Below are positions 1 through 64,000 of a stretch of 64,000 bases of DNA, one piece after another. The stretch is from Chloroflexota bacterium (GTDB lineage: Bacteria; Chloroflexota; Anaerolineae; Anaerolineales; Villigracilaceae), in NCBI GenBank assembly GCA_021414245.1, contig JAIOOU010000007.1:310001-374000 (forward strand). Direction: 5' to 3'. The first letter of the stretch is position 1. Every line of letters begins with the position of its first letter. Made by a program: the position numbers and the translations under genes. Below the pieces are notes generated by a model. It was not told where the DNA came from. It did not search any database and was given only the letters and a program-made list of their open reading frames with translations.

Positions 1-561
1 CCCGGAGTTGACCTCGAGATAACGCAGGATGGCGCGGATCCTGGTCGCGTACGAGAGTGCTGCCTCCACGTTTCGCATGTCCGGTTCGGAGACGATCTCA
101 AGCAGCGGAACACCTGCGCGGTTGAAATCCACGAGGGCATGGTTCTTTTCATGTGTAAGTTTGGCGGTGTCCTCTTCGATATGCACGCGCCGAACAGTGA
201 CACGCTGTGGATTTTCGGTGTCACCCGGAATATCCAAATAGCCGTTGGATGCAATCGGGAGTTCGTATTGCGAGATCTGATATCCCTTGGGCAGATCGGG
301 ATAATAATAATTTTTGCGCGCGAAAGTATTGTGCGGGTTGATGGAGCAGTTCAAGGCCAGACCGACGAGCGCGGCAAGTTCCACGGCTTTTTTATTCACA
401 ACGGGCAGGGCACCGGGGAGGCCTGTGCAAACCGGGCAGATCAGGGTATTCGGCTCGGGGGCGGAACCATAATCCGCGGAACAACTGCAGAACATTTTGG
501 AATTCGTTAGCAATTCAGCGTGGATTTCAAGTCCGATAACGGGTTCGTAGGTCTGAGTCAT
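1..561 (-). CDS. gatB: Asp-tRNA(Asn)/Glu-tRNA(Gln) amidotransferase subunit B, partial (C-terminus outside window)
   Basis: GatB binds the misacylated tRNA and carries out the kinase/transamidation half-reaction of GatCAB, turning Asp-tRNA(Asn) or Glu-tRNA(Gln) into the amidated form. Only the first 187 codons are present; the frame runs open through base 1. The translation starts MTQTYEPVIGLEIHAELLT, the standard GatB opening, followed by the CxC (C25, C27) and CPVC (C42, C45) cysteines, the KNYYYPDLPKGYQISQYE block and HIEEDTAKL. The ATG at 561 was chosen because it begins this conserved block. It is the last visible gene of the aspS-dapB-gatC-gatA-gatB run and is separated from gatA by 100 bases that contain a palindromic repeat. 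Confidence 0.95.
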   Translation of the reverse strand, partial: MTQTYEPVIGLEIHAELLTNSKMFCSCSADYGSAPEPNTLICPVCTGLPGALPVVNKKAVELAALVGLALNCSINPHNTFARKNYYYPDLPKGYQISQYELPIASNGYLDIPGDTENPQRVTVRRVHIEEDTAKLTHEKNHALVDFNRAGVPLLEIVSEPDMRNVEAALSYATRIRAILRYLEVNSG

Positions 562-590
562 TTATTTACCTTAATGTACTTGCGGCCATG

Positions 591-658
591 ATTCTCTGAG
601 CGATGACGAAGGGTCTCCAAGGTTGTTGTGGAGATTCATCCCTCCGCCCTGAATGACA
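591..658. repeat. Dispersed palindromic repeat (GTCATTC..GAG family) between gatA and gatB
   Basis: Two arms face each other: TCTGAGCGATGACGAAG at the left and, on the other strand, GTCATTCAGGGCGGAGGGAT followed by GAATCTCC. This resembles the common bacterial extragenic repeat of the form GTCATTCTGAGCGAAG. A related copy lies at 5050-5113. It fills almost all of the gatA-gatB spacer. Confidence 0.6.
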
Positions 659-661
659 TCA

Positions 662-2128
662 TTAAATTGGGGGTAACTGTTCATGCCAGTCGGTGACCTG
701 TTGATAGGCATGACCGACCTGGAACAGGGTCTGTTCATCCAAATGCCTGCCAATCAGCTGCATCCCGACAGGCATGCCTTTGGAAAATCCGCAGGGCAGG
801 GCTAACGCGGGAACGCCTGCCGGGTTGGTGGCGACGACATATATGTCAGAGAGATACATTTCGAGCGGGTCGTTTGTCTTTTCGCCGAGTTTGAAGGCGG
901 TGGTGGGAGAGGTCGGGGCGAGCAGAATGTCCACGGAGGCCAGGGCAGTTTCAAAGTCACGGCGGAGAAGCGTGCGGACTTTTTGGGCCTTGAGATAATA
1001 TGCGTCGTAATATCCGGAAGACAATGCGTATGCGCCAAGCATAATCCTGCGCTTGACCTCATCGCCGAATCCCTCGCGACGGGTCTGCAGGTAAATGTCG
1101 ATCACGTCCCTGGCGTTTTCCGAAACGGAGAGGCCGAAGCGCGTGCCATCGAAGCGCGCAAGATTGGAACTGGCCTCGGCCATCAGCAAAAGATAGTAAA
1201 CCGGCAGGGCGTATCGGGTGTTGGGCAGGGAAACCTCCCGGACCTTCATGCCAAGTGCTTCATAGGTTCGGATGGCTTCCTGAATGGACGACTCGACACC
1301 CGCTTCCATGCCGGACACAAAATATTCTTTTGGTATCCCGATGGTCATTCCTTTGACGGATTTATTCAGGTCCTGATGGTATTGCGGAACCGGTGAGTTG
1401 AACGTTGTGCTGTCGCGTTCGTCTTTACCTGCGATGGCTTCAAGCACAATCGCGCAGTCCTGAACATCGCGGGTCATGGGACCGATGCAATCGAAGGAGG
1501 AGACCAGCGAGATCAAGCCATAGCGCGAGACGCGGCCGTAGGTGGGCTTGATGCCGGTCACATTGCAAAAACCCGCAGGCATGCGGACCGATCCGCCCGT
1601 GTCCTCGCCCAACGAGAATGAGCAAAGGCTGGCAGACACGGCGGCGGCGGAACCTCCGCTTGATCCACCCGGCACGCGCTCAAGGTCCCACGGATTACGG
1701 GTGTCGACGAAAGCGGAATTTTCGCAGGAGGAACCCATGCCGAACTCGTCCATGTTGGTTTTTCCCATGAGCACGGCGCCTGCATCTGCAAGTTTGTTGA
1801 CCACTGTGGCACTGTATTGCGGAACGTATTCCGCAAGGATTTTCGAGGAGCAGGTGGTGCGGACTCCGCGGGTGGAAATGCAGTCCTTGAGCGCGAAAGG
1901 AATGCCCGTCAGGGGGGTGATGTTTTCGCCGCTGGCGATGCGGTCATCCGCCTGCCTCGCTTGCTCGAGTGCCAGGTCATCGGTGATGGTGACATAGGAA
2001 CTGATCTTCGGGTCGATTTCATAGGCGCGCCGAAGCATGGCCTGGGTCAGTTCCATGCTACTGATCTTTTTGTCAATGAGCAGCTGATGGATTTGATGAA
2101 TTGGAAGGGTATGGAATTGACCGGTCAT
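662..2128 (-). CDS. gatA: Asp-tRNA(Asn)/Glu-tRNA(Gln) amidotransferase subunit A
   Basis: GatA is the glutaminase subunit of GatCAB; it releases ammonia from glutamine for transfer to the aminoacyl-tRNA. The 488-residue product has the amidase-signature Ser-cisSer-Lys triad at K81 (in PFALKD), S156 (in GGSSGGSAAAV) and S180 (in GEDTGGSVRMPAG). The 75 and 24 residue spacings match those of characterised GatA (K79/S154/S178 in Staphylococcus aureus, from memory). Length is normal. The ATG at 2128 overlaps the gatC stop by four bases, indicating translational coupling. With AspRS upstream it supplies Asn-tRNA by the indirect route. Confidence 0.97.
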   Translation of the reverse strand: MTGQFHTLPIHQIHQLLIDKKISSMELTQAMLRRAYEIDPKISSYVTITDDLALEQARQADDRIASGENITPLTGIPFALKDCISTRGVRTTCSSKILAEYVPQYSATVVNKLADAGAVLMGKTNMDEFGMGSSCENSAFVDTRNPWDLERVPGGSSGGSAAAVSASLCSFSLGEDTGGSVRMPAGFCNVTGIKPTYGRVSRYGLISLVSSFDCIGPMTRDVQDCAIVLEAIAGKDERDSTTFNSPVPQYHQDLNKSVKGMTIGIPKEYFVSGMEAGVESSIQEAIRTYEALGMKVREVSLPNTRYALPVYYLLLMAEASSNLARFDGTRFGLSVSENARDVIDIYLQTRREGFGDEVKRRIMLGAYALSSGYYDAYYLKAQKVRTLLRRDFETALASVDILLAPTSPTTAFKLGEKTNDPLEMYLSDIYVVATNPAGVPALALPCGFSKGMPVGMQLIGRHLDEQTLFQVGHAYQQVTDWHEQLPPI

Positions 2129-2424
2129 TCATCACCTAAAACGGTCGGCACTTTGAGATATCCACGTTCGGATCGGGGCGCATTTTTTAAAAATTCCTCG
2201 CGGCTCATGGATACTTTGGCCACGTCTTCACGCAGTACATTTGTGTTGGTGGTGATGTCCGAGGCGGGCGGGACGTTTTCCGTGTCCGCTTCGTTGAGCA
2301 TGTCGAAGTAGTCAATGATGGTCGAGAATTGCCCGCTGAATTTTTGGGCTTCCTCTTCCGAGATTCCCAGCCGTACGAGGTGCGCCACATTCTTGACGGT
2401 TTTTGTGTCTATCGTTTGGGTCAT
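2125..2424 (-). CDS. gatC: Asp-tRNA(Asn)/Glu-tRNA(Gln) amidotransferase subunit C
   Basis: GatC is the small belt-like subunit that stabilises the GatA-GatB contact. The 99-residue sequence shows the family pattern: an N-terminal helix with VKNVAHLVRLGISEEE, then F..QFSTIIDYFDMLNEADTE, and the conserved late block LREDVAKVSMSREEFLKNAPRSERGYLKVPTVL. Length is normal. It lies 30 bases after the dapB-like stop and overlaps gatA by four bases, so the two are probably translated together. No strong Shine-Dalgarno sequence is visible in front of its ATG. Confidence 0.95.
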   Translation of the reverse strand: MTQTIDTKTVKNVAHLVRLGISEEEAQKFSGQFSTIIDYFDMLNEADTENVPPASDITTNTNVLREDVAKVSMSREEFLKNAPRSERGYLKVPTVLGDE

Positions 2425-2454
2425 GAGGTGCTCACAAATATTTGCCGTTCCGGG

Positions 2455-3261
2455 TCAGGTCAGATCAAGGATGCTGTCAAGTCCGCGATGCAGGCCGGTT
2501 AGGGTATGGACGTTGCGAATCGCGAGCAGGGCCCCATCCACATACGGCTGTGCACTGCTGCCCGAATCGTGACGAATGGTGAGTTTTTGATCGGGCATGC
2601 CGAAAATTATTTCCGCCGAGATGGTGTAACCGGGCAGGCGGACGGAATGCACCTGTGACCCTGTCAATGCCGCGCCGCGTGTCTGCACGGGACCCTGGAC
2701 CTGGTCCAGGGGAATGGTCAATTCCGACGGCCGAATCCTGGAGAGCCGATATGCGAGTTCGCGCACGGTTCCGCTGGGTACGTCTTTTTTGTCATCATGG
2801 GCATAGTCAATGATCTCCCATTGGGGAATGAACCTGGCGGCAATTTCGGAAAATTTCTGCAATAAAACAACGGTCAGCGCGAAGTTTCCGACGGCCAGCA
2901 CTCCGCGTTGGTGCTCCCCAGCCGATGTGGATATTTCTTCATAGTCGGCGTCTGTTAATCCGGATGTTCCGATCACCACATGCGCTTTATGCCGTAGTGC
3001 AGCCAGCACATTGGATTTTGCCATATTGGGCTTTGTGAACTCGAAGAATACATCACATGGGTGCGCTGCAAGGACCTCCTGCGCCGTTGCATACACCGGA
3101 CAGTCCAGGCGCGGCTCTCCAAGCACATCTTGCAGAGCGCGTCCGGCATGTGTGCGGGAGACTGCAGACACAAGCGTTATATCATCGACCCGGGCCAAAG
3201 CATGGGCAACAGCTGAACCAGCCCATCCTGTCGCGCCGGCAAGACAAACACGGATGGTCAT
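2455..3261 (-). CDS. dapB: 4-hydroxy-tetrahydrodipicolinate reductase family protein (DapB-like, catalytic His replaced)
   Basis: DapB reduces hydroxy-tetrahydrodipicolinate with NAD(P)H in lysine and diaminopimelate synthesis from aspartate. The 268-residue product has the N-terminal nucleotide-binding loop GATGWAG, the EFTKP segment, GTSGL and the C-terminal VPSGT motif. The usual E-A-H-H-x-x-K-x-D-A-P-S-G-T block reads here IIDYAHDDKKDVPSGT. In that alignment the first His (H159 in E. coli, the proposed acid/base) is Ala, while the second His and the Lys are kept. The ATG at 3261 is preferred over an upstream TTG; it lies four bases after the aspS stop. Its place in an Asp/Asn tRNA operon suits an aspartate-consuming pathway, but the altered motif leaves the exact reaction uncertain. 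Confidence 0.8.
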   Translation of the reverse strand: MTIRVCLAGATGWAGSAVAHALARVDDITLVSAVSRTHAGRALQDVLGEPRLDCPVYATAQEVLAAHPCDVFFEFTKPNMAKSNVLAALRHKAHVVIGTSGLTDADYEEISTSAGEHQRGVLAVGNFALTVVLLQKFSEIAARFIPQWEIIDYAHDDKKDVPSGTVRELAYRLSRIRPSELTIPLDQVQGPVQTRGAALTGSQVHSVRLPGYTISAEIIFGMPDQKLTIRHDSGSSAQPYVDGALLAIRNVHTLTGLHRGLDSILDLT

Positions 3262-3265
3262 GTTC

Positions 3266-5029
3266 TTACTCAAACTTGATATGCAGTTCTTTCAACTGCC
3301 TCGGCTCGACACCGGAAGGCGCATCCGCCATCACATCGCGGCCGGCTTGATTCTTTGGAAAGGCGATTACTTCACGGATGTTGGGTTCGTCCGCGAGCAG
3401 CATGACCAGGCGGTCGATACCCGGGGCCATGCCGCCATGCGGAGGGGCGCCATATTCAAAGGCCTCAAGCATATGTCCAAACTTGGCTTGAATCACCTCG
3501 TCGGTCATCCCCAGCATTTGGAACATCTTCATTTGAATGTCGCGGCGGTGGATTCGGATCGAGCCTGAAGCCGTCTCATACCCATTGCAGACCATGTCAT
3601 ATGCGTCGGATAAGACTTCTCCCGGATCGGTGTCGAACTTGGGAAGGTCTTCCAACTTCGGCATGGTGAATGGATGATGCTCAGATTCCCAGGCTTGATT
3701 CTCTTCGTTCCAGGCGAAGAATGGAAAATCCACCACCCAGGCGAAAGCCATCATGTCTTTGTCGGCAAGGTCCAATTTATCGCGGAACCACAGGCGGAGA
3801 CCGCCCAATACTTTATTGACCACAGCGCGCGCATCCGTTGCAAAGACGATCAGGTCGCCTTCCTTTGCACCCGTTTTGGATTTAAGAGACTCCACTTCTG
3901 CAGGTGTGACGAATTTGGAAGCGCTTCCTTTCACGCCTTCAGCTGTGATGGCCAGCGTAGGCATTCCTTTTGCCCCGAAAGATTTCGCCACTTCTGTGAG
4001 CGCATCCACTTCTTTGCGGGACATCTCCGCTGATTTCGGGGCGACGATGCATTTGATCACGCCACCAGTTTCCAGTGTGGATTGAAAGACGCGGAATTCG
4101 CTTTTGGCGAAAATGTCGTTGACTTCGATCAATTCCATCCCGAAACGCAGATCAGGTTTGTCAGACCCGTATTTTTCCAGTACTTCACGATACGAGAATT
4201 TTGGCCACGGCGATGAAAGCAATTTCTTGTGCGGCGCAACGGCAGGGATCATTTTGGTAAACAGGCCTTCAACCAGCGCCAGCACATCGTCACGATGAAC
4301 AAAGGACATTTCAAGGTCAAGCTGCGTGAACTCCGGCTGGCGGTCTCCGCGCAGGTCTTCGTCCCGGAAGCAGCGCGCGATCTGAAAGTACTTGTCCATG
4401 CCTGCGACCATCAGCAGTTGTTTCACCTGTTGGGGCGACTGCGGCAGGGCGTAAAACTGACCCGGATAGATTCGGGAAGGGACCAGATAGTCGCGCGCGC
4501 CTTCAGGCGTCGCTTTAAACATGATCGGGGTTTCAATTTCAATGAAGCCTTGCTCGTCCAGATAGTCGCGCATGAACTTAATGACCTTGTGTCGCAGGAC
4601 AAGATTGTGGGTCATGCGTTCGCGGCGCAAGTCAAGATAACGATATTTCAGGCGGGTGTTTTCGTCAGGGAGATCATTGTCCCCGCTGACCATAAATGGC
4701 AGGGTCTTTGCAGGATTTAAGACCTTCACTTCGCGGGCAATGATCTCGACCTCGCCTGTCGGCATTTTTGGATTTTTCATGCCCTCCGGGCGAAGTTGGA
4801 CCAGTCCTTCGATCTGAAGAACCCACTCCATGCGGACGTTGGCCACCAGGTCAAGCGATTCCTTGGGCAGGTCCGGGTTGATCGTGACCTGTACAATTCC
4901 CATGCGGTCACGCAGGTCAAAAAACACAACCCCGCCATGGTCACGCCTGCGGTGGACCCATCCGGAGAGGGTGATCGTCTGCCCGGCATGAGCAGCCCGT
5001 AATTCTCCACAGGTATTCGTTCTATACAT
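3266..5029 (-). CDS. aspS: Aspartyl-tRNA synthetase, probably non-discriminating
   Basis: Charges tRNA(Asp), and probably also tRNA(Asn), with aspartate. The 587-residue product is the bacterial class IIb type: N-terminal OB-fold with [20 protein letters not shown], class II motif 2 ([18 protein letters not shown]), a bacterial insertion domain, and motif 3 ([13 protein letters not shown]). Residue 31 is His in RRRDHGG, the residue associated with AspRS enzymes that also accept tRNA(Asn); discriminating enzymes usually have Leu nearby. The adjacent gatCAB genes fit that reading. The start at 5029 is fixed by GGAGG seven bases upstream and by the conserved [10 protein letters not shown] opening. 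Expression is probably controlled by the attenuator at 5121-5269. Confidence 0.97.
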
Positions 5030-5049
5030 GGTATGCCTCCGTTTTAATT

Positions 5050-5113
5050 GTGTCATCCTGAGCGAAGTGAAGGATTCCGGCTTTTTGGGTCGTTCCGCTG
5101 TCTTAAATGACAC
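5050..5113. repeat. Palindromic repeat with 7-bp terminal inverted repeats in the aspS leader
   Basis: The element begins GTGTCATCCTGAGCGAAGTG and ends with ATGACAC, so its ends form a perfect 7-bp inverted repeat. It belongs to the same general GTCATnCTGAGCGAAG family as the copy at 591-658. It lies between the attenuator terminator and the aspS ribosome-binding site, inside the transcribed leader. Confidence 0.6.
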
Positions 5114-5120
5114 GTGATAT

Positions 5121-5254
5121 ATAAAATAAATCGCCCTTCGCATGAGCGTCGGGCGATTTGATTTGACTTGTTCTATCCGTCAACCAGCAAAGCTTCGCCC
5201 AACGATACAGGGATCGTCATTATCATTATTATTGGCGAAGGAGTTGTTTATCAT
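5121..5254 (-). promoter_or_regulatory. Ribosome-mediated transcription attenuator of the aspS-dapB-gatCAB operon
   Basis: Four complementary segments can be read on the minus strand. Segment 1 is CTTCGCC (5240-5234), inside the leader peptide. Segment 2 is GTTGGGCGAAG (5203-5193). Segment 3 is AAATCGCCCGAC (5159-5148). Segment 4 is GGGCGATTT (5136-5128). 1:2 pairs over 7 bp. 2:3 pairs over 9 bp (GTTGGGCGA with TCGCCCGAC, one G-U pair). 3:4 forms a 9-bp hairpin followed by ATTTTAT, an intrinsic terminator. The Asn/Asp codon run (5233-5213) lies between segments 1 and 2. A ribosome stalled there for lack of charged tRNA would mask segment 1 and favour the 2:3 antiterminator. This is the classical trp/his logic; it is inferred and untested here. 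Confidence 0.75.
5180..5254 (-). CDS. Asn/Asp-rich leader peptide of the aspS operon
   Basis: A 24-codon reading frame, MINNSFANNNDNDDPC followed by IVGRSFAG and TGA. Nine of 24 residues are Asn or Asp, including seven in a row (codons 8-14). These are the amino acids handled by the genes downstream: AspRS and the GatCAB amidotransferase that makes Asn-tRNA. The ATG begins nine bases after the -10 box, so the message is nearly leaderless; no Shine-Dalgarno sequence is present. The peptide overlaps attenuator segments 1 and 2. It is inferred to act by the position of the ribosome rather than as a stable product. Confidence 0.75.
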   Translation of the reverse strand: MINNSFANNNDNDDPCIVGRSFAG

Positions 5255-5263
5255 TGTGGCGCG

Positions 5264-5272
5264 ATTATAGCA
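5264..5272 (-). promoter_or_regulatory. Extended -10 promoter of the aspS operon leader
   Basis: On the minus strand TGCTATAAT (5272-5264) is a perfect extended -10 element. The -35 region is weak, as is common with an extended -10. The predicted transcription start is about 5257, three bases before the leader-peptide ATG. Confidence 0.65.
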
Positions 5273-5534
5273 CAAAGTTTTATTTTATTCATTTTCATCC
5301 GCTCCCGGATTTAATTGAAATTTGACCCGAATTCCCCTCGAAGACAATTGGGATTGACGCCCGTGTGCTCCCGCGGGTCCTCTTGAAAAATATCACGTAG
5401 GACAAATGGGTGATGTCGATTCAAGTTTCCTGCAAAGTAAATGTAAGGTTTGCGGGATTGGAATACTTTTCCTGTGATGGGAGCTGTTGTATATTTATTT
5501 TTGCAAATATCAATTCCGAAAACAGGAGAATCAT
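5273..5534. other. Divergent intergenic region upstream of the aspS leader and the 5535 gene
   Basis: About 260 bases separate the aspS leader promoter (minus) from the membrane-protein gene at 5535 (plus). I see no RNA gene, convincing reading frame or repeat here. A plus-strand promoter for the 5535 gene must lie in it, but no box stands out. Confidence 0.4.
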
Positions 5535-5933
5535 ATGAATTACCGATTGATGTTCATCTTAAATGCGGTTGTGGTCGCGGTGTTTGGCATCCTGCTATTA
5601 ATCCTGCCGGATTTCACGCTTACCCAGCTGGGAATGGAAAAGTATATCTCCACTCTTTATATTGCCAGGTTCCTGGGAGGGGCCATGCTGGTTTCCGCGA
5701 TCTTTATCTGGATCGCCAAGGAGATCAGCGATGAAGGGGTCCAAAAGAACATGGCGATTACGCTGCTGGTGGCTTCCCTGGCCGGCTTTGTCCTGATTGT
5801 CATGGGCGTGGCATCTTCCAGTGCGGTCATTCGCTCAAATGGCTGGGTCCTGCTTGTGATCTTCATTCTTTTCACCCTGGGATACGGTTATCTGCTTTCC
5901 GGTATCTCGATCGTTCCAAAAAACCGTCAATAA
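5535..5933 (+). CDS. Small integral membrane protein of unknown function
   Basis: A 132-residue protein with four hydrophobic segments, beginning MNYRLMFILNAVVVAVFGI and continuing through LARFLGGAM-like, ITLLVASLAGFVLIVMG and GWVLLVIFILFTLGYGYLL stretches. The start at 5535 has AGGAG six bases upstream; an earlier in-frame codon at 5487 lacks one. No catalytic motif is visible and I do not recognise the family. It stands alone and is closed by a strong terminator. Confidence 0.75.
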   Translation: MNYRLMFILNAVVVAVFGILLLILPDFTLTQLGMEKYISTLYIARFLGGAMLVSAIFIWIAKEISDEGVQKNMAITLLVASLAGFVLIVMGVASSSAVIRSNGWVLLVIFILFTLGYGYLLSGISIVPKNRQ

Positions 5934-5948
5934 TATCAACCCTCATTC

Positions 5949-5981
5949 AAAAAAGACACCCGGGTTTGGGTGTCTTTTTTG
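5949..5981. terminator. Bidirectional intrinsic terminator
   Basis: Perfect 13-bp stem AAAAAAGACACCC / GGGTGTCTTTTTT with a six-base loop, giving a T-run in both directions. It closes the gene ending at 5933. Confidence 0.9.
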
Positions 5982-6082
5982 AATCCCTTCCGGTTTGCGA
6001 CTCTCTTAAATATTGTGGAAATGCAAGGGCAGGTCATATAATGGGAATGGCGGATATCCCAATTAACCCAAAGGAGGTTCTT

Positions 6083-6763
6083 ATGCCACAGGCAGGTCTT
6101 CACGGAATGGTTGGAATGGGGGTACGGAAATGGATCGGCGGGCGGGAATGGTTTTTGCTGGGTGCCATGCTGGGAAGTTTCGTCCCGGATATGGACAATC
6201 TGGGTGTGGCGATCGCCACGCTGACGAAGACGCCGACAGAGGGAATCCACCGCACGATGACGCACAGCATCTTTTTTATGCTCCTTGTGGTGGCTGCTTT
6301 CTATTTGATCGGCCGGTTGAGAAAGGATGTACGCTGGTATAACCTGGGACTCGGTTTGGGCCTCGGAATGCTGCTGCACGCCCTGTTGGACCTGGTGGTC
6401 TGGTTCAACGGCGTGGAATTATTCTGGCCGTTGGGGGGCGAGATCAATTTCTGGGCCAATACTGTGCCGCCGGAATGGTTCATGAAATTCATGGAACCAG
6501 CAGAATTCCTGTGTTTTGGCCTGTATTTGTGGATTTTAGGCGGTTGGGCGCGCAAACAAAATACGGATGGTGATTTCCAGGGAAAGCTTCGCATTTGGAT
6601 GTGGCTGGAATTCGCATTATTTGCGGTCTTTACTCCTCTGGCTTATATCATGACCAGGGGGTACCTGACGGTCTTTGGAGCGTTGTACCTTTTCTCACTC
6701 TTCATGACCTTTTTCTTAACGAACCGGATGCGAAAGACAATCGAGACGGCGGCAGGACGGTAA
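6083..6763 (+). CDS. Membrane-bound metal-dependent hydrolase family protein (YdjM/DUF457-like)
   Basis: A 226-residue membrane protein with FVPDMDNLG early on, followed by the HRTMTHS motif. The pairing of Asp with HR..THS on a multi-pass membrane protein is the signature of the YdjM / LexA-regulated hydrolase family (DUF457). The substrate is not known. Five or six hydrophobic helices follow, and the C-terminus is basic (RMRKTIETAAGR). The start at 6083 is set by AAGGAGG six bases upstream. The gene is probably monocistronic. Confidence 0.7.
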   Translation: MPQAGLHGMVGMGVRKWIGGREWFLLGAMLGSFVPDMDNLGVAIATLTKTPTEGIHRTMTHSIFFMLLVVAAFYLIGRLRKDVRWYNLGLGLGLGMLLHALLDLVVWFNGVELFWPLGGEINFWANTVPPEWFMKFMEPAEFLCFGLYLWILGGWARKQNTDGDFQGKLRIWMWLEFALFAVFTPLAYIMTRGYLTVFGALYLFSLFMTFFLTNRMRKTIETAAGR

Positions 6764-6934
6764 TCAGGAAATTCGCCGACAAATTTTCGACCCTCCGTGA
6801 TTCGTCTTTATTTCATTGCGCGCCTTACCATTCAACCTGAAATACATGGCCAGCAGGCCCAGCTCAATCATCAGCAGCGGAATCAGACTTGTTGGACCCT
6901 GTAAATGCAGAAGTTGAATGCCACGATTATTCAT
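6764..6934 (-). CDS. Possible small membrane protein or gene remnant
   Basis: A 56-codon frame starting MNNRGIQLLHL with one hydrophobic stretch (SLIPLLMIELGLLAMYF). It has no clear ribosome-binding site and abuts the end of the convergent gene at 6763. It could be a short membrane peptide or the remnant of a longer one. The rest of the 6935-7100 stretch holds nothing I recognise. Confidence 0.25.
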   Translation of the reverse strand: MNNRGIQLLHLQGPTSLIPLLMIELGLLAMYFRLNGKARNEIKTNHGGSKICRRIS

Positions 6935-7105
6935 CAACAATCGGTTCTCGTATCCACCGATAGGAATTTTCCGATTCCCCCGTCCGGTGCAACTTACTTG
7001 ACTTCCACATCACGGAAAATATTTTTTTCCGCCCTTCCCATCCATTTGGGCAGGCATCCAATCCGGGTCGGTAAGGACGCGTCCTTTGATAACATCCTGA
7101 TTTTG

Positions 7106-7111
7106 TATAAT
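7106..7111 (+). promoter_or_regulatory. -10 box upstream of the F420-family oxidoreductase gene
   Basis: TATAAT preceded by an AT-rich region, with a weak TTGATA 14 bases upstream (short spacing). The predicted transcript would start near 7118 and include the palindromic repeat at 7159-7226 in its leader. Confidence 0.45.
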
Positions 7112-7158
7112 AGAACTCTTGCATAAGTTACAAGGCTTTTACATGTAAAACCTTTTTG

Positions 7159-7226
7159 AACCACTGAGACACGGAAACACCGAGAAAAAATAATTAAAAA
7201 TTCCGTGGCTCGGTGTCTCCGTGGTT
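7159..7226. repeat. Palindromic repeat of the ACCAC-GAGACAC type
   Basis: Left arm AACCACTGAGACACGG and right arm (other strand) AACCACGGAGACACCGAG face each other around an AT-rich centre. This resembles a widespread bacterial intergenic palindrome. It sits in the leader of the gene at 7270. Confidence 0.6.
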
Positions 7227-7269
7227 AGGATTTTTGACTTTTGCAAGAGGTCAAACCAAGGAGACGGAT

Positions 7270-7686
7270 ATGACTGAGATAAATGAACGAAATCAGAAGA
7301 TCATTGACGAGTTTCGGGCCAATGACGGCAGGGTCGGCGGTTCGTTTGAGGGCAAAACCCTGCTTCTTTTACATACGAAGGGAGCCAGGAGCGGACAGGA
7401 ACGGATTAATCCTGTGGCTTGCATCCGTGACGGTGACCGGCTGGCGGTGATCGCGTCCAAAGGCGGCGCGCCGACCCATCCCGATTGGTATTACAACGTG
7501 GTGGCGGATCCGCAGGTTACCGTTGAAGTTGGAACCGAGAAATTTCAAGCCCGCGCGGCGGTGGCTGAGGAACCCGAACGCACCCGGCTGTATAACAAAA
7601 TGGTGGAAGTCATGCCGGGTTTCGAGGGATATCGTCAAAAGACGTCGCGTGTGATCCCGGTGATCGTCTTAACCCCGGTGAAGTAA
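7270..7686 (+). CDS. Deazaflavin (F420)-dependent nitroreductase/oxidoreductase family protein
   Basis: A 138-residue single-domain split-beta-barrel protein of the DDN family, which in characterised members uses reduced coenzyme F420. Seen in the sequence: FEGKTLLLLHTKGARSG, then VASKGGAPTHPDWYYNV-type motif (IASKGGAPTHPDWYYN), VEVGTEKFQARAAVA and the C-terminal RVIPVIVLTPV. These are the family's core blocks. The start at 7270 follows AAGGAGA; an upstream in-frame codon at 7213 lies inside the palindromic repeat and is rejected. F420 use is inferred from the family. Confidence 0.85.
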   Translation: MTEINERNQKIIDEFRANDGRVGGSFEGKTLLLLHTKGARSGQERINPVACIRDGDRLAVIASKGGAPTHPDWYYNVVADPQVTVEVGTEKFQARAAVAEEPERTRLYNKMVEVMPGFEGYRQKTSRVIPVIVLTPVK

Positions 7687-7706
7687 AAGCCCGGTTGGTT
7701 TTACAA

Positions 7707-7739
7707 AAAAGAACAGTCCCCATTTTGGACTGTTCTTTT
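7707..7739. terminator. Bidirectional intrinsic terminator
   Basis: Perfect 13-bp stem AAAAGAACAGTCC / GGACTGTTCTTTT between the convergent genes ending at 7686 and 7743. Confidence 0.9.
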
Positions 7740-7742
7740 CAT

Positions 7743-8555
7743 TCACTTTGTACCGCGGACCGCCCAGGCCCGGGCAACCAGTGGAATGGAACCGTCAGTG
7801 GCAAATGGCAGTCTTGTGCGGATCTTTTCACGTAGCGCGGTGCGGCGTTCCTCGCTGAGCGACATCGCATAGCTTGGCGCGGGCCCCTGACCGCCTAGAA
7901 ATGGGGACCAGTAGTCGTTGAAATCACGGAAAACGGTGGGGACCTCGATCGGGCGCACTTCGACGTTCTTGAGCCCTGCTGATTCAAAAAGCTGACTTAA
8001 TGCATCGGGCTGACAGATGGGAAAACGGCGGCCTTCGTCGAGTTCATCCGCTTTCGGGTCCAGCGCCGTGGCCGCGTCGAAGAAATGACGGATCATTTGC
8101 ATCCGGTCCGCGTAATCCCAAACATAGGCTGCCACGACACCGCCTGAGCGTGTGGCGCGAGTCATCTCACTGACGGCGCGTTCAGGTTGAGGGATAAAGT
8201 TAAGCACGAGAGCCGATACAGCCGCGTCAAAACTTCCCGAGTCGACGTTCAAGGTCTCAGCATCCCCGACCTCAAATTTGACCCGGCTATCCGGAGTATG
8301 TTCCTTTGCGTGGGCGATGAAGCCTTCCGAACGATCAATGCCTTTAATGCTGGCCGGATTTGCCAATTGAAGGATGGTTTGGCTGAGTGCCCCGGTTCCA
8401 CAACCGACATCCAGCCAGTGACTTTCGGCGGGGACTGCAAGCCAGTTCAGGAATTCTCGCGCCACCAGCCTGCTCCAGCGCCCGACATACGGTTCGTAGG
8501 CGTCGCCGCTGGCCCAGGAATCTTTTGGCTTGGAAGACTTTGAGCTTTCATTCAT
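7743..8555 (-). CDS. Class I SAM-dependent methyltransferase
   Basis: A 270-residue protein with the SAM-binding glycine motif LDVGCGTGALSQ, then GIDRSEGFIAHAKEH (acidic loop), VGDAETL and LNFIPQPERAVSEMTRATRSGG. These are the ordered motifs of a type 11/25 methyltransferase. The acceptor cannot be read from sequence. The ATG at 8555 has AGGAGT upstream. It is transcribed away from the terminator at 7707-7739 and appears to be alone. Confidence 0.85.
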   Translation of the reverse strand: MNESSKSSKPKDSWASGDAYEPYVGRWSRLVAREFLNWLAVPAESHWLDVGCGTGALSQTILQLANPASIKGIDRSEGFIAHAKEHTPDSRVKFEVGDAETLNVDSGSFDAAVSALVLNFIPQPERAVSEMTRATRSGGVVAAYVWDYADRMQMIRHFFDAATALDPKADELDEGRRFPICQPDALSQLFESAGLKNVEVRPIEVPTVFRDFNDYWSPFLGGQGPAPSYAMSLSEERRTALREKIRTRLPFATDGSIPLVARAWAVRGTK

Positions 8556-8622
8556 ACGATACTCCTAAAGAGAACGACTCGATTTACTAAGATTATATGT
8601 TCATCTTTTTGAATACAAATGC

Positions 8623-9870
8623 TTACCAGTTGTCATTCTGATAATTTAGATTTTCGTTTTGAAACAATAATAAAAATGTGGCTAAAATCAAAAAAAAAGG
8701 TTGATTGAATATTTCGATTATTAGAAACCACCTGTTGAGAACGTTGGGCAAATTTTCAAGCAGTGAAATACTTATGTCATATTTATAGGCATAGCTTAAT
8801 AAGTTAGGTAAAATGGAAAGCAATAGCAAATAAATGCTTTGAAGCCATCTTCTTTGATTCGAGCTTGCCACATAGAAAAAAAGTAATGCAGGCAAAAAAC
8901 TGTAAGGTTTTAATCGCGGCATTAATAAGGTAAATATTATTATGGAAAAGCAAAATAAAAGTATCATGTTATTTTCGGATTGAACTCTTAACTTCATCCT
9001 TAGCCATATCAAATACAGAACACCTGCACCAATCGCAAACCCTATTATTGCCAGCGCGAAGTTGATTGTTATTATTTTATCAATGCCCAGGATGTTGAAA
9101 AGTAAAGATATAAACAAGGGATTCGTGAAATAGAAAGAATTGTATTCTTTGAATGCGGAATGCTGACCCGGAATAACTCCGAGAAGTTGCTTGAAGTACC
9201 ACGGCATTAGGTTTAAGTTGAAAATTCCAGAAATCAAAAAAGGAAACAGAAAGCCAGCTAGGACCCAAGGGAAAACTTTCATCCTCTCCTTCTTTTGTTC
9301 GATAAAAAGGAAAAAGATCGGTAGATAAAGAACAGGCGTGATTTTTATACTGGCATTCAAGCCGAGCAAGAACATGGCCAGCGCATATTTCTTTTTGAAA
9401 AAAAGCGACGCGGAAAGGGAAAGGAGATACAACTCCACAACACTTATGTTTCCAGTATAAATTATCCATCCGAAACTGTATAATCCAGTAATACAAAGTA
9501 CCGCCCCGTAGACCCAAGATTTTCCCCTTATCCAAATTTCAAGCGCAAATAATAAAATAAGTGAGTAATAAAATATGTACATTAGTTGAAAATTAAAACG
9601 TGAACATAATATGCGAAATCCATGGGCAAAAATGGGTAAATAATTCCAGGAAAAAACAGTCCCAAGTTCATTTGTGAGATATGGATTTCGACCATGTCGA
9701 ATAGCCTGTCCGGCTAGACAAAAAATATTTGCGTCAAAGCCTCTGGTTTGGAGAAAATCTTTACTTAAAACAAACCAAAATGTCCAAATAGACATAGAAA
9801 TTGCAAGGCAGTATATGAACTTTTCAATGATTTTTATTAAGGCATTCTTCATGTTATTTAATTGAATCAT
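8623..9870 (-). CDS. GT87-type (DUF2029) membrane glycosyltransferase
   Basis: A 415-residue polytopic protein with about ten membrane helices. Near the N-terminus it has TRGFDANIFCLAGQAIRHG and GRNPY, which match the DF..Y..G.A...G.nPY pattern of the GT-C fold, and it has ASIKITPVLYLPIFF in the middle. Such enzymes transfer mannose or other sugars from polyprenyl phosphate donors on the outer membrane face. Its base composition is strikingly AT-rich compared with most neighbours, suggesting transfer. The start MIQLNN has AAGGAT upstream. The exact sugar and acceptor are unknown. Confidence 0.7.
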   Translation of the reverse strand: MIQLNNMKNALIKIIEKFIYCLAISMSIWTFWFVLSKDFLQTRGFDANIFCLAGQAIRHGRNPYLTNELGTVFSWNYLPIFAHGFRILCSRFNFQLMYIFYYSLILLFALEIWIRGKSWVYGAVLCITGLYSFGWIIYTGNISVVELYLLSLSASLFFKKKYALAMFLLGLNASIKITPVLYLPIFFLFIEQKKERMKVFPWVLAGFLFPFLISGIFNLNLMPWYFKQLLGVIPGQHSAFKEYNSFYFTNPLFISLLFNILGIDKIITINFALAIIGFAIGAGVLYLIWLRMKLRVQSENNMILLFCFSIIIFTLLMPRLKPYSFLPALLFFYVASSNQRRWLQSIYLLLLSILPNLLSYAYKYDISISLLENLPNVLNRWFLIIEIFNQPFFLILATFLLLFQNENLNYQNDNW

Positions 9871-9976
9871 CTGTTATCCTTAAAGTAAATCCAATAACTT
9901 TTTAATATTTTCCTGCCAGCGCATCGACTCGCTCATCCGTCATCCCGCTTGGGGACGATGACGCCAGAGACAACTT

Positions 9977-12304
9977 TTATCCTCTGCCCTCCCAAAATCC
10001 CATTAGTTCTGATAATGCCAGACTCGGCGTCGCATCCCCCTGACGGCCTGAATTCCAGGTCACGATCAAATCCCTCTTCGCGCGCGTGATGCCCACGTAC
10101 AACAGCCGCAGACGTTCCTTCACGTAGCCCAACCGCGAACGCATCGTGGCCGCACCTTCCTCATAGGCATCATACTCGCCCGTGGATTCGAGCGCGTTCA
10201 ACTGCTCCAGCGCCTCGGCTTCCAGATTCAATCCGCCGCGAATGAACCACTTCTCCGAAATGAAGCGGTCATTGGGCATGTTCGAGGGGAAGTCATAATT
10301 ATTGACCGACATCATATACACCCGGTCCCACTCCAGGCCCTTGGCCTTGTGCATGGTCGTGACCACGGCCTTACCGCGGTGACGGTCCGGATCGAAGCCC
10401 GAATCGTCAGACGAGAATCCAATGAAGCGCCGCTCGTTCTTCGCGATCACCGCCAGCTCTGAGGTCAACTCCGGCAGGCGCCAGTCCGAATGATCGTCCG
10501 CGGCCTGCCGCAGCACCAGCGCCAGTTTATGCGCCAGTGCCAGGTCCGAGGCTTCGCTGAACACATCCTGAGCCAGGGTCAGCACCAATTGATCGATGGG
10601 CAGCGTGACCGCCTGCAGCCATCTTTGAACATTGACTCGGAATTCATTTAATTCCTCGATGAGGTGCTCCGGTTCGGACTCAACCAAGGCTGCCAGCCAG
10701 TCATCGGTCTGATTCGGTGCGATGAATTTTTCCACTTCGCCCACGCGCCGAAGCAAAGCGGATGTCGTTGCGAGGCGTTCACTCTGTAATGTCGTTGCGA
10801 GACGGCGCTCTCCCGTCGAAGCAATCTCTTCATCTGTTGGGGATTGCTTCGTCGCATCCGCTCCTCGCAACGACATGTTGCCAACTCGCCAATCCCGCCG
10901 AAAGACTTCATAAGCCTTCGACAATTTGCGCGCGGACTGCGGGTCGGCCAGATAGGATAATAAATAGTTCAAAGAGCCAGCCGCCGCGCGCGTATTGGCC
11001 GTGGACGAGATCAGCTCGATGGCCTCCACGCCGCGCTTGCGCAGTGCCTCCACCACCTCCACGCCGCGCTGGTTGCGCGGAACAAGGACCGCGATGGTGG
11101 GTTTTTCCGCCTGCGGTGAATCGGCAAAGGAATCCAAATGGCTCTTCACTGACTTGACCACCGCCTCCAATTCCTCTTCGGGCGTGAACTTTTTGCTGAT
11201 GAAGCGAATCCCTTCCGGGTTGTCCGGCGGGTTAACTGGCTCATAACCCGCGGGCACGGGTTGGATGTGGGGCAGGGACAGGGCGGTGCGGACCTTGGAG
11301 TCCGGGTGCGCGGTCATGACCCAGTCGATCAAATGATTCGCGAGCGCGATCACTGCGGGCTGCGACCGGCCCGACTCGGGCATATCCGCATTGGGATTGT
11401 TCTTTATAAAGTCACGCAGCAGGTCCGGGTCTGCGGTGGTGAAGGTCTCAAAGATGGCCTGGTTTGGGTCCCCGACACGCACCCAGTTGCCGTCCTCGCC
11501 GCTCATCAATCCCAGGATCTTCTGCTGGGTCAAACTTGAGTCCTGCGCTTCGTCTTCCAGAATATATGGATACCGAAAACGCAATCGCTCCAGATATTCC
11601 TCATCGTTTTGCAGCAAGGTTAACGCCAGGCGGATCAGGTCATCGAAGTCGACCGCGCCGCGATAGGCGAGCGCGCGTTGATAGTCCGCATAAATGCCCC
11701 AGCCGAGTTCGGCCAGAGGCAGCGGGGCGAAGGATGCGTCCAGTTTGGCACGCAGGCGTTCGGGAGTCAGGAGCCGGTCTTTGGCAGAGCGGATGAATGC
11801 CAGGGCCAGGGAGTCGACCAGATTGGGCAATTGCTGGCGGCGGACCCAGTCCCGTTTGGATTCATCCAGGGCCGGGTCGATATAGTCGTCCAGAAAATCG
11901 GGGTGGGCCGCCAGCCACGCATTAACCGCCTCGCGCCGGATGAATTCGGCTTCGCGTTCGTCGATGATGCTGAATTGATTTTCCAGCCCGACACTGGAGG
12001 GTTTCTCGCGCACGATGTCATGCGCCAGCCCGTGCAGGGTGCGCACGCGGTATTTGTACAGGGCCTGGACGGGATTCTCGAAGAAGCGTTTGATGCGCGC
12101 CTCGAAATTGTCCACAGCCGAGTTGACCAGCGTCACGATCAGCACTTCCTGCCCATCCTGCAGCTGGTCTGCATGAATGATCTGCGCCGCGAGCGCGGAG
12201 AGGATGTGGGTCTTGCCAGCACCCGGCACAGCGGCAATACCCAGCCGCCCGCCCGTGTAGCGGAGAATGTTTTGTTGGGAAGGGCGTGGGGAGAAATTAT
12301 TCAT
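9977..12304 (-). CDS. UvrD/Rep-family superfamily I DNA helicase with an in-frame repeat insertion
   Basis: A 775-residue SF1A helicase. Motifs in order: Walker A AVPGAGKTH (K31), motif Ia/Ib region, motif II LEDEAQDSS (D251-Q254), motif III RVGDPNQAIF (about 276-285), motif V TTMHKAKGLEWDRVY, and motif VI LLYVGITRAKRDL near the C-terminus. Residues about 476-514 are encoded by a palindromic repeat (10762-10876) and read as low-complexity sequence, starting MSLRGADATKQS. This falls in the 2B-like region between motifs III and V. The frame is intact. The gene follows the HerA-like gene by 28 bases on the same strand. Role (repair or defence) is unknown. Confidence 0.85.
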   Translation of the reverse strand: MNNFSPRPSQQNILRYTGGRLGIAAVPGAGKTHILSALAAQIIHADQLQDGQEVLIVTLVNSAVDNFEARIKRFFENPVQALYKYRVRTLHGLAHDIVREKPSSVGLENQFSIIDEREAEFIRREAVNAWLAAHPDFLDDYIDPALDESKRDWVRRQQLPNLVDSLALAFIRSAKDRLLTPERLRAKLDASFAPLPLAELGWGIYADYQRALAYRGAVDFDDLIRLALTLLQNDEEYLERLRFRYPYILEDEAQDSSLTQQKILGLMSGEDGNWVRVGDPNQAIFETFTTADPDLLRDFIKNNPNADMPESGRSQPAVIALANHLIDWVMTAHPDSKVRTALSLPHIQPVPAGYEPVNPPDNPEGIRFISKKFTPEEELEAVVKSVKSHLDSFADSPQAEKPTIAVLVPRNQRGVEVVEALRKRGVEAIELISSTANTRAAAGSLNYLLSYLADPQSARKLSKAYEVFRRDWRVGNMSLRGADATKQSPTDEEIASTGERRLATTLQSERLATTSALLRRVGEVEKFIAPNQTDDWLAALVESEPEHLIEELNEFRVNVQRWLQAVTLPIDQLVLTLAQDVFSEASDLALAHKLALVLRQAADDHSDWRLPELTSELAVIAKNERRFIGFSSDDSGFDPDRHRGKAVVTTMHKAKGLEWDRVYMMSVNNYDFPSNMPNDRFISEKWFIRGGLNLEAEALEQLNALESTGEYDAYEEGAATMRSRLGYVKERLRLLYVGITRAKRDLIVTWNSGRQGDATPSLALSELMGFWEGRG
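10762..10876. repeat. GTCGTTGCGAG palindromic element inside the helicase coding sequence
   Basis: A full palindrome at 10789-10876 has ATGTCGTTGCGAG at both ends (facing) and CGAAGCAATC in both arms. A second partial copy, ATGTCGTTGCGAG at 10762-10774, lies beside it. The same family occurs at 42573-42668 between pdhA and pdhB. Here the element is translated in frame as part of the helicase. Confidence 0.8.
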
Positions 12305-12332
12305 AGTTTAGGTATATAAATGCAAGTACATG

Positions 12333-14234
12333 TTAGAAAGGTATTTCATCTTCGGGTTGGAACTCGTCAAAATCAGGTATAACATCTTCAAGTATAGAAT
12401 CCTTTTCTTGCTGTTGAATTTCAGGTTCTTGAATAATTTTTATGGCTACTGGAACATCACAAGAAAATGCTGGTCCAAAAACAACTGCTTCTCCTTTTTT
12501 TAGAGTTGGAATAATATTGCTTATTTCATGCCCAGACGCAGTATCCAAATACTCTAATCCTGTTTTGTCAAAGCTTCTAAATGCAATAAAGTTTTCGCAT
12601 TGCGACAGCGCACTTTTTGCCACGACCGCAGTTCTTTGAGAGATCAAAATTGTGTTTATTTCGTATTTTCTAATTTGCATCATCAAAGCGCCGAATTTTT
12701 GGGCGCTTTCTCTGCCCGGGTCTTTGTAATCTAACAAAGTTGGTTCGGGGACAAATTGATGTGCTTCCTCGACCAATACGGTTCTCAATTTTGGAACTCC
12801 TCGTTCATATTCATTTCGTGCAAACGTCGTAATGTCACTTAAGTACTTATACGCTTGAGTTATTGCCTCTTCAGGTCTTGGCTCTAATAAGGCAATTCCA
12901 TTTACGCTAGTATCATGAGCAGGAGTATGTGGCTTGATTCCACGCTTTTTGTATTCTCCTGTTTGGTCCAGTATTGTAATGATTCGATTATTTGCCATTG
13001 CGTTTATCAACTTAATGGCAAAAGTAGTTTTTCCCATCTTAGTCATGCCAAGAATGGCTAAATGCCCCTCACATACTAATTTTTTATCAAGGTAAATAGG
13101 AATATCTGAACCGATGATATTTCCAAGCAACATCCATGATTGCGGTATTGTTATTTCTTCAGTTGCTGGTTTTAGATTGCTTCTGGTAACAGCATTTCCT
13201 GGCGTTGGTGACCAATGATACTGTTTAAGCCGCAATGTCTCTTTATCAAACACTCCTAATTGTTTTGCGTAAGCCTGAGTCTGTAGAAGTGAGCCGCCTT
13301 TCACGTCAAGTTTTTGAATTTTTGCTGTATGAATTTGATAAAGAATTTCAGTTTCGCCATGTTGAACTGAAACTACATTTCCAATTTCTAATGGTCGATT
13401 GGGTTGAAAAACAAGGTTTTCTTGACTTGAACCTTCATCAGCAATACCAAGAACATCTTCATTTGTTTGATTTAACATTTCATATGACACACTATGAGAT
13501 CGTAAAAGTTTTTCGCACTCTTCTTGATTATCTAAATATATTTGTCCCCATACATCTTCAATTCTTTTAATACGAGAGATAATAACGCCTTTAGTCGTAA
13601 ATTCCTTTGTGCGAAGAGTTACCCAAGAACCAGGATTAGGCAAATCTGTTGTTGAGACAATAATTCTAGAAGGCGCAATAGCGCCTTCGATAAAACAATC
13701 TTTAGTCTTTCTCATTTCCCAAATCTTCTGCCAATCAATTAAACCAAAGGCTATTAAAATTGCCCACGCAATCCCCATTACCCAAAGGGGTCTTTCTAAT
13801 TTTGGATATGATTCGATTAATGAGAGCCAAAAAACTATTGAATAAATTCTTACCGCTGTAGCTTCAGTAGAAAAACTTTTCGCTGCCTTTGCCAATAAAG
13901 TATATTTCCCGTACTCTTTCCCGGTACCAAACAACGACGAAAATATTGCCAGAACAAACAAAATAATAAGAAGAATCGAGAACCCGTTCCAGGCGATTTG
14001 TGCAACGGTTTTGGGAGTTGTTAGATACAGCAAATAGCAAATGACAGTATTTCCTATAACATCTGCTGGACGGGAATAGAAAGGTTCAAGAATTTGGGAA
14101 CTTATTATTACTGAAAATAAGCCAGCAGTAAACCATGTTGAAGCTGAATATAGCTCGCCAGTTGCGTAATATGTTGCTATAAGAAGAGCAATTAATTGAA
14201 TAAATACAACCCCAAGTCTCCACCTAATATTCAT
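12333..14234 (-). CDS. Membrane-anchored HerA/FtsK-type ATPase
   Basis: A 633-residue protein. Residues 1 to about 190 contain several hydrophobic helices. A beta-rich middle region follows, then a HerA/VirB4-like ATPase domain: Walker A GMTKMGKTT, Walker B TVLVEEAHQF, then ISQRTAVVAKSALSQCENF and FRSFDKTGLEYL, the sensor and arginine-finger region of this group. The C-terminus is acidic. HerA-type ATPases form hexamers that pump DNA and partner with nucleases. The gene is markedly AT-rich relative to its neighbours, which suggests recent transfer. No nuclease lies beside it; the SF1 helicase gene follows 28 bases later. The ATG has AAGGAGT upstream. Confidence 0.75.
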   Translation of the reverse strand: MNIRWRLGVVFIQLIALLIATYYATGELYSASTWFTAGLFSVIISSQILEPFYSRPADVIGNTVICYLLYLTTPKTVAQIAWNGFSILLIILFVLAIFSSLFGTGKEYGKYTLLAKAAKSFSTEATAVRIYSIVFWLSLIESYPKLERPLWVMGIAWAILIAFGLIDWQKIWEMRKTKDCFIEGAIAPSRIIVSTTDLPNPGSWVTLRTKEFTTKGVIISRIKRIEDVWGQIYLDNQEECEKLLRSHSVSYEMLNQTNEDVLGIADEGSSQENLVFQPNRPLEIGNVVSVQHGETEILYQIHTAKIQKLDVKGGSLLQTQAYAKQLGVFDKETLRLKQYHWSPTPGNAVTRSNLKPATEEITIPQSWMLLGNIIGSDIPIYLDKKLVCEGHLAILGMTKMGKTTFAIKLINAMANNRIITILDQTGEYKKRGIKPHTPAHDTSVNGIALLEPRPEEAITQAYKYLSDITTFARNEYERGVPKLRTVLVEEAHQFVPEPTLLDYKDPGRESAQKFGALMMQIRKYEINTILISQRTAVVAKSALSQCENFIAFRSFDKTGLEYLDTASGHEISNIIPTLKKGEAVVFGPAFSCDVPVAIKIIQEPEIQQQEKDSILEDVIPDFDEFQPEDEIPF

Positions 14235-14383
14235 TCGATACTCCTTATCGAAAAGTAACCAAGTACGTACAAGAGCAAATTTGCTGCTTAGCTGAGAAAT
14301 TATTTATTTTTCTTATTTTACCGTCGTTATCCTCCGCTACTGTTAGTTCTCTTTCGGGTCTGACACAAGATCTTGTGAATTAA

Positions 14384-15049
14384 TCACGGCCCAGGCGTGA
14401 TCGTAGCGCAAGTCGTGCCGCAGCCGCCTGGGCAAACGCCTGAGCAGAAATAAACTTCGTTCCCGTCAATTGCGCACAATGGCGGTGTGCAAATGGCGGC
14501 CGGAGTGGCGCACACATATCCGCAGCCGTTGGGGCAATCTCCCTGCGGACAAAAAAGCGATTCATAAGGCCCACAGGCGGGCTGGGTGCACATCACTTGC
14601 GGAGCTTCGGTGGCAGCGGCAGGCGTCAGCGTAAAGTCCGCATTTAACCAGGGGCTGATGAGGAAGTTAACGTCAAGGGATTGGGTCACATAACCTTTGG
14701 CCTGTACTTCCAAATGGACCCGGTCTGTATCATGGAAAAAATTTTCCGGAAAAGTATATATACCGTCTTTTTCGGTGACGGTACTGGTGTTGCATAAGGA
14801 GGGTGAGGTATAGGACGAATGCCGGCAGGTGACTATCGCACCGGGAATGGGTAGTCCGGTGACAGAATCCGTGACCTTGCCGTGGATGGCACCCCACCCC
14901 AGGTCACCGACCAGGAAGGTTGGTGTTGCAAGAGGGGAGGATGATTCCGGGATGGGCGTTTTTTTGAAAGCCGGCAAATTACAAGCGCTTGCAAAGACCG
15001 GAATGAGAAGGGTCAGGAATAATAATATGATCTTGATGATTGCCTTCAT
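14384..15049 (-). CDS. Lipoprotein with carboxypeptidase-regulatory-like domain and two Cys-rich repeats
   Basis: A 221-residue exported protein with a signal peptide ending in the lipobox FASAC (lipidated C23 predicted). Residues about 53-145 fit a carboxypeptidase-regulatory-like beta sandwich: GAIHGKVTDSVTGLPIPGA, then DGIYTFPENF and VQAKGYVTQSLDV. The C-terminal part has two tandem units of about 32 residues, each with the pattern C-x-P-x-C-x(n)-F-C-x-x-x-C-P-x-G-C-G-x-x-C-A-T. The cysteines probably form disulfides outside the cell. AAAGGAGC precedes the ATG. The function is unknown. Confidence 0.7.
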   Translation of the reverse strand: MKAIIKIILLFLTLLIPVFASACNLPAFKKTPIPESSSPLATPTFLVGDLGWGAIHGKVTDSVTGLPIPGAIVTCRHSSYTSPSLCNTSTVTEKDGIYTFPENFFHDTDRVHLEVQAKGYVTQSLDVNFLISPWLNADFTLTPAAATEAPQVMCTQPACGPYESLFCPQGDCPNGCGYVCATPAAICTPPLCAIDGNEVYFCSGVCPGGCGTTCATITPGP

Positions 15050-15085
15050 AATGCTCCTTTCTTCATTGACCGGTTTGGAATGGGA

Positions 15086-16120
15086 CTATTTCGGCATTCT
15101 CACGAACATGAGCATGGTGGATGGGAACTTGTCGGTCACGAGCAGGAATCCGTTTTGATCGAGCAAGGCCAGGCCTTCGATGTTGCGTGCGGTATCTCCG
15201 TCCAGTGACAATTGAACGGGGGCGGAGTCTGCCAGCGTGATCCCGTTCGGAGTGTACTTCATTTGAACCAGCCGTTCGACCTGGGCCTGTTGCGCATGGG
15301 TGGGTCCCTCACCGTATTTTGCAACCAGCGGATCGATCTTTGCGGTCTGGTCGATGTCACCGGGGAAAAAGTAATTGACGACCCAAAACGAGTCGCCTGA
15401 ATCCGCGGCAGCATCTGTCACGCGGTATTCCAGGTTTGGGAAGGATATCGTGCCGCGTGGCTGCAGGTCAAAGTCGAAGGTGTGTGCGGCCGGGGCGGGA
15501 TTCAAGCCGGCGCCGTTGAGCTCAAAGAAGGTCAGGATGGAATCGCCTTCGATCAGAATGGCCTCATCGCTGTGGTTGGCGGAAGGGAATGCCATGGGGA
15601 TTTCAGTCACCCGGGAGGGGTCCAGGGTGATCGTGCTTGAGTCTGCGGAAATCGTACCAGAGACAAGGTAGCCGTGCATGTCCGTCCCTTCGCCCGCTTC
15701 GATCGTCAGAAAGACCTGGTCTCCGTTAAAGGCGATCGATTCATAACCCTGATAATTTGGTATGGACTCTTTCAGCCCGGGGGCGTTCAGGGAAACAAGA
15801 GCAGGTTCGAGCGGAGTCTGATGCGCACCATCCAGTGCGGAAAGAATGTCCGCTTTGGGAAGCGCGAACAAGGTGCCGTCGCCTTTGCCGAATCGTTCCG
15901 GATATTGCGGGAGCAGAATCAGGGTGTCGGCATGCCAGCCGAGGCCGGAGAGTTCCGCTTCGGCGGCGGCAATCGGTCCGGCCAGTTGAAGCTGGGTCAC
16001 CGGTTGTTCCTGTGCATGGATGCGGTTTTGATTTTGCAAATAGTACCAGCCCGCGGCTGCGATCAGCAGGGCAAGCAGGGCAATGGGCAGCCAGTGACGA
16101 TTCCTTGTTTCTGTTTCCAA
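15086..16120 (-). CDS. Membrane-anchored exported protein, possibly an esterase-like/phytase-like propeller
   Basis: A 344-residue protein with an N-terminal signal anchor (WLPIALLALLIAAAGWYYL) followed by an extracellular region. The segments YQGYESIAFNGDQVFLTIE and ARNIEGLALLDQNGFLLVTD recall the propeller blades of the 'esterase-like activity of phytase' family. That assignment is tentative, because no catalytic residues could be placed. The start is a TTG at 16120, supported by AGGAGAA five bases upstream. It lies in a run with two other exported proteins on the same strand. Confidence 0.55.
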   Translation of the reverse strand: METETRNRHWLPIALLALLIAAAGWYYLQNQNRIHAQEQPVTQLQLAGPIAAAEAELSGLGWHADTLILLPQYPERFGKGDGTLFALPKADILSALDGAHQTPLEPALVSLNAPGLKESIPNYQGYESIAFNGDQVFLTIEAGEGTDMHGYLVSGTISADSSTITLDPSRVTEIPMAFPSANHSDEAILIEGDSILTFFELNGAGLNPAPAAHTFDFDLQPRGTISFPNLEYRVTDAAADSGDSFWVVNYFFPGDIDQTAKIDPLVAKYGEGPTHAQQAQVERLVQMKYTPNGITLADSAPVQLSLDGDTARNIEGLALLDQNGFLLVTDKFPSTMLMFVRMPK

Positions 16121-16182
16121 GATGTTCTCCTAAAGCGATTTTCCCGTATGGATCAAGGACGGCCGGCGTTGAAGGACTGCGT

Positions 16183-17193
16183 TTATTTTGCCTGCCCGCT
16201 ATCAATGTCGATCATCATCCCTGAAGTATCCACTGCCTCGAAGTCATTGCCCGTCAGCACATCCAGCAGGTGCAGCATGTCGTTGTCCCAGTGTTCATCC
16301 GGCGCGCCGCTGACATACCAGTTCGAGCCGTTGTCCGCGAGCACGATGCCGTAGGTTTTCATGGCCTGCAGGATCACCTGCATCTCCTGTGGAAAATTGG
16401 AAATATCGTAATCCGCCTTCAGCCGGAAGCGCGCGCCCATCGGCGGGATTCCGGTCTGCGCATCGGAAGTTAAATGACGGGCAGGCCAGATATAACCGGC
16501 TGTGTCCTCGGCCGTGAAGCGCAGGGCATGCTGGATGACCCCGGCGGCCACTTCATCGTACCGGACCAGTCCCGGCAGGATGGGTAGGCCGGCCGCATCC
16601 GCCGAGGTCCAATCCGCGGGACGCAAGGCGTTCGAGTTCAGGTCCCAGACCGCGCCGGAACCGCCGCTCCATAAACCATCTTCAAGACTGGCGTCATAGA
16701 TCTCATACAGCTTGCAGTGGTCACTGTCCACAGTCAGAATGTGATGATCGGAACTCCACTCCTGGAGCGGATCATCCGAAAGCGGATAAGGCCCGGGATC
16801 GGATTCATCCGGATAATAGAACTCGATTCCATAATTCGGGACAGCGGATCCGGCCACGATATTAAAGGGAATCCCGATCGGGCCGCCGTCCCATTCCCCG
16901 GAACCGAAATCCATGTGAAACTCTTCGGTGGAGCCAATGCTCTCGATCCATGAATCAGACTGCGGGTGCGTTGGAAGCGTGTCAACGGGAGTGTTCCAAA
17001 AGTTGTCCGCTGGGAAGATCGGGCAGTTGGCCATAGCCGGTCCGCCTGATAAAGGAGATGGAATGGCTGTACTTTCCAGCACCTGGGCCTCGATTCTTTC
17101 CGGTTGAGTTGCAGGCACCGCGGACGGTCCCGCTCCGCAGGCGGAAAGGATGATCGTGAAAACGATGAGGGGTGCTGCTCTTCTAAGGTTCAT
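16183..17193 (-). CDS. Secreted lipoprotein of unknown function
   Basis: A 336-residue protein with a lipobox ILSAC (C19). The mature part begins with a Pro/Thr-rich linker, then CPIFPADNFWNTPVDTLP. I recognise that opening from uncharacterised extracellular proteins of soil bacteria, without a known activity. The body is rich in Trp, Asp and Gly (for example GSGEWDGGPIGIPFNIV, SSDHHILTVDSDHCKLYE, YIWPARHLT). The ATG has AAAGGAGC upstream and overlaps the end of the glycosyltransferase gene by 11 bases, so the two are probably cotranscribed. Confidence 0.65.
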   Translation of the reverse strand: MNLRRAAPLIVFTIILSACGAGPSAVPATQPERIEAQVLESTAIPSPLSGGPAMANCPIFPADNFWNTPVDTLPTHPQSDSWIESIGSTEEFHMDFGSGEWDGGPIGIPFNIVAGSAVPNYGIEFYYPDESDPGPYPLSDDPLQEWSSDHHILTVDSDHCKLYEIYDASLEDGLWSGGSGAVWDLNSNALRPADWTSADAAGLPILPGLVRYDEVAAGVIQHALRFTAEDTAGYIWPARHLTSDAQTGIPPMGARFRLKADYDISNFPQEMQVILQAMKTYGIVLADNGSNWYVSGAPDEHWDNDMLHLLDVLTGNDFEAVDTSGMMIDIDSGQAK

Positions 17194-18346
17194 GCTGCTC
17201 CTTTAAAGGCTGGGTCGTCTCGCGATGTTGTTTGACCAAGAGGGTAACCACGGCGATCATTATGAATATGGCTGACATTGGAAAGAGAATGGGATACCAA
17301 ACCGGCTGAACCGAGCCCAGGAAGACGTAATACATGATCCCGGATCCAGCCTGAAACAACAGGGGAACGAACCAGTACGTGGGATAGTAAAAGGCGAACA
17401 CAAGAGACAATGCGTCCGCCGGATAAAAATAACGGTCGTGCATTTTGGGGAGCACAAACGGGATGAGCGCGAAACCGGTCAATATGGACAAGAGCATGAC
17501 CTTTTGATTGAGTTCATACTTCCTGCGGATGTAGATCACGGTCCACGATATGATCGAGATGGCGGCAATCACAGAGCCGATATTAATGGCGGTATTCCAA
17601 TCCATGTAATAGGGCGGATAGATCACCAGGGAGTAAAAATTTGGCGCATTCATGGAGGGGGCGCCGAAGGCCTTTGCCTGTGCCAGATAGATCAGGAGCG
17701 CATCCATGAAGGGCATGCCTGCCAGTACGGCAGGAGTGATCATGATCAGATAGATCAGCGGCGGGATCAGAAAATAAAGCCACGGAATGCGCTTTTTAAA
17801 GGCCAGGATTCCCAGAAACGGGATCAGGAAGACACTCTGGGCCTTGATCGAAACCGCAATGCCGAACATGAGCATCGCGTAAAAAGGACGGCCGGTCAGC
17901 AGAAAAAATATGCAGAGCAGGAGAAAACTGGTGTACGGAGAGTCCACCTGGCCCCAATAAGTGCTGTTGACGAGGATCGTTGGCAGGAGCAAAAAAACCG
18001 CCGCGGCCAGATACGGCACATCGCCCTGCGAATATTTAAGCCGGATCAGTTTGTAAACCCCGAACGCACTCAGAAGGTCAAAAACTGTTGGAATAAGCTT
18101 AATGGCCATTAAAGGCGGGATGACGTTCCTGGTCAGTGTTGCCAGCCAGAGCAGGTAAAGATAAGGCGGTGTGTAGACCGAGTAATTATCGGCCATTTTT
18201 GATAGCCCTTGTGTTTCTATCTGGCTATACCATTGCAGATAAACATCTGTATCTGCATTTTCGTGCCGCAAACTGGCTGTTCTAATGAAAACCATGGCGG
18301 CGATAATCAGGAAAATGGAAATTCGTAGGGATTTATTGGTGTTCAT
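17183..18346 (-). CDS. GT-C fold membrane glycosyltransferase
   Basis: A 387-residue polytopic protein. It has an early acidic motif (HENADTDVYLQWYSQI), NYSVYTPPYLYLLWL, STYWGQVDSPYTSF and a late LPKMHDRYFYPADALSL block. The late H-x-R-Y-x-Y/F-P motif is typical of polyprenyl-phosphate-sugar dependent mannosyl/glycosyltransferases of the GT39/GT57/GT83-like membrane group. The substrate is not predictable. It overlaps the downstream lipoprotein gene by 11 bases. Together with the GT87-type gene at 8623 it points to extracytoplasmic glycan or glycoprotein synthesis in this region. Confidence 0.7.
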   Translation of the reverse strand: MNTNKSLRISIFLIIAAMVFIRTASLRHENADTDVYLQWYSQIETQGLSKMADNYSVYTPPYLYLLWLATLTRNVIPPLMAIKLIPTVFDLLSAFGVYKLIRLKYSQGDVPYLAAAVFLLLPTILVNSTYWGQVDSPYTSFLLLCIFFLLTGRPFYAMLMFGIAVSIKAQSVFLIPFLGILAFKKRIPWLYFLIPPLIYLIMITPAVLAGMPFMDALLIYLAQAKAFGAPSMNAPNFYSLVIYPPYYMDWNTAINIGSVIAAISIISWTVIYIRRKYELNQKVMLLSILTGFALIPFVLPKMHDRYFYPADALSLVFAFYYPTYWFVPLLFQAGSGIMYYVFLGSVQPVWYPILFPMSAIFIMIAVVTLLVKQHRETTQPLKEQHEP

Positions 18347-18387
18347 GTCAACTCATGGATATAAAAGGATGGGGTTGATTCGATGGG

Positions 18388-20463
18388 TTAGTGGATGAGT
18401 TTTTGGAAAGCCTTTAACAACGTCCCGCGTTCTTCGTAGCCGGTCTCACTCAGGTCGGCCAGTCCCAGGAATAGTTTTTCGCGGCAGCGGCTTAACAACC
18501 CTCCAGCCAGGCGTGCCAGCGATTCGGTTTCCGCATTCACTTCATCCGAATCCACCCACAGCCGGCCGGATTCCCAATGACGGGAAAGCACATACGGGTG
18601 GGTCAGGGGCTGCGAGAGGCGCTGTACCCAGCCGTTCGAGCCGGGATCGAGCCAGAACTGCACCGCCACGGGATGGTTCATCATCAGGAAAGTGTGGGCC
18701 GGGGCGACCAGCACCGTTTCCTTGTTTTCCGTGCGCCACGATTCCAGATATTGGGCGGCGATCACCCCGTCCTCGAGCATGGCGATGTATTCCCGGCCGA
18801 GATCGAAGGATGGATTGTCCATATCCACATAGGAGGGCTCCATGGCATACCGGAACTTCTTGATCGATTCGATCAGGCTGGAGGCGATACGAACCGCATC
18901 CAAATTGCGGTGGAAGCCGTATTCCGGCTGGGAGAGGACCTCGCCGAATAATTTTCGCAGGAAGAAATCAAACGGCTGCGGGGTCGTTTCGCGGTAGGCA
19001 CCCAGCCAGGCGCGCAGGTTTGTATATTTTTCACCGAGAACATAGGTGATTCGTTCCTGCATCCCGGGTTTGATCTCGTCAAAACCCGAAAGGCGCATGT
19101 CCCGTTGGCGATAAACGATCTCCGTCAATAATTGGGCGCGGATCAGATCTGTATCCAGCGCGAACATGAAGGCATGCGTCACATCAAACTTTGCAGGCTG
19201 TACATTCCAGTGCGGATGTGCGAGGGCGGCAAGGGTCAGCAGGGTCCGGCTGGCGGGTTCGTCACGCAAGGAGCGCGATGGGCGGTGCGAACGCCAGGGA
19301 ATGCCGGCTTGCTCCAAACGGTTAATGATGGAGAAGCGCAGAGCGTCCGATAGATAGGGGGCCAGCACCACGATCTCGGAGGGGGGGATGCCTTTCTCTT
19401 CGACCAATATCCTGATCCGGGCCACAACTTCATCCAGCAGTTCGGGATAATAATGTCCCAGGATAAATTCCATTGAATCATTCGGAGCGGGGTTTTGTGG
19501 TTCCCGATGCGTAATTGCCGACACAAGAGTCTCGGAAAGCCGACTGATCCCTTCGGACGAGACGAAGCTTTCCACGAAATCCAATTTTTGATCGCAGGAC
19601 CCGCTCAGGGCGTAACCGGTCACTGCATCGCCTCCGAGAAAGTAGCGATAACCCGCATCATTGTCGTGGATCAGCAAAGCCGAGTCGAAATCCGCCAGCC
19701 ATTCGCCGATCATGTCATGCGCCCGCGGGGTGTCCTCTTCGACATTGTCATAGATGAGGTGGTGGTAGGTGTGCTTAAGGTGATCCTGCACCTGGCTTTG
19801 CGGCCAAAGAATGTTCGAGAAAATTTCAAGCTGCAGCGAAAAGTCGAGCAGATTGTGTTCCAGGCAGTACTCTCGAAAGAGGGAGGCGCATTCCTGGGCA
19901 TCCTGATAGATGCGGCGCTGGACCGGGTCACCGAACCAGGCAGCATCCATGCGCGAGCCGATCTGGGTGTGCGGAAAACCGACTACGGCGGCTTTGTTCA
20001 AGTTATCGAGGATCTGGGAATACAAACGATTGCGGTCGATGGTCAGGGATTGAAAATATCCCAATTCCAATTTCGGCCGGACCAGATAAGCCATGTAATA
20101 TTGTGCGGTTTCAAGAGTGAGAAAGACCGGAGGCTGTTCGGGATTTTTGAAGCCTGCCTGTTCAGCAGCCATCGGCCAGAACAGATCCACCATGCGGCGC
20201 GCAAGACCTCCTATGGTGGCCGAAGTCACCTCGCCGCCCGCGCGCCTTTGCGGACCATTGAGCAGTTCAAGGTACGGCTCCTGCATGGTGCGCTGCGGGG
20301 TGAGCATAAGGATCGAGTCTGCTGGAATGCCCTGCTCAAGCATGTAACGCAGGCGTTCAATGCCCACGGTCGTTTTCCCCGTTCCGGCGGGGCCGGAGAC
20401 GAAGAGACGACGGTCAAGGGAAGATTCGATTACCTGGCGCTGGATCAGGCTGAGGCTGGTCAT
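18388..20463 (-). CDS. Divergent superfamily I helicase-like ATPase
   Basis: A 691-residue protein with a clear N-terminal Walker A, SGPAGTGKTT (K30), followed by LMLTPQRTMQEPYLELL, as in UvrD/AddB-like proteins. The expected DExQ motif II reads YDNVEEDTP, so the second acidic residue is displaced. The motif III-like segment is FLGGDAVTGYALSGSCD. The usual motif VI (V-x-x-T-R-A-K) is not evident; the C-terminus has RCREKLFLGLADLSETGYEERG instead. It may be an ATPase with a reduced or altered motor, comparable with AddB-type subunits. It is followed 20 bases upstream by the dienelactone hydrolase gene. Confidence 0.6.
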   Translation of the reverse strand: MTSLSLIQRQVIESSLDRRLFVSGPAGTGKTTVGIERLRYMLEQGIPADSILMLTPQRTMQEPYLELLNGPQRRAGGEVTSATIGGLARRMVDLFWPMAAEQAGFKNPEQPPVFLTLETAQYYMAYLVRPKLELGYFQSLTIDRNRLYSQILDNLNKAAVVGFPHTQIGSRMDAAWFGDPVQRRIYQDAQECASLFREYCLEHNLLDFSLQLEIFSNILWPQSQVQDHLKHTYHHLIYDNVEEDTPRAHDMIGEWLADFDSALLIHDNDAGYRYFLGGDAVTGYALSGSCDQKLDFVESFVSSEGISRLSETLVSAITHREPQNPAPNDSMEFILGHYYPELLDEVVARIRILVEEKGIPPSEIVVLAPYLSDALRFSIINRLEQAGIPWRSHRPSRSLRDEPASRTLLTLAALAHPHWNVQPAKFDVTHAFMFALDTDLIRAQLLTEIVYRQRDMRLSGFDEIKPGMQERITYVLGEKYTNLRAWLGAYRETTPQPFDFFLRKLFGEVLSQPEYGFHRNLDAVRIASSLIESIKKFRYAMEPSYVDMDNPSFDLGREYIAMLEDGVIAAQYLESWRTENKETVLVAPAHTFLMMNHPVAVQFWLDPGSNGWVQRLSQPLTHPYVLSRHWESGRLWVDSDEVNAETESLARLAGGLLSRCREKLFLGLADLSETGYEERGTLLKAFQKLIH

Positions 20464-20482
20464 GATTCGAGGAGTTTGTCGA

Positions 20483-21154
20483 TCAATTCAAATGTTTCTT
20501 GAAAAACACTTTGGCCCGCTTCCAGGCGTCATTTGCGGCTTCGGGAACGTAAACACCTGGATCGCTATCGCGGAAGAAGGCATGACCGGAATTGGGGTAG
20601 GTGATGACTTCATGCTCCACGCCGATTTCACCCAGCAAATTTTCGAATTCGGCGATCGTACCGGCCGGGATGGAGACATCTGCGTCGCCGAAAAACCCCA
20701 GCACGGGTGCCTTGAGACTGGTGCGCAATTGATCGAAAACCGTTTGCATGCCGCCACCGTAAAAGGTACAGACCGCGTCCACGGGGCGCTGCGTGCTGAG
20801 CGCAAGGGACATACGGCCGCCGAAACAAAATCCCACACTGCCTATTTTTCCATTGCAATCCGGGTGGGCCTTGAGAGCATCAAATATCGATGCGAGGTCT
20901 TTACCTGCGGTTGGTCCGTATTTTTGAACGAGTTTCGCCGCGGTATCGCCGTCGCCGAGCTTTGCTAGCTCACCATGGTAAAGATCGGGCGCGAAAGCCA
21001 GATAGCCCTCCTTTGCGAAACGATCTGCGATCGAGCGCGTCTGCCCGTCCAGCCCCCACCATTCCTGGATCACGATCACTGCCGGCCATGGTCCGCTGCC
21101 CTGCGGTCTTGCAAGATGCCCTTTTACGGAGCCGAGTTGAATGAGTTCGCTCAT
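20483..21154 (-). CDS. Dienelactone hydrolase family protein
   Basis: A 223-residue alpha/beta hydrolase. The nucleophile elbow GFCFGGRM carries Cys (C110) rather than Ser, the hallmark of dienelactone hydrolases. GFFGDADVSIP supplies the Asp and NSGHAFF the His. QEWWGLDGQTRSIADRFA near the N-terminus is also typical. Members open dienelactones or act on related lactones; the substrate here is unknown. The ATG at 21154 with AAGGAG eight bases upstream is preferred over the adjacent TTG at 21157. Confidence 0.85.
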   Translation of the reverse strand: MSELIQLGSVKGHLARPQGSGPWPAVIVIQEWWGLDGQTRSIADRFAKEGYLAFAPDLYHGELAKLGDGDTAAKLVQKYGPTAGKDLASIFDALKAHPDCNGKIGSVGFCFGGRMSLALSTQRPVDAVCTFYGGGMQTVFDQLRTSLKAPVLGFFGDADVSIPAGTIAEFENLLGEIGVEHEVITYPNSGHAFFRDSDPGVYVPEAANDAWKRAKVFFKKHLN

Positions 21155-21219
21155 CAAATATTCTCCTTGTCAGCCTTGATGGTTCAGGATATACGAGTTG
21201 AAGGGGTTTGTCAATAAGG

Positions 21220-21278
21220 TTGTTGTTGGAATTAAAGTGTTGTATAGTTGGTTAGGTTCGCCCGGTCTGCCGGGCGAA
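21220..21278 (+). promoter_or_regulatory. Promoter and 5' mRNA hairpin of the 21311 gene
   Basis: TTGTTG (21220-21225), 17-base spacer and TATAGT (21243-21248) form a plausible promoter. The predicted start near 21255 places a perfect 9-bp hairpin, TTCGCCCGG / CCGGGCGAA (21257-21278, tetraloop TCTG), at the extreme 5' end of the transcript. Such hairpins can protect an mRNA from decay. No T-run follows, so it is not a terminator. Confidence 0.5.
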
Positions 21279-21310
21279 AAATCAAAAATATTTTCAGGAG
21301 GTTTTTCATC

Positions 21311-21763
21311 ATGCCCACACCCCTCAAGGCAGTTGCCACAGCCAAACCGGTTTCCTTTGTGAAGTTTTCGGATAAGTTGACGGGTTCGATTAACGACATC
21401 ACCCGCATCATCGAGCAGCACAAGGAAATGATCGATTCGATCCAGGAGATCGCGCTTGAGCTGACCAGTTCGATCGGTTCGCTGCACACCCTTACAGTCA
21501 AGTATGCCCGTATTGCAAACCAGATCCTGGACGGTCTGCTTCCGATCTTGAAGAACCTCCCGATCATTCCGAAGAATATCATGCAGATGCTTGTCAACCT
21601 GGAGAGCATGACCCAAAAGATCATCGATAATGAGGCCGGCACAGCCAAGACCATCACGGATGTGCGCTCCGGCCTGCAGACCGGCGATGTGAACAAGATC
21701 CGCGGCCACGCTGGCCAGCTCCAGGCGGTCACGAAGACCCTGACCGGCATGTTGCCCAAATAA
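21311..21763 (+). CDS. Small helical protein of unknown function
   Basis: A 150-residue protein predicted to be almost entirely alpha-helical, with heptad-like hydrophobic spacing in KLTGSINDITRIIEQHKEM and QEIALELTSSIGSLHTL, a Pro break at LPIIPKN, and a second helical half. No signal peptide or catalytic motif is visible. The start at 21311 has AGGAGG upstream. A strong promoter, a 5' hairpin and a strong terminator suggest a well-expressed single-gene unit. It could be a scaffold or surface-coating protein; the function is unknown. Confidence 0.65.
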   Translation: MPTPLKAVATAKPVSFVKFSDKLTGSINDITRIIEQHKEMIDSIQEIALELTSSIGSLHTLTVKYARIANQILDGLLPILKNLPIIPKNIMQMLVNLESMTQKIIDNEAGTAKTITDVRSGLQTGDVNKIRGHAGQLQAVTKTLTGMLPK

Positions 21764-21769
21764 CCCTCA

Positions 21770-21806
21770 CAGGCTCCCCCGGTTTCCCAGCGGGGGAGCC
21801 TGTTTT
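21770..21806 (+). terminator. Intrinsic terminator
   Basis: Stem CAGGCTCCCCC / GGGGGAGCCTG followed by TTTT, closing the gene ending at 21763. Confidence 0.9.
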
Positions 21807-21820
21807 GCGCCTCAGAATCG

Positions 21821-21850
21821 TTGACAGGTGCGCCCTGCCGCATGTATAAT
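21821..21850 (+). promoter_or_regulatory. Promoter of the rplU-rpmA-rpmE operon
   Basis: TTGACA (21821-21826) and TATAAT (21845-21850) with an 18-base spacer, both perfect consensus boxes. The 95-base leader that follows is GC-rich and could fold, but I cannot assign it to a known ribosomal leader class. Confidence 0.85.
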
Positions 21851-21945
21851 ACCGTCCGCTAAATAACCCAGCTTCCCCACGGCTCGGCGTAGAGTGTAAG
21901 TTCTCCGCAGGGTCCGCGGCGAAGTGATGACTGGAGAAAAAAATA

Positions 21946-22479
21946 ATGAGAATTGCAATCGTTGAAAGCGGCGGCAAGCAGTATCGCGCCGTTGAAGGGT
22001 CCACCATCGATGTGGATCGTCTGGCCTTTGAAGTAGGCAAGAAATTTGATTTTGAACGCGTTTTGTTGATGGCAGACGGCGACACCATCATGGTCGGTAC
22101 TCCCACTGTGGGCGAGATCAAGGTTTCCGCCACCGTGGTGGAGCATGTAAAAGGCCCCAAGGTTACCTCTTTCAAATATCGCCCCAAGAAGCGCATCCGG
22201 GTCAAGGGTGGGCATCGCCATTTTTATACGAGACTGATGATTGAATTCATCGGCAAGGCGGGCGAGGAACGCAAGATCGCCAAGAAGGAAGCTCCAGTCA
22301 AGGTTGAAAAGGCTGAAGCAAAGGAAGAGCCCAAGGTCGCGAAGCAGGCCAAGGCTCCCGCAAAAGACGCGGAGAAGAAACCTGCCAGGAAGGCTGAAAA
22401 GGCCCCTGCAACAAAGAAATCAACAAGCACCAAATCAACTTCCAAGTCTTCAACCACCAAGAAGACGGATAAGAAGTAG
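21946..22479 (+). CDS. rplU: Ribosomal protein L21 with a Lys/Ala-rich C-terminal tail
   Basis: Residues 1 to about 103 are a complete L21: [38 protein letters not shown], and the C-terminal [23 protein letters not shown] block that contacts 23S rRNA. Ordinary L21 stops near residue 103. Here about 65 further residues follow, made of Lys, Ala, Glu, Pro, Ser and Thr ([18 protein letters not shown] and similar). The tail is probably disordered and basic, and may bind RNA. It is first in the L21-L27-L31 operon. Confidence 0.97.
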
Positions 22480-22493
22480 GACTAGAGGTAGAA

Positions 22494-22754
22494 ATGGCAC
22501 ATAAAACAGGTGGCGGATCAACCCGCAACGGCCGTGACAGCAATTCCCAACGCCTGGGTGTAAAGCGTTACGCCGGTCAATTTGTTCTTTCTGGAAATAT
22601 TCTCGTCCGCCAGCGTGGCACCAAGATCAAGCCCGGTCTTAACGTGCTGGTTGGCAAGGACGATACCCTGTTCGCGATCGCGGATGGGGTTGTGATGTTC
22701 GATGTGGTCCATGGCCGCAAACGTGTGAATATCATCCCGGCTGAGGTGGAATAG
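22494..22754 (+). CDS. rpmA: Ribosomal protein L27
   Basis: An 86-residue L27 beginning [20 protein letters not shown], whose flexible N-terminus reaches the peptidyl-transferase centre. There is no Firmicutes-type cleavable N-terminal extension. [18 protein letters not shown] and [11 protein letters not shown] are also typical. It starts 14 bases after rplU with AGAGGT upstream. Confidence 0.97.
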
Positions 22755-22755
22755 C

Positions 22756-23289
22756 ATGAAAGCTGAAATCCATCCCACCGTATACGACGCACAGGTGACC
22801 TGCGCCTCCTGCGGTAAGACCTGGGTAACCACGTCCACCAAAAAGGAATTGCGCATCGACGTGTGCTCGAACTGCCATCCCTTCTTTACCGGCGAATCGG
22901 CCCGTTTGATCGACATTGAAGGCCAGGTGGACCGCTTCTACAAGAAGCTTTCCGCCCGCCAGACCTATGTCGAAGAGCAGAAAGCCAAGGAAGAATCCCT
23001 GAGTTCCCCAGATCGCTCCATCGACGATCTCGATCTTGCCCCCCGTGCTGCAGATGCGCTCAAGAAGGTTGGCATCCTGACCATCGGACAGGTGCTTGCC
23101 AAGCTTGGCGAAGGCAATGCCGCCGTGCTTGAAATTGCCGGCTTTGGCCAATCGTCCCTTACCGCCACCAAGAAAAAGCTGCGCGCCATGGGTTTTGAAG
23201 TTCCGGAAATTCCGGATGCTCCAAAGGCTCCCAAGGCACCCAAAGCGGCCAAGGAACCCGAAGCGGAAGCGGCTGAATCAGGCGAATAG
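22756..23289 (+). CDS. rpmE: Ribosomal protein L31 fused to an RNA polymerase alpha-CTD-like domain
   Basis: Residues 1 to about 75 are zinc-binding L31: [20 protein letters not shown], with cysteines C16, C19, C37 and C40 and HPFFTG. Residues about 88-147 ([20 protein letters not shown] through [10 protein letters not shown]) match the helix-hairpin-helix fold of the RNA polymerase alpha C-terminal domain. The Arg equivalent to E. coli R265 (R97) and the G/S of the GKKS loop (G131, S134) are kept. The equivalents of N268, C269 and K298 are changed to D, A and S. A Pro/Ala/Lys tail follows. Normal L31 is about 70 residues, so this is more than double. It starts one base after rpmA. Confidence 0.9.
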
Positions 23290-23339
23290 AATTTTCCCCC
23301 GAAGTTCTTTGTCAGGGAAAGAGTTCTCAGGTAAACTAG

Positions 23340-23373
23340 ACAGGCAGATGCATCAAAGCATCTGCCTGTTTTC
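23340..23373 (+). terminator. Intrinsic terminator after rpmE
   Basis: Stem ACAGGCAGATGC / GCATCTGCCTGT followed by TTTTC. It separates the ribosomal operon from tdk. Confidence 0.9.
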
Positions 23374-23421
23374 ATAATCCCAATACGCCCTTTCCACTTG
23401 CGGGAGAGGGGGAGTTTCCGA

Positions 23422-23991
23422 ATGAAGCATACACACGGTTCCATTGAAGTTGTTTGCGGTTCCATGTTCAGCGGGAAGACCGATGAATTGATCCGCAGGC
23501 TGGTGCGCGCCACCATTGCCAGGCAGAAAGTGCAGGTCTTTAAACCTTCCATCGATGTTCGGTATGAAGTGGAAAAAGTGGCTTCCCATGCGGGCTCCAC
23601 TTTCGATGCCATCCCTGTCGAAAAGGCCGCAGAGATCCGCCAAAAACTCGACCCGGACACGACCGTGGTGGGGATTGACGAGGCCCAATTCTTTGATGCG
23701 GAAATCGTAACCGTTGCTCAGGAATTGGCGACCCGCGGTGTGCGCGTGATTGTGGCCGGGTTGGATACCGATTTTCGTGGCGAGCCATTTGGATCCATGC
23801 CCGTGCTGATGTCCGAGGCCGAGGATGTGGCGAAACTGCATGCGATCTGCATGGTCTGTGGAGACAATGCTTCGAGAACTCAAAGACTGGTCAACGGCAG
23901 GCCTGCCCGTTACAATGATCCCGTCGTCATTGTCGGCGCAGACGAATTGTATGAAGCACGCTGCAGGCTGCATCACGAAGTCCCGCGCTAG
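23422..23991 (+). CDS. tdk: Thymidine kinase (class II)
   Basis: Phosphorylates thymidine in the salvage pathway. The 189-residue product has the P-loop [14 protein letters not shown], the DEAQFFD motif, the lasso region [12 protein letters not shown], and zinc-binding cysteines in [13 protein letters not shown] and EARCRLHH. Start ATG at 23422 follows GGGGGAG; an upstream TTG at 23398 is unlikely. A degenerate CTCTCCC-type repeat lies just upstream (23387-23416). hpt follows 11 bases later, forming a nucleotide salvage pair. Confidence 0.95.
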
Positions 23992-24002
23992 CCTGGTGAA
24001 CC

Positions 24003-24560
24003 ATGCAAAACTATAAAGACGTGCTCGCTGAGGTGTTGATCGATGCGGAAACTTTGCAGGCCCGTATCCGGGAGCTGGGAGCAAGGATTAGTGTGGATTA
24101 TCCCGATGGGGACCTGCTTCTCATTTGTATTCTGCGTGGGGGGGTACCCTTTCTGGTCGATCTCAGCCGCTGTATCACGACTCCGCACATGATCGATTTC
24201 ATGGCCGTCTCCTCCTATGGAATAGGAAAACGTGAATCGAGCGGCTCCGCGCGGGTCGCCCTGGACCTGCAGACGGATATCCGCTCCAAGAATGTCCTGC
24301 TCGTGGAGGATATTGTCGACAGCGGGCACACGATCTCTTCCGTTCTGCAGATGCTCGAAACCCGCCAGCCGAAATCCCTGAAAGTATGCACATTATTGGA
24401 CAAACCCGAGCGTCGCGAAGCCGAGGTGCCAATTCATTATCTTGGCTTCTCGATCCCGAACAAGTTTGTTTTTGGATATGGTCTTGATCTGGACGAGTAT
24501 TATCGCAATCTGCCCTTTGTTGGCGTTGTCGATCTCGATAAATATAAACCTGCTGCTTAG
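24003..24560 (+). CDS. hpt: Hypoxanthine (guanine) phosphoribosyltransferase
   Basis: Makes IMP/GMP from hypoxanthine/guanine and PRPP. The 185-residue product has LLICILRGGVPFLVDLSR, the flexible-loop region SSYGIGKRESSG, the PRPP-binding motif LLVEDIVDSGHT and the C-terminal GYGLDLDEYYRNLPFVG. Length is normal. It is probably cotranscribed with tdk and followed by the nucleotidyltransferase gene. Confidence 0.95.
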   Translation: MQNYKDVLAEVLIDAETLQARIRELGARISVDYPDGDLLLICILRGGVPFLVDLSRCITTPHMIDFMAVSSYGIGKRESSGSARVALDLQTDIRSKNVLLVEDIVDSGHTISSVLQMLETRQPKSLKVCTLLDKPERREAEVPIHYLGFSIPNKFVFGYGLDLDEYYRNLPFVGVVDLDKYKPAA

Positions 24561-24584
24561 CTTATTCTTTTGTTCGGCGGTTCC

Positions 24585-26270
24585 ATGCAGGAAGACGCAT
24601 CCTCTCCCGCACAAAATCATTCACCCTATGCCGGCCGCTGGGTAGCCTGCGTCCGCGGGCGGATCGTGGCACAAGGCGGTACACCGGAGCAGGCCATGCG
24701 TGCTTCCCAGCACAGTCGATATAAGGAAAAACCAGAGATCATCTTCATGCCAGCCTCTTTTTTGCTCCCCCCCATTGTTCAAAAGATCATGGATGTTCTG
24801 CCTCCCGATCAGGAAATCCACCTGGTGGGCGGGGCGGTGCGCGACTTGTTGCTGTCCCGGCTCTCCCCGGACCTGGATTTTGCCGTCCCGTCGAACGGCA
24901 TTGTCCTCGCTCGAAAAGTTGCCAACGCCCTCAACGCGGATTTTGTACCACTCGATACGGAGCGCGATACCGGGCGTGTAATATGTACAGATGATGCCGG
25001 TTCGCGTATTTTTCTTGATTTTGCGGTTTACCGCGGCATGGGAGAGGGTCGTGGCCTGGAAGAGGATTTGCGAGCTAGGGATTTCAGCATCAATGCCATT
25101 GCCTACAACCTGCGCGATGATACGATCTTTGACCCGTTGGAGGGCGGAAATGACCTCCGTACAAAAGTAATACGGGCCAGTTCGCCAACTTCCTTATCCG
25201 ATGATCCTGTCCGGATCCTGCGGGCGGTCCGCCTGGCTGCGGCCCTTGGATTCAAAATAGAAAAAGATACCCGTGAGTTGATGAAGCAGGCTGTGGGTCG
25301 ATTGGAAACGATTTCCCCGGAACGGCTCCGCGACGAAGTCTTTAAGATCCTGAATGGACCCAAGCCTGATACAGCCATCCGGGCTCTGGAAATGCTCGGC
25401 GTGCTTCCCCATCTCATGCCTGAATTGACTGCAATGAAGGGTGTACAGCAATCCGAACCGCACATGTACGAAGTGTGGACGCATTCCCTTGCCGTTCTGG
25501 ACTATCTTGATCAAGTCCTCTCCGCCCTGCGGGTTGGCTATGATGCCGAGAAAACCAATGACATGTTTACCGGGCTGCTCACCTTGGGACTCGGACGGTA
25601 TCGGGAGCAAATTGCAAATCATTTTACCCAAACCCTCAATATTGATCGCCCGATGCGTTCCCTGCTTTTTTTCGCGGCTCTGTATCACGACGTCAGCAAG
25701 CCGGAAACGCGGACAGTTGAGGAATCAGGACGAATCCGTTTCTTTGACCATGAGGTCAGGGGTGCTGAAGTCGCCGTGGACCGTGCGCGCGCCTTCAACC
25801 TTAGTAATGATGAAGTCGACAGGTTGCGCATTATCATTCGCAACCACATGCGCTTTCATTTTTTTGCAAACCGGTTGGAGAATGAAAAACAAACCCCTTC
25901 GCGGAAAGCCATCTACCGGTTCTTTCGGGACGTTGGGGAGGCGGGCGTGGATCTGGTCTTGCTCGCCCTGGCCGATGTGCGTGCCACGCGTGTTCATGCC
26001 TTAAGTATGGATACATGGAAAACCTATCTTGACGTGGCCCGTATCCTGCTTGAGAATTATTGGGAAAGGCCGGAGGAGGTTGTTGCACCGCCCCGTTTGT
26101 TGGACGGCAATGATTTAATGAACGAACTCGGCCTTCAACCCGGTCCCGACGTGGGCCGGCTACTGGAAAGTATCCGGGAGAATCAAGCTGCGGGAAAGAT
26201 CGAAACAAGGGAACAGGCTCTGCATTTTGCACGCGTGGAATTAAAGAAAGGCATGCCGGGTGACCCATGA
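24585..26270 (+). CDS. CCA-adding/poly(A) polymerase-type nucleotidyltransferase with N-terminal DUF5678-like segment and HD domain
   Basis: A 561-residue protein. The catalytic head is class II nucleotidyltransferase: LVGGAVRDLLL, then the two carboxylates in DLDFAV, and EEDLRARDFSINAIAYNL. A C-terminal HD hydrolase domain has ALYHDVSKPET and a later IRNHMRFHF. Such proteins add or repair the CCA end of tRNA, with the HD part often a phosphatase or phosphodiesterase. In front of the head are about 45 residues reading YAGRWVACVRGRIVAQGG and EKPEIIFMP, the pattern of DUF5678, which is normally a small separate protein. Start ATG at 24585 is preferred to TTG at 24570. The choice between CCA and poly(A) activity cannot be made by eye. 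Confidence 0.85.
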   Translation: MQEDASSPAQNHSPYAGRWVACVRGRIVAQGGTPEQAMRASQHSRYKEKPEIIFMPASFLLPPIVQKIMDVLPPDQEIHLVGGAVRDLLLSRLSPDLDFAVPSNGIVLARKVANALNADFVPLDTERDTGRVICTDDAGSRIFLDFAVYRGMGEGRGLEEDLRARDFSINAIAYNLRDDTIFDPLEGGNDLRTKVIRASSPTSLSDDPVRILRAVRLAAALGFKIEKDTRELMKQAVGRLETISPERLRDEVFKILNGPKPDTAIRALEMLGVLPHLMPELTAMKGVQQSEPHMYEVWTHSLAVLDYLDQVLSALRVGYDAEKTNDMFTGLLTLGLGRYREQIANHFTQTLNIDRPMRSLLFFAALYHDVSKPETRTVEESGRIRFFDHEVRGAEVAVDRARAFNLSNDEVDRLRIIIRNHMRFHFFANRLENEKQTPSRKAIYRFFRDVGEAGVDLVLLALADVRATRVHALSMDTWKTYLDVARILLENYWERPEEVVAPPRLLDGNDLMNELGLQPGPDVGRLLESIRENQAAGKIETREQALHFARVELKKGMPGDP

Positions 26271-26803
26271 ACACTGTATTTTTTGACCTGGAATCCCAAA
26301 ACCTGTTTGAGGATGTCGGGGGCCGGGAGCATATCGATAAATTACGGGTGGCCTGCGGCGTCACCTGGTCTACTCAAAAAAAGGATTTTTCCATCTATTG
26401 GGAACGGGATGTCCCTGCTCTGATCGATGAATTAAGATCGGCGACAAAGGTTGTTGGATTTAATTTGCGGGGATTTGACTACCTGGTACTTCAGCCGTAT
26501 GCACCGGAGGTGCGTTTCGCATCCATCCCGACCCTCGACCTGCTCTTCGATCTGCAGAAGATTCTTGGCTTTCGGGTCAGTCTGGACAGTATCGCGAGCG
26601 CGAGTCTCGGGGCCTCCAAAACTGCAGACGGAGTACAATCCGTCCAATGGTTCCGCTCCGGCGAGCTTGAAAGGGTGGCTGAATATTGCAAAGCCGATGT
26701 CGAGATCACCCGGCGGGTGTTTGAATTTGGCCGGGACAATGGACATATTTTCTATAAATCCCGGTTGGGCAGTAAATTAAAGGTGGAAGTAAAGTGGAAG
26801 TGA
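26267..26803 (+). CDS. RNase H-like (DEDD) 3'-5' exonuclease family protein
   Basis: A 178-residue protein with the ordered acidic motifs of the DnaQ/YprB-type fold: FFDLESQ (Exo I), KVVGFNLRGFDYLVL (Exo II), TLDLLFDLQKILG, and YCKADVEITRRVFEF (Exo III). The substrate (RNA or DNA) is unknown. Its ATG overlaps the nucleotidyltransferase stop by four bases, so it is translationally coupled to it. A role in RNA 3'-end trimming is possible but is an inference. Confidence 0.75.
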   Translation: MNTVFFDLESQNLFEDVGGREHIDKLRVACGVTWSTQKKDFSIYWERDVPALIDELRSATKVVGFNLRGFDYLVLQPYAPEVRFASIPTLDLLFDLQKILGFRVSLDSIASASLGASKTADGVQSVQWFRSGELERVAEYCKADVEITRRVFEFGRDNGHIFYKSRLGSKLKVEVKWK

Positions 26804-26820
26804 GACTTTGGAACTGAATT

Positions 26821-27600
26821 ATGAAGGCTGATATGAGTGATATTGCAATCAATGGGATAAATCTGGCATACACCCGCCGTGGAACAGGGACTCCGCTTTT
26901 GCTGATCCACGGTTTTCCGCTCGACTCAAGCTCCTGGGATGAAGTGATTCCCTTTATGGAGGATCAGTTTGATCTGGTTATCCCGGATTTGCGCGGATTT
27001 GGCCGATCCACGACCATAAAATCCCCTTATACGATTTCAGACATGGCAGATGACCTTGCCGGCCTGTTGGACCATTTGGGCATCGAAAAAACAAACCTGG
27101 CCGGGCACTCCATGGGAGGATATGTGGCCCTGGCTTTTGCCAAAAAATATTCCCATCGGGTGGATGGCCTGGCGTTGGTCTCGTCCCAGGCCGCAGCGGA
27201 TCCTGCTGATCGCAAGGAGGGTCGTTATAAAACCGCGGCAGAAGTGGCTGAGAAAGGTGTGAGCGTGGTCGTTGAATCCATGACTCCGAAGTTGTCCGCG
27301 AATACACGGGTACAGTCCATTGTGCGGGAAGTGATTTCAAGACAAAGTGTGGATGGAGTCGTGGGTGCTTTGAAGGCCATGGCCGAGCGTGAAGATACAA
27401 GCTCAATCCTGCCGTCTGGTACGTTTCGGGTGGTGCTGATTCACGGCGATGCGGACGTATTAATCCCGGCTGATCGTTCGAGGGAAATCAAAGCGGCCTC
27501 CCCTTCGGCAACCCTGGTGGAGTTGAAAAACGCCGGTCATATGCCGATGATGGAGTTTTTCAGGGAAACTGCTGAAATCCTGGGCATGATGGCTGGTTAA
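26821..27600 (+). CDS. Alpha/beta hydrolase
   Basis: A 259-residue hydrolase with the oxyanion HGFPLDSSSW, DLRGFGRST, the nucleophile elbow AGHSMGGYVALAFA (Ser), a late VVLIHGDADVLIP (Asp) and LKNAGHMPMME (His). The catalytic triad is complete. The substrate is unknown; the fold includes esterases, C-C hydrolases and peroxidases. It starts 17 bases after the exonuclease and ends the operon at a strong terminator. Confidence 0.85.
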   Translation: MKADMSDIAINGINLAYTRRGTGTPLLLIHGFPLDSSSWDEVIPFMEDQFDLVIPDLRGFGRSTTIKSPYTISDMADDLAGLLDHLGIEKTNLAGHSMGGYVALAFAKKYSHRVDGLALVSSQAAADPADRKEGRYKTAAEVAEKGVSVVVESMTPKLSANTRVQSIVREVISRQSVDGVVGALKAMAEREDTSSILPSGTFRVVLIHGDADVLIPADRSREIKAASPSATLVELKNAGHMPMMEFFRETAEILGMMAG

Positions 27601-27614
27601 TCAGTAGCTGGATT

Positions 27615-27660
27615 AACAAACGACCCCGCCATTCAAAATGGCGGGGTCGTTTGTTGTTTT
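27615..27660. terminator. Very strong bidirectional intrinsic terminator
   Basis: A perfect 19-bp stem, 27615-27633 paired with 27637-27655, around a three-base loop. It lies between convergent genes ending at 27600 and 27675. Confidence 0.92.
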
Positions 27661-27674
27661 ATGAAGCTTCCAGA

Positions 27675-28103
27675 TTAAGAAGGGTGAATGGTGGAGGTTA
27701 ACGGACCGGTCTGTTTTAAGTTCAGGCTGTCCAAAGCTCCTGTATTTCGCCTTACCATCTTCCGGATATGTGCAACCAGAACACCGCTTGGCACAGGTTT
27801 CACCAGGAAATCGTCTGCTCCCGCATCCAGGACACTGGCGACCATGCGCGGGTCATTGATGGCCGAAAGGATTAGGATGGGCACATTGCTGAATTTGCGG
27901 ATTGCCTTGCAAACCTGCCATCCATCCACGTCGGGCATCATCAGGTCAAGAAGGACAACACCGGGATTTTTTGTCTTTGCGGCGTTAATTCCATCCGCGC
28001 CCGTATTGGCTGTGATCACATCAAAACCGTGAGTTTTAAGCAACATGCTCATTAACTCTGTGATTGCAACATCATCATCGATTACTAAAATTGTTGTTGG
28101 CAT
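27675..28103 (-). CDS. Single-domain response regulator
   Basis: A 142-residue CheY-like receiver: ILVIDDDVAITELM (acidic pocket), phosphoacceptor Asp in VVLLDLMMPDVDGW, ILILSAINDP (switch Thr/Ser position) and FLVKPVPSGVLVAHIRK (conserved Lys). No DNA-binding or enzymatic output domain follows; about 20 residues end the protein. The ATG at 28103 is chosen, since the upstream in-frame codon is TTG with no support. No histidine kinase lies beside it. Confidence 0.9.
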   Translation of the reverse strand: MPTTILVIDDDVAITELMSMLLKTHGFDVITANTGADGINAAKTKNPGVVLLDLMMPDVDGWQVCKAIRKFSNVPILILSAINDPRMVASVLDAGADDFLVKPVPSGVLVAHIRKMVRRNTGALDSLNLKQTGPLTSTIHPS

Positions 28104-28242
28104 AGTTTTTTCCGTAGCCAGATTATCTCTTATAAGTGCCTGGTTTGGACTTTGCAATGAGTTTACAGAATTGAAGGCCTCCAAACAGGGTTTTTCTATG
28201 TATTTTACGGATTGATATCTGAATATCTGATGATTTTTGTCA

Positions 28243-28251
28243 TGTTATAAT
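28243..28251 (+). promoter_or_regulatory. Extended -10 promoter of ppdK
   Basis: TGTTATAAT gives a perfect extended -10 element. The AT-rich 60-base leader ends in TAGGAGG before the ATG at 28316. Confidence 0.7.
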
Positions 28252-28315
28252 GCTGACTATTCTTGGTAAAATATTTCACAATCAAAATAAATTCTAATTC
28301 TTGTAGGAGGCTACA

Positions 28316-31150
28316 ATGACGAAGTGGGTTTATCTGTATAATGAAGTGAAGGAAGCCGAGAAAGTTGCTGGTGGCTCATGGGATGCGGTTAAAGCTCTTG
28401 TGGGAGGAAAAGGTTCGGGATTGCTGGATATGACACGCGCGGGTGTGCCGGTTCCACCCTTTTTCACGGTAACGACAGAAGCATGTAACGCATATCAAAA
28501 GCTGGGGAAATTTCCCGCAGGTTTGTGGGAGCAGGAATTGAAGGCCTTAAAACAGGTTGAAAATAAGACAGGCAAGAAATTTGGTGATCCAAAGAATCCA
28601 TTACTGGTTTCCTGTCGCTCCGGCGCGAAGTTTTCCATGCCGGGGATGATGGATACCGTGTTGAACCTGGGATTAACCGATCTCACCGCCGCCGGCATGG
28701 TCAAATTGACCGGCAATGCCAGGTTCGTGTACGACTCCTATCGGCGCCTGGTGGAGATGTTTGGCACAGTGGTATTGGGTATTCCGGACGAATCCTTCGA
28801 ACAACCTCTGCATGAGTACAAGCATAAAAAAGGTTATAAACTCGATACCGAAATGAACGCTGAAGACTGGATGCAAATGGCCGAAGCCTTCAAGGCTGTG
28901 ATTCGCAAGGAAAAGGGATTTGACTTCCCGCAGGATCCGTACAAGCAGTTGCAACTGGCCACCGAAGCAGTTTTCAAATCCTGGAATGGCAAACGCGCCA
29001 TAGACTACCGGAATGCCACCGGGATTTCCCATAATCTCGGAACCGCGGTCAACATTCAAACGATGGCTTTTGGCAACATGGGGGATGACTCCGCCACCGG
29101 TGTGGCCTTTACGCGCAACCCATCCACGGGCGACAAAAAGATGATGGGTGATTTCCTGTTCAATGCCCAGGGCGAGGATGTGGTGGCCGGCATCCGCAAT
29201 ACCCATCCGGTTGAATCATTAAAAGAACGCATGCCCAAGGCATACGATGAATTTATGAAGATCGCTGCCCGCCTTGAAAAACATTACAAGGATATGCAGG
29301 ATGTTGAATTCACGATCGAGCGCGGAAAACTGTGGATGTTGCAGACCCGCACCGGCAAGCGTACTGCCCAGGCTGCCGTCAAGCTTGCCGTGGACATGGC
29401 AAAGGAAGGGTTGATCACCAAGGACGAGGCTGTTGAACGGGTCACTCCTGAAAATGTGGATACGCTCCTTCACCCGCAGTTTGATAATGAAGCCAAGAAA
29501 AATGCGGAGCGGTCCGGCAAATTGATCGCCAGGGGGGTTAACGCTTCGCCCGGTGCTGCAGTAGGTCAGGTTTATTTTGATGCGGATACCGCTGAAAAAA
29601 TGGCCAAAGAACAGAAACAAGACACCATCATGGTGCGTCCATTCACCAAACCGGACGATGTGCATGGCATGATCGCTTCGAAGGGTGTATTAACCAGTGA
29701 AGGCGGTGCAACCTCTCATGCGGCCGTGGTGGCCCGGCAGTTCGGAATTCCCTGCGTGGTTGGTGCTTCCGCGATCAAGATCGATCTCGACAAGCGCCTG
29801 ATGAATGTCGGCGAAATTGTTATCAAGGAAGGCGAATGGATCTCGGTGGATGGAACGACGGGCAATATTTTTGCCGGCAAGATTCCTGTGACCATTCCTT
29901 CGATCGAGGAGCAGGTTGATTTGTTGACTTTGCTCACCTGGGCCGATGAAATTTGTTCGCGAAAAAACATTCGTTCCGCACCCAAGGGCTGGCCGACTCG
30001 CGGTTTACAAGTCTGGGCCAATGCGGATTATCCGAAGGATGCGCGGCGCGCCCGCTCCTATGGGGCGGTGGGTATCGGCCTTTGCCGGACCGAGCATATG
30101 TTCTTTGAACCCGAGCGCCTGCCCGTCGTTCAGGATATGATCCTTGCGGATTCCTCCGCTGGGCGAACGGCAGCTTTAGATAAATTACTTCCTCATCAGC
30201 GCAAGGATTTTGACGGACTCTTTGAAGCAATGGACGGATTCCCGGTGATCATTCGCCTGATCGACCCGCCTTTGCATGAGTTTATGCCGGATGAAGAAAA
30301 ACTTCTTGAAGAGGTTGTCACCATGCGCGTCAAAGGCGAGACGGCAGGGTTGAAGGCCAAAGAGGACCTGCTCGAGTCTGTCAAGGGAATGCACGAATCG
30401 AATCCCATGATGGGCCTGCGTGGTGTCCGATTGAGCATCGTCATGCCGGAGATCGTCGAGATGCAGGTCCGCGCCATTTTTGAAGCTGCCGCGGACTGTA
30501 CCCTGCGTGGAATCGTCGTGAAGCCGGAGGTCATGATCCCGCTTACCGGGACGGTCAAGGAACTGGACTGGATCCAGCCCCGTCTGGAGAGGATCGCCGC
30601 GGCAGTAATGAAGGAAAAGAAGATCCAATTTGAATATAAATTTGGATCCATGATCGAAATTCCGCGCGCGGCTGTCACGGCAGCGGATGTGGCCCGGGAC
30701 GCCCAGTTCTTCTCCTTTGGAACGAACGACCTGACCCAGATGACTTACGGTTATTCCCGCGATGATGCCGAAAGAAACTTCCTGATTACCTATCAGGAAC
30801 AGGGTATTCTTTTGAAGAATCCCTTCCAGACGATCGACCGCCATGGCGTGGGGACGCTGATGCAGTGGGCGATTGCTGAAGGCCGCAAGACCCGTCCTGA
30901 CCTTGAAGTGGGGATTTGCGGAGAGCACGGCGGCGACCCGGATTCGATCGAATGGTGCCATATGATCGGCAACAACTACGTATCATGCTCGCCGTTCCGC
31001 GTGCCGATTGCGCGTCTGGCTGCTGCTCATGCCGCTTTGAAGCATCGTCCGGCGGCCGTAAAGAAGCCGGCTTCCCCGAAAGCGAAGGGTATCAGGGTGA
31101 AGGCGAAAATCTCAAAAGCCAAACCCGCCAAACGAAAATCCAGGAAATAG
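28316..31150 (+). CDS. ppdK: Pyruvate, phosphate dikinase with a basic C-terminal tail
   Basis: Interconverts pyruvate, ATP and phosphate with PEP, AMP and pyrophosphate. The 944-residue product has the N-terminal ATP-grasp domain (FFTVTTEACN, FSMPGMMDTVLNLGL, GVAFTRNPSTG, LQTRTGKRTAQAA), the phosphohistidine domain with GGATSHAAVVARQFG (His near 468) and the PEP/pyruvate barrel (GLCRTEHMFF, GTNDLTQMTYGYSRDD, GICGEHGGDP with Cys near 868). After the normal end (ARLAAAHAAL) come about 35 extra residues rich in Lys and Pro, echoing the L21 tail. It has its own promoter and terminator. Confidence 0.96.
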   Translation: MTKWVYLYNEVKEAEKVAGGSWDAVKALVGGKGSGLLDMTRAGVPVPPFFTVTTEACNAYQKLGKFPAGLWEQELKALKQVENKTGKKFGDPKNPLLVSCRSGAKFSMPGMMDTVLNLGLTDLTAAGMVKLTGNARFVYDSYRRLVEMFGTVVLGIPDESFEQPLHEYKHKKGYKLDTEMNAEDWMQMAEAFKAVIRKEKGFDFPQDPYKQLQLATEAVFKSWNGKRAIDYRNATGISHNLGTAVNIQTMAFGNMGDDSATGVAFTRNPSTGDKKMMGDFLFNAQGEDVVAGIRNTHPVESLKERMPKAYDEFMKIAARLEKHYKDMQDVEFTIERGKLWMLQTRTGKRTAQAAVKLAVDMAKEGLITKDEAVERVTPENVDTLLHPQFDNEAKKNAERSGKLIARGVNASPGAAVGQVYFDADTAEKMAKEQKQDTIMVRPFTKPDDVHGMIASKGVLTSEGGATSHAAVVARQFGIPCVVGASAIKIDLDKRLMNVGEIVIKEGEWISVDGTTGNIFAGKIPVTIPSIEEQVDLLTLLTWADEICSRKNIRSAPKGWPTRGLQVWANADYPKDARRARSYGAVGIGLCRTEHMFFEPERLPVVQDMILADSSAGRTAALDKLLPHQRKDFDGLFEAMDGFPVIIRLIDPPLHEFMPDEEKLLEEVVTMRVKGETAGLKAKEDLLESVKGMHESNPMMGLRGVRLSIVMPEIVEMQVRAIFEAAADCTLRGIVVKPEVMIPLTGTVKELDWIQPRLERIAAAVMKEKKIQFEYKFGSMIEIPRAAVTAADVARDAQFFSFGTNDLTQMTYGYSRDDAERNFLITYQEQGILLKNPFQTIDRHGVGTLMQWAIAEGRKTRPDLEVGICGEHGGDPDSIEWCHMIGNNYVSCSPFRVPIARLAAAHAALKHRPAAVKKPASPKAKGIRVKAKISKAKPAKRKSRK

Positions 31151-31188
31151 AAAAAAAGTCCCCGCTTGATCGGCGGGGACTTTTTTTT
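31151..31188 (+). terminator. Intrinsic terminator after ppdK
   Basis: Stem AAAAAAAGTCCCCGC / GCGGGGACTTTTTTT starting right at the ppdK stop codon. Confidence 0.92.
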
Positions 31189-31250
31189 CATAAGAGCGCT
31201 TGCTTTTCGCCATACAAAGGTGATAATCTTGTTGTGAGGAGATTCGCATC

Positions 31251-32333
31251 ATGAAAATTAATCGCCGGTTGATTTCATTTTTTACAATATTGTTCATCAT
31301 CCTGGCATGTAATCTGCCAGGTCCCGGATCCGCTGTGCCAGTTCAGGCACCTCAACCGTTGGTGGCCACGCCGGAGGCATTCACTGCGGCCGAGCCTACT
31401 CAGCTGCCGCCAGAAATTCCAACCGTGGCCCATATTCTTTTTCCTGCCTCTGCTGCAAGTTCAAAATTATTTTATGATGTTGAGTCCTCCCTGACGGCGC
31501 CGGAAAAACGGGCTCCTTATGGCGATTCCTATGATATCAACCGCCTTGAACGCCCGTTCATGCAGGATATGACCTATGTGCCCGACCTTGATGTGGAAAC
31601 CTTCAGTATCAACAAGGATGGCGACTGGTATTATGTGTCCATCCGACTGATCGGGAGCGACCCCAACAATTCCCTGGGCATTAATTATGGAGTGGAGTTG
31701 GATAAAAACCTGGATGGATTTGGCGACTATATCATCCTGGCCAGGCCCCCCTATACATCTGAATGGAGTGCGGAGTATGTACGTGTGTATGCCGACACCA
31801 ATCATGATACGAGCGGGCTTTCCCCTGATCGATCGGATGCGCCAATCAAAACCAATGGCTATGACGCGCTGATCTTTGACGGCGGGCATGGGGTTGCGGA
31901 TGACCCCGATCTGGCCTGGGTACGCATTAATGCCGGTGTCAATGCAACCGTTCAATTTGCCTTTAAAAGGAGCTGGGCCGGGAGCGTCTTTATGTTCGGC
32001 GTGCTGGCCGATGCCGGTCTAAAAGATGTATCCAGGCTGGATTACGTGGATCGGTTTACCGAGGCAGAAGCCGGTTCACCCATCAAAAATAAAAAGGTCT
32101 ATCCATTAAAAGCCTTGTATGCCATTGATAATACCTGCCGGGAGGCTCAGGGCTTTGACGCACAGGGTTATGAGCCGATGCTTTGCCCGAGGGAAATTCC
32201 TCCGACGGATGTTCCCAACTGCACCGACCCTATACAATATACCGATCAATCCAGCTGCGAGGCAGCCAGATGCAGATGGGCGCGGAATGGAAGTGTGGTT
32301 GTGGCAGTTGTTTACTTTTGCACTTATCCGTGA
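31251..32333 (+). CDS. Lipoprotein of unknown function with Cys-rich C-terminus
   Basis: A 360-residue exported protein with a signal peptide and lipobox IILAC (C20), a Pro/Ala-rich linker, and a beta-rich body (for example DGDWYYVSIRLIGSDPNNSLG, GVELDKNLDGFGDYIILA, Asp-rich calcium-like DTNHDTSGLSPDRSD). The last 50 residues have six cysteines. The body resembles extracellular carbohydrate-binding or sensor domains, without a firm match. GAGGAG precedes the ATG. Its terminator lies inside the convergent hemW gene. Confidence 0.65.
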   Translation: MKINRRLISFFTILFIILACNLPGPGSAVPVQAPQPLVATPEAFTAAEPTQLPPEIPTVAHILFPASAASSKLFYDVESSLTAPEKRAPYGDSYDINRLERPFMQDMTYVPDLDVETFSINKDGDWYYVSIRLIGSDPNNSLGINYGVELDKNLDGFGDYIILARPPYTSEWSAEYVRVYADTNHDTSGLSPDRSDAPIKTNGYDALIFDGGHGVADDPDLAWVRINAGVNATVQFAFKRSWAGSVFMFGVLADAGLKDVSRLDYVDRFTEAEAGSPIKNKKVYPLKALYAIDNTCREAQGFDAQGYEPMLCPREIPPTDVPNCTDPIQYTDQSSCEAARCRWARNGSVVVAVVYFCTYP

Positions 32334-33545
32334 TCATGGCAGAAATTGCATGAAGACCTGATTCCCCAATAGCCGCCCGCGTTTGGTGAGCCTGAAGACC
32401 TCTGAATTTTCAGAGGTCTTTTTTTCGACAAGGCCGTCACGGATTAATTGGTTCATTTCCTTTGGATAGATGTCCGAAATCCCGCTTCCAAATCTTGACC
32501 TGAAATCTGATTCGGCAACACCAGCCAGTACCAGCCTGAGGTTGTTCAGCATATATTCGGAAATATCATCCTGCCGCGTCTGTTTATGCTGGTTGACAGC
32601 TGCCGGGGAAAGAGGAAAATCAAGCTTCGAGTTTTGCCCGTTGTTGAGACGGTCAATATACGTCTTGATTCGCAAGGCATTGGAATACCGGTAGCCGCTG
32701 GCGTATCCATGAGCGCCTGCGCCGAAGGCCAAATAGGGAAGACTTCGCCAGTATTGAAGATTATGCCTGCATGAGAAGGAAGACAGGCGGTCCGTGCCCG
32801 ATTCTCCGTTTTCCAGGGCCCAGTTGGATATTTCATAATGGATGTACCCGTTATTTTTCAGAAATTCTTCTGCGTAGTCGTACATATCTGCAGCCAGATC
32901 CGGATCGGAGAGGGGCAGCAGACCCTTTGAGGACCATTTTCCAAAAGGCGTGCCATGTTCGAGGGTCAAAGCGTAGGCGGAGATGTGCTCGGGTTCCAAT
33001 TCAACAATGCGTTGCAATGTGGTTTGCCAGGTTCGAAGGCTCTGCTCTGGCAGGCCATAGATGAGGTCAAGGTTGAGGTTGCCGAAGCCTGCTTTTCGGG
33101 CGGTGGATACGGCTTCGATGACGGTGAAGAAATCATGCTCACGTTCCAGCATGCGCAGCTCTTCCATATTGGCGGATTGCACGCCAAAGCTGATGCGATT
33201 GATGCCTGCTTTGCGAATGGCGGTTAACTTTTCGGGGGAGACGGTGCCCGGATTGGCTTCGATGCTGACCTCCGCGTCGGCGGTCAATGTGAAGGCTGCC
33301 CGCAAAGCATCCATGAGGGAAGCAAATTGCGGTCCGGAAAGAAGCGAGGGAGTCCCGCCGCCGAAGAATACCGTGTGGATGTTGGTCTGTCCGGAGCGGC
33401 CCCCGATGAATTCAATCTCCCGAATCAAAGCATTGACGTATGCGGGAATCGAATCCTCCTGACCCGCGTAGGTATTGAAGTCGCAGTAGGCGCAGCGATG
33501 TTTGCAGAACGGGATGTGGATATAGATCGAAGTGTCAGTTTTCAT
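32334..33545 (-). CDS. hemW: HemW-like radical SAM protein (coproporphyrinogen oxidase-like)
   Basis: A 403-residue radical SAM protein starting SIYIHIPFCKHRCAYCDFN, with the CxxxCxxC iron-sulfur motif (C14, C18, C21), then VFFGGGTPSLLS, EANPGTVSPEKL, GVQSANMEELRMLERE, LIYGLPEQSLRTWQ and the HemW C-terminal winged-helix region. HemW proteins bind heme and act as chaperones; true HemN activity is unlikely. Its 3' coding end contains the terminator hairpin of the opposite gene. The ATG at 33545 overlaps the MFS gene by 11 bases. Confidence 0.9.
   Translation of the reverse strand: MKTDTSIYIHIPFCKHRCAYCDFNTYAGQEDSIPAYVNALIREIEFIGGRSGQTNIHTVFFGGGTPSLLSGPQFASLMDALRAAFTLTADAEVSIEANPGTVSPEKLTAIRKAGINRISFGVQSANMEELRMLEREHDFFTVIEAVSTARKAGFGNLNLDLIYGLPEQSLRTWQTTLQRIVELEPEHISAYALTLEHGTPFGKWSSKGLLPLSDPDLAADMYDYAEEFLKNNGYIHYEISNWALENGESGTDRLSSFSCRHNLQYWRSLPYLAFGAGAHGYASGYRYSNALRIKTYIDRLNNGQNSKLDFPLSPAAVNQHKQTRQDDISEYMLNNLRLVLAGVAESDFRSRFGSGISDIYPKEMNQLIRDGLVEKKTSENSEVFRLTKRGRLLGNQVFMQFLP
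32395..32425 (+). terminator. Plus-strand intrinsic terminator embedded in the hemW coding sequence
   Basis: A perfect 12-bp palindrome, AAGACCTCTGAA / TTCAGAGGTCTT, followed by seven T residues on the plus strand. It serves the lipoprotein gene ending at 32333. On the minus strand it is translated as part of hemW and has no T-run, so it should not stop hemW transcription. Confidence 0.85.
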
Positions 33546-34692
33546 GGATTGGGCTTTGACGTGGGAGACCTATCATAAGGGCAAGCGGGCCAAGCAACAA
33601 GAGCCAAATGGCAATTGCCAGTCCGAAGCGATCGGCCAGAATGCCGACCAATAGTGGAAGGAGTTTTGCGATCGGTGTGGTGACCGATTCGATTGCCATG
33701 ATGCTGGCGCTTTGACCGGGCAGCGTGGAATACAAACTTCCTTTCAGGATCGGATACCAGCCTGTGTTAAAAATATTGACGAAGATGATGGCGATAAGTT
33801 TTGGAACGAAACCTGACACTAGCAGGAAAACGGAAAAGGCAATTAATTCAAATGCGGCAGTCCTTCGCAGGAATTTCATGCTGTCAGGCTGGCGGTCAAT
33901 GAAGGGAATGAAAAGAAAGTCGGTAAGCATGCCAAGCACGAGCCAAAGTGTGACGGCCAGCCCGGCCTGTGTGTCTGTGACACCGGCAACATCCACAAAA
34001 TATAGGGCAAGGAAACCCAGGAAGACATCCAGCATCAGGTCGGAGAATTCGAGAAGAAGGAGCCAGCGCCAGACTTCGGCGCGCTTTAAAGCGAAAAGAG
34101 CGGAGCGGAATCCATCGAATACACTTGCGAAACTGGGCAGGTGGGAGATGGAACTGTTGTCGGGTGGAACAAGCCGAAATGCGGCAAGCAGGCATAAGGT
34201 CGAAACAGAGGCGAGCAGGGCGTAGGTCCCGCGCCAGCCAAGGCCAAAATAAACAAAGGCGCCGAGCAGAATCGGGCCGAAGACATTCCCGAGAGAACCC
34301 GCAGAGGTCCAGCGGGCCATGTTCTGTGCGTGGCGATCGGGGGCCGAGTCCATCAAGGTGGCCTGGGAAAGGCTGACAAAGGCGCCCGAGGCAGGAAAAA
34401 ATATGATGAATGAGACCAGCAGCGGCACAAAACTGCGGCTGAGCGCTGTCAATGCCAGCGAGATCGCAAAAATGACTCCACCGCCCAGGATGAGCAGGCG
34501 CCGTTTCCAAACGTCGCCCAGGATGCCGAGAAACGGTTCAATAAAGGCCGCGATAATTCCGGGCACACTTAATAACAGACCGATCTGGGTGTAATTAAGA
34601 AGCAGGTCACGCCGGATCATTGGCCAGGCGGTTTCGCCAACCCCGAAGACCAATTCGTCGAGAAATTCGATCAGCAGATAAACGAAGCTCAC
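33535..34692 (-). CDS. Major facilitator superfamily transporter
   Basis: A 385-residue polytopic protein with about twelve helices. The signature loop between helices 2 and 3 reads EPFLGILGDVWKRRLLILGG, the MFS G-x-x-x-D-R/W-x-x-R-R motif. The start is GTG at 34692, the first possible in-frame codon after an upstream stop; no Shine-Dalgarno sequence is visible. The substrate is unknown. Overlap with hemW suggests cotranscription but not a shared function. Confidence 0.8.
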   Translation of the reverse strand: MSFVYLLIEFLDELVFGVGETAWPMIRRDLLLNYTQIGLLLSVPGIIAAFIEPFLGILGDVWKRRLLILGGGVIFAISLALTALSRSFVPLLVSFIIFFPASGAFVSLSQATLMDSAPDRHAQNMARWTSAGSLGNVFGPILLGAFVYFGLGWRGTYALLASVSTLCLLAAFRLVPPDNSSISHLPSFASVFDGFRSALFALKRAEVWRWLLLLEFSDLMLDVFLGFLALYFVDVAGVTDTQAGLAVTLWLVLGMLTDFLFIPFIDRQPDSMKFLRRTAAFELIAFSVFLLVSGFVPKLIAIIFVNIFNTGWYPILKGSLYSTLPGQSASIMAIESVTTPIAKLLPLLVGILADRFGLAIAIWLLLLGPLALMIGLPRQSPIHEN

Positions 34693-34860
34693 TAGAGGGA
34701 TTTAACCACATTTTCAGGATTTTTATCCCGATTTTACAACCTTTTCAAATCATTTATTCAAAGTCCCTTTGTATAATGATTATGACCTGCAGAGGGTGTG
34801 CAGTGATGATTTTGATTTACAGTCAGGATTTACATAAAAAATATTCACTGTCTCAAAAGA

Positions 34861-34888
34861 TTGACACTCCGCCAGCCCATAGTATAAA
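34861..34888 (+). promoter_or_regulatory. Promoter of the speD polyamine operon
   Basis: TTGACA (34861-34866), 16-base spacer, TATAAA (34883-34888). The leader from about 34895 to 35016 contains an AT-rich inverted repeat, AAATGAAA (34959-34966) / TTTCATTT (34990-34997), followed by T residues. That repeat could be a weak attenuator, with low confidence. The stretch 34693-34860 shows nothing else. Confidence 0.7.
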
Positions 34889-35016
34889 TGGTGTACACAG
34901 AGTCTGTTCGGAGACCGTTTCACTCGTTACACAGGGATACATCCTGCGGATCGTTTTGAAATGAAAAGTTGATGTCTTCGAGCGGGTTCTTTCATTTTTT
35001 AATCCTGGAGGTGTGA

Positions 35017-35400
35017 GTGAACGCGACTTTGAAATTGGGAGAGCATTTTATTTTCGATCTCTCCGACTGCAACCATGAGATTCTCATGGATAGCGAGCGG
35101 GCTTATTCGCTGTTTGCGCAAGCCGTGCGTGAGAGCGGTTTGACGGTTGTGGACGAAGGCTTTTACAAGTTCAGCCCGCATGGCTTTACCTGTTTTTTGC
35201 TTCTCTCAGAGTCGCATGCAAGTTTGCATGCATGGCCCGAACATAATTATTGCGCGATCGACCTGTTTACCTGTGCCATTGGCAAGGACATGATGCCCCT
35301 GCTGATGCGCATCAAGCAGGCCTTTGGTGCGGATGACTTCTCGATGCGCAAGCTCGACCGCGAAGCATCGGTTGAAACAAAAATGCCGATCGCAATCTAG
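35017..35400 (+). CDS. speD: S-adenosylmethionine decarboxylase proenzyme
   Basis: Makes decarboxylated SAM, the aminopropyl donor for polyamines. The 127-residue product is the small prokaryotic class 1B type. Self-cleavage is expected between E65 and S66 in LLSESHASLHAWPE, giving the pyruvoyl group on S66; H71 and C86 keep the catalytic spacing. The start is GTG at 35017 with GGAGGTG upstream. It heads an operon with two aminopropyltransferases. Confidence 0.95.
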   Translation: MNATLKLGEHFIFDLSDCNHEILMDSERAYSLFAQAVRESGLTVVDEGFYKFSPHGFTCFLLLSESHASLHAWPEHNYCAIDLFTCAIGKDMMPLLMRIKQAFGADDFSMRKLDREASVETKMPIAI

Positions 35401-35412
35401 GGGATCTGCAGT

Positions 35413-36354
35413 ATGCCTGAAACGACCAAGCCCCCCCTTTACTGGATTGCCGATTACTTAACCCCCGATGATGTTTTGCATCATGCGATTCATAAAGTGA
35501 TCCTTCATAAACATACCCAATTTCAAGAGATGTGGATTGTGGATTGCGGCACATATGGCAAAGGATTGATCCTGGATGGGATCTGGCAATCGTCCACCGG
35601 CGACGACTTTTTGTATCATGAAGCGCTGGTGCAGCCCGCCTGTGTCAATCAAGGCAACCCCAGGCGCGGATTGGTTCTCGGGGGCGGAGAAGGGGCAACC
35701 ATCCGCGAGCTGTTGAAGTGGAAGAATATGGAACGCGTGGTCATGGTGGACCTGGACGGCGAGGTGGTTGAAGCCTGCCGTGAACATTTCCCCGAAATGC
35801 ATCAGGGTGCGTTTGACGACCCGCGTGTTGAGCTGGTAATTCAGGATGCGGTGACCTACCTTGATTCATCTCCATCTGAATGGGATGTGATCATCTCGGA
35901 CCTGACCGATCCGATTGAGTCCGGTCCGTCGTTTAAACTGTTCACCAAGGAGTATTTTGCAAAGGCGCAGAAGGCACTCCGGCCGGGGGGCTACTTCCTG
36001 CTGCAGGCGGGCCCTGTCTCGCCGCCTTCGATGGACATGCACATTCGCCTGGTATCCACGCTCAAAGCGGTATTCAAATATGTGCATTCGTATCACATCC
36101 ATGTGCCCATGCTTGGGCATCCGTGGGGCTTTATCCTTGCGGGCGATTCACCCATCAATATCCGCCCCGAACCTGACGAAGTGGATAAGCTGCTTGCCGA
36201 AAAGACAAATGGCAAATTCAAGATGTTCGATGGAATTGCGCTGCTTGGGTTGATGCAGTCGCCCAAACATATCCGTGACGCGATCACAAAGGAAACCACT
36301 GTGTACACCCTTGAACACCCGCCTGTGTTTAGTACGCAGGAATTGCCCAAATGA
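35413..36354 (+). CDS. Aminopropyltransferase resembling thermospermine synthase (ACL5-like)
   Basis: A 313-residue aminopropyltransferase. The nucleotide motif is LGGGEGATIRELL, followed by VVMVDLDGEVVEACREHF, ELVIQDA, DVIISDLTDPIESGPSFKLFTKEYF and LLQAGP. The GGGEG-T/A-x-R-E-L form, D-L-x-D-P, QAGP and the VFKYVHSYHIHVP segment are closer to plant/archaeal thermospermine or long-chain polyamine synthases (ACL5 type) than to ordinary SpeE. The likely product is thermospermine or another longer polyamine; this is inferred from motif resemblance. It starts 12 bases after speD and overlaps the next gene by four bases. Confidence 0.8.
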   Translation: MPETTKPPLYWIADYLTPDDVLHHAIHKVILHKHTQFQEMWIVDCGTYGKGLILDGIWQSSTGDDFLYHEALVQPACVNQGNPRRGLVLGGGEGATIRELLKWKNMERVVMVDLDGEVVEACREHFPEMHQGAFDDPRVELVIQDAVTYLDSSPSEWDVIISDLTDPIESGPSFKLFTKEYFAKAQKALRPGGYFLLQAGPVSPPSMDMHIRLVSTLKAVFKYVHSYHIHVPMLGHPWGFILAGDSPINIRPEPDEVDKLLAEKTNGKFKMFDGIALLGLMQSPKHIRDAITKETTVYTLEHPPVFSTQELPK

Positions 36355-37178
36355 GCATCTGGTTCACTGAGGAACTGCATCCCTATTATCGCAAGGGAAT
36401 TCATATCAAAAAAATCCTTGCCGATGAACAGACTCAGTTTCAACACGTTCAATTTGTTGAAACTGAGTTTTTTGGCAAGGCCATGATCCTGGATGGCATC
36501 ATCCAGCTCACCGAGCGCGATAATATGGGCTATCACGAGATGATCGTGCATGTACCCATGCTTGCAGTGGGCAAGCCGAAGCGGGTCCTGATCGTGGGCG
36601 GCGGCGATGGCGGTTCGTTGCAGCAGGTATTGCGATATCCCTCCGTCGAAGAAGCCGTTGTCTGTGAGTTGGATCAGCGGGTTGTCGATCTCTCACGCGA
36701 ACACTTCGCCTCTTTTGGCGACCCGTGGGTTGACCCTCGTGCGAAACTGCTGGTGCGCGACGCTTTTGGGTTTCTCGAAGAAAACCCCGGCCAGTTCGAT
36801 GTCATTATTTCGGACACCACCGACCCGATCGGTATGGCTGAGCGGTTGTTTTCGGATGAGTTTTACAGGCTGGCAGTGCGTGCTTTAACCCCCGGCGGGG
36901 CAGCGGCTACCCAATGTGAACAGCCTTTCTTTGATACCGACCTGATCAAAACCATCTATCAGGCTGCAAGGAAGCTGGTGAGGAATCCTGCTTATTATTA
37001 TGCCAACATACCCACCTACCCAGGCGGCGGAATTGGCTTCATGTATGTCTCGGACACCCCGTGGGAAAAAGGATTGAATGCGCCTTTCCCACCCGGGTTG
37101 AATAATTACATCAACCCTGAAGTCCACAAGGCAGCTTTTGCCCTGCCGGAATTCTTCAGAAAAGAGTTATACGGATAA
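36351..37178 (+). CDS. speE: Spermidine synthase
   Basis: A 275-residue protein starting MSIWFTEELHPYYRKGIHIK, with GMAMILDG-type region FFGKAMILDGIIQLTERDN, YHEMIVHVP, the motif LIVGGGDGGSLQQVLR, VVCELDQRVVDLSREHF, and DVIISDTTDPIGMAE. These are canonical for bacterial SpeE, which adds an aminopropyl group to putrescine. Its ATG overlaps the preceding paralogue by four bases. The two enzymes plus SpeD could make spermidine and then a longer polyamine. Confidence 0.93.
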   Translation: MSIWFTEELHPYYRKGIHIKKILADEQTQFQHVQFVETEFFGKAMILDGIIQLTERDNMGYHEMIVHVPMLAVGKPKRVLIVGGGDGGSLQQVLRYPSVEEAVVCELDQRVVDLSREHFASFGDPWVDPRAKLLVRDAFGFLEENPGQFDVIISDTTDPIGMAERLFSDEFYRLAVRALTPGGAAATQCEQPFFDTDLIKTIYQAARKLVRNPAYYYANIPTYPGGGIGFMYVSDTPWEKGLNAPFPPGLNNYINPEVHKAAFALPEFFRKELYG

Positions 37179-37218
37179 ACAGGCCCCCAAATCAGTTGGA
37201 TTTGGGGGCCTGTTTTTC
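37177..37218 (+). terminator. Intrinsic terminator of the polyamine operon
   Basis: A 17-bp perfect stem, 37177-37193 with 37199-37215, followed by T residues. Confidence 0.92.
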
Positions 37219-37294
37219 TTGTGCCAGGCCGAACTCTGCCTGTAAAACCACAATAATCTCCTCAAAAATCCGTCCTTTTGGCATGTATTTGAAA

Positions 37295-37323
37295 TTGAAT
37301 TTCAGAGCTGGAAGCTGTATGAT
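37295..37323 (+). promoter_or_regulatory. Promoter of the large secreted protein gene
   Basis: TTGAAT (37295-37300), 17-base spacer, TATGAT (37318-37323). A GTGGAG / CTCCAC inverted repeat lies in the leader. AGGAG precedes the ATG at 37383. Confidence 0.6.
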
Positions 37324-37382
37324 AATTAGGTGGAGAGGTGTTTCGGGGATTTACTCCACTTGGATCAAAAAAGGAGAGAAAT

Positions 37383-40307
37383 ATGGATCCTAAATCAAAA
37401 AATTTTTTTTCAATCGGATTACCCAGGCTGACCCTTGTTTTAATGGTGCTCTTGCAGCCTTTCACCACAAGATCTGTCTTTGCGGCAGGTCCCTTCACGC
37501 GGGCCTCCGTGGATTCAAGCGGGGCTCAGTCGAATGCGATTTCATATACCGGAAAGATCTCTGCCAATGGAAGGTATGTGGCCTTTGATTCGGAAGCGGG
37601 CAATCTCGTCAGTGGAGATACGAACGGATTAGGGGATGTCTTCCTGCGGGATCTTCAGTTGGGCACCACAGTGGCGGTCTCGGCGAACCCAAGCGGCAGC
37701 CTGCTTGGAGGTGGCGACCCTGCCATTTCCACCGACGGGCATTTTGTGGCATTTGATTCCGGGGCGACCAGCCTGGTTACAGGGGATACCAATAATTTCC
37801 AGGATGTTTTTGTGAAGGATACCCAGACTGGCGCCGTTTTCAGGGTTTCAGTAGGGACAGGGGCTGTGCAGTCAAATGGCGATTCAACCGCTGCCTCCAT
37901 TTCCGGAGATGGGCGTTTTGTTGTTTTTTCCTCCTCCGCAACCAATCTTGTCGCTGGCGATACGAACGGCCTGGACGATATTTTTGTACATGACCGTCAG
38001 ACCGGAATAACTGTCCGCGCATCGGCTGATTCAAGCGGGGTGGGCGCCAATGGCGCCTCTACCGGAGCGTCTATTTCTACGGACGGAAATTATGTGGTCT
38101 ATTTCTCCAATGGGACCAACCTTGTGCCCGGAGATACGAACGGCAAGTCGGATGTCTTCGTTTACGCTCTTCAGACCGGTCAAACCACGAGAGTCTCCGT
38201 CAATTCAGCCGGTGTGCAGGGCGATCAGCTTGCCAGGGACCCATCCATTTCGGGTGACGGACGTTTTGTCACTTTTTCCTCCTATTCCAATAACCTGATG
38301 ACTCAGGATACCTTTGGATATGAATATGTTTACATCCGTGACCGGCAGGCAGGCACCACCACGGTCGCGTCCGTGCAAAATGGAATTCCCATGATCGGCT
38401 GGGCGGAAAGCTCCGTCATTTCTTCAGACGGTCGCTATGTTGCATTCTCATATGACGATAAGGGCGATGGCATCGCAAAGAGATGGATCTATGTCCATGA
38501 CCGCGTAACCAACGATACGGTATTGCCGACGGTCGGCGGGGAAAGCGATTCGGCTCCCTCAAGGCCCTCGATATCCGGAAATGGTCAGGCTCTGGTCTTT
38601 ACCTCGGGTTCAACAACCCTGGTCTCAGGGGATACCAACGGAGTATGGGATATTTTTGTTGCACCGGTGACTTTTCCGGTCGATTTAATGCCGAGTGTGT
38701 CATCCGTGGCCAATGACTGTCCGGGTGGATGCACCGGGCCGGCGGATCAGGTCGTTCAATTTACGGTGAGTTTTTCAGAAGTGGTGACGGGAGTGGATGC
38801 GGCCGATTTTGTACTGGCTGCGGGTGGCGGCGTGACAGGTGCGGCCATCACCGGAGTGAGCGGGACGGGCAGCGCTTATATCGTTTCGGTCGATACCGGT
38901 ACGGGAGACGGCACCCTGCGGCTGGATGTTGTGGATGATGATAGCATCAAGGATTCGACGCTCAATCCCCTGGGCGGCGCGGGAGCGGGAAATGGCGCCT
39001 TCAGCGGTCCGGTCTATATAGTGCATAAGAGCATTCCAGTGGTGACGGGTATCGTGCGGGTCGACCCGAATCCAGTCCTGGCGGATAGTGTCCATTACAC
39101 CGTCAATTTCAATGAAATGGTGAGCGGGGTGGATGCGGGGGATTTCACACTGACCAGCACAGGCAGTGTCGCGGGAGCGGTTGTGGCAGGGGTCAGTGGA
39201 ACGGACGGGGTCTACACAGTCACGGTGAATATTGGAACAGGGGATGGGACTCTGCGGCTGGATGTGGCGGATAACGATAGCATCGTGGACGTGGCGGGCA
39301 ATCCCCTGGCAGGGGTGGGTGCAGGCAACGGCAATTTCACGACAGGGGAGACGTATCAGATCGAGAGGAATTCGCCGAGTGTGACGGGCATCGTGCGGGT
39401 GGATGTGAATCCCACCACGGCGGATGCGGTGCGATTTACTGTCACCCTTTCTGAAGCGGTCAGCGGGGTGGACATGGGCGACTTTGTGTTGAACACGGAC
39501 AGCCTGACGGGCGTTTCGATCCTGGAGCTGGGCGGGTCAGGCAACATATACACGGTCACAGCCGGGACGGGCAATGGCAGTGGCAGCCTGCGGCTGGACC
39601 TGATCGACAATGACAGCATCGTGGATTCGGTTGGACATCCATTGGGCGGAGCGGGTACAGGCAATGGAAGCTTTACTGTTGGGGAAACTTATACACTCAC
39701 ACGAAATGCCGTCATCCCAATGAGCACAGACATCCGATCTACAGGGGCGCGGGACGGCTGGATTTCGGAAAGGAATGAGAATTCGAATACCGGCGGTGCC
39801 AAGAATACATCAGGGCTTGATTTAAAGGTGGGGGACGACTCCTCTGACCGTCAATTCCGGGCGATCCTGCACTTCCCAACATATTATCTGCCTGATGATG
39901 CCGTTGTCACGCAGGCGATCCTGATGATTAGAAAACAAAGAGTGGTTGGCACGGATCCCTTCACAACGCATCAAAATATCGCGATTGATATCCGGAAGGG
40001 GATCTTCAGCAGCAGCAATGTTTTGAGTTACTGGACCATGCAGTTGACGGATTTCCAGGCGCCCGCGGACATGTATACGGCGGGGGTGATCCAGAACAAT
40101 CCGGTTGGAGACTGGTATTGGGCAGTGTTGGACAGCCGGGCGCTGCAGTTCATCAATCTGACGGATGTGACCCAGCTCCGGATTGAGTTCATATTGGATG
40201 ACAATGACGATCTGGGGGAGGACACGATCCGCTTTTTCAGCGGAGATGCTCCGAACCAGACGGATCGTCCGCACCTGCAAATCGATTACTACGTTCCAAG
40301 GTGGTAG
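37383..40307 (+). CDS. Large secreted protein: TolB/PD40-like propeller, Ig-like repeats and DNRLRE-type C-terminal domain
   Basis: A 974-residue exported protein. After the signal peptide come about eight blades of roughly 45-55 residues with the recurring pattern S-x-D-G-R-Y/F-V-x-F-x-S-x-A-T-N-L-V-x-G-D-T-N-G-x-x-D-V/I-F-V, a beta-propeller. Three repeats of about 100 residues follow, each with V-D-x-N-P, V-S-G-V-D-x-x-D-F-x-L and GDGTLRLDV-like strands ending in GAGNGxF (bacterial Ig-like). The last 190 residues (SDRQFRAILHF, LMIRKQRVVG, FFSGDAPNQTDRPHLQIDY) fit a DNRLRE-type domain found on surface proteins. Probably an adhesin or extracellular binding protein; the ligand is unknown. Confidence 0.75.
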   Translation: MDPKSKNFFSIGLPRLTLVLMVLLQPFTTRSVFAAGPFTRASVDSSGAQSNAISYTGKISANGRYVAFDSEAGNLVSGDTNGLGDVFLRDLQLGTTVAVSANPSGSLLGGGDPAISTDGHFVAFDSGATSLVTGDTNNFQDVFVKDTQTGAVFRVSVGTGAVQSNGDSTAASISGDGRFVVFSSSATNLVAGDTNGLDDIFVHDRQTGITVRASADSSGVGANGASTGASISTDGNYVVYFSNGTNLVPGDTNGKSDVFVYALQTGQTTRVSVNSAGVQGDQLARDPSISGDGRFVTFSSYSNNLMTQDTFGYEYVYIRDRQAGTTTVASVQNGIPMIGWAESSVISSDGRYVAFSYDDKGDGIAKRWIYVHDRVTNDTVLPTVGGESDSAPSRPSISGNGQALVFTSGSTTLVSGDTNGVWDIFVAPVTFPVDLMPSVSSVANDCPGGCTGPADQVVQFTVSFSEVVTGVDAADFVLAAGGGVTGAAITGVSGTGSAYIVSVDTGTGDGTLRLDVVDDDSIKDSTLNPLGGAGAGNGAFSGPVYIVHKSIPVVTGIVRVDPNPVLADSVHYTVNFNEMVSGVDAGDFTLTSTGSVAGAVVAGVSGTDGVYTVTVNIGTGDGTLRLDVADNDSIVDVAGNPLAGVGAGNGNFTTGETYQIERNSPSVTGIVRVDVNPTTADAVRFTVTLSEAVSGVDMGDFVLNTDSLTGVSILELGGSGNIYTVTAGTGNGSGSLRLDLIDNDSIVDSVGHPLGGAGTGNGSFTVGETYTLTRNAVIPMSTDIRSTGARDGWISERNENSNTGGAKNTSGLDLKVGDDSSDRQFRAILHFPTYYLPDDAVVTQAILMIRKQRVVGTDPFTTHQNIAIDIRKGIFSSSNVLSYWTMQLTDFQAPADMYTAGVIQNNPVGDWYWAVLDSRALQFINLTDVTQLRIEFILDDNDDLGEDTIRFFSGDAPNQTDRPHLQIDYYVPRW

Positions 40308-40313
40308 ATATAT

Positions 40314-40352
40314 AAAAAAACTCCGGGTTCGCAATGAACCCGGAGTTTTTTT
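40314..40352. terminator. Bidirectional intrinsic terminator
   Basis: Stem AAAAAAACTCCGGGTTC / GAACCCGGAGTTTTTTT. It serves both the secreted-protein gene and the pdh operon and overlaps the pdhC stop codon by two bases. Confidence 0.92.
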
Positions 40353-41580
40353 ATATCAACATTCTGATGGGATTTTCCAGGAACCCGGCCAGGGCCTGCA
40401 TGAACTGGGCGGCTTCGGCTCCATCGCTAACGCGGTGGTCAACGGAGACCGTGGCTTTCATGCGCCAGCCTGTCTTGATCTGGCCGTTCTCGACCACAGG
40501 GACTTCCCGGGCGGAGCTGATCGCCAGGATTCCGGCTTCAGGCGGGTTGATGATGGCAATGAACTCTTCAACATCATACATGCCCAAATTAGAGGTGGAG
40601 AAGGTCGAGCCGTCCACATCCTCGGGTTTGACCTTGCCTTCACGGGCGCGGGCTGCCATGGCCTTGACTTCGCTGGAGATTTGGCGCAATGTCTTTTGAT
40701 CGGCATCCTTGACGACCACGGTCATCAGCCCGCCGGGCACGGTGACCGCCACGCCGACGTTGACATGCCCGTACTGGATGATTTCGCTGCCCTTCAGGCT
40801 TGCGTTTAAATTCGGGAATTGCCTTAATGAAAGCGCCACGCCCTTAAGAATAAAATCATTGACCGAAACTTTTTCATTATCGGGCACCAGGGCATTGACC
40901 TGTTTGCGCGCGTCCATCAATGAATCCATTTTGAATTCGTGTGTGACGTAGAAATGCGGGATGGTGGTCTTGGATTCGACCAATCTGCGGCCGATAGCCT
41001 GGCGCAATTTGGTGGTTTGAACAACCTTGTCATCATGGGAAACAATCACGGTCGACGAAATCATGGGAGAGGTTGTCCGCTGAACGCCGCCCGCCAAGGC
41101 GGATTCGATGTCCTTGCGGACGATGCGTCCGCCGGGACCGCTGCCCCGCACATTGGACAGGTCCACCTTTTGATCGCGGGCGATCTTCTTCGCGAGCGGA
41201 CTGGCTTTGACAGGACCGGATTGAACGGGAGAGGCTGCCGGTTGAATAGAAACAGCTGACGGCTGGGCTTGAACCGCAGGGGTCGAGTCGGATTTCGCTT
41301 CAGCTTTCGATGCTCCTGCAGCAGGTGCGTCCACTTTTTCACCGGCGGCTCCCACAATCGCGATCGGTGCGTTGACGGGCACCATCGTGCCCTGGTCCAC
41401 CATTAATTGCAGAACAACGCCGCTGACAGAAGATTCAACTTCAACGGTGGCCTTGTCGGTTTCGATTTCAGCAAGCACGTCGCCTTTGTTGATGTTCTCA
41501 CCGACCTGTTTCACCCAACGGACGAGCAGACCCTCGGCCATGTCAAAGCCGAGTTTGGGCATGGAAATTGTTTCAGCCAT
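40351..41580 (-). CDS. pdhC: 2-oxo acid dehydrogenase E2 (dihydrolipoamide acetyltransferase)
   Basis: A 409-residue E2. One lipoyl domain (residues 1-75) carries the lipoylated Lys in EIETDKATVEVE (K43). A flexible Ala/Gln/Pro linker follows, then a peripheral-subunit-binding domain (ASPLAKKIARDQKVDLSNVRG) and the catalytic domain with VSVDHRVSDGAEAAQF near the C-terminus. It forms the core of the complex with the E1 subunits encoded upstream; no E3 gene is in the window. The ATG shares one base with the pdhB stop. Confidence 0.93.
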   Translation of the reverse strand: MAETISMPKLGFDMAEGLLVRWVKQVGENINKGDVLAEIETDKATVEVESSVSGVVLQLMVDQGTMVPVNAPIAIVGAAGEKVDAPAAGASKAEAKSDSTPAVQAQPSAVSIQPAASPVQSGPVKASPLAKKIARDQKVDLSNVRGSGPGGRIVRKDIESALAGGVQRTTSPMISSTVIVSHDDKVVQTTKLRQAIGRRLVESKTTIPHFYVTHEFKMDSLMDARKQVNALVPDNEKVSVNDFILKGVALSLRQFPNLNASLKGSEIIQYGHVNVGVAVTVPGGLMTVVVKDADQKTLRQISSEVKAMAARAREGKVKPEDVDGSTFSTSNLGMYDVEEFIAIINPPEAGILAISSAREVPVVENGQIKTGWRMKATVSVDHRVSDGAEAAQFMQALAGFLENPIRMLI

Positions 41581-42554
41581 TATTTCAGAACCTCCTTGAC
41601 CGCCGCAGTGATGTCGGCCACCTGGGGAAGCGCGGCCTGCTCGAGCGTGCGGTTATAGGGGAGAGGAACTTCCTTTTGTGCCACGCGGATGATGGGCGCA
41701 TCGACATAATCGAAGGCCTCTTCATAAATGCGGCTGACGATCTCGGAGCCGACACCGTATGACTTCCAGCCTTCTTCGACGACCACGGCGCGATTGGTTT
41801 TCTTGAAAGATTCCAAAACGGGTTCCATGTCGAGCGGGCGCAGGGTGCGAAGATCGACAACTTCAACTTCAATGCCTTCCCTGGATAATTCCTCGGCCGC
41901 TTTCATGGATAGCTCAAGACCTTTGCAGTAGGTGACGATGGTAACGTCCTTGCCGGTGCGCTGGACCTTGGATTTGCCGATCGGGATGGTGTACTCACCC
42001 TCCGGCACCTCGCCGCGGACCTGGTACATGGTGGCATGTTCGATGAAAAGAATCGGGTCGTTCGACCGAATGGCTGATTTGAGCAATCCTTTGGCATCCT
42101 CCGGCGTTCCGGGGCTGACGACCTTCAGGCCGGGGAAATGTGCGAAGATGGCATCCGGAGTCTGTGAGTGGGTGGCTCCCAGTTGACGTCCGCCGCCACC
42201 AACCGCGCGAATCACCATCGGGAGGGTGAACTGTCCGCCGAACATGTAATGCAGTTTGGGAGCCTGGTTGACGATGTAGTCCATCGCGGAGAAACCAAAG
42301 TTGATGGTCATTAATTCCGCCACGGGGCGCTGGCCGACCATGGCCGCACCGATCGCGCCGCCGATGATGGCGTTTTCCGCAATGGGCGTATCTTTGACGC
42401 GTGCCGCGCCGTATTTATCGTAAAAACCCTTGGTGACGGCATATGTGCCGCCCCAAACACCGACCTCTTCGCCCATGATAAAAACAGCGGGGTCGCGGTC
42501 CATTTCTTCCATGAGAGCCTGCGAGATCGCCTCGCGCATTGTAATTTTTGCCAT
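41580..42554 (-). CDS. pdhB: Pyruvate dehydrogenase E1 component, beta subunit
   Basis: A 324-residue transketolase-like subunit: ITMREAISQALMEEMDRDP, FIMGEEVGVWGGTYAVTKG, ENAIIGGAIGAAMVGQRPVAELM and the C-terminal VVVEEGWKSYGVGSEIVSRI. With the alpha subunit it decarboxylates pyruvate (or a branched 2-oxo acid) using thiamine diphosphate. The ATG has AAGGAAA upstream. A palindromic repeat separates it from pdhA. Confidence 0.93.
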   Translation of the reverse strand: MAKITMREAISQALMEEMDRDPAVFIMGEEVGVWGGTYAVTKGFYDKYGAARVKDTPIAENAIIGGAIGAAMVGQRPVAELMTINFGFSAMDYIVNQAPKLHYMFGGQFTLPMVIRAVGGGGRQLGATHSQTPDAIFAHFPGLKVVSPGTPEDAKGLLKSAIRSNDPILFIEHATMYQVRGEVPEGEYTIPIGKSKVQRTGKDVTIVTYCKGLELSMKAAEELSREGIEVEVVDLRTLRPLDMEPVLESFKKTNRAVVVEEGWKSYGVGSEIVSRIYEEAFDYVDAPIIRVAQKEVPLPYNRTLEQAALPQVADITAAVKEVLK

Positions 42555-42572
42555 GTCTATTTCCTTGTCAAA

Positions 42573-42668
42573 ATGTCATTGCGAGGAGGGTGTTTTTCCC
42601 GACGAAGCAATCTCAAATTTATGGGAGATTGCTTCGGGCGAAGAGCAAGTGCGCCCTCGCAACGACAT
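42573..42668. repeat. GTCATTGCGAG palindromic element between pdhA and pdhB
   Basis: ATGTCATTGCGAGGAG at one end faces ATGTCGTTGCGAGG (other strand) at the other, and both arms contain CGAAGCAATCTC-like sequence. It is the same family as the copy inside the helicase at 10762-10876. It fills the pdhA-pdhB spacer within the operon. Confidence 0.8.
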
Positions 42669-42672
42669 AAAT

Positions 42673-43629
42673 TTAATCCGCGTAAATATCCGAGTACAGC
42701 TCTTCCATTGCGGGTTCTGGGGAGGCTTCGGCGAATTCAACCGCCTTGGCGATTTCCTCGTCGGCGCGGGCCTCGATCTCGTCCAGTGCCTTGCGGGTTG
42801 TGACTTTTTTATCCAGCAACTGTTTATTGAAGATTCCGATCGGGTCGTTTTCCTGCCAATGCTTTACTTCCTCGGCTTTGCGGTATCGTTCGGGATCGCC
42901 CATGGAATGGCCGCGGAACCGATAGGTGTCGATCTCAAGCAGGAATGGTTGGGAGTTCTTGCGGACGAATTCGATCGCCTCCTTTGAGGCTTCATATACC
43001 TTCATTACATCCATGCCGTCGACCTGGCCGTTCTTCATGCCAAAACCTTCGGCCTTCTGCCGGATCTCGGTCACAGCGGAGGCGCGGTCCACTGCGGTGC
43101 CCATGCCGTATTGGTTGTTTTCGCAAACCCACAGCACCCTCAGCCCCCAGGTCTTGGCGATATTCAAGGCTTCGTGGAAATAACCGATATTGGTTGCGCC
43201 GTCGCCGAACATGCAGATGGTTACGTTATCATTGCCGGCATATTGGTCGCCGATCGCGAATCCGGAGGCGATGGGGAGATGTCCGCCGACGATGGCATGT
43301 CCGCCCCACATATTTTTGGAGGTGTCTGCCATGTGCATCGAGCCGCCTTTGCCTTTGGACATGCCCGTTGCCTTCCCGAGCAGTTCCGCCATCACCTCAT
43401 TTGCGGAAATCCCGCAGTTGATTGCCACACCATGGTCGCGGTAGGCGGTGATCACACGGTCGCGCGGTTCACGTGCAGCGACCAGGCCCGTGGAAACGGC
43501 TTCCTGCCCGATATACAGGTGCATGAAACCGCCGATCTTGCCCTGCTGGTATAGCTCCGCGCCGCGTTCTTCGAGACGGCGGATCAAAACCATTTGGTGA
43601 TACAAATCCAATTGCTGTTCTTTCTTCAT
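42673..43629 (-). CDS. pdhA: Pyruvate dehydrogenase E1 component, alpha subunit
   Basis: A 318-residue E1 alpha: MVLIRRLEERGAELYQQGKIGGF, LYIGQEAVSTG, GKGGSMHMAD, and the thiamine-diphosphate motif FGDGATNIGYFHEALN ... WVCENNQYGMGT. YRFRGHSMGDPERYR, with the phosphorylation-loop-like segment, is also typical. It is the first gene of the pdhA-pdhB-pdhC operon. The leader contains an extended -10 promoter at 43710-43718. Confidence 0.94.
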   Translation of the reverse strand: MKKEQQLDLYHQMVLIRRLEERGAELYQQGKIGGFMHLYIGQEAVSTGLVAAREPRDRVITAYRDHGVAINCGISANEVMAELLGKATGMSKGKGGSMHMADTSKNMWGGHAIVGGHLPIASGFAIGDQYAGNDNVTICMFGDGATNIGYFHEALNIAKTWGLRVLWVCENNQYGMGTAVDRASAVTEIRQKAEGFGMKNGQVDGMDVMKVYEASKEAIEFVRKNSQPFLLEIDTYRFRGHSMGDPERYRKAEEVKHWQENDPIGIFNKQLLDKKVTTRKALDEIEARADEEIAKAVEFAEASPEPAMEELYSDIYAD

Positions 43630-43709
43630 TATTTGGCTGCTCCGTTAAAAAGACTGCAAAAAATAACACCAGAATGGCTCTGGCGTTGTGCTCTATAGGC
43701 AAACACGGC

Positions 43710-43718
43710 ATTATATCA
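43710..43718 (-). promoter_or_regulatory. Extended -10 promoter of the pdh operon
   Basis: On the minus strand TGATATAAT forms an extended -10. The remainder of 43719-43910 holds a short AGCCGTAA / TTACGGCT inverted repeat (about 43771-43789) and no other feature I can name. Confidence 0.6.
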
Positions 43719-43921
43719 GAGAATTTTAGTCCATTTCCGGCTCAGGTGGACGCCTATTGGATGATTTCTCAGCCGTAAAAATTACGGCTCGTACTCTTCC
43801 TTTCCCCCCAAGTGGGCTAGGGATAATTCCGCTGATTGGGGGGTGACAGCAGGGAATTTGTACATTAAGATCATAAGGTATTCGTTTGGACCCACTCATA
43901 TCTATCTTAAGGAGAATGATC

Positions 43922-44098
43922 ATGAATCTTAAACTCACCCCGCCCAAGGAAATTACCTTCTGGATCGCCGTTGCTCTCGGTCTGCTTGGTTTGTTCAGTT
44001 TCCTCGGAGTTTTTGTCCTGCTCCCAATCGAGGCCTTTTGGCTGGTATTCATCGCCTTTGCCTTGCTCGTGGTCGCCCTTTTGGTTAAAGGACTTTAA
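43922..44098 (+). CDS. Small two-helix membrane protein
   Basis: A 58-residue protein, MNLKLTPPKEITFWIAVALG onward, with two hydrophobic helices separated by a short loop. AAGGAG lies seven bases before the ATG, and a strong terminator follows, so it looks like a real small gene. An upstream in-frame codon (43886) lacks support. The function is unknown. Confidence 0.65.
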   Translation: MNLKLTPPKEITFWIAVALGLLGLFSFLGVFVLLPIEAFWLVFIAFALLVVALLVKGL

Positions 44099-44110
44099 TC
44101 CTTTCCGAAC

Positions 44111-44153
44111 AAACAAAAGCCATCCCGCACCTGGTGCGGGATGGCTTTTGTTT
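44111..44153 (+). terminator. Intrinsic terminator
   Basis: A long near-perfect palindrome, 44111-44131 with 44133-44153, ending in CTTTTGTTT. Confidence 0.9.
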
Positions 44154-44163
44154 AAATTGAATG

Positions 44164-44169
44164 TAAAAT
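44164..44169 (+). promoter_or_regulatory. -10 box placed for a leaderless transcript
   Basis: TAAAAT lies exactly six bases before the ATG at 44176, so transcription should begin at or next to the start codon. No Shine-Dalgarno sequence is present. Confidence 0.5.
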
Positions 44170-44175
44170 AGCTGT

Positions 44176-45315
44176 ATGGACTGGTTTCCAAATTCAAGAC
44201 AGGCTCAAGCCCAAAAATGGATCAACCAGCTGGCAGATGACAGCCGGCGGGATTCTGCTACACTGGAGTTGATCAAACTCGGGACGGATGCAGTCCCGTC
44301 CTTGATCGAAGCGCTTCAGACTCAGGACCCGGGCCTGATTCCATATTGTCAGCAGATTCTTGTCCGGATCCCTTTAGCACTTCCGGAATTAATAAAGGCC
44401 CTCGCGAGCGCCCATCCGCTCATTCGTGGACGCGTGGCGGAGGTCCTCGGCATCCTCAAGGACAGCTCCGCAATTCCAGCTTTGCTCCTGGCGTTGAAAG
44501 GGGAGTATTTTACCGTCCGCTCCCGGTCCGCGCTTGCTTTGGGGAATATCGGAGATGCCAGGGTAATACCCGAACTTCTGCTCTTATTAAAAGACCCGGA
44601 AGCCGAAGTCCGTAGTGCGGCCTGCATTGCCCTTGGAAGTTTTGGCGACCCGTTGGCCTTTGATGAGATCGCGAATGTATTATTGGATGATGTGATGATC
44701 GAGGTGCGTCAGTCCGCTGCCCAGGCACTCGGGGACACCCGGCATCCTGCTGCGATCCCCCTCCTTATGGAAGCCCTGCGGGATTCGTTCTGGTGGTTTG
44801 AACGTGAACAGGCTGCCAGGATCCTGTTGACCTCGATTGAGAAGATGGGACCGGGAATCGTTGAACCCTTGATCGAGGCTCTCGGCGACAAGGAGGGTAC
44901 GGTCCGTAAATTTGCCGCGATCGTTCTCGGGAATTTGGGTGATGTGCGCGCATTGGAAGAATTGGGCATGACTGTATATGACTTGCATCATGAGGTCAGC
45001 TCAGCTGCAGCAGAGGCGTTAACGAAATTCGGTTCAAAGTCTGTGGAAATCCTGCTTGAGGCTTTGAAACATCCTGAAGCAAGCATCCGCGGGTGCGCAA
45101 TTGGTGCACTTGGCAGGATCCAGGATGCACGTGTGGCGCCTGTCTTGATCGAAATGCTGCAAGACCCCGAAAGATTGGTGCGGGTACAAGCGGTTCGGTC
45201 TCTTGGCGAACTGGGGGATCGGCGGGCGCTGCCTGCCCTTCAAGAGATCGCATCCAGCCGCGCGGACCGGGAATTGTCCGCTCTCGCGAAGCAGATTCTG
45301 GAATCCATAAAATAG
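44176..45315 (+). CDS. HEAT-repeat protein (PBS lyase HEAT-like)
   Basis: A 379-residue protein built from about ten HEAT-like units of roughly 31 residues with patterns such as AVPSLIEALQTQD, IPALLLALKGEYFTVRSRSA, VEPLIEALGDKEGTVRKFAA and VAPVLIEMLQDPERLVRVQA. Such solenoids act as protein-binding scaffolds; a lyase activity should not be assumed from the domain name. It appears to be translated from a leaderless mRNA. Confidence 0.85.
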   Translation: MDWFPNSRQAQAQKWINQLADDSRRDSATLELIKLGTDAVPSLIEALQTQDPGLIPYCQQILVRIPLALPELIKALASAHPLIRGRVAEVLGILKDSSAIPALLLALKGEYFTVRSRSALALGNIGDARVIPELLLLLKDPEAEVRSAACIALGSFGDPLAFDEIANVLLDDVMIEVRQSAAQALGDTRHPAAIPLLMEALRDSFWWFEREQAARILLTSIEKMGPGIVEPLIEALGDKEGTVRKFAAIVLGNLGDVRALEELGMTVYDLHHEVSSAAAEALTKFGSKSVEILLEALKHPEASIRGCAIGALGRIQDARVAPVLIEMLQDPERLVRVQAVRSLGELGDRRALPALQEIASSRADRELSALAKQILESIK

Positions 45316-45341
45316 TTCAGTGCACCCTGGACTTTAATGGA

Positions 45342-46262
45342 TCAGTTTATCTCAAGTGCTTTTGTGATTGCGGGGGCGACGCCAGTCAAGTCGTGGATAT
45401 CCTTTTGGAATTCGCGGCGAACTTTTTTATCCCCAAATAATAAAAGCGGAACATGGGCAGCGGTATGCTTTCTGGTGGACAGGTCCTCCATGTTGCCGTG
45501 GTCAGATGTGAGCAGGATAAGGTCATTTTCATCCTGCCAGGATTCCAGCAGGCCTTTGAGGACCCCGTCAAATCTTTCCAATTGGCGTACGGCAGATTCC
45601 ATATCCTGTTTGTGACCGGCGTAATCACTGGCCCAATATTCAAAAAAGGCCAGATCAAACTGTCCGGCCAGAACGGCCAGTTTTCTGCCGGCTTCCTGAG
45701 GTTCAAAGAGGGGGGAATCGCTTAAGTTCATGAATTCGCGCCAGCCCTGTCCGGTGAAATCAGCGGACAGGGCGCGGCCGGCGTAAAAATCATCCTGGGT
45801 GAAAAGTGGCAGGCCGGCGTTGGTCAGCGCGAGCGGGATCGCGGAGTACAGCCGTTTGCCCGAATCGATCCCGTCAAAATAGCGGGCGGGGTAGGCATTT
45901 AACAAGGCGGCTTTTTTACCCGCCCTGACCGTTTTGGCAAAGATTGTTTTTCCATCCAGGTACACGGCGACTTCCGGGTTTGGTTTTGGACCGTAGTGAT
46001 ATCCCAACTCGGCCGGGATGTTGATTCCGGTTAGCAGCACACTTTGGCCGGTTGCGGATTGAGGCAGGCCTTTTACACCGAGATTGGGGTCCAGCGCGAG
46101 CAGGCTGGCGCGATCGCCTTCAAATGGCGCGCTCGAAAGGATAAGACTCTGCCCGCCAAGCAGGGATTGCAGGTAGGGCATTTGTGCCCGGATAAATGGG
46201 TTTTTTTCAGACTCGTTTTCACCGAGTCCAATGCCGTCCAGGAACAGAAAAAGGATTTTCAT
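45342..46262 (-). CDS. Alkaline phosphatase/PGM-superfamily metalloenzyme
   Basis: A 306-residue protein beginning MKILFLFLDGIGLGENESEK (metal-binding Asp and neighbouring residues), with a mid-region FFEYWASDYAGHKQDMESA and LILLTSDHGNMEDLSTRKHTAAHVPLLLFG near the C-terminus. These D-G, D-x-x-G-H, D-H-G-N and H-T-x-x-H-V-P motifs are the metal-site signature shared by cofactor-independent phosphoglycerate mutase, phosphopentomutase and relatives. The substrate is not clear. It is convergent with the HEAT gene. Confidence 0.8.
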   Translation of the reverse strand: MKILFLFLDGIGLGENESEKNPFIRAQMPYLQSLLGGQSLILSSAPFEGDRASLLALDPNLGVKGLPQSATGQSVLLTGINIPAELGYHYGPKPNPEVAVYLDGKTIFAKTVRAGKKAALLNAYPARYFDGIDSGKRLYSAIPLALTNAGLPLFTQDDFYAGRALSADFTGQGWREFMNLSDSPLFEPQEAGRKLAVLAGQFDLAFFEYWASDYAGHKQDMESAVRQLERFDGVLKGLLESWQDENDLILLTSDHGNMEDLSTRKHTAAHVPLLLFGDKKVRREFQKDIHDLTGVAPAITKALEIN

Positions 46263-46320
46263 GGGAGGTGATTCCGGGAATCGAAGGATATCGTAGCTGT
46301 TGTGTTGTCGGCCGCATCCC

Positions 46321-46887
46321 TTACCCGGTCTTCTGATAAAGAAACCAGGCGGAGGGGCGCTCGCGTTTGTCGAATCCGTCTGTACGTGAGATCTGGGTCA
46401 GCCTGCGGGTCGGGATCATGTCCAGGTCCGACTGAACCAGCCCGGGCGCGGAAAGATCCGCATCGGGTTTGAAAAAACCGTACATTAACCAGAATCCGGC
46501 TGGGGCGAGGATACGTTCCAGTTGTGCCAGATATCCGGATTTGTTATCGACGCCGTGAAAGCAGCCAATATCGAGGGCAAGGTCAAATTGAGAATCGATC
46601 CTGAACCGGGTCACGTCGCCTGTCAGCAAACGGGCCTGGATATTTTCCCTCTTAAGTTTTCGTTTTGCGATCTGAATGGCACGTCCGGCAAAGTCAATCC
46701 CTGTGACCTGCCAGCCGGCCTTCGCAAGGCTGATCAGGTTCGTGCCCGTGCCACAGCCAAGGTCAATGGCGCGGCCGGCGGGATGGGACCGGATAAATTC
46801 AAATAACTCAGGCGGGGTGATGCCACTGTCCCAGGGCGGGGTGCGGAAATACCAGAAATTAAAAGAAAGCCGGCGCAGGAGGCTCAT
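46321..46887 (-). CDS. Small SAM-dependent methyltransferase (class I)
   Basis: A 188-residue protein with AIDLGCGTGTNLISLAKAG, VTGIDFAGRAIQIAKRKL, LLTGDVTRF and DLALDIGCFHGVD, the TehB/thiopurine-methyltransferase-like motif order. Such enzymes often methylate thiols, tellurite, selenite or halides; this is suggestive beside a candidate selenoprotein but unproven. Its ATG overlaps the thioredoxin-like stop by four bases, so the two are translationally coupled. Confidence 0.8.
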   Translation of the reverse strand: MSLLRRLSFNFWYFRTPPWDSGITPPELFEFIRSHPAGRAIDLGCGTGTNLISLAKAGWQVTGIDFAGRAIQIAKRKLKRENIQARLLTGDVTRFRIDSQFDLALDIGCFHGVDNKSGYLAQLERILAPAGFWLMYGFFKPDADLSAPGLVQSDLDMIPTRRLTQISRTDGFDKRERPSAWFLYQKTG

Positions 46888-47384
46888 TTGAGCGAGTCGC
46901 GAACCCTTTGCGGATCGAATTCGCCGATCATGCGCCAGACTTCATTTCCCTGAGAGTCGAAGAAAATAAAGGTTGGGGTGAATTGAAAATTGTAAACCGG
47001 AGCGAGTTCCATGCCGACCGATTCCTGGATGTTTAAACGGATGATATGGATGGGAGCGCCAATGCTGACTTCGTTATTCAATTCCTTTTCGAGCTCGTCA
47101 ACGACGGGCTTAATTTCGGTGCAGGTAATTCAGAAGGGGGATTGGAATTCGAGCAACACGGGCGTGCCGGCGCCGATCATGTCACGTACCATTTTGGCAT
47201 CGTCCATCAGGGGTGTCTGACGGGGATGCAGAATGACCCAGGCAGTGATCAAACCGGCAAAGATCACGCCAAAGGCAAGGTAGTCATTCCATTTCGGCTT
47301 GTTGGACAGCAGGACCAGTCCCGCCACGATCAGCAGCCCCAATGCGATGAAGACAAAGGAATATTGGCGAAATATCAGGATCAC
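46884..47384 (-). CDS. Membrane-anchored thioredoxin-like protein with in-frame UGA at the CxxC site (candidate selenoprotein)
   Basis: Read through the TGA at 47132-47130, the frame gives one 166-residue protein. It has two N-terminal membrane helices (residues about 5-25 and 35-52), then a thioredoxin fold: GTPVLLEFQSPF, the redox site U85-I-T-C88, TEIKPVVDELEKELNN, IHIIRLNIQESVGMELAP, and the cis-Pro loop NFQFTPTFIFFDSQG. The first CxxC cysteine is replaced by UGA, the usual place for Sec. A hairpin AGC-C-CGUC / GACG-A-GCU with loop GUU (47110-47092) lies 20 bases after the UGA, the right place and form for a bacterial SECIS. The start is GTG at 47384. The alternative is a nonsense mutation. 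Confidence 0.65.
47092..47110 (-). promoter_or_regulatory. Candidate bacterial SECIS hairpin
   Basis: Seven base pairs with one C-A mismatch and the triloop GUU; the first loop base is G. The loop starts 28 bases downstream of the UGA at 47132-47130, within the 16-37 base range described for bacterial SECIS elements. Confidence 0.5.
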
Positions 47385-47544
47385 AAAGACCTCTTGCGAT
47401 TAATGGTTATCGATAAAGGGGATAGGCAGGCGCCTGAAAATGTCATACTTTGGAGGTGACGCATCACACTTTGACAATTCATTTGAGTTCTTTTACAATC
47501 ATGCAACTTGCTACATATCCTACATCAATAGGAAGGCTAATCCC

Positions 47545-49626
47545 ATGAAAGAGTATACCACCGAGTTTTTACGCAACGTCGCGCTGGTTTCACATGGAGG
47601 CGCGGGGAAAACAATGCTGGCAGAGTCGTTTTTACATGCTACCAAGGCGACCACGCGGCAGGGCAAGATCGAGGATGGCACAACGGTTTCGGATTATGAT
47701 GACGAGGAACATCGTCGAAAGATCTCCATTTATGCAAGTGTCATTCCCATTGAACACCGGGATCATAAAATAAACGTCATTGATGCGCCGGGGTACACGG
47801 ATTTTGTCGGGGAGACCGTCTCCGCCCTGAGTGTGGCGGACGGCGCGATCATTTTGGTGGACGCTGTCGCGGGCGTGGAAGTTGGAACAGAGCTGGCGTG
47901 GAAATACGCAGACGAGTTCAACCTTCCACGCTTTTTTGTTATTAATAAGATGGACCGCGACAATGCGAATTTTGATGAGGCTTATCTTGCCGTCGAGGCT
48001 TTTGTCAAGGCACATGGCAAGCGTGCGATCAAGGTCCATTTGCCGATCGGCGAAAAAGCCGCCTTCAAAGGCGTGGTGGATATCATCGGAATGAAATCCT
48101 ATCTCGGCGATGGCAACGTCATTGGCGAGATCCCCGCAGAACTTAAGGAAGCGGCTGAAAAGGCCCATTTTGCCCTGGTCGAAGCGGCTGCCGAGGGCGA
48201 AGACGAATTGATGGAAAAATATCTGGAGAACGGTTCGCTCACAGACGCAGAGATGGTGCGCGGCCTGGAAGATGTGGTCTACGCCGGGGAATTTGTTCCG
48301 GTCTTTTGCGCGGCAGGCGGACATGAAGTGGGTGCGATTGCCCTGCTTAATGACATTATCGATCTCATGCCTTCCCCGTTGAATGCACCCAAACGTGTTG
48401 CCCAGGGAAAATCCGGGGAGGAAACCTTAAAGCCGTCCGATACAGAGCCTTTGGCGGCTTATGTCTGGAAGACCACCGCGGATCCCTTTGTCGGCAAGAT
48501 GACTTATTTCCGGGTCTTTTCCGGTTCAATGCAGGCCGAAGGTCACATTTGGAATCAAAACAAGGGTGCGGAAGAGCGTGTCTCAGGGCTGCACTTCCAG
48601 CGCGGCAAGGAAGTGATCGCGGCGAAAGTGGTGCATGCCGGTGATATTGCCGCCGTTTCCAAACTTAATGTAACCGCCACAGGTGAGACTTTCTGTGACA
48701 AGGGCCATCCATTAACCATCGCAAAGCCAAAATATCCTGTTGCACTTTACCGGGTGGCGATCACTCCCAAGTCCCAGGCCGACGCTGCCAAGATCTCTCC
48801 CACACTGACCAAGTTGTGCGAAGAGGATATGACCCTGATCTGGCAGAACGATCCGATCACACACGAAACTGTCCTGCAGGGGATGGGGGACCAGCACATT
48901 GACGTGGCGCTTCATCGCGCACAGTCCAAGTTTCAGGTTGGGCTGGCCACGCATGAACCGCGCATTCCATATCGCGAGGGCATTACACGCAAAGCCACCG
49001 CTCAATACCGCCACAAGAAACAAAGCGGCGGTTCAGGTCAATTTGGCGAAGTGCATTTGCGCATTGAGCCCCTGCCTTCGGCTGATTTTGAATTTACCGA
49101 TGAATTGGTCGGTATGAACCTTTCCAAATCCTACCTGCCTCCCATCGAAAAAGGTATTCGCGCCACGCTTGAACGCGGCGCCTTTGCCGGGTATCCGATG
49201 AGCAATGTGAAGGTGATCGTCTTTGACGGCAAGGAACATGAAGTCGATTCCAAACCGGTTGCTTTTGAAATCGCCGGCCGGGAGGCTTTTAAACTGGCCG
49301 TTCAGGATGCAGGGCCGGTGTTATTTGAGCCGATCATGAATGTGCGTGTCACCATCCCGGATGCGAATATGGGGGATGTGATGAGCGACATCAATACCCG
49401 CCGTGGACGCGTACAGGGCACGGACTCCGAACACGGCAGCACGGTCATTGTGGCGCATGTTCCCATGGCTGAAATGCTGCGCTATACCTCGCAGTTGCGT
49501 TCCATGACGGGCGGGCGGGGCTACTTCACAATGGAATTCGATCATTATGACACGGTTCCTTCCCACATCACCGGGCCGATCATCGAAGCTCATAAGAAGG
49601 AAATGGAAGCCAAGAAGGAAGAATAA
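47545..49626 (+). CDS. Elongation factor G paralogue (FusA2-like)
   Basis: A 693-residue translational GTPase. G1 reads VSHGGAGKTMLAESF rather than the canonical AHIDAGKTT; G3 is VIDAPGYTDFVGE and G4 FFVINKMDRDNANF. Domains II-V follow, with QSGGSGQFGEVHLRIEP and RRGRVQGTD near the C-terminus. The GGAGKT loop marks the second EF-G subgroup seen beside true FusA in many bacteria; its role is unclear. The start at 47545 matches the MKEYTTEFLRNVALV opening. An upstream frame to 47440 is not credible. Confidence 0.9.
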   Translation: MKEYTTEFLRNVALVSHGGAGKTMLAESFLHATKATTRQGKIEDGTTVSDYDDEEHRRKISIYASVIPIEHRDHKINVIDAPGYTDFVGETVSALSVADGAIILVDAVAGVEVGTELAWKYADEFNLPRFFVINKMDRDNANFDEAYLAVEAFVKAHGKRAIKVHLPIGEKAAFKGVVDIIGMKSYLGDGNVIGEIPAELKEAAEKAHFALVEAAAEGEDELMEKYLENGSLTDAEMVRGLEDVVYAGEFVPVFCAAGGHEVGAIALLNDIIDLMPSPLNAPKRVAQGKSGEETLKPSDTEPLAAYVWKTTADPFVGKMTYFRVFSGSMQAEGHIWNQNKGAEERVSGLHFQRGKEVIAAKVVHAGDIAAVSKLNVTATGETFCDKGHPLTIAKPKYPVALYRVAITPKSQADAAKISPTLTKLCEEDMTLIWQNDPITHETVLQGMGDQHIDVALHRAQSKFQVGLATHEPRIPYREGITRKATAQYRHKKQSGGSGQFGEVHLRIEPLPSADFEFTDELVGMNLSKSYLPPIEKGIRATLERGAFAGYPMSNVKVIVFDGKEHEVDSKPVAFEIAGREAFKLAVQDAGPVLFEPIMNVRVTIPDANMGDVMSDINTRRGRVQGTDSEHGSTVIVAHVPMAEMLRYTSQLRSMTGGRGYFTMEFDHYDTVPSHITGPIIEAHKKEMEAKKEE

Positions 49627-49642
49627 TCTGTTTTGGCGATCA

Positions 49643-49681
49643 AAAAAGGGCTTCACAGGTTTTTCCTGTGAAGCCCTTTTT
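49643..49681 (+). terminator. Intrinsic terminator
   Basis: A 17-bp perfect stem, AAAAAGGGCTTCACAGG with its complement, ending in TTTTT. Confidence 0.92.
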
Positions 49682-49736
49682 GCAATTGGTTATATTGATT
49701 ACTGGGAATTTCCAGCCAAAGGTTACCGACTCGCAG

Positions 49737-49742
49737 TAAAAT
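49737..49742 (+). promoter_or_regulatory. -10 box placed for a leaderless transcript
   Basis: TAAAAT lies exactly six bases before the ATG at 49749; no Shine-Dalgarno sequence is present. Confidence 0.45.
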
Positions 49743-49748
49743 CAATCC

Positions 49749-50021
49749 ATGCCCATGGTTCGCTTCCCCGCCTTGATGAAATACTATGTTGACAACCAGA
49801 GCGAGTTTTCCGCAAGTGGTTCAACGGTTGCGGAACTTCTTGATGACATACTTGTACGTTATCCGGCGCTCAGACCCCATTTATTTGATGCAACCGGAGA
49901 ACTGCGCAGGCATTTCAATATTTTTGTGAACGGTGCCCATATCCGCGATCTGGACGGATTAAATACCGTGTTGCAGGAAGAGGATCGGGTGATCCTGATG
50001 GCCAGCGCCGCGGGCGGATAA
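49749..50021 (+). CDS. Ubiquitin-like sulfur carrier protein (CysO/MoaD/ThiS family)
   Basis: A 90-residue beta-grasp protein ending exactly in AAGG, the C-terminal diglycine that is adenylated and converted to thiocarboxylate. STVAELLDDILVRYPALRPHLFD, the FNIFVNG strand and LQEEDRVILMASAAGG are typical of the MoaD-like group to which Mycobacterium CysO belongs. Neighbouring genes encode a CysM-type synthase, a JAMM protease and a MoeZ-type activating enzyme, so a CysO role (donating sulfur for cysteine) is the best inference. Translation is probably leaderless. Confidence 0.88.
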   Translation: MPMVRFPALMKYYVDNQSEFSASGSTVAELLDDILVRYPALRPHLFDATGELRRHFNIFVNGAHIRDLDGLNTVLQEEDRVILMASAAGG

Positions 50022-50029
50022 TTTCATCA

Positions 50030-50057
50030 TTGACAAATCAGGTAAGATACGTAAAAT
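50030..50057 (+). promoter_or_regulatory. Promoter of the cysM leader
   Basis: TTGACA (50030-50035), 16-base spacer, TAAAAT (50052-50057). The predicted transcript starts near 50064 and carries a long structured leader before cysM. Confidence 0.7.
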
Positions 50058-50071
50058 AACCAGCATCTATC

Positions 50072-50125
50072 ATGCAAACCATGAAACCATTTAACTATTG
50101 CTTGTGTCTATGGCGGGGCTCGTAG
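50072..50125 (+). CDS. Cys-containing leader peptide upstream of the cysM-type gene
   Basis: A 17-codon frame, MQTMKPFNYCLCLWRGS, with Cys codons at 50099-50101 and 50105-50107 and an internal ATG at 50081. It starts about eight bases after the predicted transcription start and has no Shine-Dalgarno sequence. A Cys-x-Cys leader before a cysteine synthase parallels the Cys-responsive leader peptides described in actinobacteria. Its stop codon lies inside the first leader hairpin. Confidence 0.55.
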   Translation: MQTMKPFNYCLCLWRGS

Positions 50126-50230
50126 CCACCGCCTGAGAATACCCTTCCGCAGTCAACGGAAATCAGACGGTTGGACGACCCCCGCTTGCGAATTGTGAAG
50201 CGTGTGGCGTTTGTTCGCCGTCTTTTTGTT
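50111..50230 (+). promoter_or_regulatory. Structured leader / candidate attenuator of the cysM-type gene
   Basis: Hairpin A: GGCGGGGCT (50112-50120) with AGCC and CCGCC (50124-50133), nine pairs and one bulge, overlapping the leader-peptide end. Hairpin B: TTCCG (50145-50149) / CGGAA (50157-50161). Terminator-like hairpin: GTGGCG (50204-50209) / CGCCGT (50216-50221) followed by CTTTTTG. GCCAC (50125-50129), held in hairpin A, is complementary to GTGGC (50204-50208) of the terminator. A ribosome stalled at the Cys codons would open A and could block termination. An alternative outer pairing is GCGGGG (50113-50118) / CCCCGC (50180-50185), so an unrecognised riboswitch is possible. Confidence 0.5.
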
Positions 50231-50263
50231 TACCCGTTGACTGCTTTTGATTTAAGGATCGCC

Positions 50264-51214
50264 ATGACTTTATTGGATATCAGATTGACCAGCTCGAACA
50301 CAATCCCTTTGGATGGCCTGCCCTCCCATGTGGGTAATACCCCCCTGATTCCGCTTCGCCGCGTGACTTCGAACCTGCCTGCGCGTGTCAGGATCTTCGC
50401 CAAGGCCGAGTGGTTCAACCCTGGCGGCTCGATCAAGGATCGCCCTGCGCTGAACATCATTCAAACCGGCCTGATCAACGGGGATCTCGGCAGAGGAAAG
50501 CGTCTGTTGGACTCCACTTCCGGGAACATGGGCATCTCTTATGCCACCTTCGGGGCTGCTTTGGGAATCCCGGTGACACTTGCCGTCCCTGCCAGCGCCA
50601 GTCCTGAACGTTTGACTTTATTGCGTGCTCTTGGCGCCGAGGTTGTTCTTACCGATCCTTCCGAGGGCTCGGACGGCGCGATCCTCAAAGCCCGTGAACT
50701 TGCCGCCGAACGCCCGGACCTGTATTGGTATGCAAATCAATACAACAATCCTGCAAATTGGCAGGCCCATTATTTGTCCACTGGCCCGGAGATTGCCGCA
50801 CAAACCAACGGGCAGGTGACTCACTTCATGGCGGGGCTCGGCACCTCCGGCACTTTGATGGGTACCGGAAAATTCCTGATTGAACAATTTCCACACGTTC
50901 AAATCCTGTCCATGCAGCCGGATGCCGCATTCCATGGACTTGAGGGATTGAAACATATGCCGTCTGCGATCAGGCCCGGGATCTATGATGAGTCGTTTGC
51001 GAGCGGCAACCTCGAGGTCCGCACCGAGGCGGCGCATGAGATGACGCTGCGCCTTGCCCGTGAGGAAGGCCTGTTCGTCGGCATCTCCGCCGGAGCGGCA
51101 GCCGTCGCAGCCCTGCAAATCGCAAGCCAATTGGATGAAGGCGTGGTTGTGACCGTGTTCCCTGACGCCGGTTACAAATATTTGAGCGATAAATCCTTGT
51201 GGGAGGGGAAGTAA
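50264..51214 (+). CDS. cysM: Cysteine synthase, CysM type (probably using a protein-bound sulfur donor)
   Basis: A 316-residue fold-type II PLP enzyme. K58 in NPGGSIKDRPA binds PLP; STSGNMGISYA is the substrate loop (usually TSGNTG), and GLGTSGTLMGTG binds the PLP phosphate. In Mycobacterium, CysM takes O-phosphoserine and the thiocarboxylate of CysO. The neighbours here (CysO-like carrier, JAMM protease, MoeZ) suggest the same partner; this is inferred. The ATG at 50264 is chosen because the family sequence starts there and AAGGA precedes it; the frame extends to 50171 through the structured leader and is not credible as coding. Confidence 0.88.
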   Translation: MTLLDIRLTSSNTIPLDGLPSHVGNTPLIPLRRVTSNLPARVRIFAKAEWFNPGGSIKDRPALNIIQTGLINGDLGRGKRLLDSTSGNMGISYATFGAALGIPVTLAVPASASPERLTLLRALGAEVVLTDPSEGSDGAILKARELAAERPDLYWYANQYNNPANWQAHYLSTGPEIAAQTNGQVTHFMAGLGTSGTLMGTGKFLIEQFPHVQILSMQPDAAFHGLEGLKHMPSAIRPGIYDESFASGNLEVRTEAAHEMTLRLAREEGLFVGISAGAAAVAALQIASQLDEGVVVTVFPDAGYKYLSDKSLWEGK

Positions 51215-51624
51215 TGCTGTACGTATCCAATGATCTGATCGAAAAGATCAATTTGCATCTTGAAGAGGCCTACCCTGAGGAGGGGGCCGGATTCCTGATC
51301 GGCGGGGAAGGACAGGTGAAACAGATCCTGTCCCTTCCCAATGCGCGCGAGGACGATGCCCGCCATAATCGATTTTTGTTCACGCCTGAGGATTATCTCA
51401 AAGCTGAATTACAGGCAGACAGCCTTGGGTTGAGTTTGATTGGTGTGTTTCATTCGCACCCTGACTGTCCAAATATCCCCTCCGAGTATGACCGTGAATG
51501 GGCCCAGCCTTTCTTCTCCTATATCATCACCCGAGTTGACCAGGGAAGAGTGGTCAGTCACCGTTCCTGGCGCCTGGTCGAAGACCGGACGAAATACGAA
51601 GAAGAAGAAATAGAAATCATTTAA
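51214..51624 (+). CDS. JAMM/MPN+ metalloprotease (Mec-like)
   Basis: A 136-residue JAMM peptidase: the catalytic Glu in EEGAGFLIGGEG, and the zinc motif HSHPDCPNIPSEYD (H-x-H...S-x-x-D). Mycobacterium Mec of this family releases cysteine from the CysO-cysteine adduct. Related QbsD and HcyD trim residues after the diglycine of ubiquitin-like carriers. Either role fits here, since one of the two carriers in this island has a tail beyond GG. The start overlaps the cysM stop (TAATG). The C-terminus is acidic (EEEEIEII). Confidence 0.9.
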   Translation: MLYVSNDLIEKINLHLEEAYPEEGAGFLIGGEGQVKQILSLPNAREDDARHNRFLFTPEDYLKAELQADSLGLSLIGVFHSHPDCPNIPSEYDREWAQPFFSYIITRVDQGRVVSHRSWRLVEDRTKYEEEEIEII

Positions 51625-51639
51625 TTTAGGAGATACACA

Positions 51640-51885
51640 ATGAACGATATTGAACTCATCAAAGAGGATGTGTTGTTGGATTGTTCGGGTCTGCTGTGTC
51701 CGATGCCGATCGTGAAGACAACCAAGGCAATTAAAGAATTGCAGTCTGGTCAAATCCTTAAGATGATTGCCACGGATGCAGGCTCGCCCCCGGATATTGC
51801 AGCCTGGAGCCGCCAAACCGGAAATGAACTGCTTCTTTCGACGACTGAAAATGAAAAGTTTGTTTTCTTTTTGAAAAAGGCATAA
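51640..51885 (+). CDS. tusA: TusA/SirA-family sulfur transfer protein
   Basis: An 81-residue protein with the catalytic cysteine in LLCPMPIVKTTKAIKEL (C-P-x-P motif). TusA proteins pass persulfide sulfur between cysteine desulfurase or rhodanese and acceptors such as DsrE-type proteins. Length is normal. It starts 15 bases after the JAMM gene with TAGGAG upstream and is followed by a DsrE-family gene, a common pairing. Confidence 0.92.
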   Translation: MNDIELIKEDVLLDCSGLLCPMPIVKTTKAIKELQSGQILKMIATDAGSPPDIAAWSRQTGNELLLSTTENEKFVFFLKKA

Positions 51886-51897
51886 AGGAAAGATACA

Positions 51898-52422
51898 ATG
51901 TCTAAATCAAATCCGAATGCCCCGAAGCGGCTTGCTCTTATTTCCAGCAAGGGAACACTGGACTGGGCGTACCCGCCATTCATCCTTGCCAGCGCGGCCG
52001 GGGCGATGGGCTGGGAGGTGGGTATATTCTTTACCTTTTATGGTTTGACCCTGCTTAAGCCTGAATTGACCGCGGCAGTATCACCGCTTGGCAACCCCGC
52101 CATGCCGATGAAAATGCCTTTCGGCCCGGAAGGATTTCAAAATATCAATTGGACCATGCCGAATTTGCTCATGGCAAACGTGCCCGGTTTTGAAAGCCTG
52201 GCCACCAATTTGATGAAACAGACCTTCCATAACAAAGGTGTTGCCACCATTGAGGAATTGCGGGATGCCTGTCTTGATCTGGATGTGCGTCTGATCGGCT
52301 GCCAGATGACCATGGATGTCTTCGGCTTCAAAAAGAGCGATTTCATCCCGCAGGCTGAGATCGGCGGCGCGGCAACCTTCCTTGAATTTGCCGCCGATGC
52401 GGATGTACAATTGTTCATATAA
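51898..52422 (+). CDS. DsrE-family (DsrE2-like) sulfur relay protein
   Basis: A 174-residue protein of the DsrE/F-like fold: KRLALISSKGTLDWAYPPFI, AAGAMGWEVGIFFTFYGLTLL, and a conserved Cys in LIGCQMTMDVFGF. These longer single-Cys DsrE2 types commonly sit beside TusA and rhodaneses in sulfur-trafficking operons. It lies 12 bases after tusA with AAGGAAA upstream. A palindromic repeat follows. Confidence 0.85.
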   Translation: MSKSNPNAPKRLALISSKGTLDWAYPPFILASAAGAMGWEVGIFFTFYGLTLLKPELTAAVSPLGNPAMPMKMPFGPEGFQNINWTMPNLLMANVPGFESLATNLMKQTFHNKGVATIEELRDACLDLDVRLIGCQMTMDVFGFKKSDFIPQAEIGGAATFLEFAADADVQLFI

Positions 52423-52426
52423 TCTT

Positions 52427-52521
52427 TTCACCACAAAGCGTCACGACACTTGCACCGTACGCAAGTGCAGGTGAGGTACACAAAGTTGCTTGGGTTTTCC
52501 TTTGTGATTCTTTGTGGTGAA
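52427..52521. repeat. Palindromic repeat TTCACCACAAAG ... CTTTGTGGTGAA
   Basis: Perfect 12-bp terminal inverted repeats enclose about 70 bases that contain an inner hairpin CACTTGC / GCAAGTG. It fills the spacer between the DsrE-family gene and the second sulfur carrier. Confidence 0.75.
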
Positions 52522-52547
52522 TAAAAAAACTAAATGAGAGAATAAAC

Positions 52548-52862
52548 ATGACAATCCTAAGAATTCCTACCCCGCTGCGTACCTACACCAGCGGTAAAAG
52601 CGAAGTGAATGTAAACGGAACCAAGATCTCGGAAGCGCTGGAAGATCTGACCGCCCAATTTCCAGCTATAAAACCACACTTGTTCAATGAAACCGGTCAA
52701 TTGCGCCCGTTTGTGAACCTGTTTGTTGGCGAACACAATATTAAAGACTTGCAGGGGGTGGATACCCCCGTCAAGGACGGCGACAGAATTATGTTGATCC
52801 CATCCATTGCAGGTGGAAACCCCCTCTCCCAAAGGGAGAGGGGAGGGGTGAGGGCCAAATGA
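52548..52862 (+). CDS. Ubiquitin-like sulfur carrier protein with a 14-residue tail after GG
   Basis: A 104-residue beta-grasp protein similar to the carrier at 49749: GTKISEALEDLTAQFPAIKPHLF, FVNLFVGEHNIKDLQG and VKDGDRIMLIPSIAGG. The diglycine is at residues 89-90, but the frame continues NPLSQRERGGVRAK before the stop. That tail is encoded by a CTCTCCC-type repeat hairpin (52821-52843). The diglycine must be C-terminal to be activated, so either the tail is cut (a JAMM protease is encoded 1 kb upstream) or the copy is inactive. It overlaps the MoeZ-like gene by four bases. Confidence 0.85.
   Translation: MTILRIPTPLRTYTSGKSEVNVNGTKISEALEDLTAQFPAIKPHLFNETGQLRPFVNLFVGEHNIKDLQGVDTPVKDGDRIMLIPSIAGGNPLSQRERGGVRAK
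52821..52853. repeat. CCCCTCTCCC repeat hairpin at the 3' end of the sulfur carrier gene
   Basis: CCCCTCTCCC (52821-52830) and GGGAGAGGGG (52834-52843) form a perfect 10-bp stem, followed by AGGGGTGAGG. This is the core of a common bacterial repeat. A degenerate relative is at about 23387-23416 before tdk. Here it is translated. Confidence 0.7.
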
Positions 52863-54013
52863 TCGAAGAACTTTCTCATGACCAGATCCTGCGCTATTCG
52901 CGCCACCTGCTCATGCCCGAAGTGGGTTTGAGCGGACAGATCAAACTCAAGAGCTCTTCCGTGCTTGTCATCGGCACGGGCGGACTTGGTTCACCGGTTG
53001 CGCTCTATCTCGCCGCGGCCGGGATTGGCCGCATTGGCCTGGTGGATTACGACATTGTTGATTCATCCAACCTGCAGCGGCAGGTCATTCACGGCACTTC
53101 CACCGTGGGAAACTTGAAGGTGGAAAGCGCGCGTGACCGTCTGATGGATCTGAATCCCGATATTAAAATTGATGTTTATAACGAGCCCTACACTTCCGAA
53201 AATGCTTTGCGAATTGCGAAGGATTACGATGTCATCATCGATGGCACCGACAATTTCCCCACTCGTTATCTCACGAACGATGTGTGTGTATTTCTTGGCA
53301 AGCCCAACATCTACGGCTCCATCTTCCGCTTCGACGGGCAGGTGAGCGTTTTTTATGCCAAGGAAGGTCCCTGCTATCGCTGTCTTTTCCCAGAGCCGCC
53401 GCCGCCCGGACTTGTCCCTTCGTGCGCGGAGGGCGGAGTACTTGGTGTATTACCGGGCACCATAGGCACGCTGCAAGCTACTGAAGCCATCAAGGTTTTG
53501 CTCGGCATTGGCGAGCCGCTCATCGGCCGGCTGCTGTTGTACAACGCGCTCGACATGAGCTTTGACTTTGTCAAGCTCAAGAAAAATCCAAATTGCCGCG
53601 TCTGTGGTCCGAATGCCGATATCAAGGAATTGATCGATTATGAGGAATTTTGCGGCGTGCCCGGCCATCATGCGGATGATACCTCCGCGGGCGCGACCTG
53701 GGATATCACAGCCCAGGAATTGCGGGAACGCCTCGCACGTGACCCGGGGCTGCTTCTGCTTGACGTGCGTGAACCTCACGAATTGGAGATCGCTGCCATC
53801 AAAGGCGCAAAGAACATCCCCCTCGGGCAGGTTGCAGAGCGCATGTCCGAACTGGACTCCGCCGACGAAATGGTCGTCTTCTGCAAACGCGGTTCACGTT
53901 CTGCGCGAGCCATCGAGATCCTTGCCAGCGCAGGCTTTAAAAAGATGAAGAACCTCAAAGGCGGCATCAACGCCTGGGCCGAGGAAGTGGATAAGAGTTT
54001 GCCTTTGTATTAG
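52859..54013 (+). CDS. MoeZ-type sulfur carrier activating enzyme (ThiF/MoeB domain plus rhodanese)
   Basis: A 384-residue two-domain protein. The N-terminal E1-like domain has the nucleotide motif VIGTGGLGSPVALYLAAAG, DNFPTRYLTND, catalytic-region CYRCLFPEP and zinc CxxC pairs (CYRC, CRVC). The C-terminal rhodanese domain has LLLDVREPHELE and the active Cys in VVFCKRGSRSA. In Mycobacterium, MoeZ adenylates CysO and MoaD carriers and hands sulfur from its rhodanese domain. It overlaps the second carrier gene by four bases. It is the probable activating enzyme for both carriers here. Confidence 0.93.
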   Translation: MIEELSHDQILRYSRHLLMPEVGLSGQIKLKSSSVLVIGTGGLGSPVALYLAAAGIGRIGLVDYDIVDSSNLQRQVIHGTSTVGNLKVESARDRLMDLNPDIKIDVYNEPYTSENALRIAKDYDVIIDGTDNFPTRYLTNDVCVFLGKPNIYGSIFRFDGQVSVFYAKEGPCYRCLFPEPPPPGLVPSCAEGGVLGVLPGTIGTLQATEAIKVLLGIGEPLIGRLLLYNALDMSFDFVKLKKNPNCRVCGPNADIKELIDYEEFCGVPGHHADDTSAGATWDITAQELRERLARDPGLLLLDVREPHELEIAAIKGAKNIPLGQVAERMSELDSADEMVVFCKRGSRSARAIEILASAGFKKMKNLKGGINAWAEEVDKSLPLY

Positions 54014-54039
54014 CTTTTTCAATGGTTTGTTCCAGCCTG

Positions 54040-54084
54040 GACATCCGGAGTTTTCCACTTTATGGATAACCCGGATGTCTTTTT
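54040..54084 (+). terminator. Probable intrinsic terminator of the sulfur island
   Basis: GACATCCGG (54040-54048) / CCGGATGTC (54071-54079) with a 22-base loop, followed by TTTTTA. Confidence 0.65.
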
Positions 54085-54123
54085 ATTCGTAGGGTAAAAT
54101 TGCTCCCAACCAAAGGAGAGCGA

Positions 54124-55536
54124 ATGATCGAATTAACCGAATCAAAAGAGCGAAGAGTTTTTAACAATGTGCTCGGTGCGATGGGCAATACGCCCTTGGT
54201 CAAACTCGAACGCATCGGCCGGGATCTGCCGGTGCCGTTGTATGCCAAGCTGGAATTCATGAATCCCGGCGGCTCGGTCAAGGACCGGGTGGGGGCTTAT
54301 ATTGTTGAACAGGCTGAGAAACGGGGAGAGATCAAACCGGGTGGAACCATCGTGGAGGCAACGTCGGGAAACACGGGGGTTGGTCTCGCCATTGCGGCGG
54401 CCTTGAAGGGGTATAAAACCATCTTCGTGATGCCCGACAAAATGAGCAATGAAAAGATCCTCCTGCTGCGCGCTTATGGCGCAAAGGTGGTGATCACGCC
54501 CACAGCCGTTGGCCCCGATGACCCGCGTTCTTATTATGAGGTGGCAAAAAAATATGCCCGCGAGACGCCCAATGCGATTCTCGCGAATCAATATCACAAT
54601 CCCGATAATCCGAAAACCCATGAGATGAGCACCGGCCCGGAACTTTGGGAGCAGACCGATGGCAGGCTGACCGATGTGATTATTGGCATCGGCACCGGAG
54701 GGACCATCTCCGGTGTGGGCCGTTATCTAAAATCAAAGAATCCAAACATCCAGATCGTGGGTGTGGATATTGAAGGGTCGATCCTGACTGAGATCTGGCA
54801 GAACAAGGGCAAGATTCCCGAGGGCGCCTATCCCAAGACGTATAAGGTGGAGGGCATCGGCGAGGATTTCCTGCCGTCGGCAATGGATATCAGCGTGGTG
54901 GATGCCATCGAACGGGCAGGTGACCGTGAGTCATTTTTGTGGGCGCGCCAGCTGGTTCGACAGGAGGGCATCTTTGCAGGCGGTTCGTCCGGGTCCGCGA
55001 TTGCAGGGGCGATCAAATATTGCCGCAAACTCCCGGCCGGACGCATTCCCGTGGTCATCCTGCCCGATTCAGGCTCGCGTTATCTCTCGAAATTCTATGA
55101 TGATAAATGGATGCGTGAGTTCGGTTTCCTTTCCATGGAATTCGGTGAAACGGCTCTGGGCGACCTGCTGATCGCCAAGCCCAATAAGGCTTTGATCACC
55201 GCGACGGTCGGCGATTCGATCCGCAAGGTGGTGTCCGTGATGCATCAGAATGCTGTCTCACAGATGCCGGTCGTTGGCACGGATGGAACCCTGGCGGGTT
55301 TGATCGAGGAAGTGGACCTGCTCAATCATATGCTCGATAAACATGAACACAGCAACGATGAAAAGATCGACGGCCTGGTGCAAAATGCAGGTGCGGTCTT
55401 CCCGCCCGAGACACCGCTCGAGGAGGCCATGCCTTCCCTGACCGCTGGATACGCCTTGATCGTTGTGGAGAACAGCAGGCCGGTGGGAATCCTGACCAAG
55501 ATCGATGTGCTGGATTATGTGGCAGGCAAGATCTAG
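54124..55536 (+). CDS. Cystathionine beta-synthase (PLP domain plus two CBS domains)
   Basis: A 470-residue protein. The PLP domain has the Schiff-base Lys in NPGGSVKDRVGAYI, EATSGNTGVGLAIAAA and IGIGTGGTISGVGRYL; the C-terminal 130 residues form two CBS modules (VSVMHQNAVSQMPVVGTDG, LIVVENSRPVGILTKIDVLDYV). Such proteins condense serine with homocysteine, or make cysteine from O-acetyl/phosphoserine. The CBS pair usually binds an adenosyl ligand such as SAM. The start at 54124 follows AAAGGAG. It adds a second PLP sulfur enzyme to the island; a TAAAAT box at 54092-54099 suggests its own promoter. Confidence 0.9.
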   Translation: MIELTESKERRVFNNVLGAMGNTPLVKLERIGRDLPVPLYAKLEFMNPGGSVKDRVGAYIVEQAEKRGEIKPGGTIVEATSGNTGVGLAIAAALKGYKTIFVMPDKMSNEKILLLRAYGAKVVITPTAVGPDDPRSYYEVAKKYARETPNAILANQYHNPDNPKTHEMSTGPELWEQTDGRLTDVIIGIGTGGTISGVGRYLKSKNPNIQIVGVDIEGSILTEIWQNKGKIPEGAYPKTYKVEGIGEDFLPSAMDISVVDAIERAGDRESFLWARQLVRQEGIFAGGSSGSAIAGAIKYCRKLPAGRIPVVILPDSGSRYLSKFYDDKWMREFGFLSMEFGETALGDLLIAKPNKALITATVGDSIRKVVSVMHQNAVSQMPVVGTDGTLAGLIEEVDLLNHMLDKHEHSNDEKIDGLVQNAGAVFPPETPLEEAMPSLTAGYALIVVENSRPVGILTKIDVLDYVAGKI

Positions 55537-55575
55537 TCGGAAATATTCCCCCCTCTATTTATAGAACAAGTTTTC

Positions 55576-55584
55576 TGCTATAAT
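55576..55584 (+). promoter_or_regulatory. Extended -10 promoter of the DUF1761 gene
   Basis: TGCTATAAT is a perfect extended -10 element. Confidence 0.65.
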
Positions 55585-55634
55585 TTCTACAAGATTGGCG
55601 CGCGCCGGTCAGAATTTAGCACATGGAGGCTGAG

Positions 55635-56060
55635 ATGGATTTTAGTTCTATTAACTGGTTGGCTGTTTTATCCTGTGTTGTGGTCAGTATGATCAGTGGG
55701 AGCCTGTGGTTTGGCCCCAAAACCTTCTTTCCGATTTGGTGGAAGGCGATTGGCAAGACGGAAAAAGATACACCGGGCGGCAATAATATGGGATTGATGT
55801 GGGGCGGAACAGTCGCTGCCTCGGTTGTCCAGGCTGTATCCATGGCCTTTATGGTAAATGTCATGGGAAGCGGCATGTCCGGTGGAGTCACCATGGCTTC
55901 CGGTGCGATGACCGGGTTCATGCTATGGTTTGGTTTCGTCGCCGCGACAGGCATAACCAACAAGCTGTTTGCAGGTCAATTAAAAGCCTGGTTTCTGGAA
56001 ACAGGCAATCATCTGATCAACTTCGTGCTTTTTGGTGCCATTTTAGGCGCGTGGCGCTAA
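55635..56060 (+). CDS. DUF1761 family membrane protein
   Basis: A 141-residue protein with four hydrophobic segments: INWLAVLSCVVVSMISGSLWFGPKTFFPIWW, a Gly/Met-rich middle and AWFLETGNHLINFVLFGAILGAW at the end. The SLWFGPKTF..W segment and C-terminal NHL-x-x-F-x-x-x-G-A-I-L match the uncharacterised DUF1761 family. The ATG at 55635 is preferred over 55623, as GGAGG lies five bases before it. The function is unknown. Confidence 0.75.
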   Translation: MDFSSINWLAVLSCVVVSMISGSLWFGPKTFFPIWWKAIGKTEKDTPGGNNMGLMWGGTVAASVVQAVSMAFMVNVMGSGMSGGVTMASGAMTGFMLWFGFVAATGITNKLFAGQLKAWFLETGNHLINFVLFGAILGAWR

Positions 56061-56078
56061 CCATTAATCAATTTCTGG

Positions 56079-56115
56079 AAATCCTGAAGAACCCCGCGTT
56101 CTTCAGGATTTTTTT
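56079..56115 (+). terminator. Intrinsic terminator
   Basis: AAATCCTGAAGAA / TTCTTCAGGATTT stem followed by TTTT. Confidence 0.9.
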
Positions 56116-56125
56116 ATGAGTCGGG

Positions 56126-56131
56126 TATACT
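56126..56131 (+). promoter_or_regulatory. -10 box placed for a leaderless transcript
   Basis: TATACT exactly six bases before the ATG at 56138; no Shine-Dalgarno sequence. Confidence 0.5.
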
Positions 56132-56137
56132 CGACCC

Positions 56138-56602
56138 ATGCAACCGATCATTCGATTATATAACCCCGGGGATTTTGATGCCCTGACACGCCTGTGGTTC
56201 GACGCGCAAACCGTTGCCATGCCCAAACTGATGGAACGCATGAATTATCAATTCGATGACGCCTGTGAATTTTTTCGCCGCGTTGTGGTCACTGAAAACC
56301 AGGTCTGGGTCTACGAACAGGATGGCAGACCGCTCGGCTTTCTGGCCATTCAAGGTGATTTTATCGACCGTCTATATGTGGATCCCGCCCATCATCGTGA
56401 AGGGATCGGTCAGGCTTTGCTGATGAAGGCCCGTGAACTCCTGCCAAAACACATGTGGTTGTACACTCATGTTGCCAATAAAATGGCCCGTTCCTTCTAT
56501 GAAAAGAACGGCTTTGTCGCTGAAAAATATGGGGTCAGTCCCGAACCTGAATCCGAGCCCGATGTGGAATACCATTGGCGGTCCAACCCTTTTCAAAAAT
56601 AA
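56138..56602 (+). CDS. GNAT family N-acetyltransferase
   Basis: A 154-residue acetyltransferase: IIRLYNPGDFDALTRLW at the start, WVYEQDGRPLGFLAI, then FIDRLYVDPAHHREGIGQALL, the acetyl-CoA binding motif A (R/Q-x-x-G-x-G/A), and FYEKNGFVAE at motif B. The acceptor is unknown. alr starts two bases after its stop, so the two are probably cotranscribed, which might hint at cell-wall or amino-acid chemistry but is not proof. Confidence 0.87.
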   Translation: MQPIIRLYNPGDFDALTRLWFDAQTVAMPKLMERMNYQFDDACEFFRRVVVTENQVWVYEQDGRPLGFLAIQGDFIDRLYVDPAHHREGIGQALLMKARELLPKHMWLYTHVANKMARSFYEKNGFVAEKYGVSPEPESEPDVEYHWRSNPFQK

Positions 56603-56604
56603 CC

Positions 56605-57717
56605 ATGCGTCCGACCTATCTGGAAGTTAACCTTGCCCGGCTAAAGCAAAATCTGGAAAACATCCGCAATCATGTCCGTCCAGCCAAAGTTCTGGTGGTC
56701 TTAAAAGCCAATGCTTATGGCCACGGCGTGGACGGCGTAGCACCCTTTATCGCTCCTTTTGCCGATTACATCGGCGTTGCCATTGTGGAGGAGGGCGTTT
56801 ACCTGCGCAAACTCGGGATCACGACTCCGATCCTGGTGATGGGCGGGACACTTTCCGAACAGCTGCCCGACTTTTTTGAATACGACTTAACCCTCGCCGC
56901 ATCTTCCCTGGACCTGCTTACTGCTGCTGAACAACTGGCAGAATCAACCCGCAAGCGACTCAAGGTCCACCTGAAGATCGATACCGGTATGGAGCGCATC
57001 GGGGTTCGTGAATATGAAGCGGAGCCTCTGATCAGCAAATCGATATCGTGTAGCCACTTGGAGATGGAAGGAATATTTACGCACTTTGCGAATTCCGAAG
57101 TGACTTCCCTGCGTGAGACTGGCATTCCCATGACTCCCGCCTCTTTGCAGTTGGAACGATTTGAAGAAGTCCTATCCATTTATGAAAGGCTGAACGAACC
57201 GACCCCGGGAATCCGGCATACTGCGAATTCCGGTGCTACTCTGCTTCTGCCCCAGAGTTATTACGAGATGGTCAGACCCGGGGTATTGTTCTATGGGGTG
57301 TATCCGGCACGGAATATTGAAAGGACCATTGACGTAAAACCGGCGTTGACCTGGAGATCAAAGGTCGCCTATAGCAAGATTACCCAGCCCGGGCGGGGAG
57401 TCAGCTACGGGTCGTTGTGGCAGGCCGAAAGTCCGGCAAGAATCGTCACGATCCCATGCGGTTATGCCGACGGGTATTTTCGTCGCATGACGAATCAAGC
57501 CCGGGTAGTCATTAATGGAAAATCCTATCCTCAAGTTGGCCGGATTTGCATGGACCAGTTCATGGTCAATGCCGGCGGAGATGAGGTTAAAGCGGGGGAT
57601 GAGGTTACTTTATTGGGGGACGGGATTTCCGCGGAGGACCTTGCTGATTGGACCGGTACGAATGAATATGAAGTAATGACCAATATCAGTGCCCGGGTTC
57701 CGCGTGTGTACGTGTAG
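56605..57717 (+). CDS. alr: Alanine racemase
   Basis: Converts L- to D-alanine for peptidoglycan. The 370-residue fold-type III PLP enzyme starts MRPTYLEVNLARLKQNLENI, with the PLP Lys in VVLKANAYGHG, KIDTGMERIGV, NSGATLLLP, RPGVLFYG, GVSYGSLW with the second catalytic Tyr, and GRICMDQFMVN. The ATG at 56605 is chosen over an in-frame ATG at 56575 that lies inside the GNAT gene. Confidence 0.95.
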   Translation: MRPTYLEVNLARLKQNLENIRNHVRPAKVLVVLKANAYGHGVDGVAPFIAPFADYIGVAIVEEGVYLRKLGITTPILVMGGTLSEQLPDFFEYDLTLAASSLDLLTAAEQLAESTRKRLKVHLKIDTGMERIGVREYEAEPLISKSISCSHLEMEGIFTHFANSEVTSLRETGIPMTPASLQLERFEEVLSIYERLNEPTPGIRHTANSGATLLLPQSYYEMVRPGVLFYGVYPARNIERTIDVKPALTWRSKVAYSKITQPGRGVSYGSLWQAESPARIVTIPCGYADGYFRRMTNQARVVINGKSYPQVGRICMDQFMVNAGGDEVKAGDEVTLLGDGISAEDLADWTGTNEYEVMTNISARVPRVYV

Positions 57718-57833
57718 GGCCGCTTTCCAGTTTGTCCGGCATGGGTGCGGTACAATAAATGCACCGATGCTTTCGTGTCTAACAGCAGGTTTTTCCGGCT
57801 GGAGAATTTTGTAAATTTAAATTGAGGTGTGAG

Positions 57834-58397
57834 TTGAATTCCAAATTAAAAGATTATCTGAATTTATTCGGAGTGGCGGGTGTCGTCATTGCCCTGGATC
57901 AATGGACCAAGTGGCTTGTACGTACGAATATTGAATTTGGATCGCAATGGCTGCCCGACGGGTTGAGCTGGCTTTCGCCCTATGCCCGTTTTGTCAACTG
58001 GCATAACAGCGGCGCGGCTTTTGGCATGTTCCAGAACGGCAACCTGGTGTTTACCGTACTGGCCATTGTTGTGATCGGCGCGATCATCTATTACTACCCG
58101 CAGGTTGAAGGCGCCGACTGGAGCTTGAAACTGGCCATGGGCCTGCAGCTCGGCGGCGCGGCTGGAAACCTGATCGACCGTCTGTTGGTGGGCAAGGTCA
58201 CGGATTTTATTTCCATTGGGGTATTCCCTGTTTTTAACGTGGCTGATTCAAGCATCACCATCGGTGTTTGTGTGCTGCTGCTTGGGATCTGGATCAAGGA
58301 ACAGCAGGAAAAAAAGAAGAAAGCCGACCAGCCCGGACTGGATGATGAACGATCGACGCATCAGGACAAGGCTGCCATTAATAGCGAGCAGTCGTGA
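57834..58397 (+). CDS. lspA: Lipoprotein signal peptidase
   Basis: Cleaves lipidated prolipoproteins, of which several are encoded in this window. The 187-residue product has four membrane helices and the family motifs VIALDQWTKWLV, FVNWHNSGAAFGMF, GGAAGNLIDRLLVGKVTDFI (first catalytic Asp) and FNVADSSITIG (second Asp). The C-terminal cytoplasmic tail (EQQEKKKKADQPG onward) is longer than usual. The start is taken as TTG at 57834, with GAGGTG just before it; the TTG at 57822 would put the Shine-Dalgarno inside the gene. TACAAT upstream may be the -10 box. Confidence 0.93.
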   Translation: MNSKLKDYLNLFGVAGVVIALDQWTKWLVRTNIEFGSQWLPDGLSWLSPYARFVNWHNSGAAFGMFQNGNLVFTVLAIVVIGAIIYYYPQVEGADWSLKLAMGLQLGGAAGNLIDRLLVGKVTDFISIGVFPVFNVADSSITIGVCVLLLGIWIKEQQEKKKKADQPGLDDERSTHQDKAAINSEQS

Positions 58398-59314
58398 GTG
58401 ATCGCATTGAAAAGTTTTCGTACTCCGGTGAAAAAGCCGGACGCCTTGATAAATTCCTGGTAACCTGTTTGCCCGAATTTTCGCGGGCACGTTTGCAGGG
58501 ATTGATCGACGAAGGCTTTGTTTTGATCAATGACGTTCCTGCCAGGAAATCCGGCCAGTCCATTGAATCAGGCACAGAGATCCAGGTGCGGATTCCGCCG
58601 CCTGTCCCGAGTGGACTGGTGGGCGAGGATATTCCCCTTGATATCATTTTTGAGAACGATGACCTGATCATCGTCAACAAGCCGGCTGGAATGGTGGTCC
58701 ATCCTGCGGCGGGACACGATTCGGGCACCCTGGTCCACGCGGTGCTGGGTTATGACCCCGATATGGAAGGCATCGGCGGAGAAGAACGGCCGGGCCTGGT
58801 CCATCGATTGGACAAGGAAACCTCCGGGTTGATCGTGCTCGCAAAGAATGAACGGGCCCATCGCTGGCTGCAGGATCAGTTTCGCCTGCGGACCGTTGAA
58901 AAGACCTACCTGGCGCTCGTGGATGGCAAGCCGCCCACACCGACCGGCCGGGTGGAGGCTTCCATTGGCCGGGACCCAAGCCACAGAAAGAAAATGGCCA
59001 TTGTGCCCGCCGGCAAGGGACGTGAATCGGTCAGTGAATATAAGACGCTCGAGTCCTTTAAGGATCATACGCTTTTGGAGTTCCATCCATTGACGGGCCG
59101 CACCCACCAGATCCGCTTACATTGCCAGTTTTTGGGCTGCCCGATCGTGGGGGATTCGATCTATGGAAGGAAAAGTCTGACGGCCGATATTGACAGGCAT
59201 TTTTTACATGCGGCGAAATTAAAGATCATCCTGCCGAATGAAACCAAACCGCGCGTATTTGAAGCGGAATTGCCCGATGAGTTGAAGAAGGTCTTGGAAG
59301 AAGTTAATCGCTAA
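58394..59314 (+). CDS. rluD: RluA-family pseudouridine synthase (RluD-like)
   Basis: A 306-residue enzyme with an N-terminal S4 RNA-binding domain ([21 protein letters not shown]) and the catalytic motif [17 protein letters not shown], whose Asp attacks the uridine. [11 protein letters not shown] and [13 protein letters not shown] are also typical. It probably modifies 23S rRNA helix 69, as RluD does; the target is inferred. The GTG start overlaps the lspA stop by four bases, an arrangement common in bacteria. Confidence 0.93.
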
Positions 59315-59325
59315 CAGGAGAATTT

Positions 59326-60363
59326 ATGGACTATGTGGACCTGCGCTCCGATACGGTCACCAAACCCACACCCGAAATGCGCGAGGCAATGGCCGAGGCT
59401 GAAGTGGGGGACGATGTATATATGGATGACCCCACCGTCAATAAATTACAGATTCGAGCTGCAGATCTGCTTGGCAAGGAAGACTCGCTGTTTGTGCCTT
59501 CCGGGACGATGGGAAATCTCCTGGCTTTGCTGGTCCACTGCCAGCGCGGGGATGAGGTGATCGTCGGTGATAAGTCTCATATTTACATGAACGAAGCAGG
59601 GGGGATGTCTGCGCTGGGCGGGATATATCCTCATCCAATCCGGAATCAACCGGATGGTTCCCTGTCGTTGGAGGAAATCCGTGCCTCCATTCAGACCGAG
59701 GACGTGCATCACACCATTACACGACTCATTTGCATCGAGAACACCCAGAACGTTTGCGGAGGTCTCCCGCTTTCCGTGGAATACACCCGGCAGGTGGGGA
59801 GAATCGCAAAAGATAACGGCCTTTATTTTCATATCGACGGTGCGCGGATATTCAATGCCGCCGCCGCCTTGAGCGTTCCGGCCAAAGACCTGGCTGCGCC
59901 CGCGGATTCGATCATGTTTTGTTTGAGCAAGGGGCTGGCCGCACCGGTCGGGTCGATGCTGGTGGGCAATCAAAAATTCATCGCCCGGGCGCGGCATTTG
60001 AGGAAGATGCTGGGCGGAGGCATGCGTCAGGCCGGCGTTCTGGCGGCGGCGGGGATGATCTCGCTGGAGAGAATGACCAGACGCCTGGGGGAGGATCATG
60101 CCAGGGCCAGAAAACTATCAGAGGGTCTGAAGCAGGTCACAGGTCTGGTTTTGGACCCGGGCTCTGCATCCACCAACATGGTTTATTTCAACCTCAAGGA
60201 TGAAGTCCGATTAAGTGTGGATCAAATTGTGGATGAAATGAGAAAGCGCGGAATCCTGGTGGATTGGGCCGGCCCGCGCCGCTTTCGCCTTGTAACCCAT
60301 TTTTGGGTGGACGATGCGGGAGTGGAAAAAACAGTCAGAGCCTTCTCAGAGATCTTGAAGTAA
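59326..60363 (+). CDS. ltaE: Low-specificity L-threonine aldolase
   Basis: A 345-residue fold-type I PLP enzyme that splits threonine/allo-threonine into glycine and acetaldehyde. Seen: [64 protein letters not shown], and the PLP Lys in [13 protein letters not shown]. The C-terminus has [10 protein letters not shown]. Length is normal. AGGAG precedes the ATG. It follows rluD by 11 bases. Confidence 0.94.
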
Positions 60364-60364
60364 T

Positions 60365-61924
60365 TTAATCCGAGTGCGCGGTTTCCCAGAACGCGGGAAC
60401 GGGCTCAATTTGATCCCGCCCGCGTTCTTTGGCTATATACAATCGTTTGTCTGCAAAGTCGATTAGTTTGGAAGTGACATCGATCTCGTCTGGAAAAACC
60501 GCAATTCCCATGCTGACTGTGGGGGTGGGTATTTTTAGATGCGAATTATTTTGCAGTTTTAAAGTGCCCAGGGTTTCACGGATGCGCTGGGCCACCAGTG
60601 TGGCCTGTTGTCCGTTCGTGTTCGGGAGGGCTATGGCGAATTCCTCGCCGCCCCAGCGCCCAACCGAATCGGTGTTTTTGATATGGCTGCGGATGATGTC
60701 GCACAGACTGACCAACACTTCATCTCCGGTAAGGTGACCGAAGGAATCGTTGTATTGTTTGAAGTGATCGATATCCAGCATGATCAGGCTGATGGGCTGC
60801 TTTAAGGCCTGGCAGGTTTCCGCCTGTTCATTTAATTTTTCAATAAAATAGCCGTGGTTGTAAACGCGGGTATGGCTGTCGAGTCTGGCTTCCTGCGCCA
60901 CCAGGGCGTGATGATAGGTATTGTCCAGGGCCAGGGCGGCGCGTTGTGCAATCGTGGAAAGCAGTTCCATGTCACTGCGGTCGAACGCATTGGGGCGATA
61001 GGAGCTGATCGCCATCAGTCCATCCACATGGGCGCCGCGCATGGGGACGCCCATCCATGAGAGGGAGGTCTTTTCCTTGCCAACGATCACCATTTCTACG
61101 TCGTCCAACTCGATCCCCAGCCTGAGATCGGGCAGAAAAAGCTCCTGCTGGTGGTTGATGACCCAGTTGGAAAGGGTGCCTTTTCTTTGCGTGCGCACAT
61201 CTTGGAAAAATTCCCCGTCGTCGTAAAACAATTCCAGGCGAATCTCGTCGCCGTCAAGAATACCGATATAGTAAGTGTCGGCCTCGAGCGCGTTTTGAAA
61301 TGCAGCGTTAAGCAGCGCGAAAACCTGTTTGGTCTCGAGCGTGGAGACGATCTGTCTGCTGAGCTCGTTGATGATCTCCAGTCTGTTAATTTGCTCCCGG
61401 GCGATCTTCTTCAATTGTTGAATGGTCTCGATCGCCATGATGGATGCAATGGTAAGGACCAGGTGGATGACCCATTGATGATCGGGAATGCTCCAGTCAA
61501 GGTGAAAGACAAAATGAATGGCAGTCGCGCTGAATACCAGAAAATAGGACGGCCCGCGGGTGGAGATCAGGGATGTGGCCATGGCTGAGATGATAATCAG
61601 GGTGTAGAGCATGTTGTCAATTTCATCCGGGATGAGAATCGACAGGATGCCGAGTGCCACACCTGAGATGAGCACATTGATCCATGAAAAATATTGTTTG
61701 TTGGGGGAGACCCGAAACAGATAGTAATAAAATGCAAGATACACGCTTCCCAGCACTCCAAAGAGAATGATGGTTATTCGGTGCAGCCTGTTTTCCGGGG
61801 GGAAATATACAAGGACGGAAGCGATCATCGCAAATAAAACGAAGGTGCCCGCCAGAATGGATGGCAGGATCGAGACCAAATTTTCCTGGGGTTTGAAGCC
61901 GCGGTGACCGCTTTTATTTTTCAT
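60365..61924 (-). CDS. Membrane diguanylate cyclase with GAF domain
   Basis: A 519-residue protein: about six N-terminal membrane helices (residues 15-165), a short coiled linker, a GAF domain (about 190-335, ALLNAAFQNALEADTYYIGIL), and a GGDEF domain with the active site GRWGGEEFAIALP. The allosteric inhibitory site five residues upstream reads KNTD instead of RxxD, so product inhibition may be lost. It makes c-di-GMP. It begins three bases after the stop of an HD-GYP protein gene on the same strand, so synthesis and breakdown are encoded together. Confidence 0.9.
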   Translation of the reverse strand: MKNKSGHRGFKPQENLVSILPSILAGTFVLFAMIASVLVYFPPENRLHRITIILFGVLGSVYLAFYYYLFRVSPNKQYFSWINVLISGVALGILSILIPDEIDNMLYTLIIISAMATSLISTRGPSYFLVFSATAIHFVFHLDWSIPDHQWVIHLVLTIASIMAIETIQQLKKIAREQINRLEIINELSRQIVSTLETKQVFALLNAAFQNALEADTYYIGILDGDEIRLELFYDDGEFFQDVRTQRKGTLSNWVINHQQELFLPDLRLGIELDDVEMVIVGKEKTSLSWMGVPMRGAHVDGLMAISSYRPNAFDRSDMELLSTIAQRAALALDNTYHHALVAQEARLDSHTRVYNHGYFIEKLNEQAETCQALKQPISLIMLDIDHFKQYNDSFGHLTGDEVLVSLCDIIRSHIKNTDSVGRWGGEEFAIALPNTNGQQATLVAQRIRETLGTLKLQNNSHLKIPTPTVSMGIAVFPDEIDVTSKLIDFADKRLYIAKERGRDQIEPVPAFWETAHSD

Positions 61925-61927
61925 TCA

Positions 61928-64000
61928 TTATTCCAGATTGACCGGGTTGGATGAAGTCCCGGGAATCACTTTTTCGAATAATAGAACCATTTGAGGATCG
62001 AAGAGAACCCCGGACTGCTTGCGCAGGTATTCAATGGCGGCCGACATGGAAACCTTTTTTCTGTAAGGGCGGTCGCTGGTAAGGGCATCAAAGGCATCCA
62101 CCACTGCGAAAATGCGGGCAAGCACCGGGATGTTTTCGCCGCTTAATCCATCCGGATATCCGGTCCCATCCCACCTTTCCTGATGATGACGAATGAGGGG
62201 GATTGTATCTTCGAGAAATGGGATACCGGATACGATCTTTGCTCCAATGTTCGGGTGCAGACGCATGACCTTCCATTCTTCCTCGCTCAAGGGTCCCGGT
62301 TTAAGCAGAATTGTATCGCTAATTCCGATTTTTCCAATGTCGTGTAGCAAAGATCCGCGCTCCAGTATCTTTAGTTGCGCTTGTGAATACCCAAGGGTCT
62401 CACCCAGTCTGGCCACAAGGTGACTGACCCTCAAACTGTGACCTTCCGTTTCGCGATCCCGCGCATCCAGTGCAGACATCAATGCCGCCAGGGTTTGATC
62501 GTAGGTTTCCTCCAATTTTTCATAGGCTGCCCTGATTTCGGCTGCCTGCCTGCGCGATTCGACCAACAGAAGTGAGCGTTCCAATGCGATGGCTGCCTGG
62601 TTTACCAGCGCCAGGAGGTCGCCTGGATTATGACTTTGATCTTCGGGCACATCCATCCAGATGGCCCCGTACTTCTGCACCGGTGTTTGTATTGGCAGGC
62701 AGGTTCGTGTAATTGATTGCCCCAAGGATATATGAATAAGCTGCCCGGAGGAGAACGTTTCATTGATCAGGTCCATCGGAGGCTTGTTCCGATGACCGTT
62801 CCCGTTGGAATCGATTTCCACCTGTGCGGTAATTTTCCCTTCGCGATCAAGCAAAATGATCCCGGTCGAAACGCTTTTTGTGAGCTTATGGGCGGTTTGG
62901 GCGATATCAGAAGCGGCATCTTCCAAATTCTCTGCCTGGATGATCTGGTTGCTCAATCGATACAGCAGGGAAGTGATCCTTAAGGATGTGCGAAGTTCCT
63001 GTTGCAGCCAGGTGCTTTCAAAGGCCCCGGCGGCCTGGATGGAAAGCAGTTCGGCGAGTGATTCGTCGTTTTCCGTAAAGAAAACCTCGTTTTGTTTTCC
63101 GAAGGCCAGGATGGCCCCGATGTTCATCCGATGCCAGCGGATCGGGATGACCATCATGCTTCGCAGCCCTGAATGATCCAAATTTAAATGTGAAGTGGCG
63201 GCATATTTTCTGATATCGCGAACACGGAATGGCTGGGCTGCATTAAACGCCATCTTGATCAATGCTTCAGAGTTTAGGGAGTTTCCCAGGGATTCCAGCA
63301 GGCCGGGCGCGTCGCCTGAAGAGGAACTTTGTGCGAAATTTCTTTCCTGTCCAAGCTGGATGCGAACATAGGTGAAACGGGCTTGAAGGATATCCCTGGC
63401 AATGGATGCCACTTCATTTGCGGTTGACTCCGGTTCCACCATGGAGGAAAGCTGGCTGCCTGTTTGAACGAGATCCATCAAGTGCCGATGATAGCCCGAA
63501 CGCTCCCAGGCCCGGGTAAGTTCGGAAGTGACCATTTCCGCCAGGTTGATGTCAATGCTGCCAAATGCGCCCGGATTTTCGCTGTTGAGCACGAGGGTTC
63601 CGGTGGCGTGCCCATTAAAGATCAGGGGAACGATCACAGCCGATTGATTTTTCTCGTTCTCAAAGCGGATGTAATCCGCGTCCCTGCTGATGTCGTTGAT
63701 GATCTGGGTTTTTCTCTGACGGATTGCCCGGCCGATCGCTCCGTCCGTAATACTTTGACGATAACCTGACGGGATCAGGCTGGTCTGCGGCCCGGCCGAG
63801 GCCAGGAGCATGAATTCCTTTTGATCCGAATCATAAACATACAGACTTGCTAGGGAGCAATTCAAGGCCCGCTCAAGGGTGTTCACGGCCAGTTGGGCAG
63901 CGACCGGCTGGTCCAGTTGATTCTCAAGCTGCTGGCTTAATTCCATGAAGTACACAAGCTGGGAGTTGCGCCTTTTTTCATTCTTTAATTGCCGCCCCAG
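61928..64000 (-). CDS. Multi-GAF HD-GYP phosphodiesterase, partial (N-terminus outside window)
   Basis: The frame is open through base 64000, so the protein is cut at its N-terminus; the GTG at 63955 is not taken as the real start because 15 more codons (ending RRNSQL) read on without a stop. It has three GAF-like domains (about 20-165, 180-330, 335-470 in the visible part), a coiled segment, then the HD-GYP domain: RDRETEGHSLRVSHLVARLG, LLHDIGKIG, HHQERWDGTGYPDGLSGENIP, VVDAFDALTSDRPYR. It is predicted to hydrolyse c-di-GMP. It is paired with the diguanylate cyclase gene. Confidence 0.9.
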   Translation of the reverse strand: MGRQLKNEKRRNSQLVYFMELSQQLENQLDQPVAAQLAVNTLERALNCSLASLYVYDSDQKEFMLLASAGPQTSLIPSGYRQSITDGAIGRAIRQRKTQIINDISRDADYIRFENEKNQSAVIVPLIFNGHATGTLVLNSENPGAFGSIDINLAEMVTSELTRAWERSGYHRHLMDLVQTGSQLSSMVEPESTANEVASIARDILQARFTYVRIQLGQERNFAQSSSSGDAPGLLESLGNSLNSEALIKMAFNAAQPFRVRDIRKYAATSHLNLDHSGLRSMMVIPIRWHRMNIGAILAFGKQNEVFFTENDESLAELLSIQAAGAFESTWLQQELRTSLRITSLLYRLSNQIIQAENLEDAASDIAQTAHKLTKSVSTGIILLDREGKITAQVEIDSNGNGHRNKPPMDLINETFSSGQLIHISLGQSITRTCLPIQTPVQKYGAIWMDVPEDQSHNPGDLLALVNQAAIALERSLLLVESRRQAAEIRAAYEKLEETYDQTLAALMSALDARDRETEGHSLRVSHLVARLGETLGYSQAQLKILERGSLLHDIGKIGISDTILLKPGPLSEEEWKVMRLHPNIGAKIVSGIPFLEDTIPLIRHHQERWDGTGYPDGLSGENIPVLARIFAVVDAFDALTSDRPYRKKVSMSAAIEYLRKQSGVLFDPQMVLLFEKVIPGTSSNPVNLE

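Follow-up and report, generated by a model that had tools for sequence, protein, structure and literature searches.

The minus strand of the window, by which we mean the whole 64,000-nucleotide stretch of Chloroflexota DNA analysed here, carries aspS, dapB, gatC, gatA and the 5′ part of gatB behind a short leader (Table 1). While the aspS-dapB-gatCAB operon named in the preliminary description is borne out in that the genes score above their cut-offs, gatB leaves the window and asnS further downstream had been missed: beyond gatB, on the same strand, lie a 362-aa frame without an NCBIfam match and, about 6 kb downstream in the same cluster, asnS (447 aa; TIGR00457, 444.1 bits, cut-off 342.6). 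A longer frame, 3266-5143, was considered for the start of aspS and rejected: it begins inside the terminator, and the proteins of relatives start like MYRT or MYKT. The encoded AspRS has DHGG and RPEG, as do 4wj3 and 4rmf (both named Asp/Asn ligases), whereas the Thermus enzyme 1efw differs, with DLGG and RPE with a gap. The His and the Gly occupy two positions that we take to be those permitting tRNA-Asn, and by its residues the AspRS appears to be of the nondiscriminating type. As a separate observation, GatA comes in two kinds, one encoded near aspS and 67–100% identical to that of the window, the other encoded elsewhere and about 51–56% identical, which are possibly the Asn- and Gln-type enzymes; further GatA paralogues are about 45% identical.

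Table 1. Genes of the aspS operon and elements of its leader in the window
Feature	Position	Strand	Evidence and remarks
aspS, aspartate--tRNA ligase, nondiscriminating-type residues	3266..5029	-	NF001750, 842 bits, cut-off 443
dapB	2455..3261	-	TIGR00036, 138.6 bits, cut-off 122
gatC	2125..2424	-	TIGR00135, 96.3 bits, cut-off 47.1
gatA	662..2128	-	TIGR00132, 605.1 bits, cut-off 481.1
gatB, 5′ part; gene runs past the left end of the window (contig C4, 309110-310561)	1..561	-	TIGR00133, 555.6 bits, cut-off 314.8
Extended -10 promoter, TGCTATAAT	5264..5272	-	Read in sequence; TG 5272-5271, hexamer 5269-5264
Leader ORF, 24 codons and TGA, product MINNSFANNNDNDDPCIVGRSFAG	5180..5254	-	ATG 5254-5252, stop 5182-5180
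Sensing run, codons 8-14, AAT AAT AAT GAT AAT GAC GAT (NNNDNDD)	5213..5233	-	
Segment 1, CTTCGCC	5234..5240	-	7 bp with GGCGAAG 5199-5193 (1:2)
Inner hairpin of 1:2, GACGAT / ATCGTT	5201..5218	-	5218-5213 with 5206-5201
Segment 2, GTTGGGCGAAG	5193..5203	-	Core GGGC invariant (70 aligned sequences)
Segment 3, TCGCCCGAC, antiterminator partner of segment 2	5148..5156	-	2:3 pairing, GTTGGGCGA 5203-5195 with TCGCCCGAC 5156-5148, 9 bp including one G-U
Predicted intrinsic terminator hairpin 3:4, AAATCGCCC...GGGCGATTT	5128..5159	-	Sequence; pairing in relatives; 5159-5151 with 5136-5128, 9 bp
T-rich tail of the terminator, ATTTTAT	5121..5127	-	Sequence; T-rich in the alignment of 70

The extended -10, the 24-codon frame with its NNNDNDD run and the 1:2, 2:3 and 3:4 pairings could all be read directly on the minus strand, as described before, and we add the GACGAT/ATCGTT helix, absent from the earlier account, which lengthens 1:2. 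Segment 3 is common to the 2:3 antiterminator and the 3:4 terminator, and the predicted fold of the leader, in which the Asn/Asp run is bulged out, is more stable than expected (z = -3.68; equalled by none of 200 shuffles). There is no clear -35, and the extended -10 is not reported by a consensus scan that asks for one; the same scan finds 1 terminator-like site in the leader, as against 0.5 in shuffles. As a plain consensus scan is unimpressive on its own, the case for the leader rests on its conservation.

Conservation of the Asn/Asp run and of the leader start

We sought aspS in 150 genomes of the family, of which 132 matched, and took 130 loci, all with the gene start (left out were startless fragments in G149 and G043 and at one site in G068, the second copy in G034, and three further places, one in G022 and two in G026). 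At least 5 Asn/Asp codons within 8, in any frame and no more than 600 bases upstream, are present at 114 of the 130 loci, and the codons are thus kept upstream of aspS in relatives, where the preliminary description had suggested looking for them. The remaining 16 fail this test; by eye, a similar terminator is present in 13 of them, in several together with a shorter run and in L180 without one, while L186, L188 and L190 show neither run nor terminator. Under a stricter scoring of the run, 112/130 real upstream regions pass, against 13/2500 base-shuffled leader regions and 0/390 stretches of aspS coding sequence: the Asn/Asp leader is real, far beyond chance. The run varies in length from 4 to 13 and the part of the peptide that precedes it is variable. 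Two terminator finders found none in 5/130 and 17/130 loci, respectively, so the counts given below rest on 99 to 125 loci.

Codon choice within the run is strongly skewed. When Asn, Asp, Lys and Glu codons are scored alike, 107 runs, from 113 loci with a terminator according to the second finder, contain 877 AAY/GAY codons and 10 AAR/GAR codons, as compared to 7337 and 10297 in the aspS genes of these loci. Asn codons number 596 and Asp codons 311 (112 runs), and in 100/107 runs Asp is found ahead of the last two codons. Furthermore, among the 99 runs (out of 107) for which segment 2 could be placed, 15 have it in a different frame with respect to the run, so that the peptide tail reads, for instance, WAKPC and not RSFAG; RNA core and codon run are hence conserved independently of each other. 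The leader therefore has the appearance of a short translatable frame with codons for the very amino acids to which the operon is linked.

To relate the run to the genes behind aspS, we used the 129 loci with enough upstream sequence (L181 was dropped), for which the downstream stretch was mostly 1.5 or 3 kb. gatC follows aspS at 59 loci, asnS at 39 and neither within at least 1.9 kb at 13, with 18 that could not be judged; a run score of at least 5 is reached by 59/59, 35/39, 4/13 and 12/18 of these classes, respectively. The loci with neither gene mostly have short runs, and 12 of the 13 belong to the genera g11, g16, g19 and g25, where asnS scored above its cut-off in none of 10 genomes tested. 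The association between run score and class of downstream gene (Mann-Whitney p 8e-7) makes the evidence look stronger than it is, as these genera may be related. AsnRS above the curated cut-off is encoded in 46/61 family genomes, that of the window included. The earlier suggestion, that the peptide reports on what the indirect pathway as a whole produces, is therefore too narrow: AsnRS is encoded in the cluster itself and asnS, not gatC, stands behind aspS at 39/129 loci, so the switch would read Asp/Asn charging in general. The theme common to the genes behind these leaders is the provision of Asp-tRNA and Asn-tRNA, whichever route is used.

Some genomes have two aspS genes: G014 (L191, L155), G034 (the second at G034:C23) and G021 (L188, L202). 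Both copies of G014, one ahead of gatCAB and one ahead of asnS, are preceded by an Asn/Asp leader of their own; in G021 a leader stands before L202, which is followed by gatC, and none is seen before L188, which is followed by asnS. We also observed palindromic repeat-like pieces (CATTGCGAGG, GAAGCAATCT) within the last 230 bases before aspS at 29/130 loci (for example L012, L013, L020, L025 and L031), with similar pieces 3′ of aspS in L016 and L019. The window itself holds a 29-base repeat-like piece at 5075-5047, of which a 93% copy exists elsewhere in the same genome.

The ATG of the leader frame lies 9 nt past the -10 hexamer in the window. Among 117 family loci in which a -10-like hexamer was found, it takes the form TGCTATAAT in 107, and the first ATG is 7–10 nt past the hexamer in 87, which suggests that the frame is leaderless or nearly so, with its start at the 5′ end of the RNA or close beside it. 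The genome of the window has 9 sites with TGCTATAAT and a near ATG, and at 6 of them a frame of 154 to 384 codons begins, so that leaderless starts look normal there; these six apparently leaderless frames (L310-L313, L316, L317) have their ATG 6–9 bases after TGCTATAAT. Chloroflexi are named among the groups for which leaderless genes are predicted (PMC3160421).

Alternative RNA helices and the modelled position of the ribosome

We aligned 70 of 88 non-redundant leaders (from 103). The 18 leaders not aligned include 7 that were set aside as structurally divergent (L174, L196, L202, L203, L205, L207, L209), and the pairing frequencies are for that reason biased upwards. The outer helix of 1:2 forms 7–8 of its 8 pairs in 73/103 loci, as against 9% of controls with a shuffled segment 2. 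Its inner hairpin is paired in 89% of cells of the alignment and has double-sided changes in 3/6 pairs; two of its pairs fail in 20/70 and 16/70 sequences. The 2:3 helix is formed in 98.4% of cells, with 5/9 pairs that never vary and none with a double-sided change, which makes it a case of conservation and not of covariation. The terminator helix 3:4 is paired in 93.5% of cells and 7/12 of its pairs never vary; the four segments of the preliminary description, with pairings of 7, 9 and 9 bp, are present, except that the outermost A-T of 3:4 is formed in 24/70 relatives only. A further helix behind segment 2 shows double-sided changes in 4/5 pairs. The number of cells with double changes lies above all 500 shuffles in both structures, while the number of pair types does not, being reached by 177/500 and 268/500 shuffles. 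Covarying helices, anticipated earlier for all three pairings, are therefore seen in the inner part of 1:2 and hardly in 2:3 and 3:4, the core segments of which are nearly invariant. Taken together, an intrinsic terminator is predicted between the leader frame and aspS, and 2:3, conserved rather than covarying, is the candidate antiterminator that would exclude it.

To place the ribosome on these segments, we assumed a footprint that extends, from the first base of the A-site codon, over 17 bases before it and 13 bases beyond it. In the window, the modelled chance of 2:3 forming before segment 4 is made stays at 0.98–0.99 while the ribosome is stalled anywhere from codon 8 to codon 13, drops to 0.61 with the stall at codon 14, and is 0.00 when the stall is at codon 15, 17, 19, 21 or 23 or at the stop codon. 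A stall within the run would thus leave segment 2 free, and reaching the stop codon would cover it, in line with the placement of the run claimed before. Across 101 leaders the mean chance of 2:3 is 0.38 with the A site at the last Asn/Asp codon, as compared to 0.73 when it is one codon earlier and 0.08 when it is one codon later; in 8/101 leaders 2:3 never exceeds 0.5 at any tested stall. In the model, the end of the run tends to coincide with the point from which a stalled ribosome would obstruct the antiterminator.

Timing appears to be essential. For the complete leader at equilibrium with the ribosome mid-run, 3:4 is favoured over 2:3 (0.78 vs 0.19, mean of 103 leaders), so antitermination would have to be kinetic. 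In the absence of a ribosome, 2:3 reaches 0.44 before segment 4 is made, and in the window 2:3 is at 0.96 as against 0.03 for 1:2. Segment 2 is paired upstream with a chance of 0.77 in the early transcript, while 2:3 competes before segment 4. As 1:2 is the weaker of the two at that stage, a role of 1:2 as protector requires co-transcriptional order, with 1:2 forming first.

Sister leaders of asnA and the distribution of the element

A covariance model of the leader (R1) was used to scan 301 genomes of the order, 90 of which had a match. A weak second match in G060 proved to be an NNNNN leader before asnA (L340, G060:C35:133800-134700). The asnA gene is present in 5/301 genomes of the order, 3 of them in the family of the window and from two genera, and all three family asnA genes carry a sister leader of the same build (L340; L360, L361, L362). 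Their runs, NFNNNNNNNN, NNNNN and NVSNNNNN, are Asn runs with no Asp codon, the single Asp codon of the first leader being at position 3, ahead of the run. In each genome the RNA core of the asnA leader aligns with that of the aspS leader (TTCGCC...GTTGGGCG), the run of which mixes Asn and Asp, and in the asnA leaders a hairpin closes beside a run without an Asp codon, with AACGCC/GGCGTT in 2/3. The asnA leader looks like the same sensor re-aimed by its codons, which is, with three genes, our most telling result. The two asnA genes outside the family (G252, G358) have no such leader.

Beyond asnA, the regulon looks small, judging by the lack of leaders on unlinked gatCAB, on asnB and on asnA outside the family. 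No Asn/Asp run score above 3 was found upstream of unlinked gatA (15 regions) or at 30 asnB loci (41 genomes searched, 23 matched), and the 27 asnB loci that could be placed at the gene start (L406, L414 and L415 were excluded) all score 2 or less. In the genome of the window R1 has one strong match, the aspS leader, at 108.5 bits (38.1 bits on the opposite strand). Matches L215-L217 in this genome, at 25.6 to 21.5 bits, were set aside: they look like tRNA-side or plain terminators. Three further matches are weak, and our reading of the regulon in this genome covers L215-L217. Five secondary R1 matches in other genomes comprise 1 asnA leader and 4 that resemble plain terminators. A pattern scan from segment 2 to segment 3 gave a match in at least 124 of the 150 family genomes; among the matches listed are aspS leaders, the three asnA leaders and coding-like places. 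A search of plasmid records for similar DNA gave no match.

Outside the family, we took 40 loci of the order, drawn from 13 further families, of which 14 score at least 4 in the automatic test; one of the 14 (L285) resembles a piece of a longer coding frame, and several of the lower-scoring loci of the order show leader, run and terminator by eye. Among 20 loci outside the order, one (G513, from another family of the class) scores 5, and the 14 loci outside the class have run scores of 2 or less. In 21 leaders from outside the family that were picked by eye, 2:3 beats shuffles at p<0.05 in 13 and does not in 8.

A putative attenuator and its relation to known systems

On the strength of the conserved codons, segments and spacing, the aspS leader very probably regulates transcription by ribosome-mediated attenuation, responding to how far tRNA-Asp and tRNA-Asn are charged, and the core of the preliminary description, an Asn/Asp leader-peptide attenuator on the aspS operon, is thereby supported at the level of sequence. 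RNA polymerase would begin at the extended -10 and the ribosome at or beside the 5′ end. When Asp-tRNA or Asn-tRNA is scarce, the ribosome would stall in the Asn/Asp run, covering segment 1 and leaving segment 2 free; 2:3 would then form before segment 4 is made, and the polymerase would continue into aspS and the genes behind it. When both charged tRNAs are ample, the ribosome would reach the stop codon and cover segment 2, the 3:4 terminator would form and transcription would end near 5121. That the terminator and antiterminator work in the cell, that transcription starts at this promoter and that the response runs in this direction we infer. More broadly, we lean slightly towards viewing the leader as an ancient portable module of Anaerolineae: a leaderless two-input switch that would open when either Asp-tRNA or Asn-tRNA is short, and that has been re-aimed from Asn plus Asp (aspS) to Asn (asnA).

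Other readings of the leader can be weighed against sensing of both tRNAs. The last two codons of the run lie inside the inner hairpin and Asn codons are the more numerous, as would be expected if only Asn were sensed and the Asp codons served the pairing of GACGAT with ATCGTT; however, Asp is nearly always also found ahead of those two codons, and the asnA hairpin closes beside its run without any Asp codon, and we consider this explanation unlikely. With a short conserved peptide ahead of an operon, one may also think of the Asn/Asp-rich nascent chain itself arresting the ribosome, with no need for uncharged tRNA. Arrest peptides depend on specific residues, though, and here the tail can stand in another frame, the length of the run ranges from 4 to 13 and the part before it varies, which renders peptide arrest very improbable.

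Readings that dispense with translation fare no better. The leader does end in a terminator-like hairpin, as would a T-box, a metabolite riboswitch or a plain constitutive terminator, but nothing in the window matches Rfam at the gathering score (with a lax threshold the leader region gave only an sRNA model, on the opposite strand and with an E of 0.52, and the T-box model was unmatched), and a plain terminator leaves the codons and segment 2 unexplained; we regard this group as a shade less probable still than peptide arrest. Finally, the run, bulged out as it is in the fold, could be nothing but an unstructured A/T-rich linker between the halves of an RNA hairpin. Such a linker would accept AAA and GAA, so the near-exclusive use of AAY and GAY codons counts against it, as do the asnA runs without Asp, and we find this idea scarcely credible.

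Leader-peptide attenuators control trp, his, thr and pheST in E. coli, with pheST specifying a tRNA synthetase and the thr run combining two amino acids. The aspS leader resembles these in its run of codons for the amino acids of the operon, its alternative 1:2, 2:3 and 3:4 pairings and its terminator before the first gene. It differs in that Asn and Asp would be sensed, in that the leader frame seems to begin at or beside the 5′ end of the RNA, and in its occurrence: it belongs to Chloroflexota and precedes asnA as well as aspS operons that include gatCAB or asnS. A two-codon T-box of Clostridium acetobutylicum reportedly controls the genes of tRNA-dependent Asn transamidation and reads two tRNAs; it would share both the pathway and the two-tRNA reading with the aspS leader, while not being a leader-peptide attenuator. 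T-boxes in general likewise sense tRNA charging and act by antitermination, but have no leader peptide, the RNA reading the tRNA directly, and the aspS leader has no Rfam match.

PMC1262725, which also names the pheST attenuator, describes predicted trpS and leuS attenuators in some Streptomyces genomes: like the aspS leader, these were predicted by comparison, on tRNA synthetase genes and outside Proteobacteria, but for Trp and Leu. According to PMC2494555, two Dehalococcoides genomes have T-boxes, those listed for Chloroflexi being on ile and trp genes, and an Asn-tRNA ligase is missing from the Chloroflexi genomes of that study, in contrast to the family of the window. A 2010 survey of attenuation in aminoacyl-tRNA operons (Mol Biol 44:128), cited in PMC4833913, may hold a related prediction. 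Among the open-access papers that our searches listed, we found no leader-peptide attenuator for Asn/Asp, aspS, asparagine synthetase or Chloroflexi, which is consistent with the earlier remark that no Asp/Asn attenuator has been described. The mechanism itself is classical attenuation; the novelty, as far as we found, lies in the amino acids, the host group, the asnA variant and the apparent start at the 5′ end.

The teaching of leader-peptide attenuation draws on a few Proteobacteria, and the aspS leaders would place it in many species of uncultured Chloroflexota, for two amino acids for which we found no described case. The apparent start at the 5′ end raises the question of how leaderless initiation would keep the ribosome and the polymerase in step. 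The aspS and asnA leaders, with a common RNA core but different runs and target genes, amount to a natural codon-swap experiment, and with this pair the rule that the run names the signal is directly testable.
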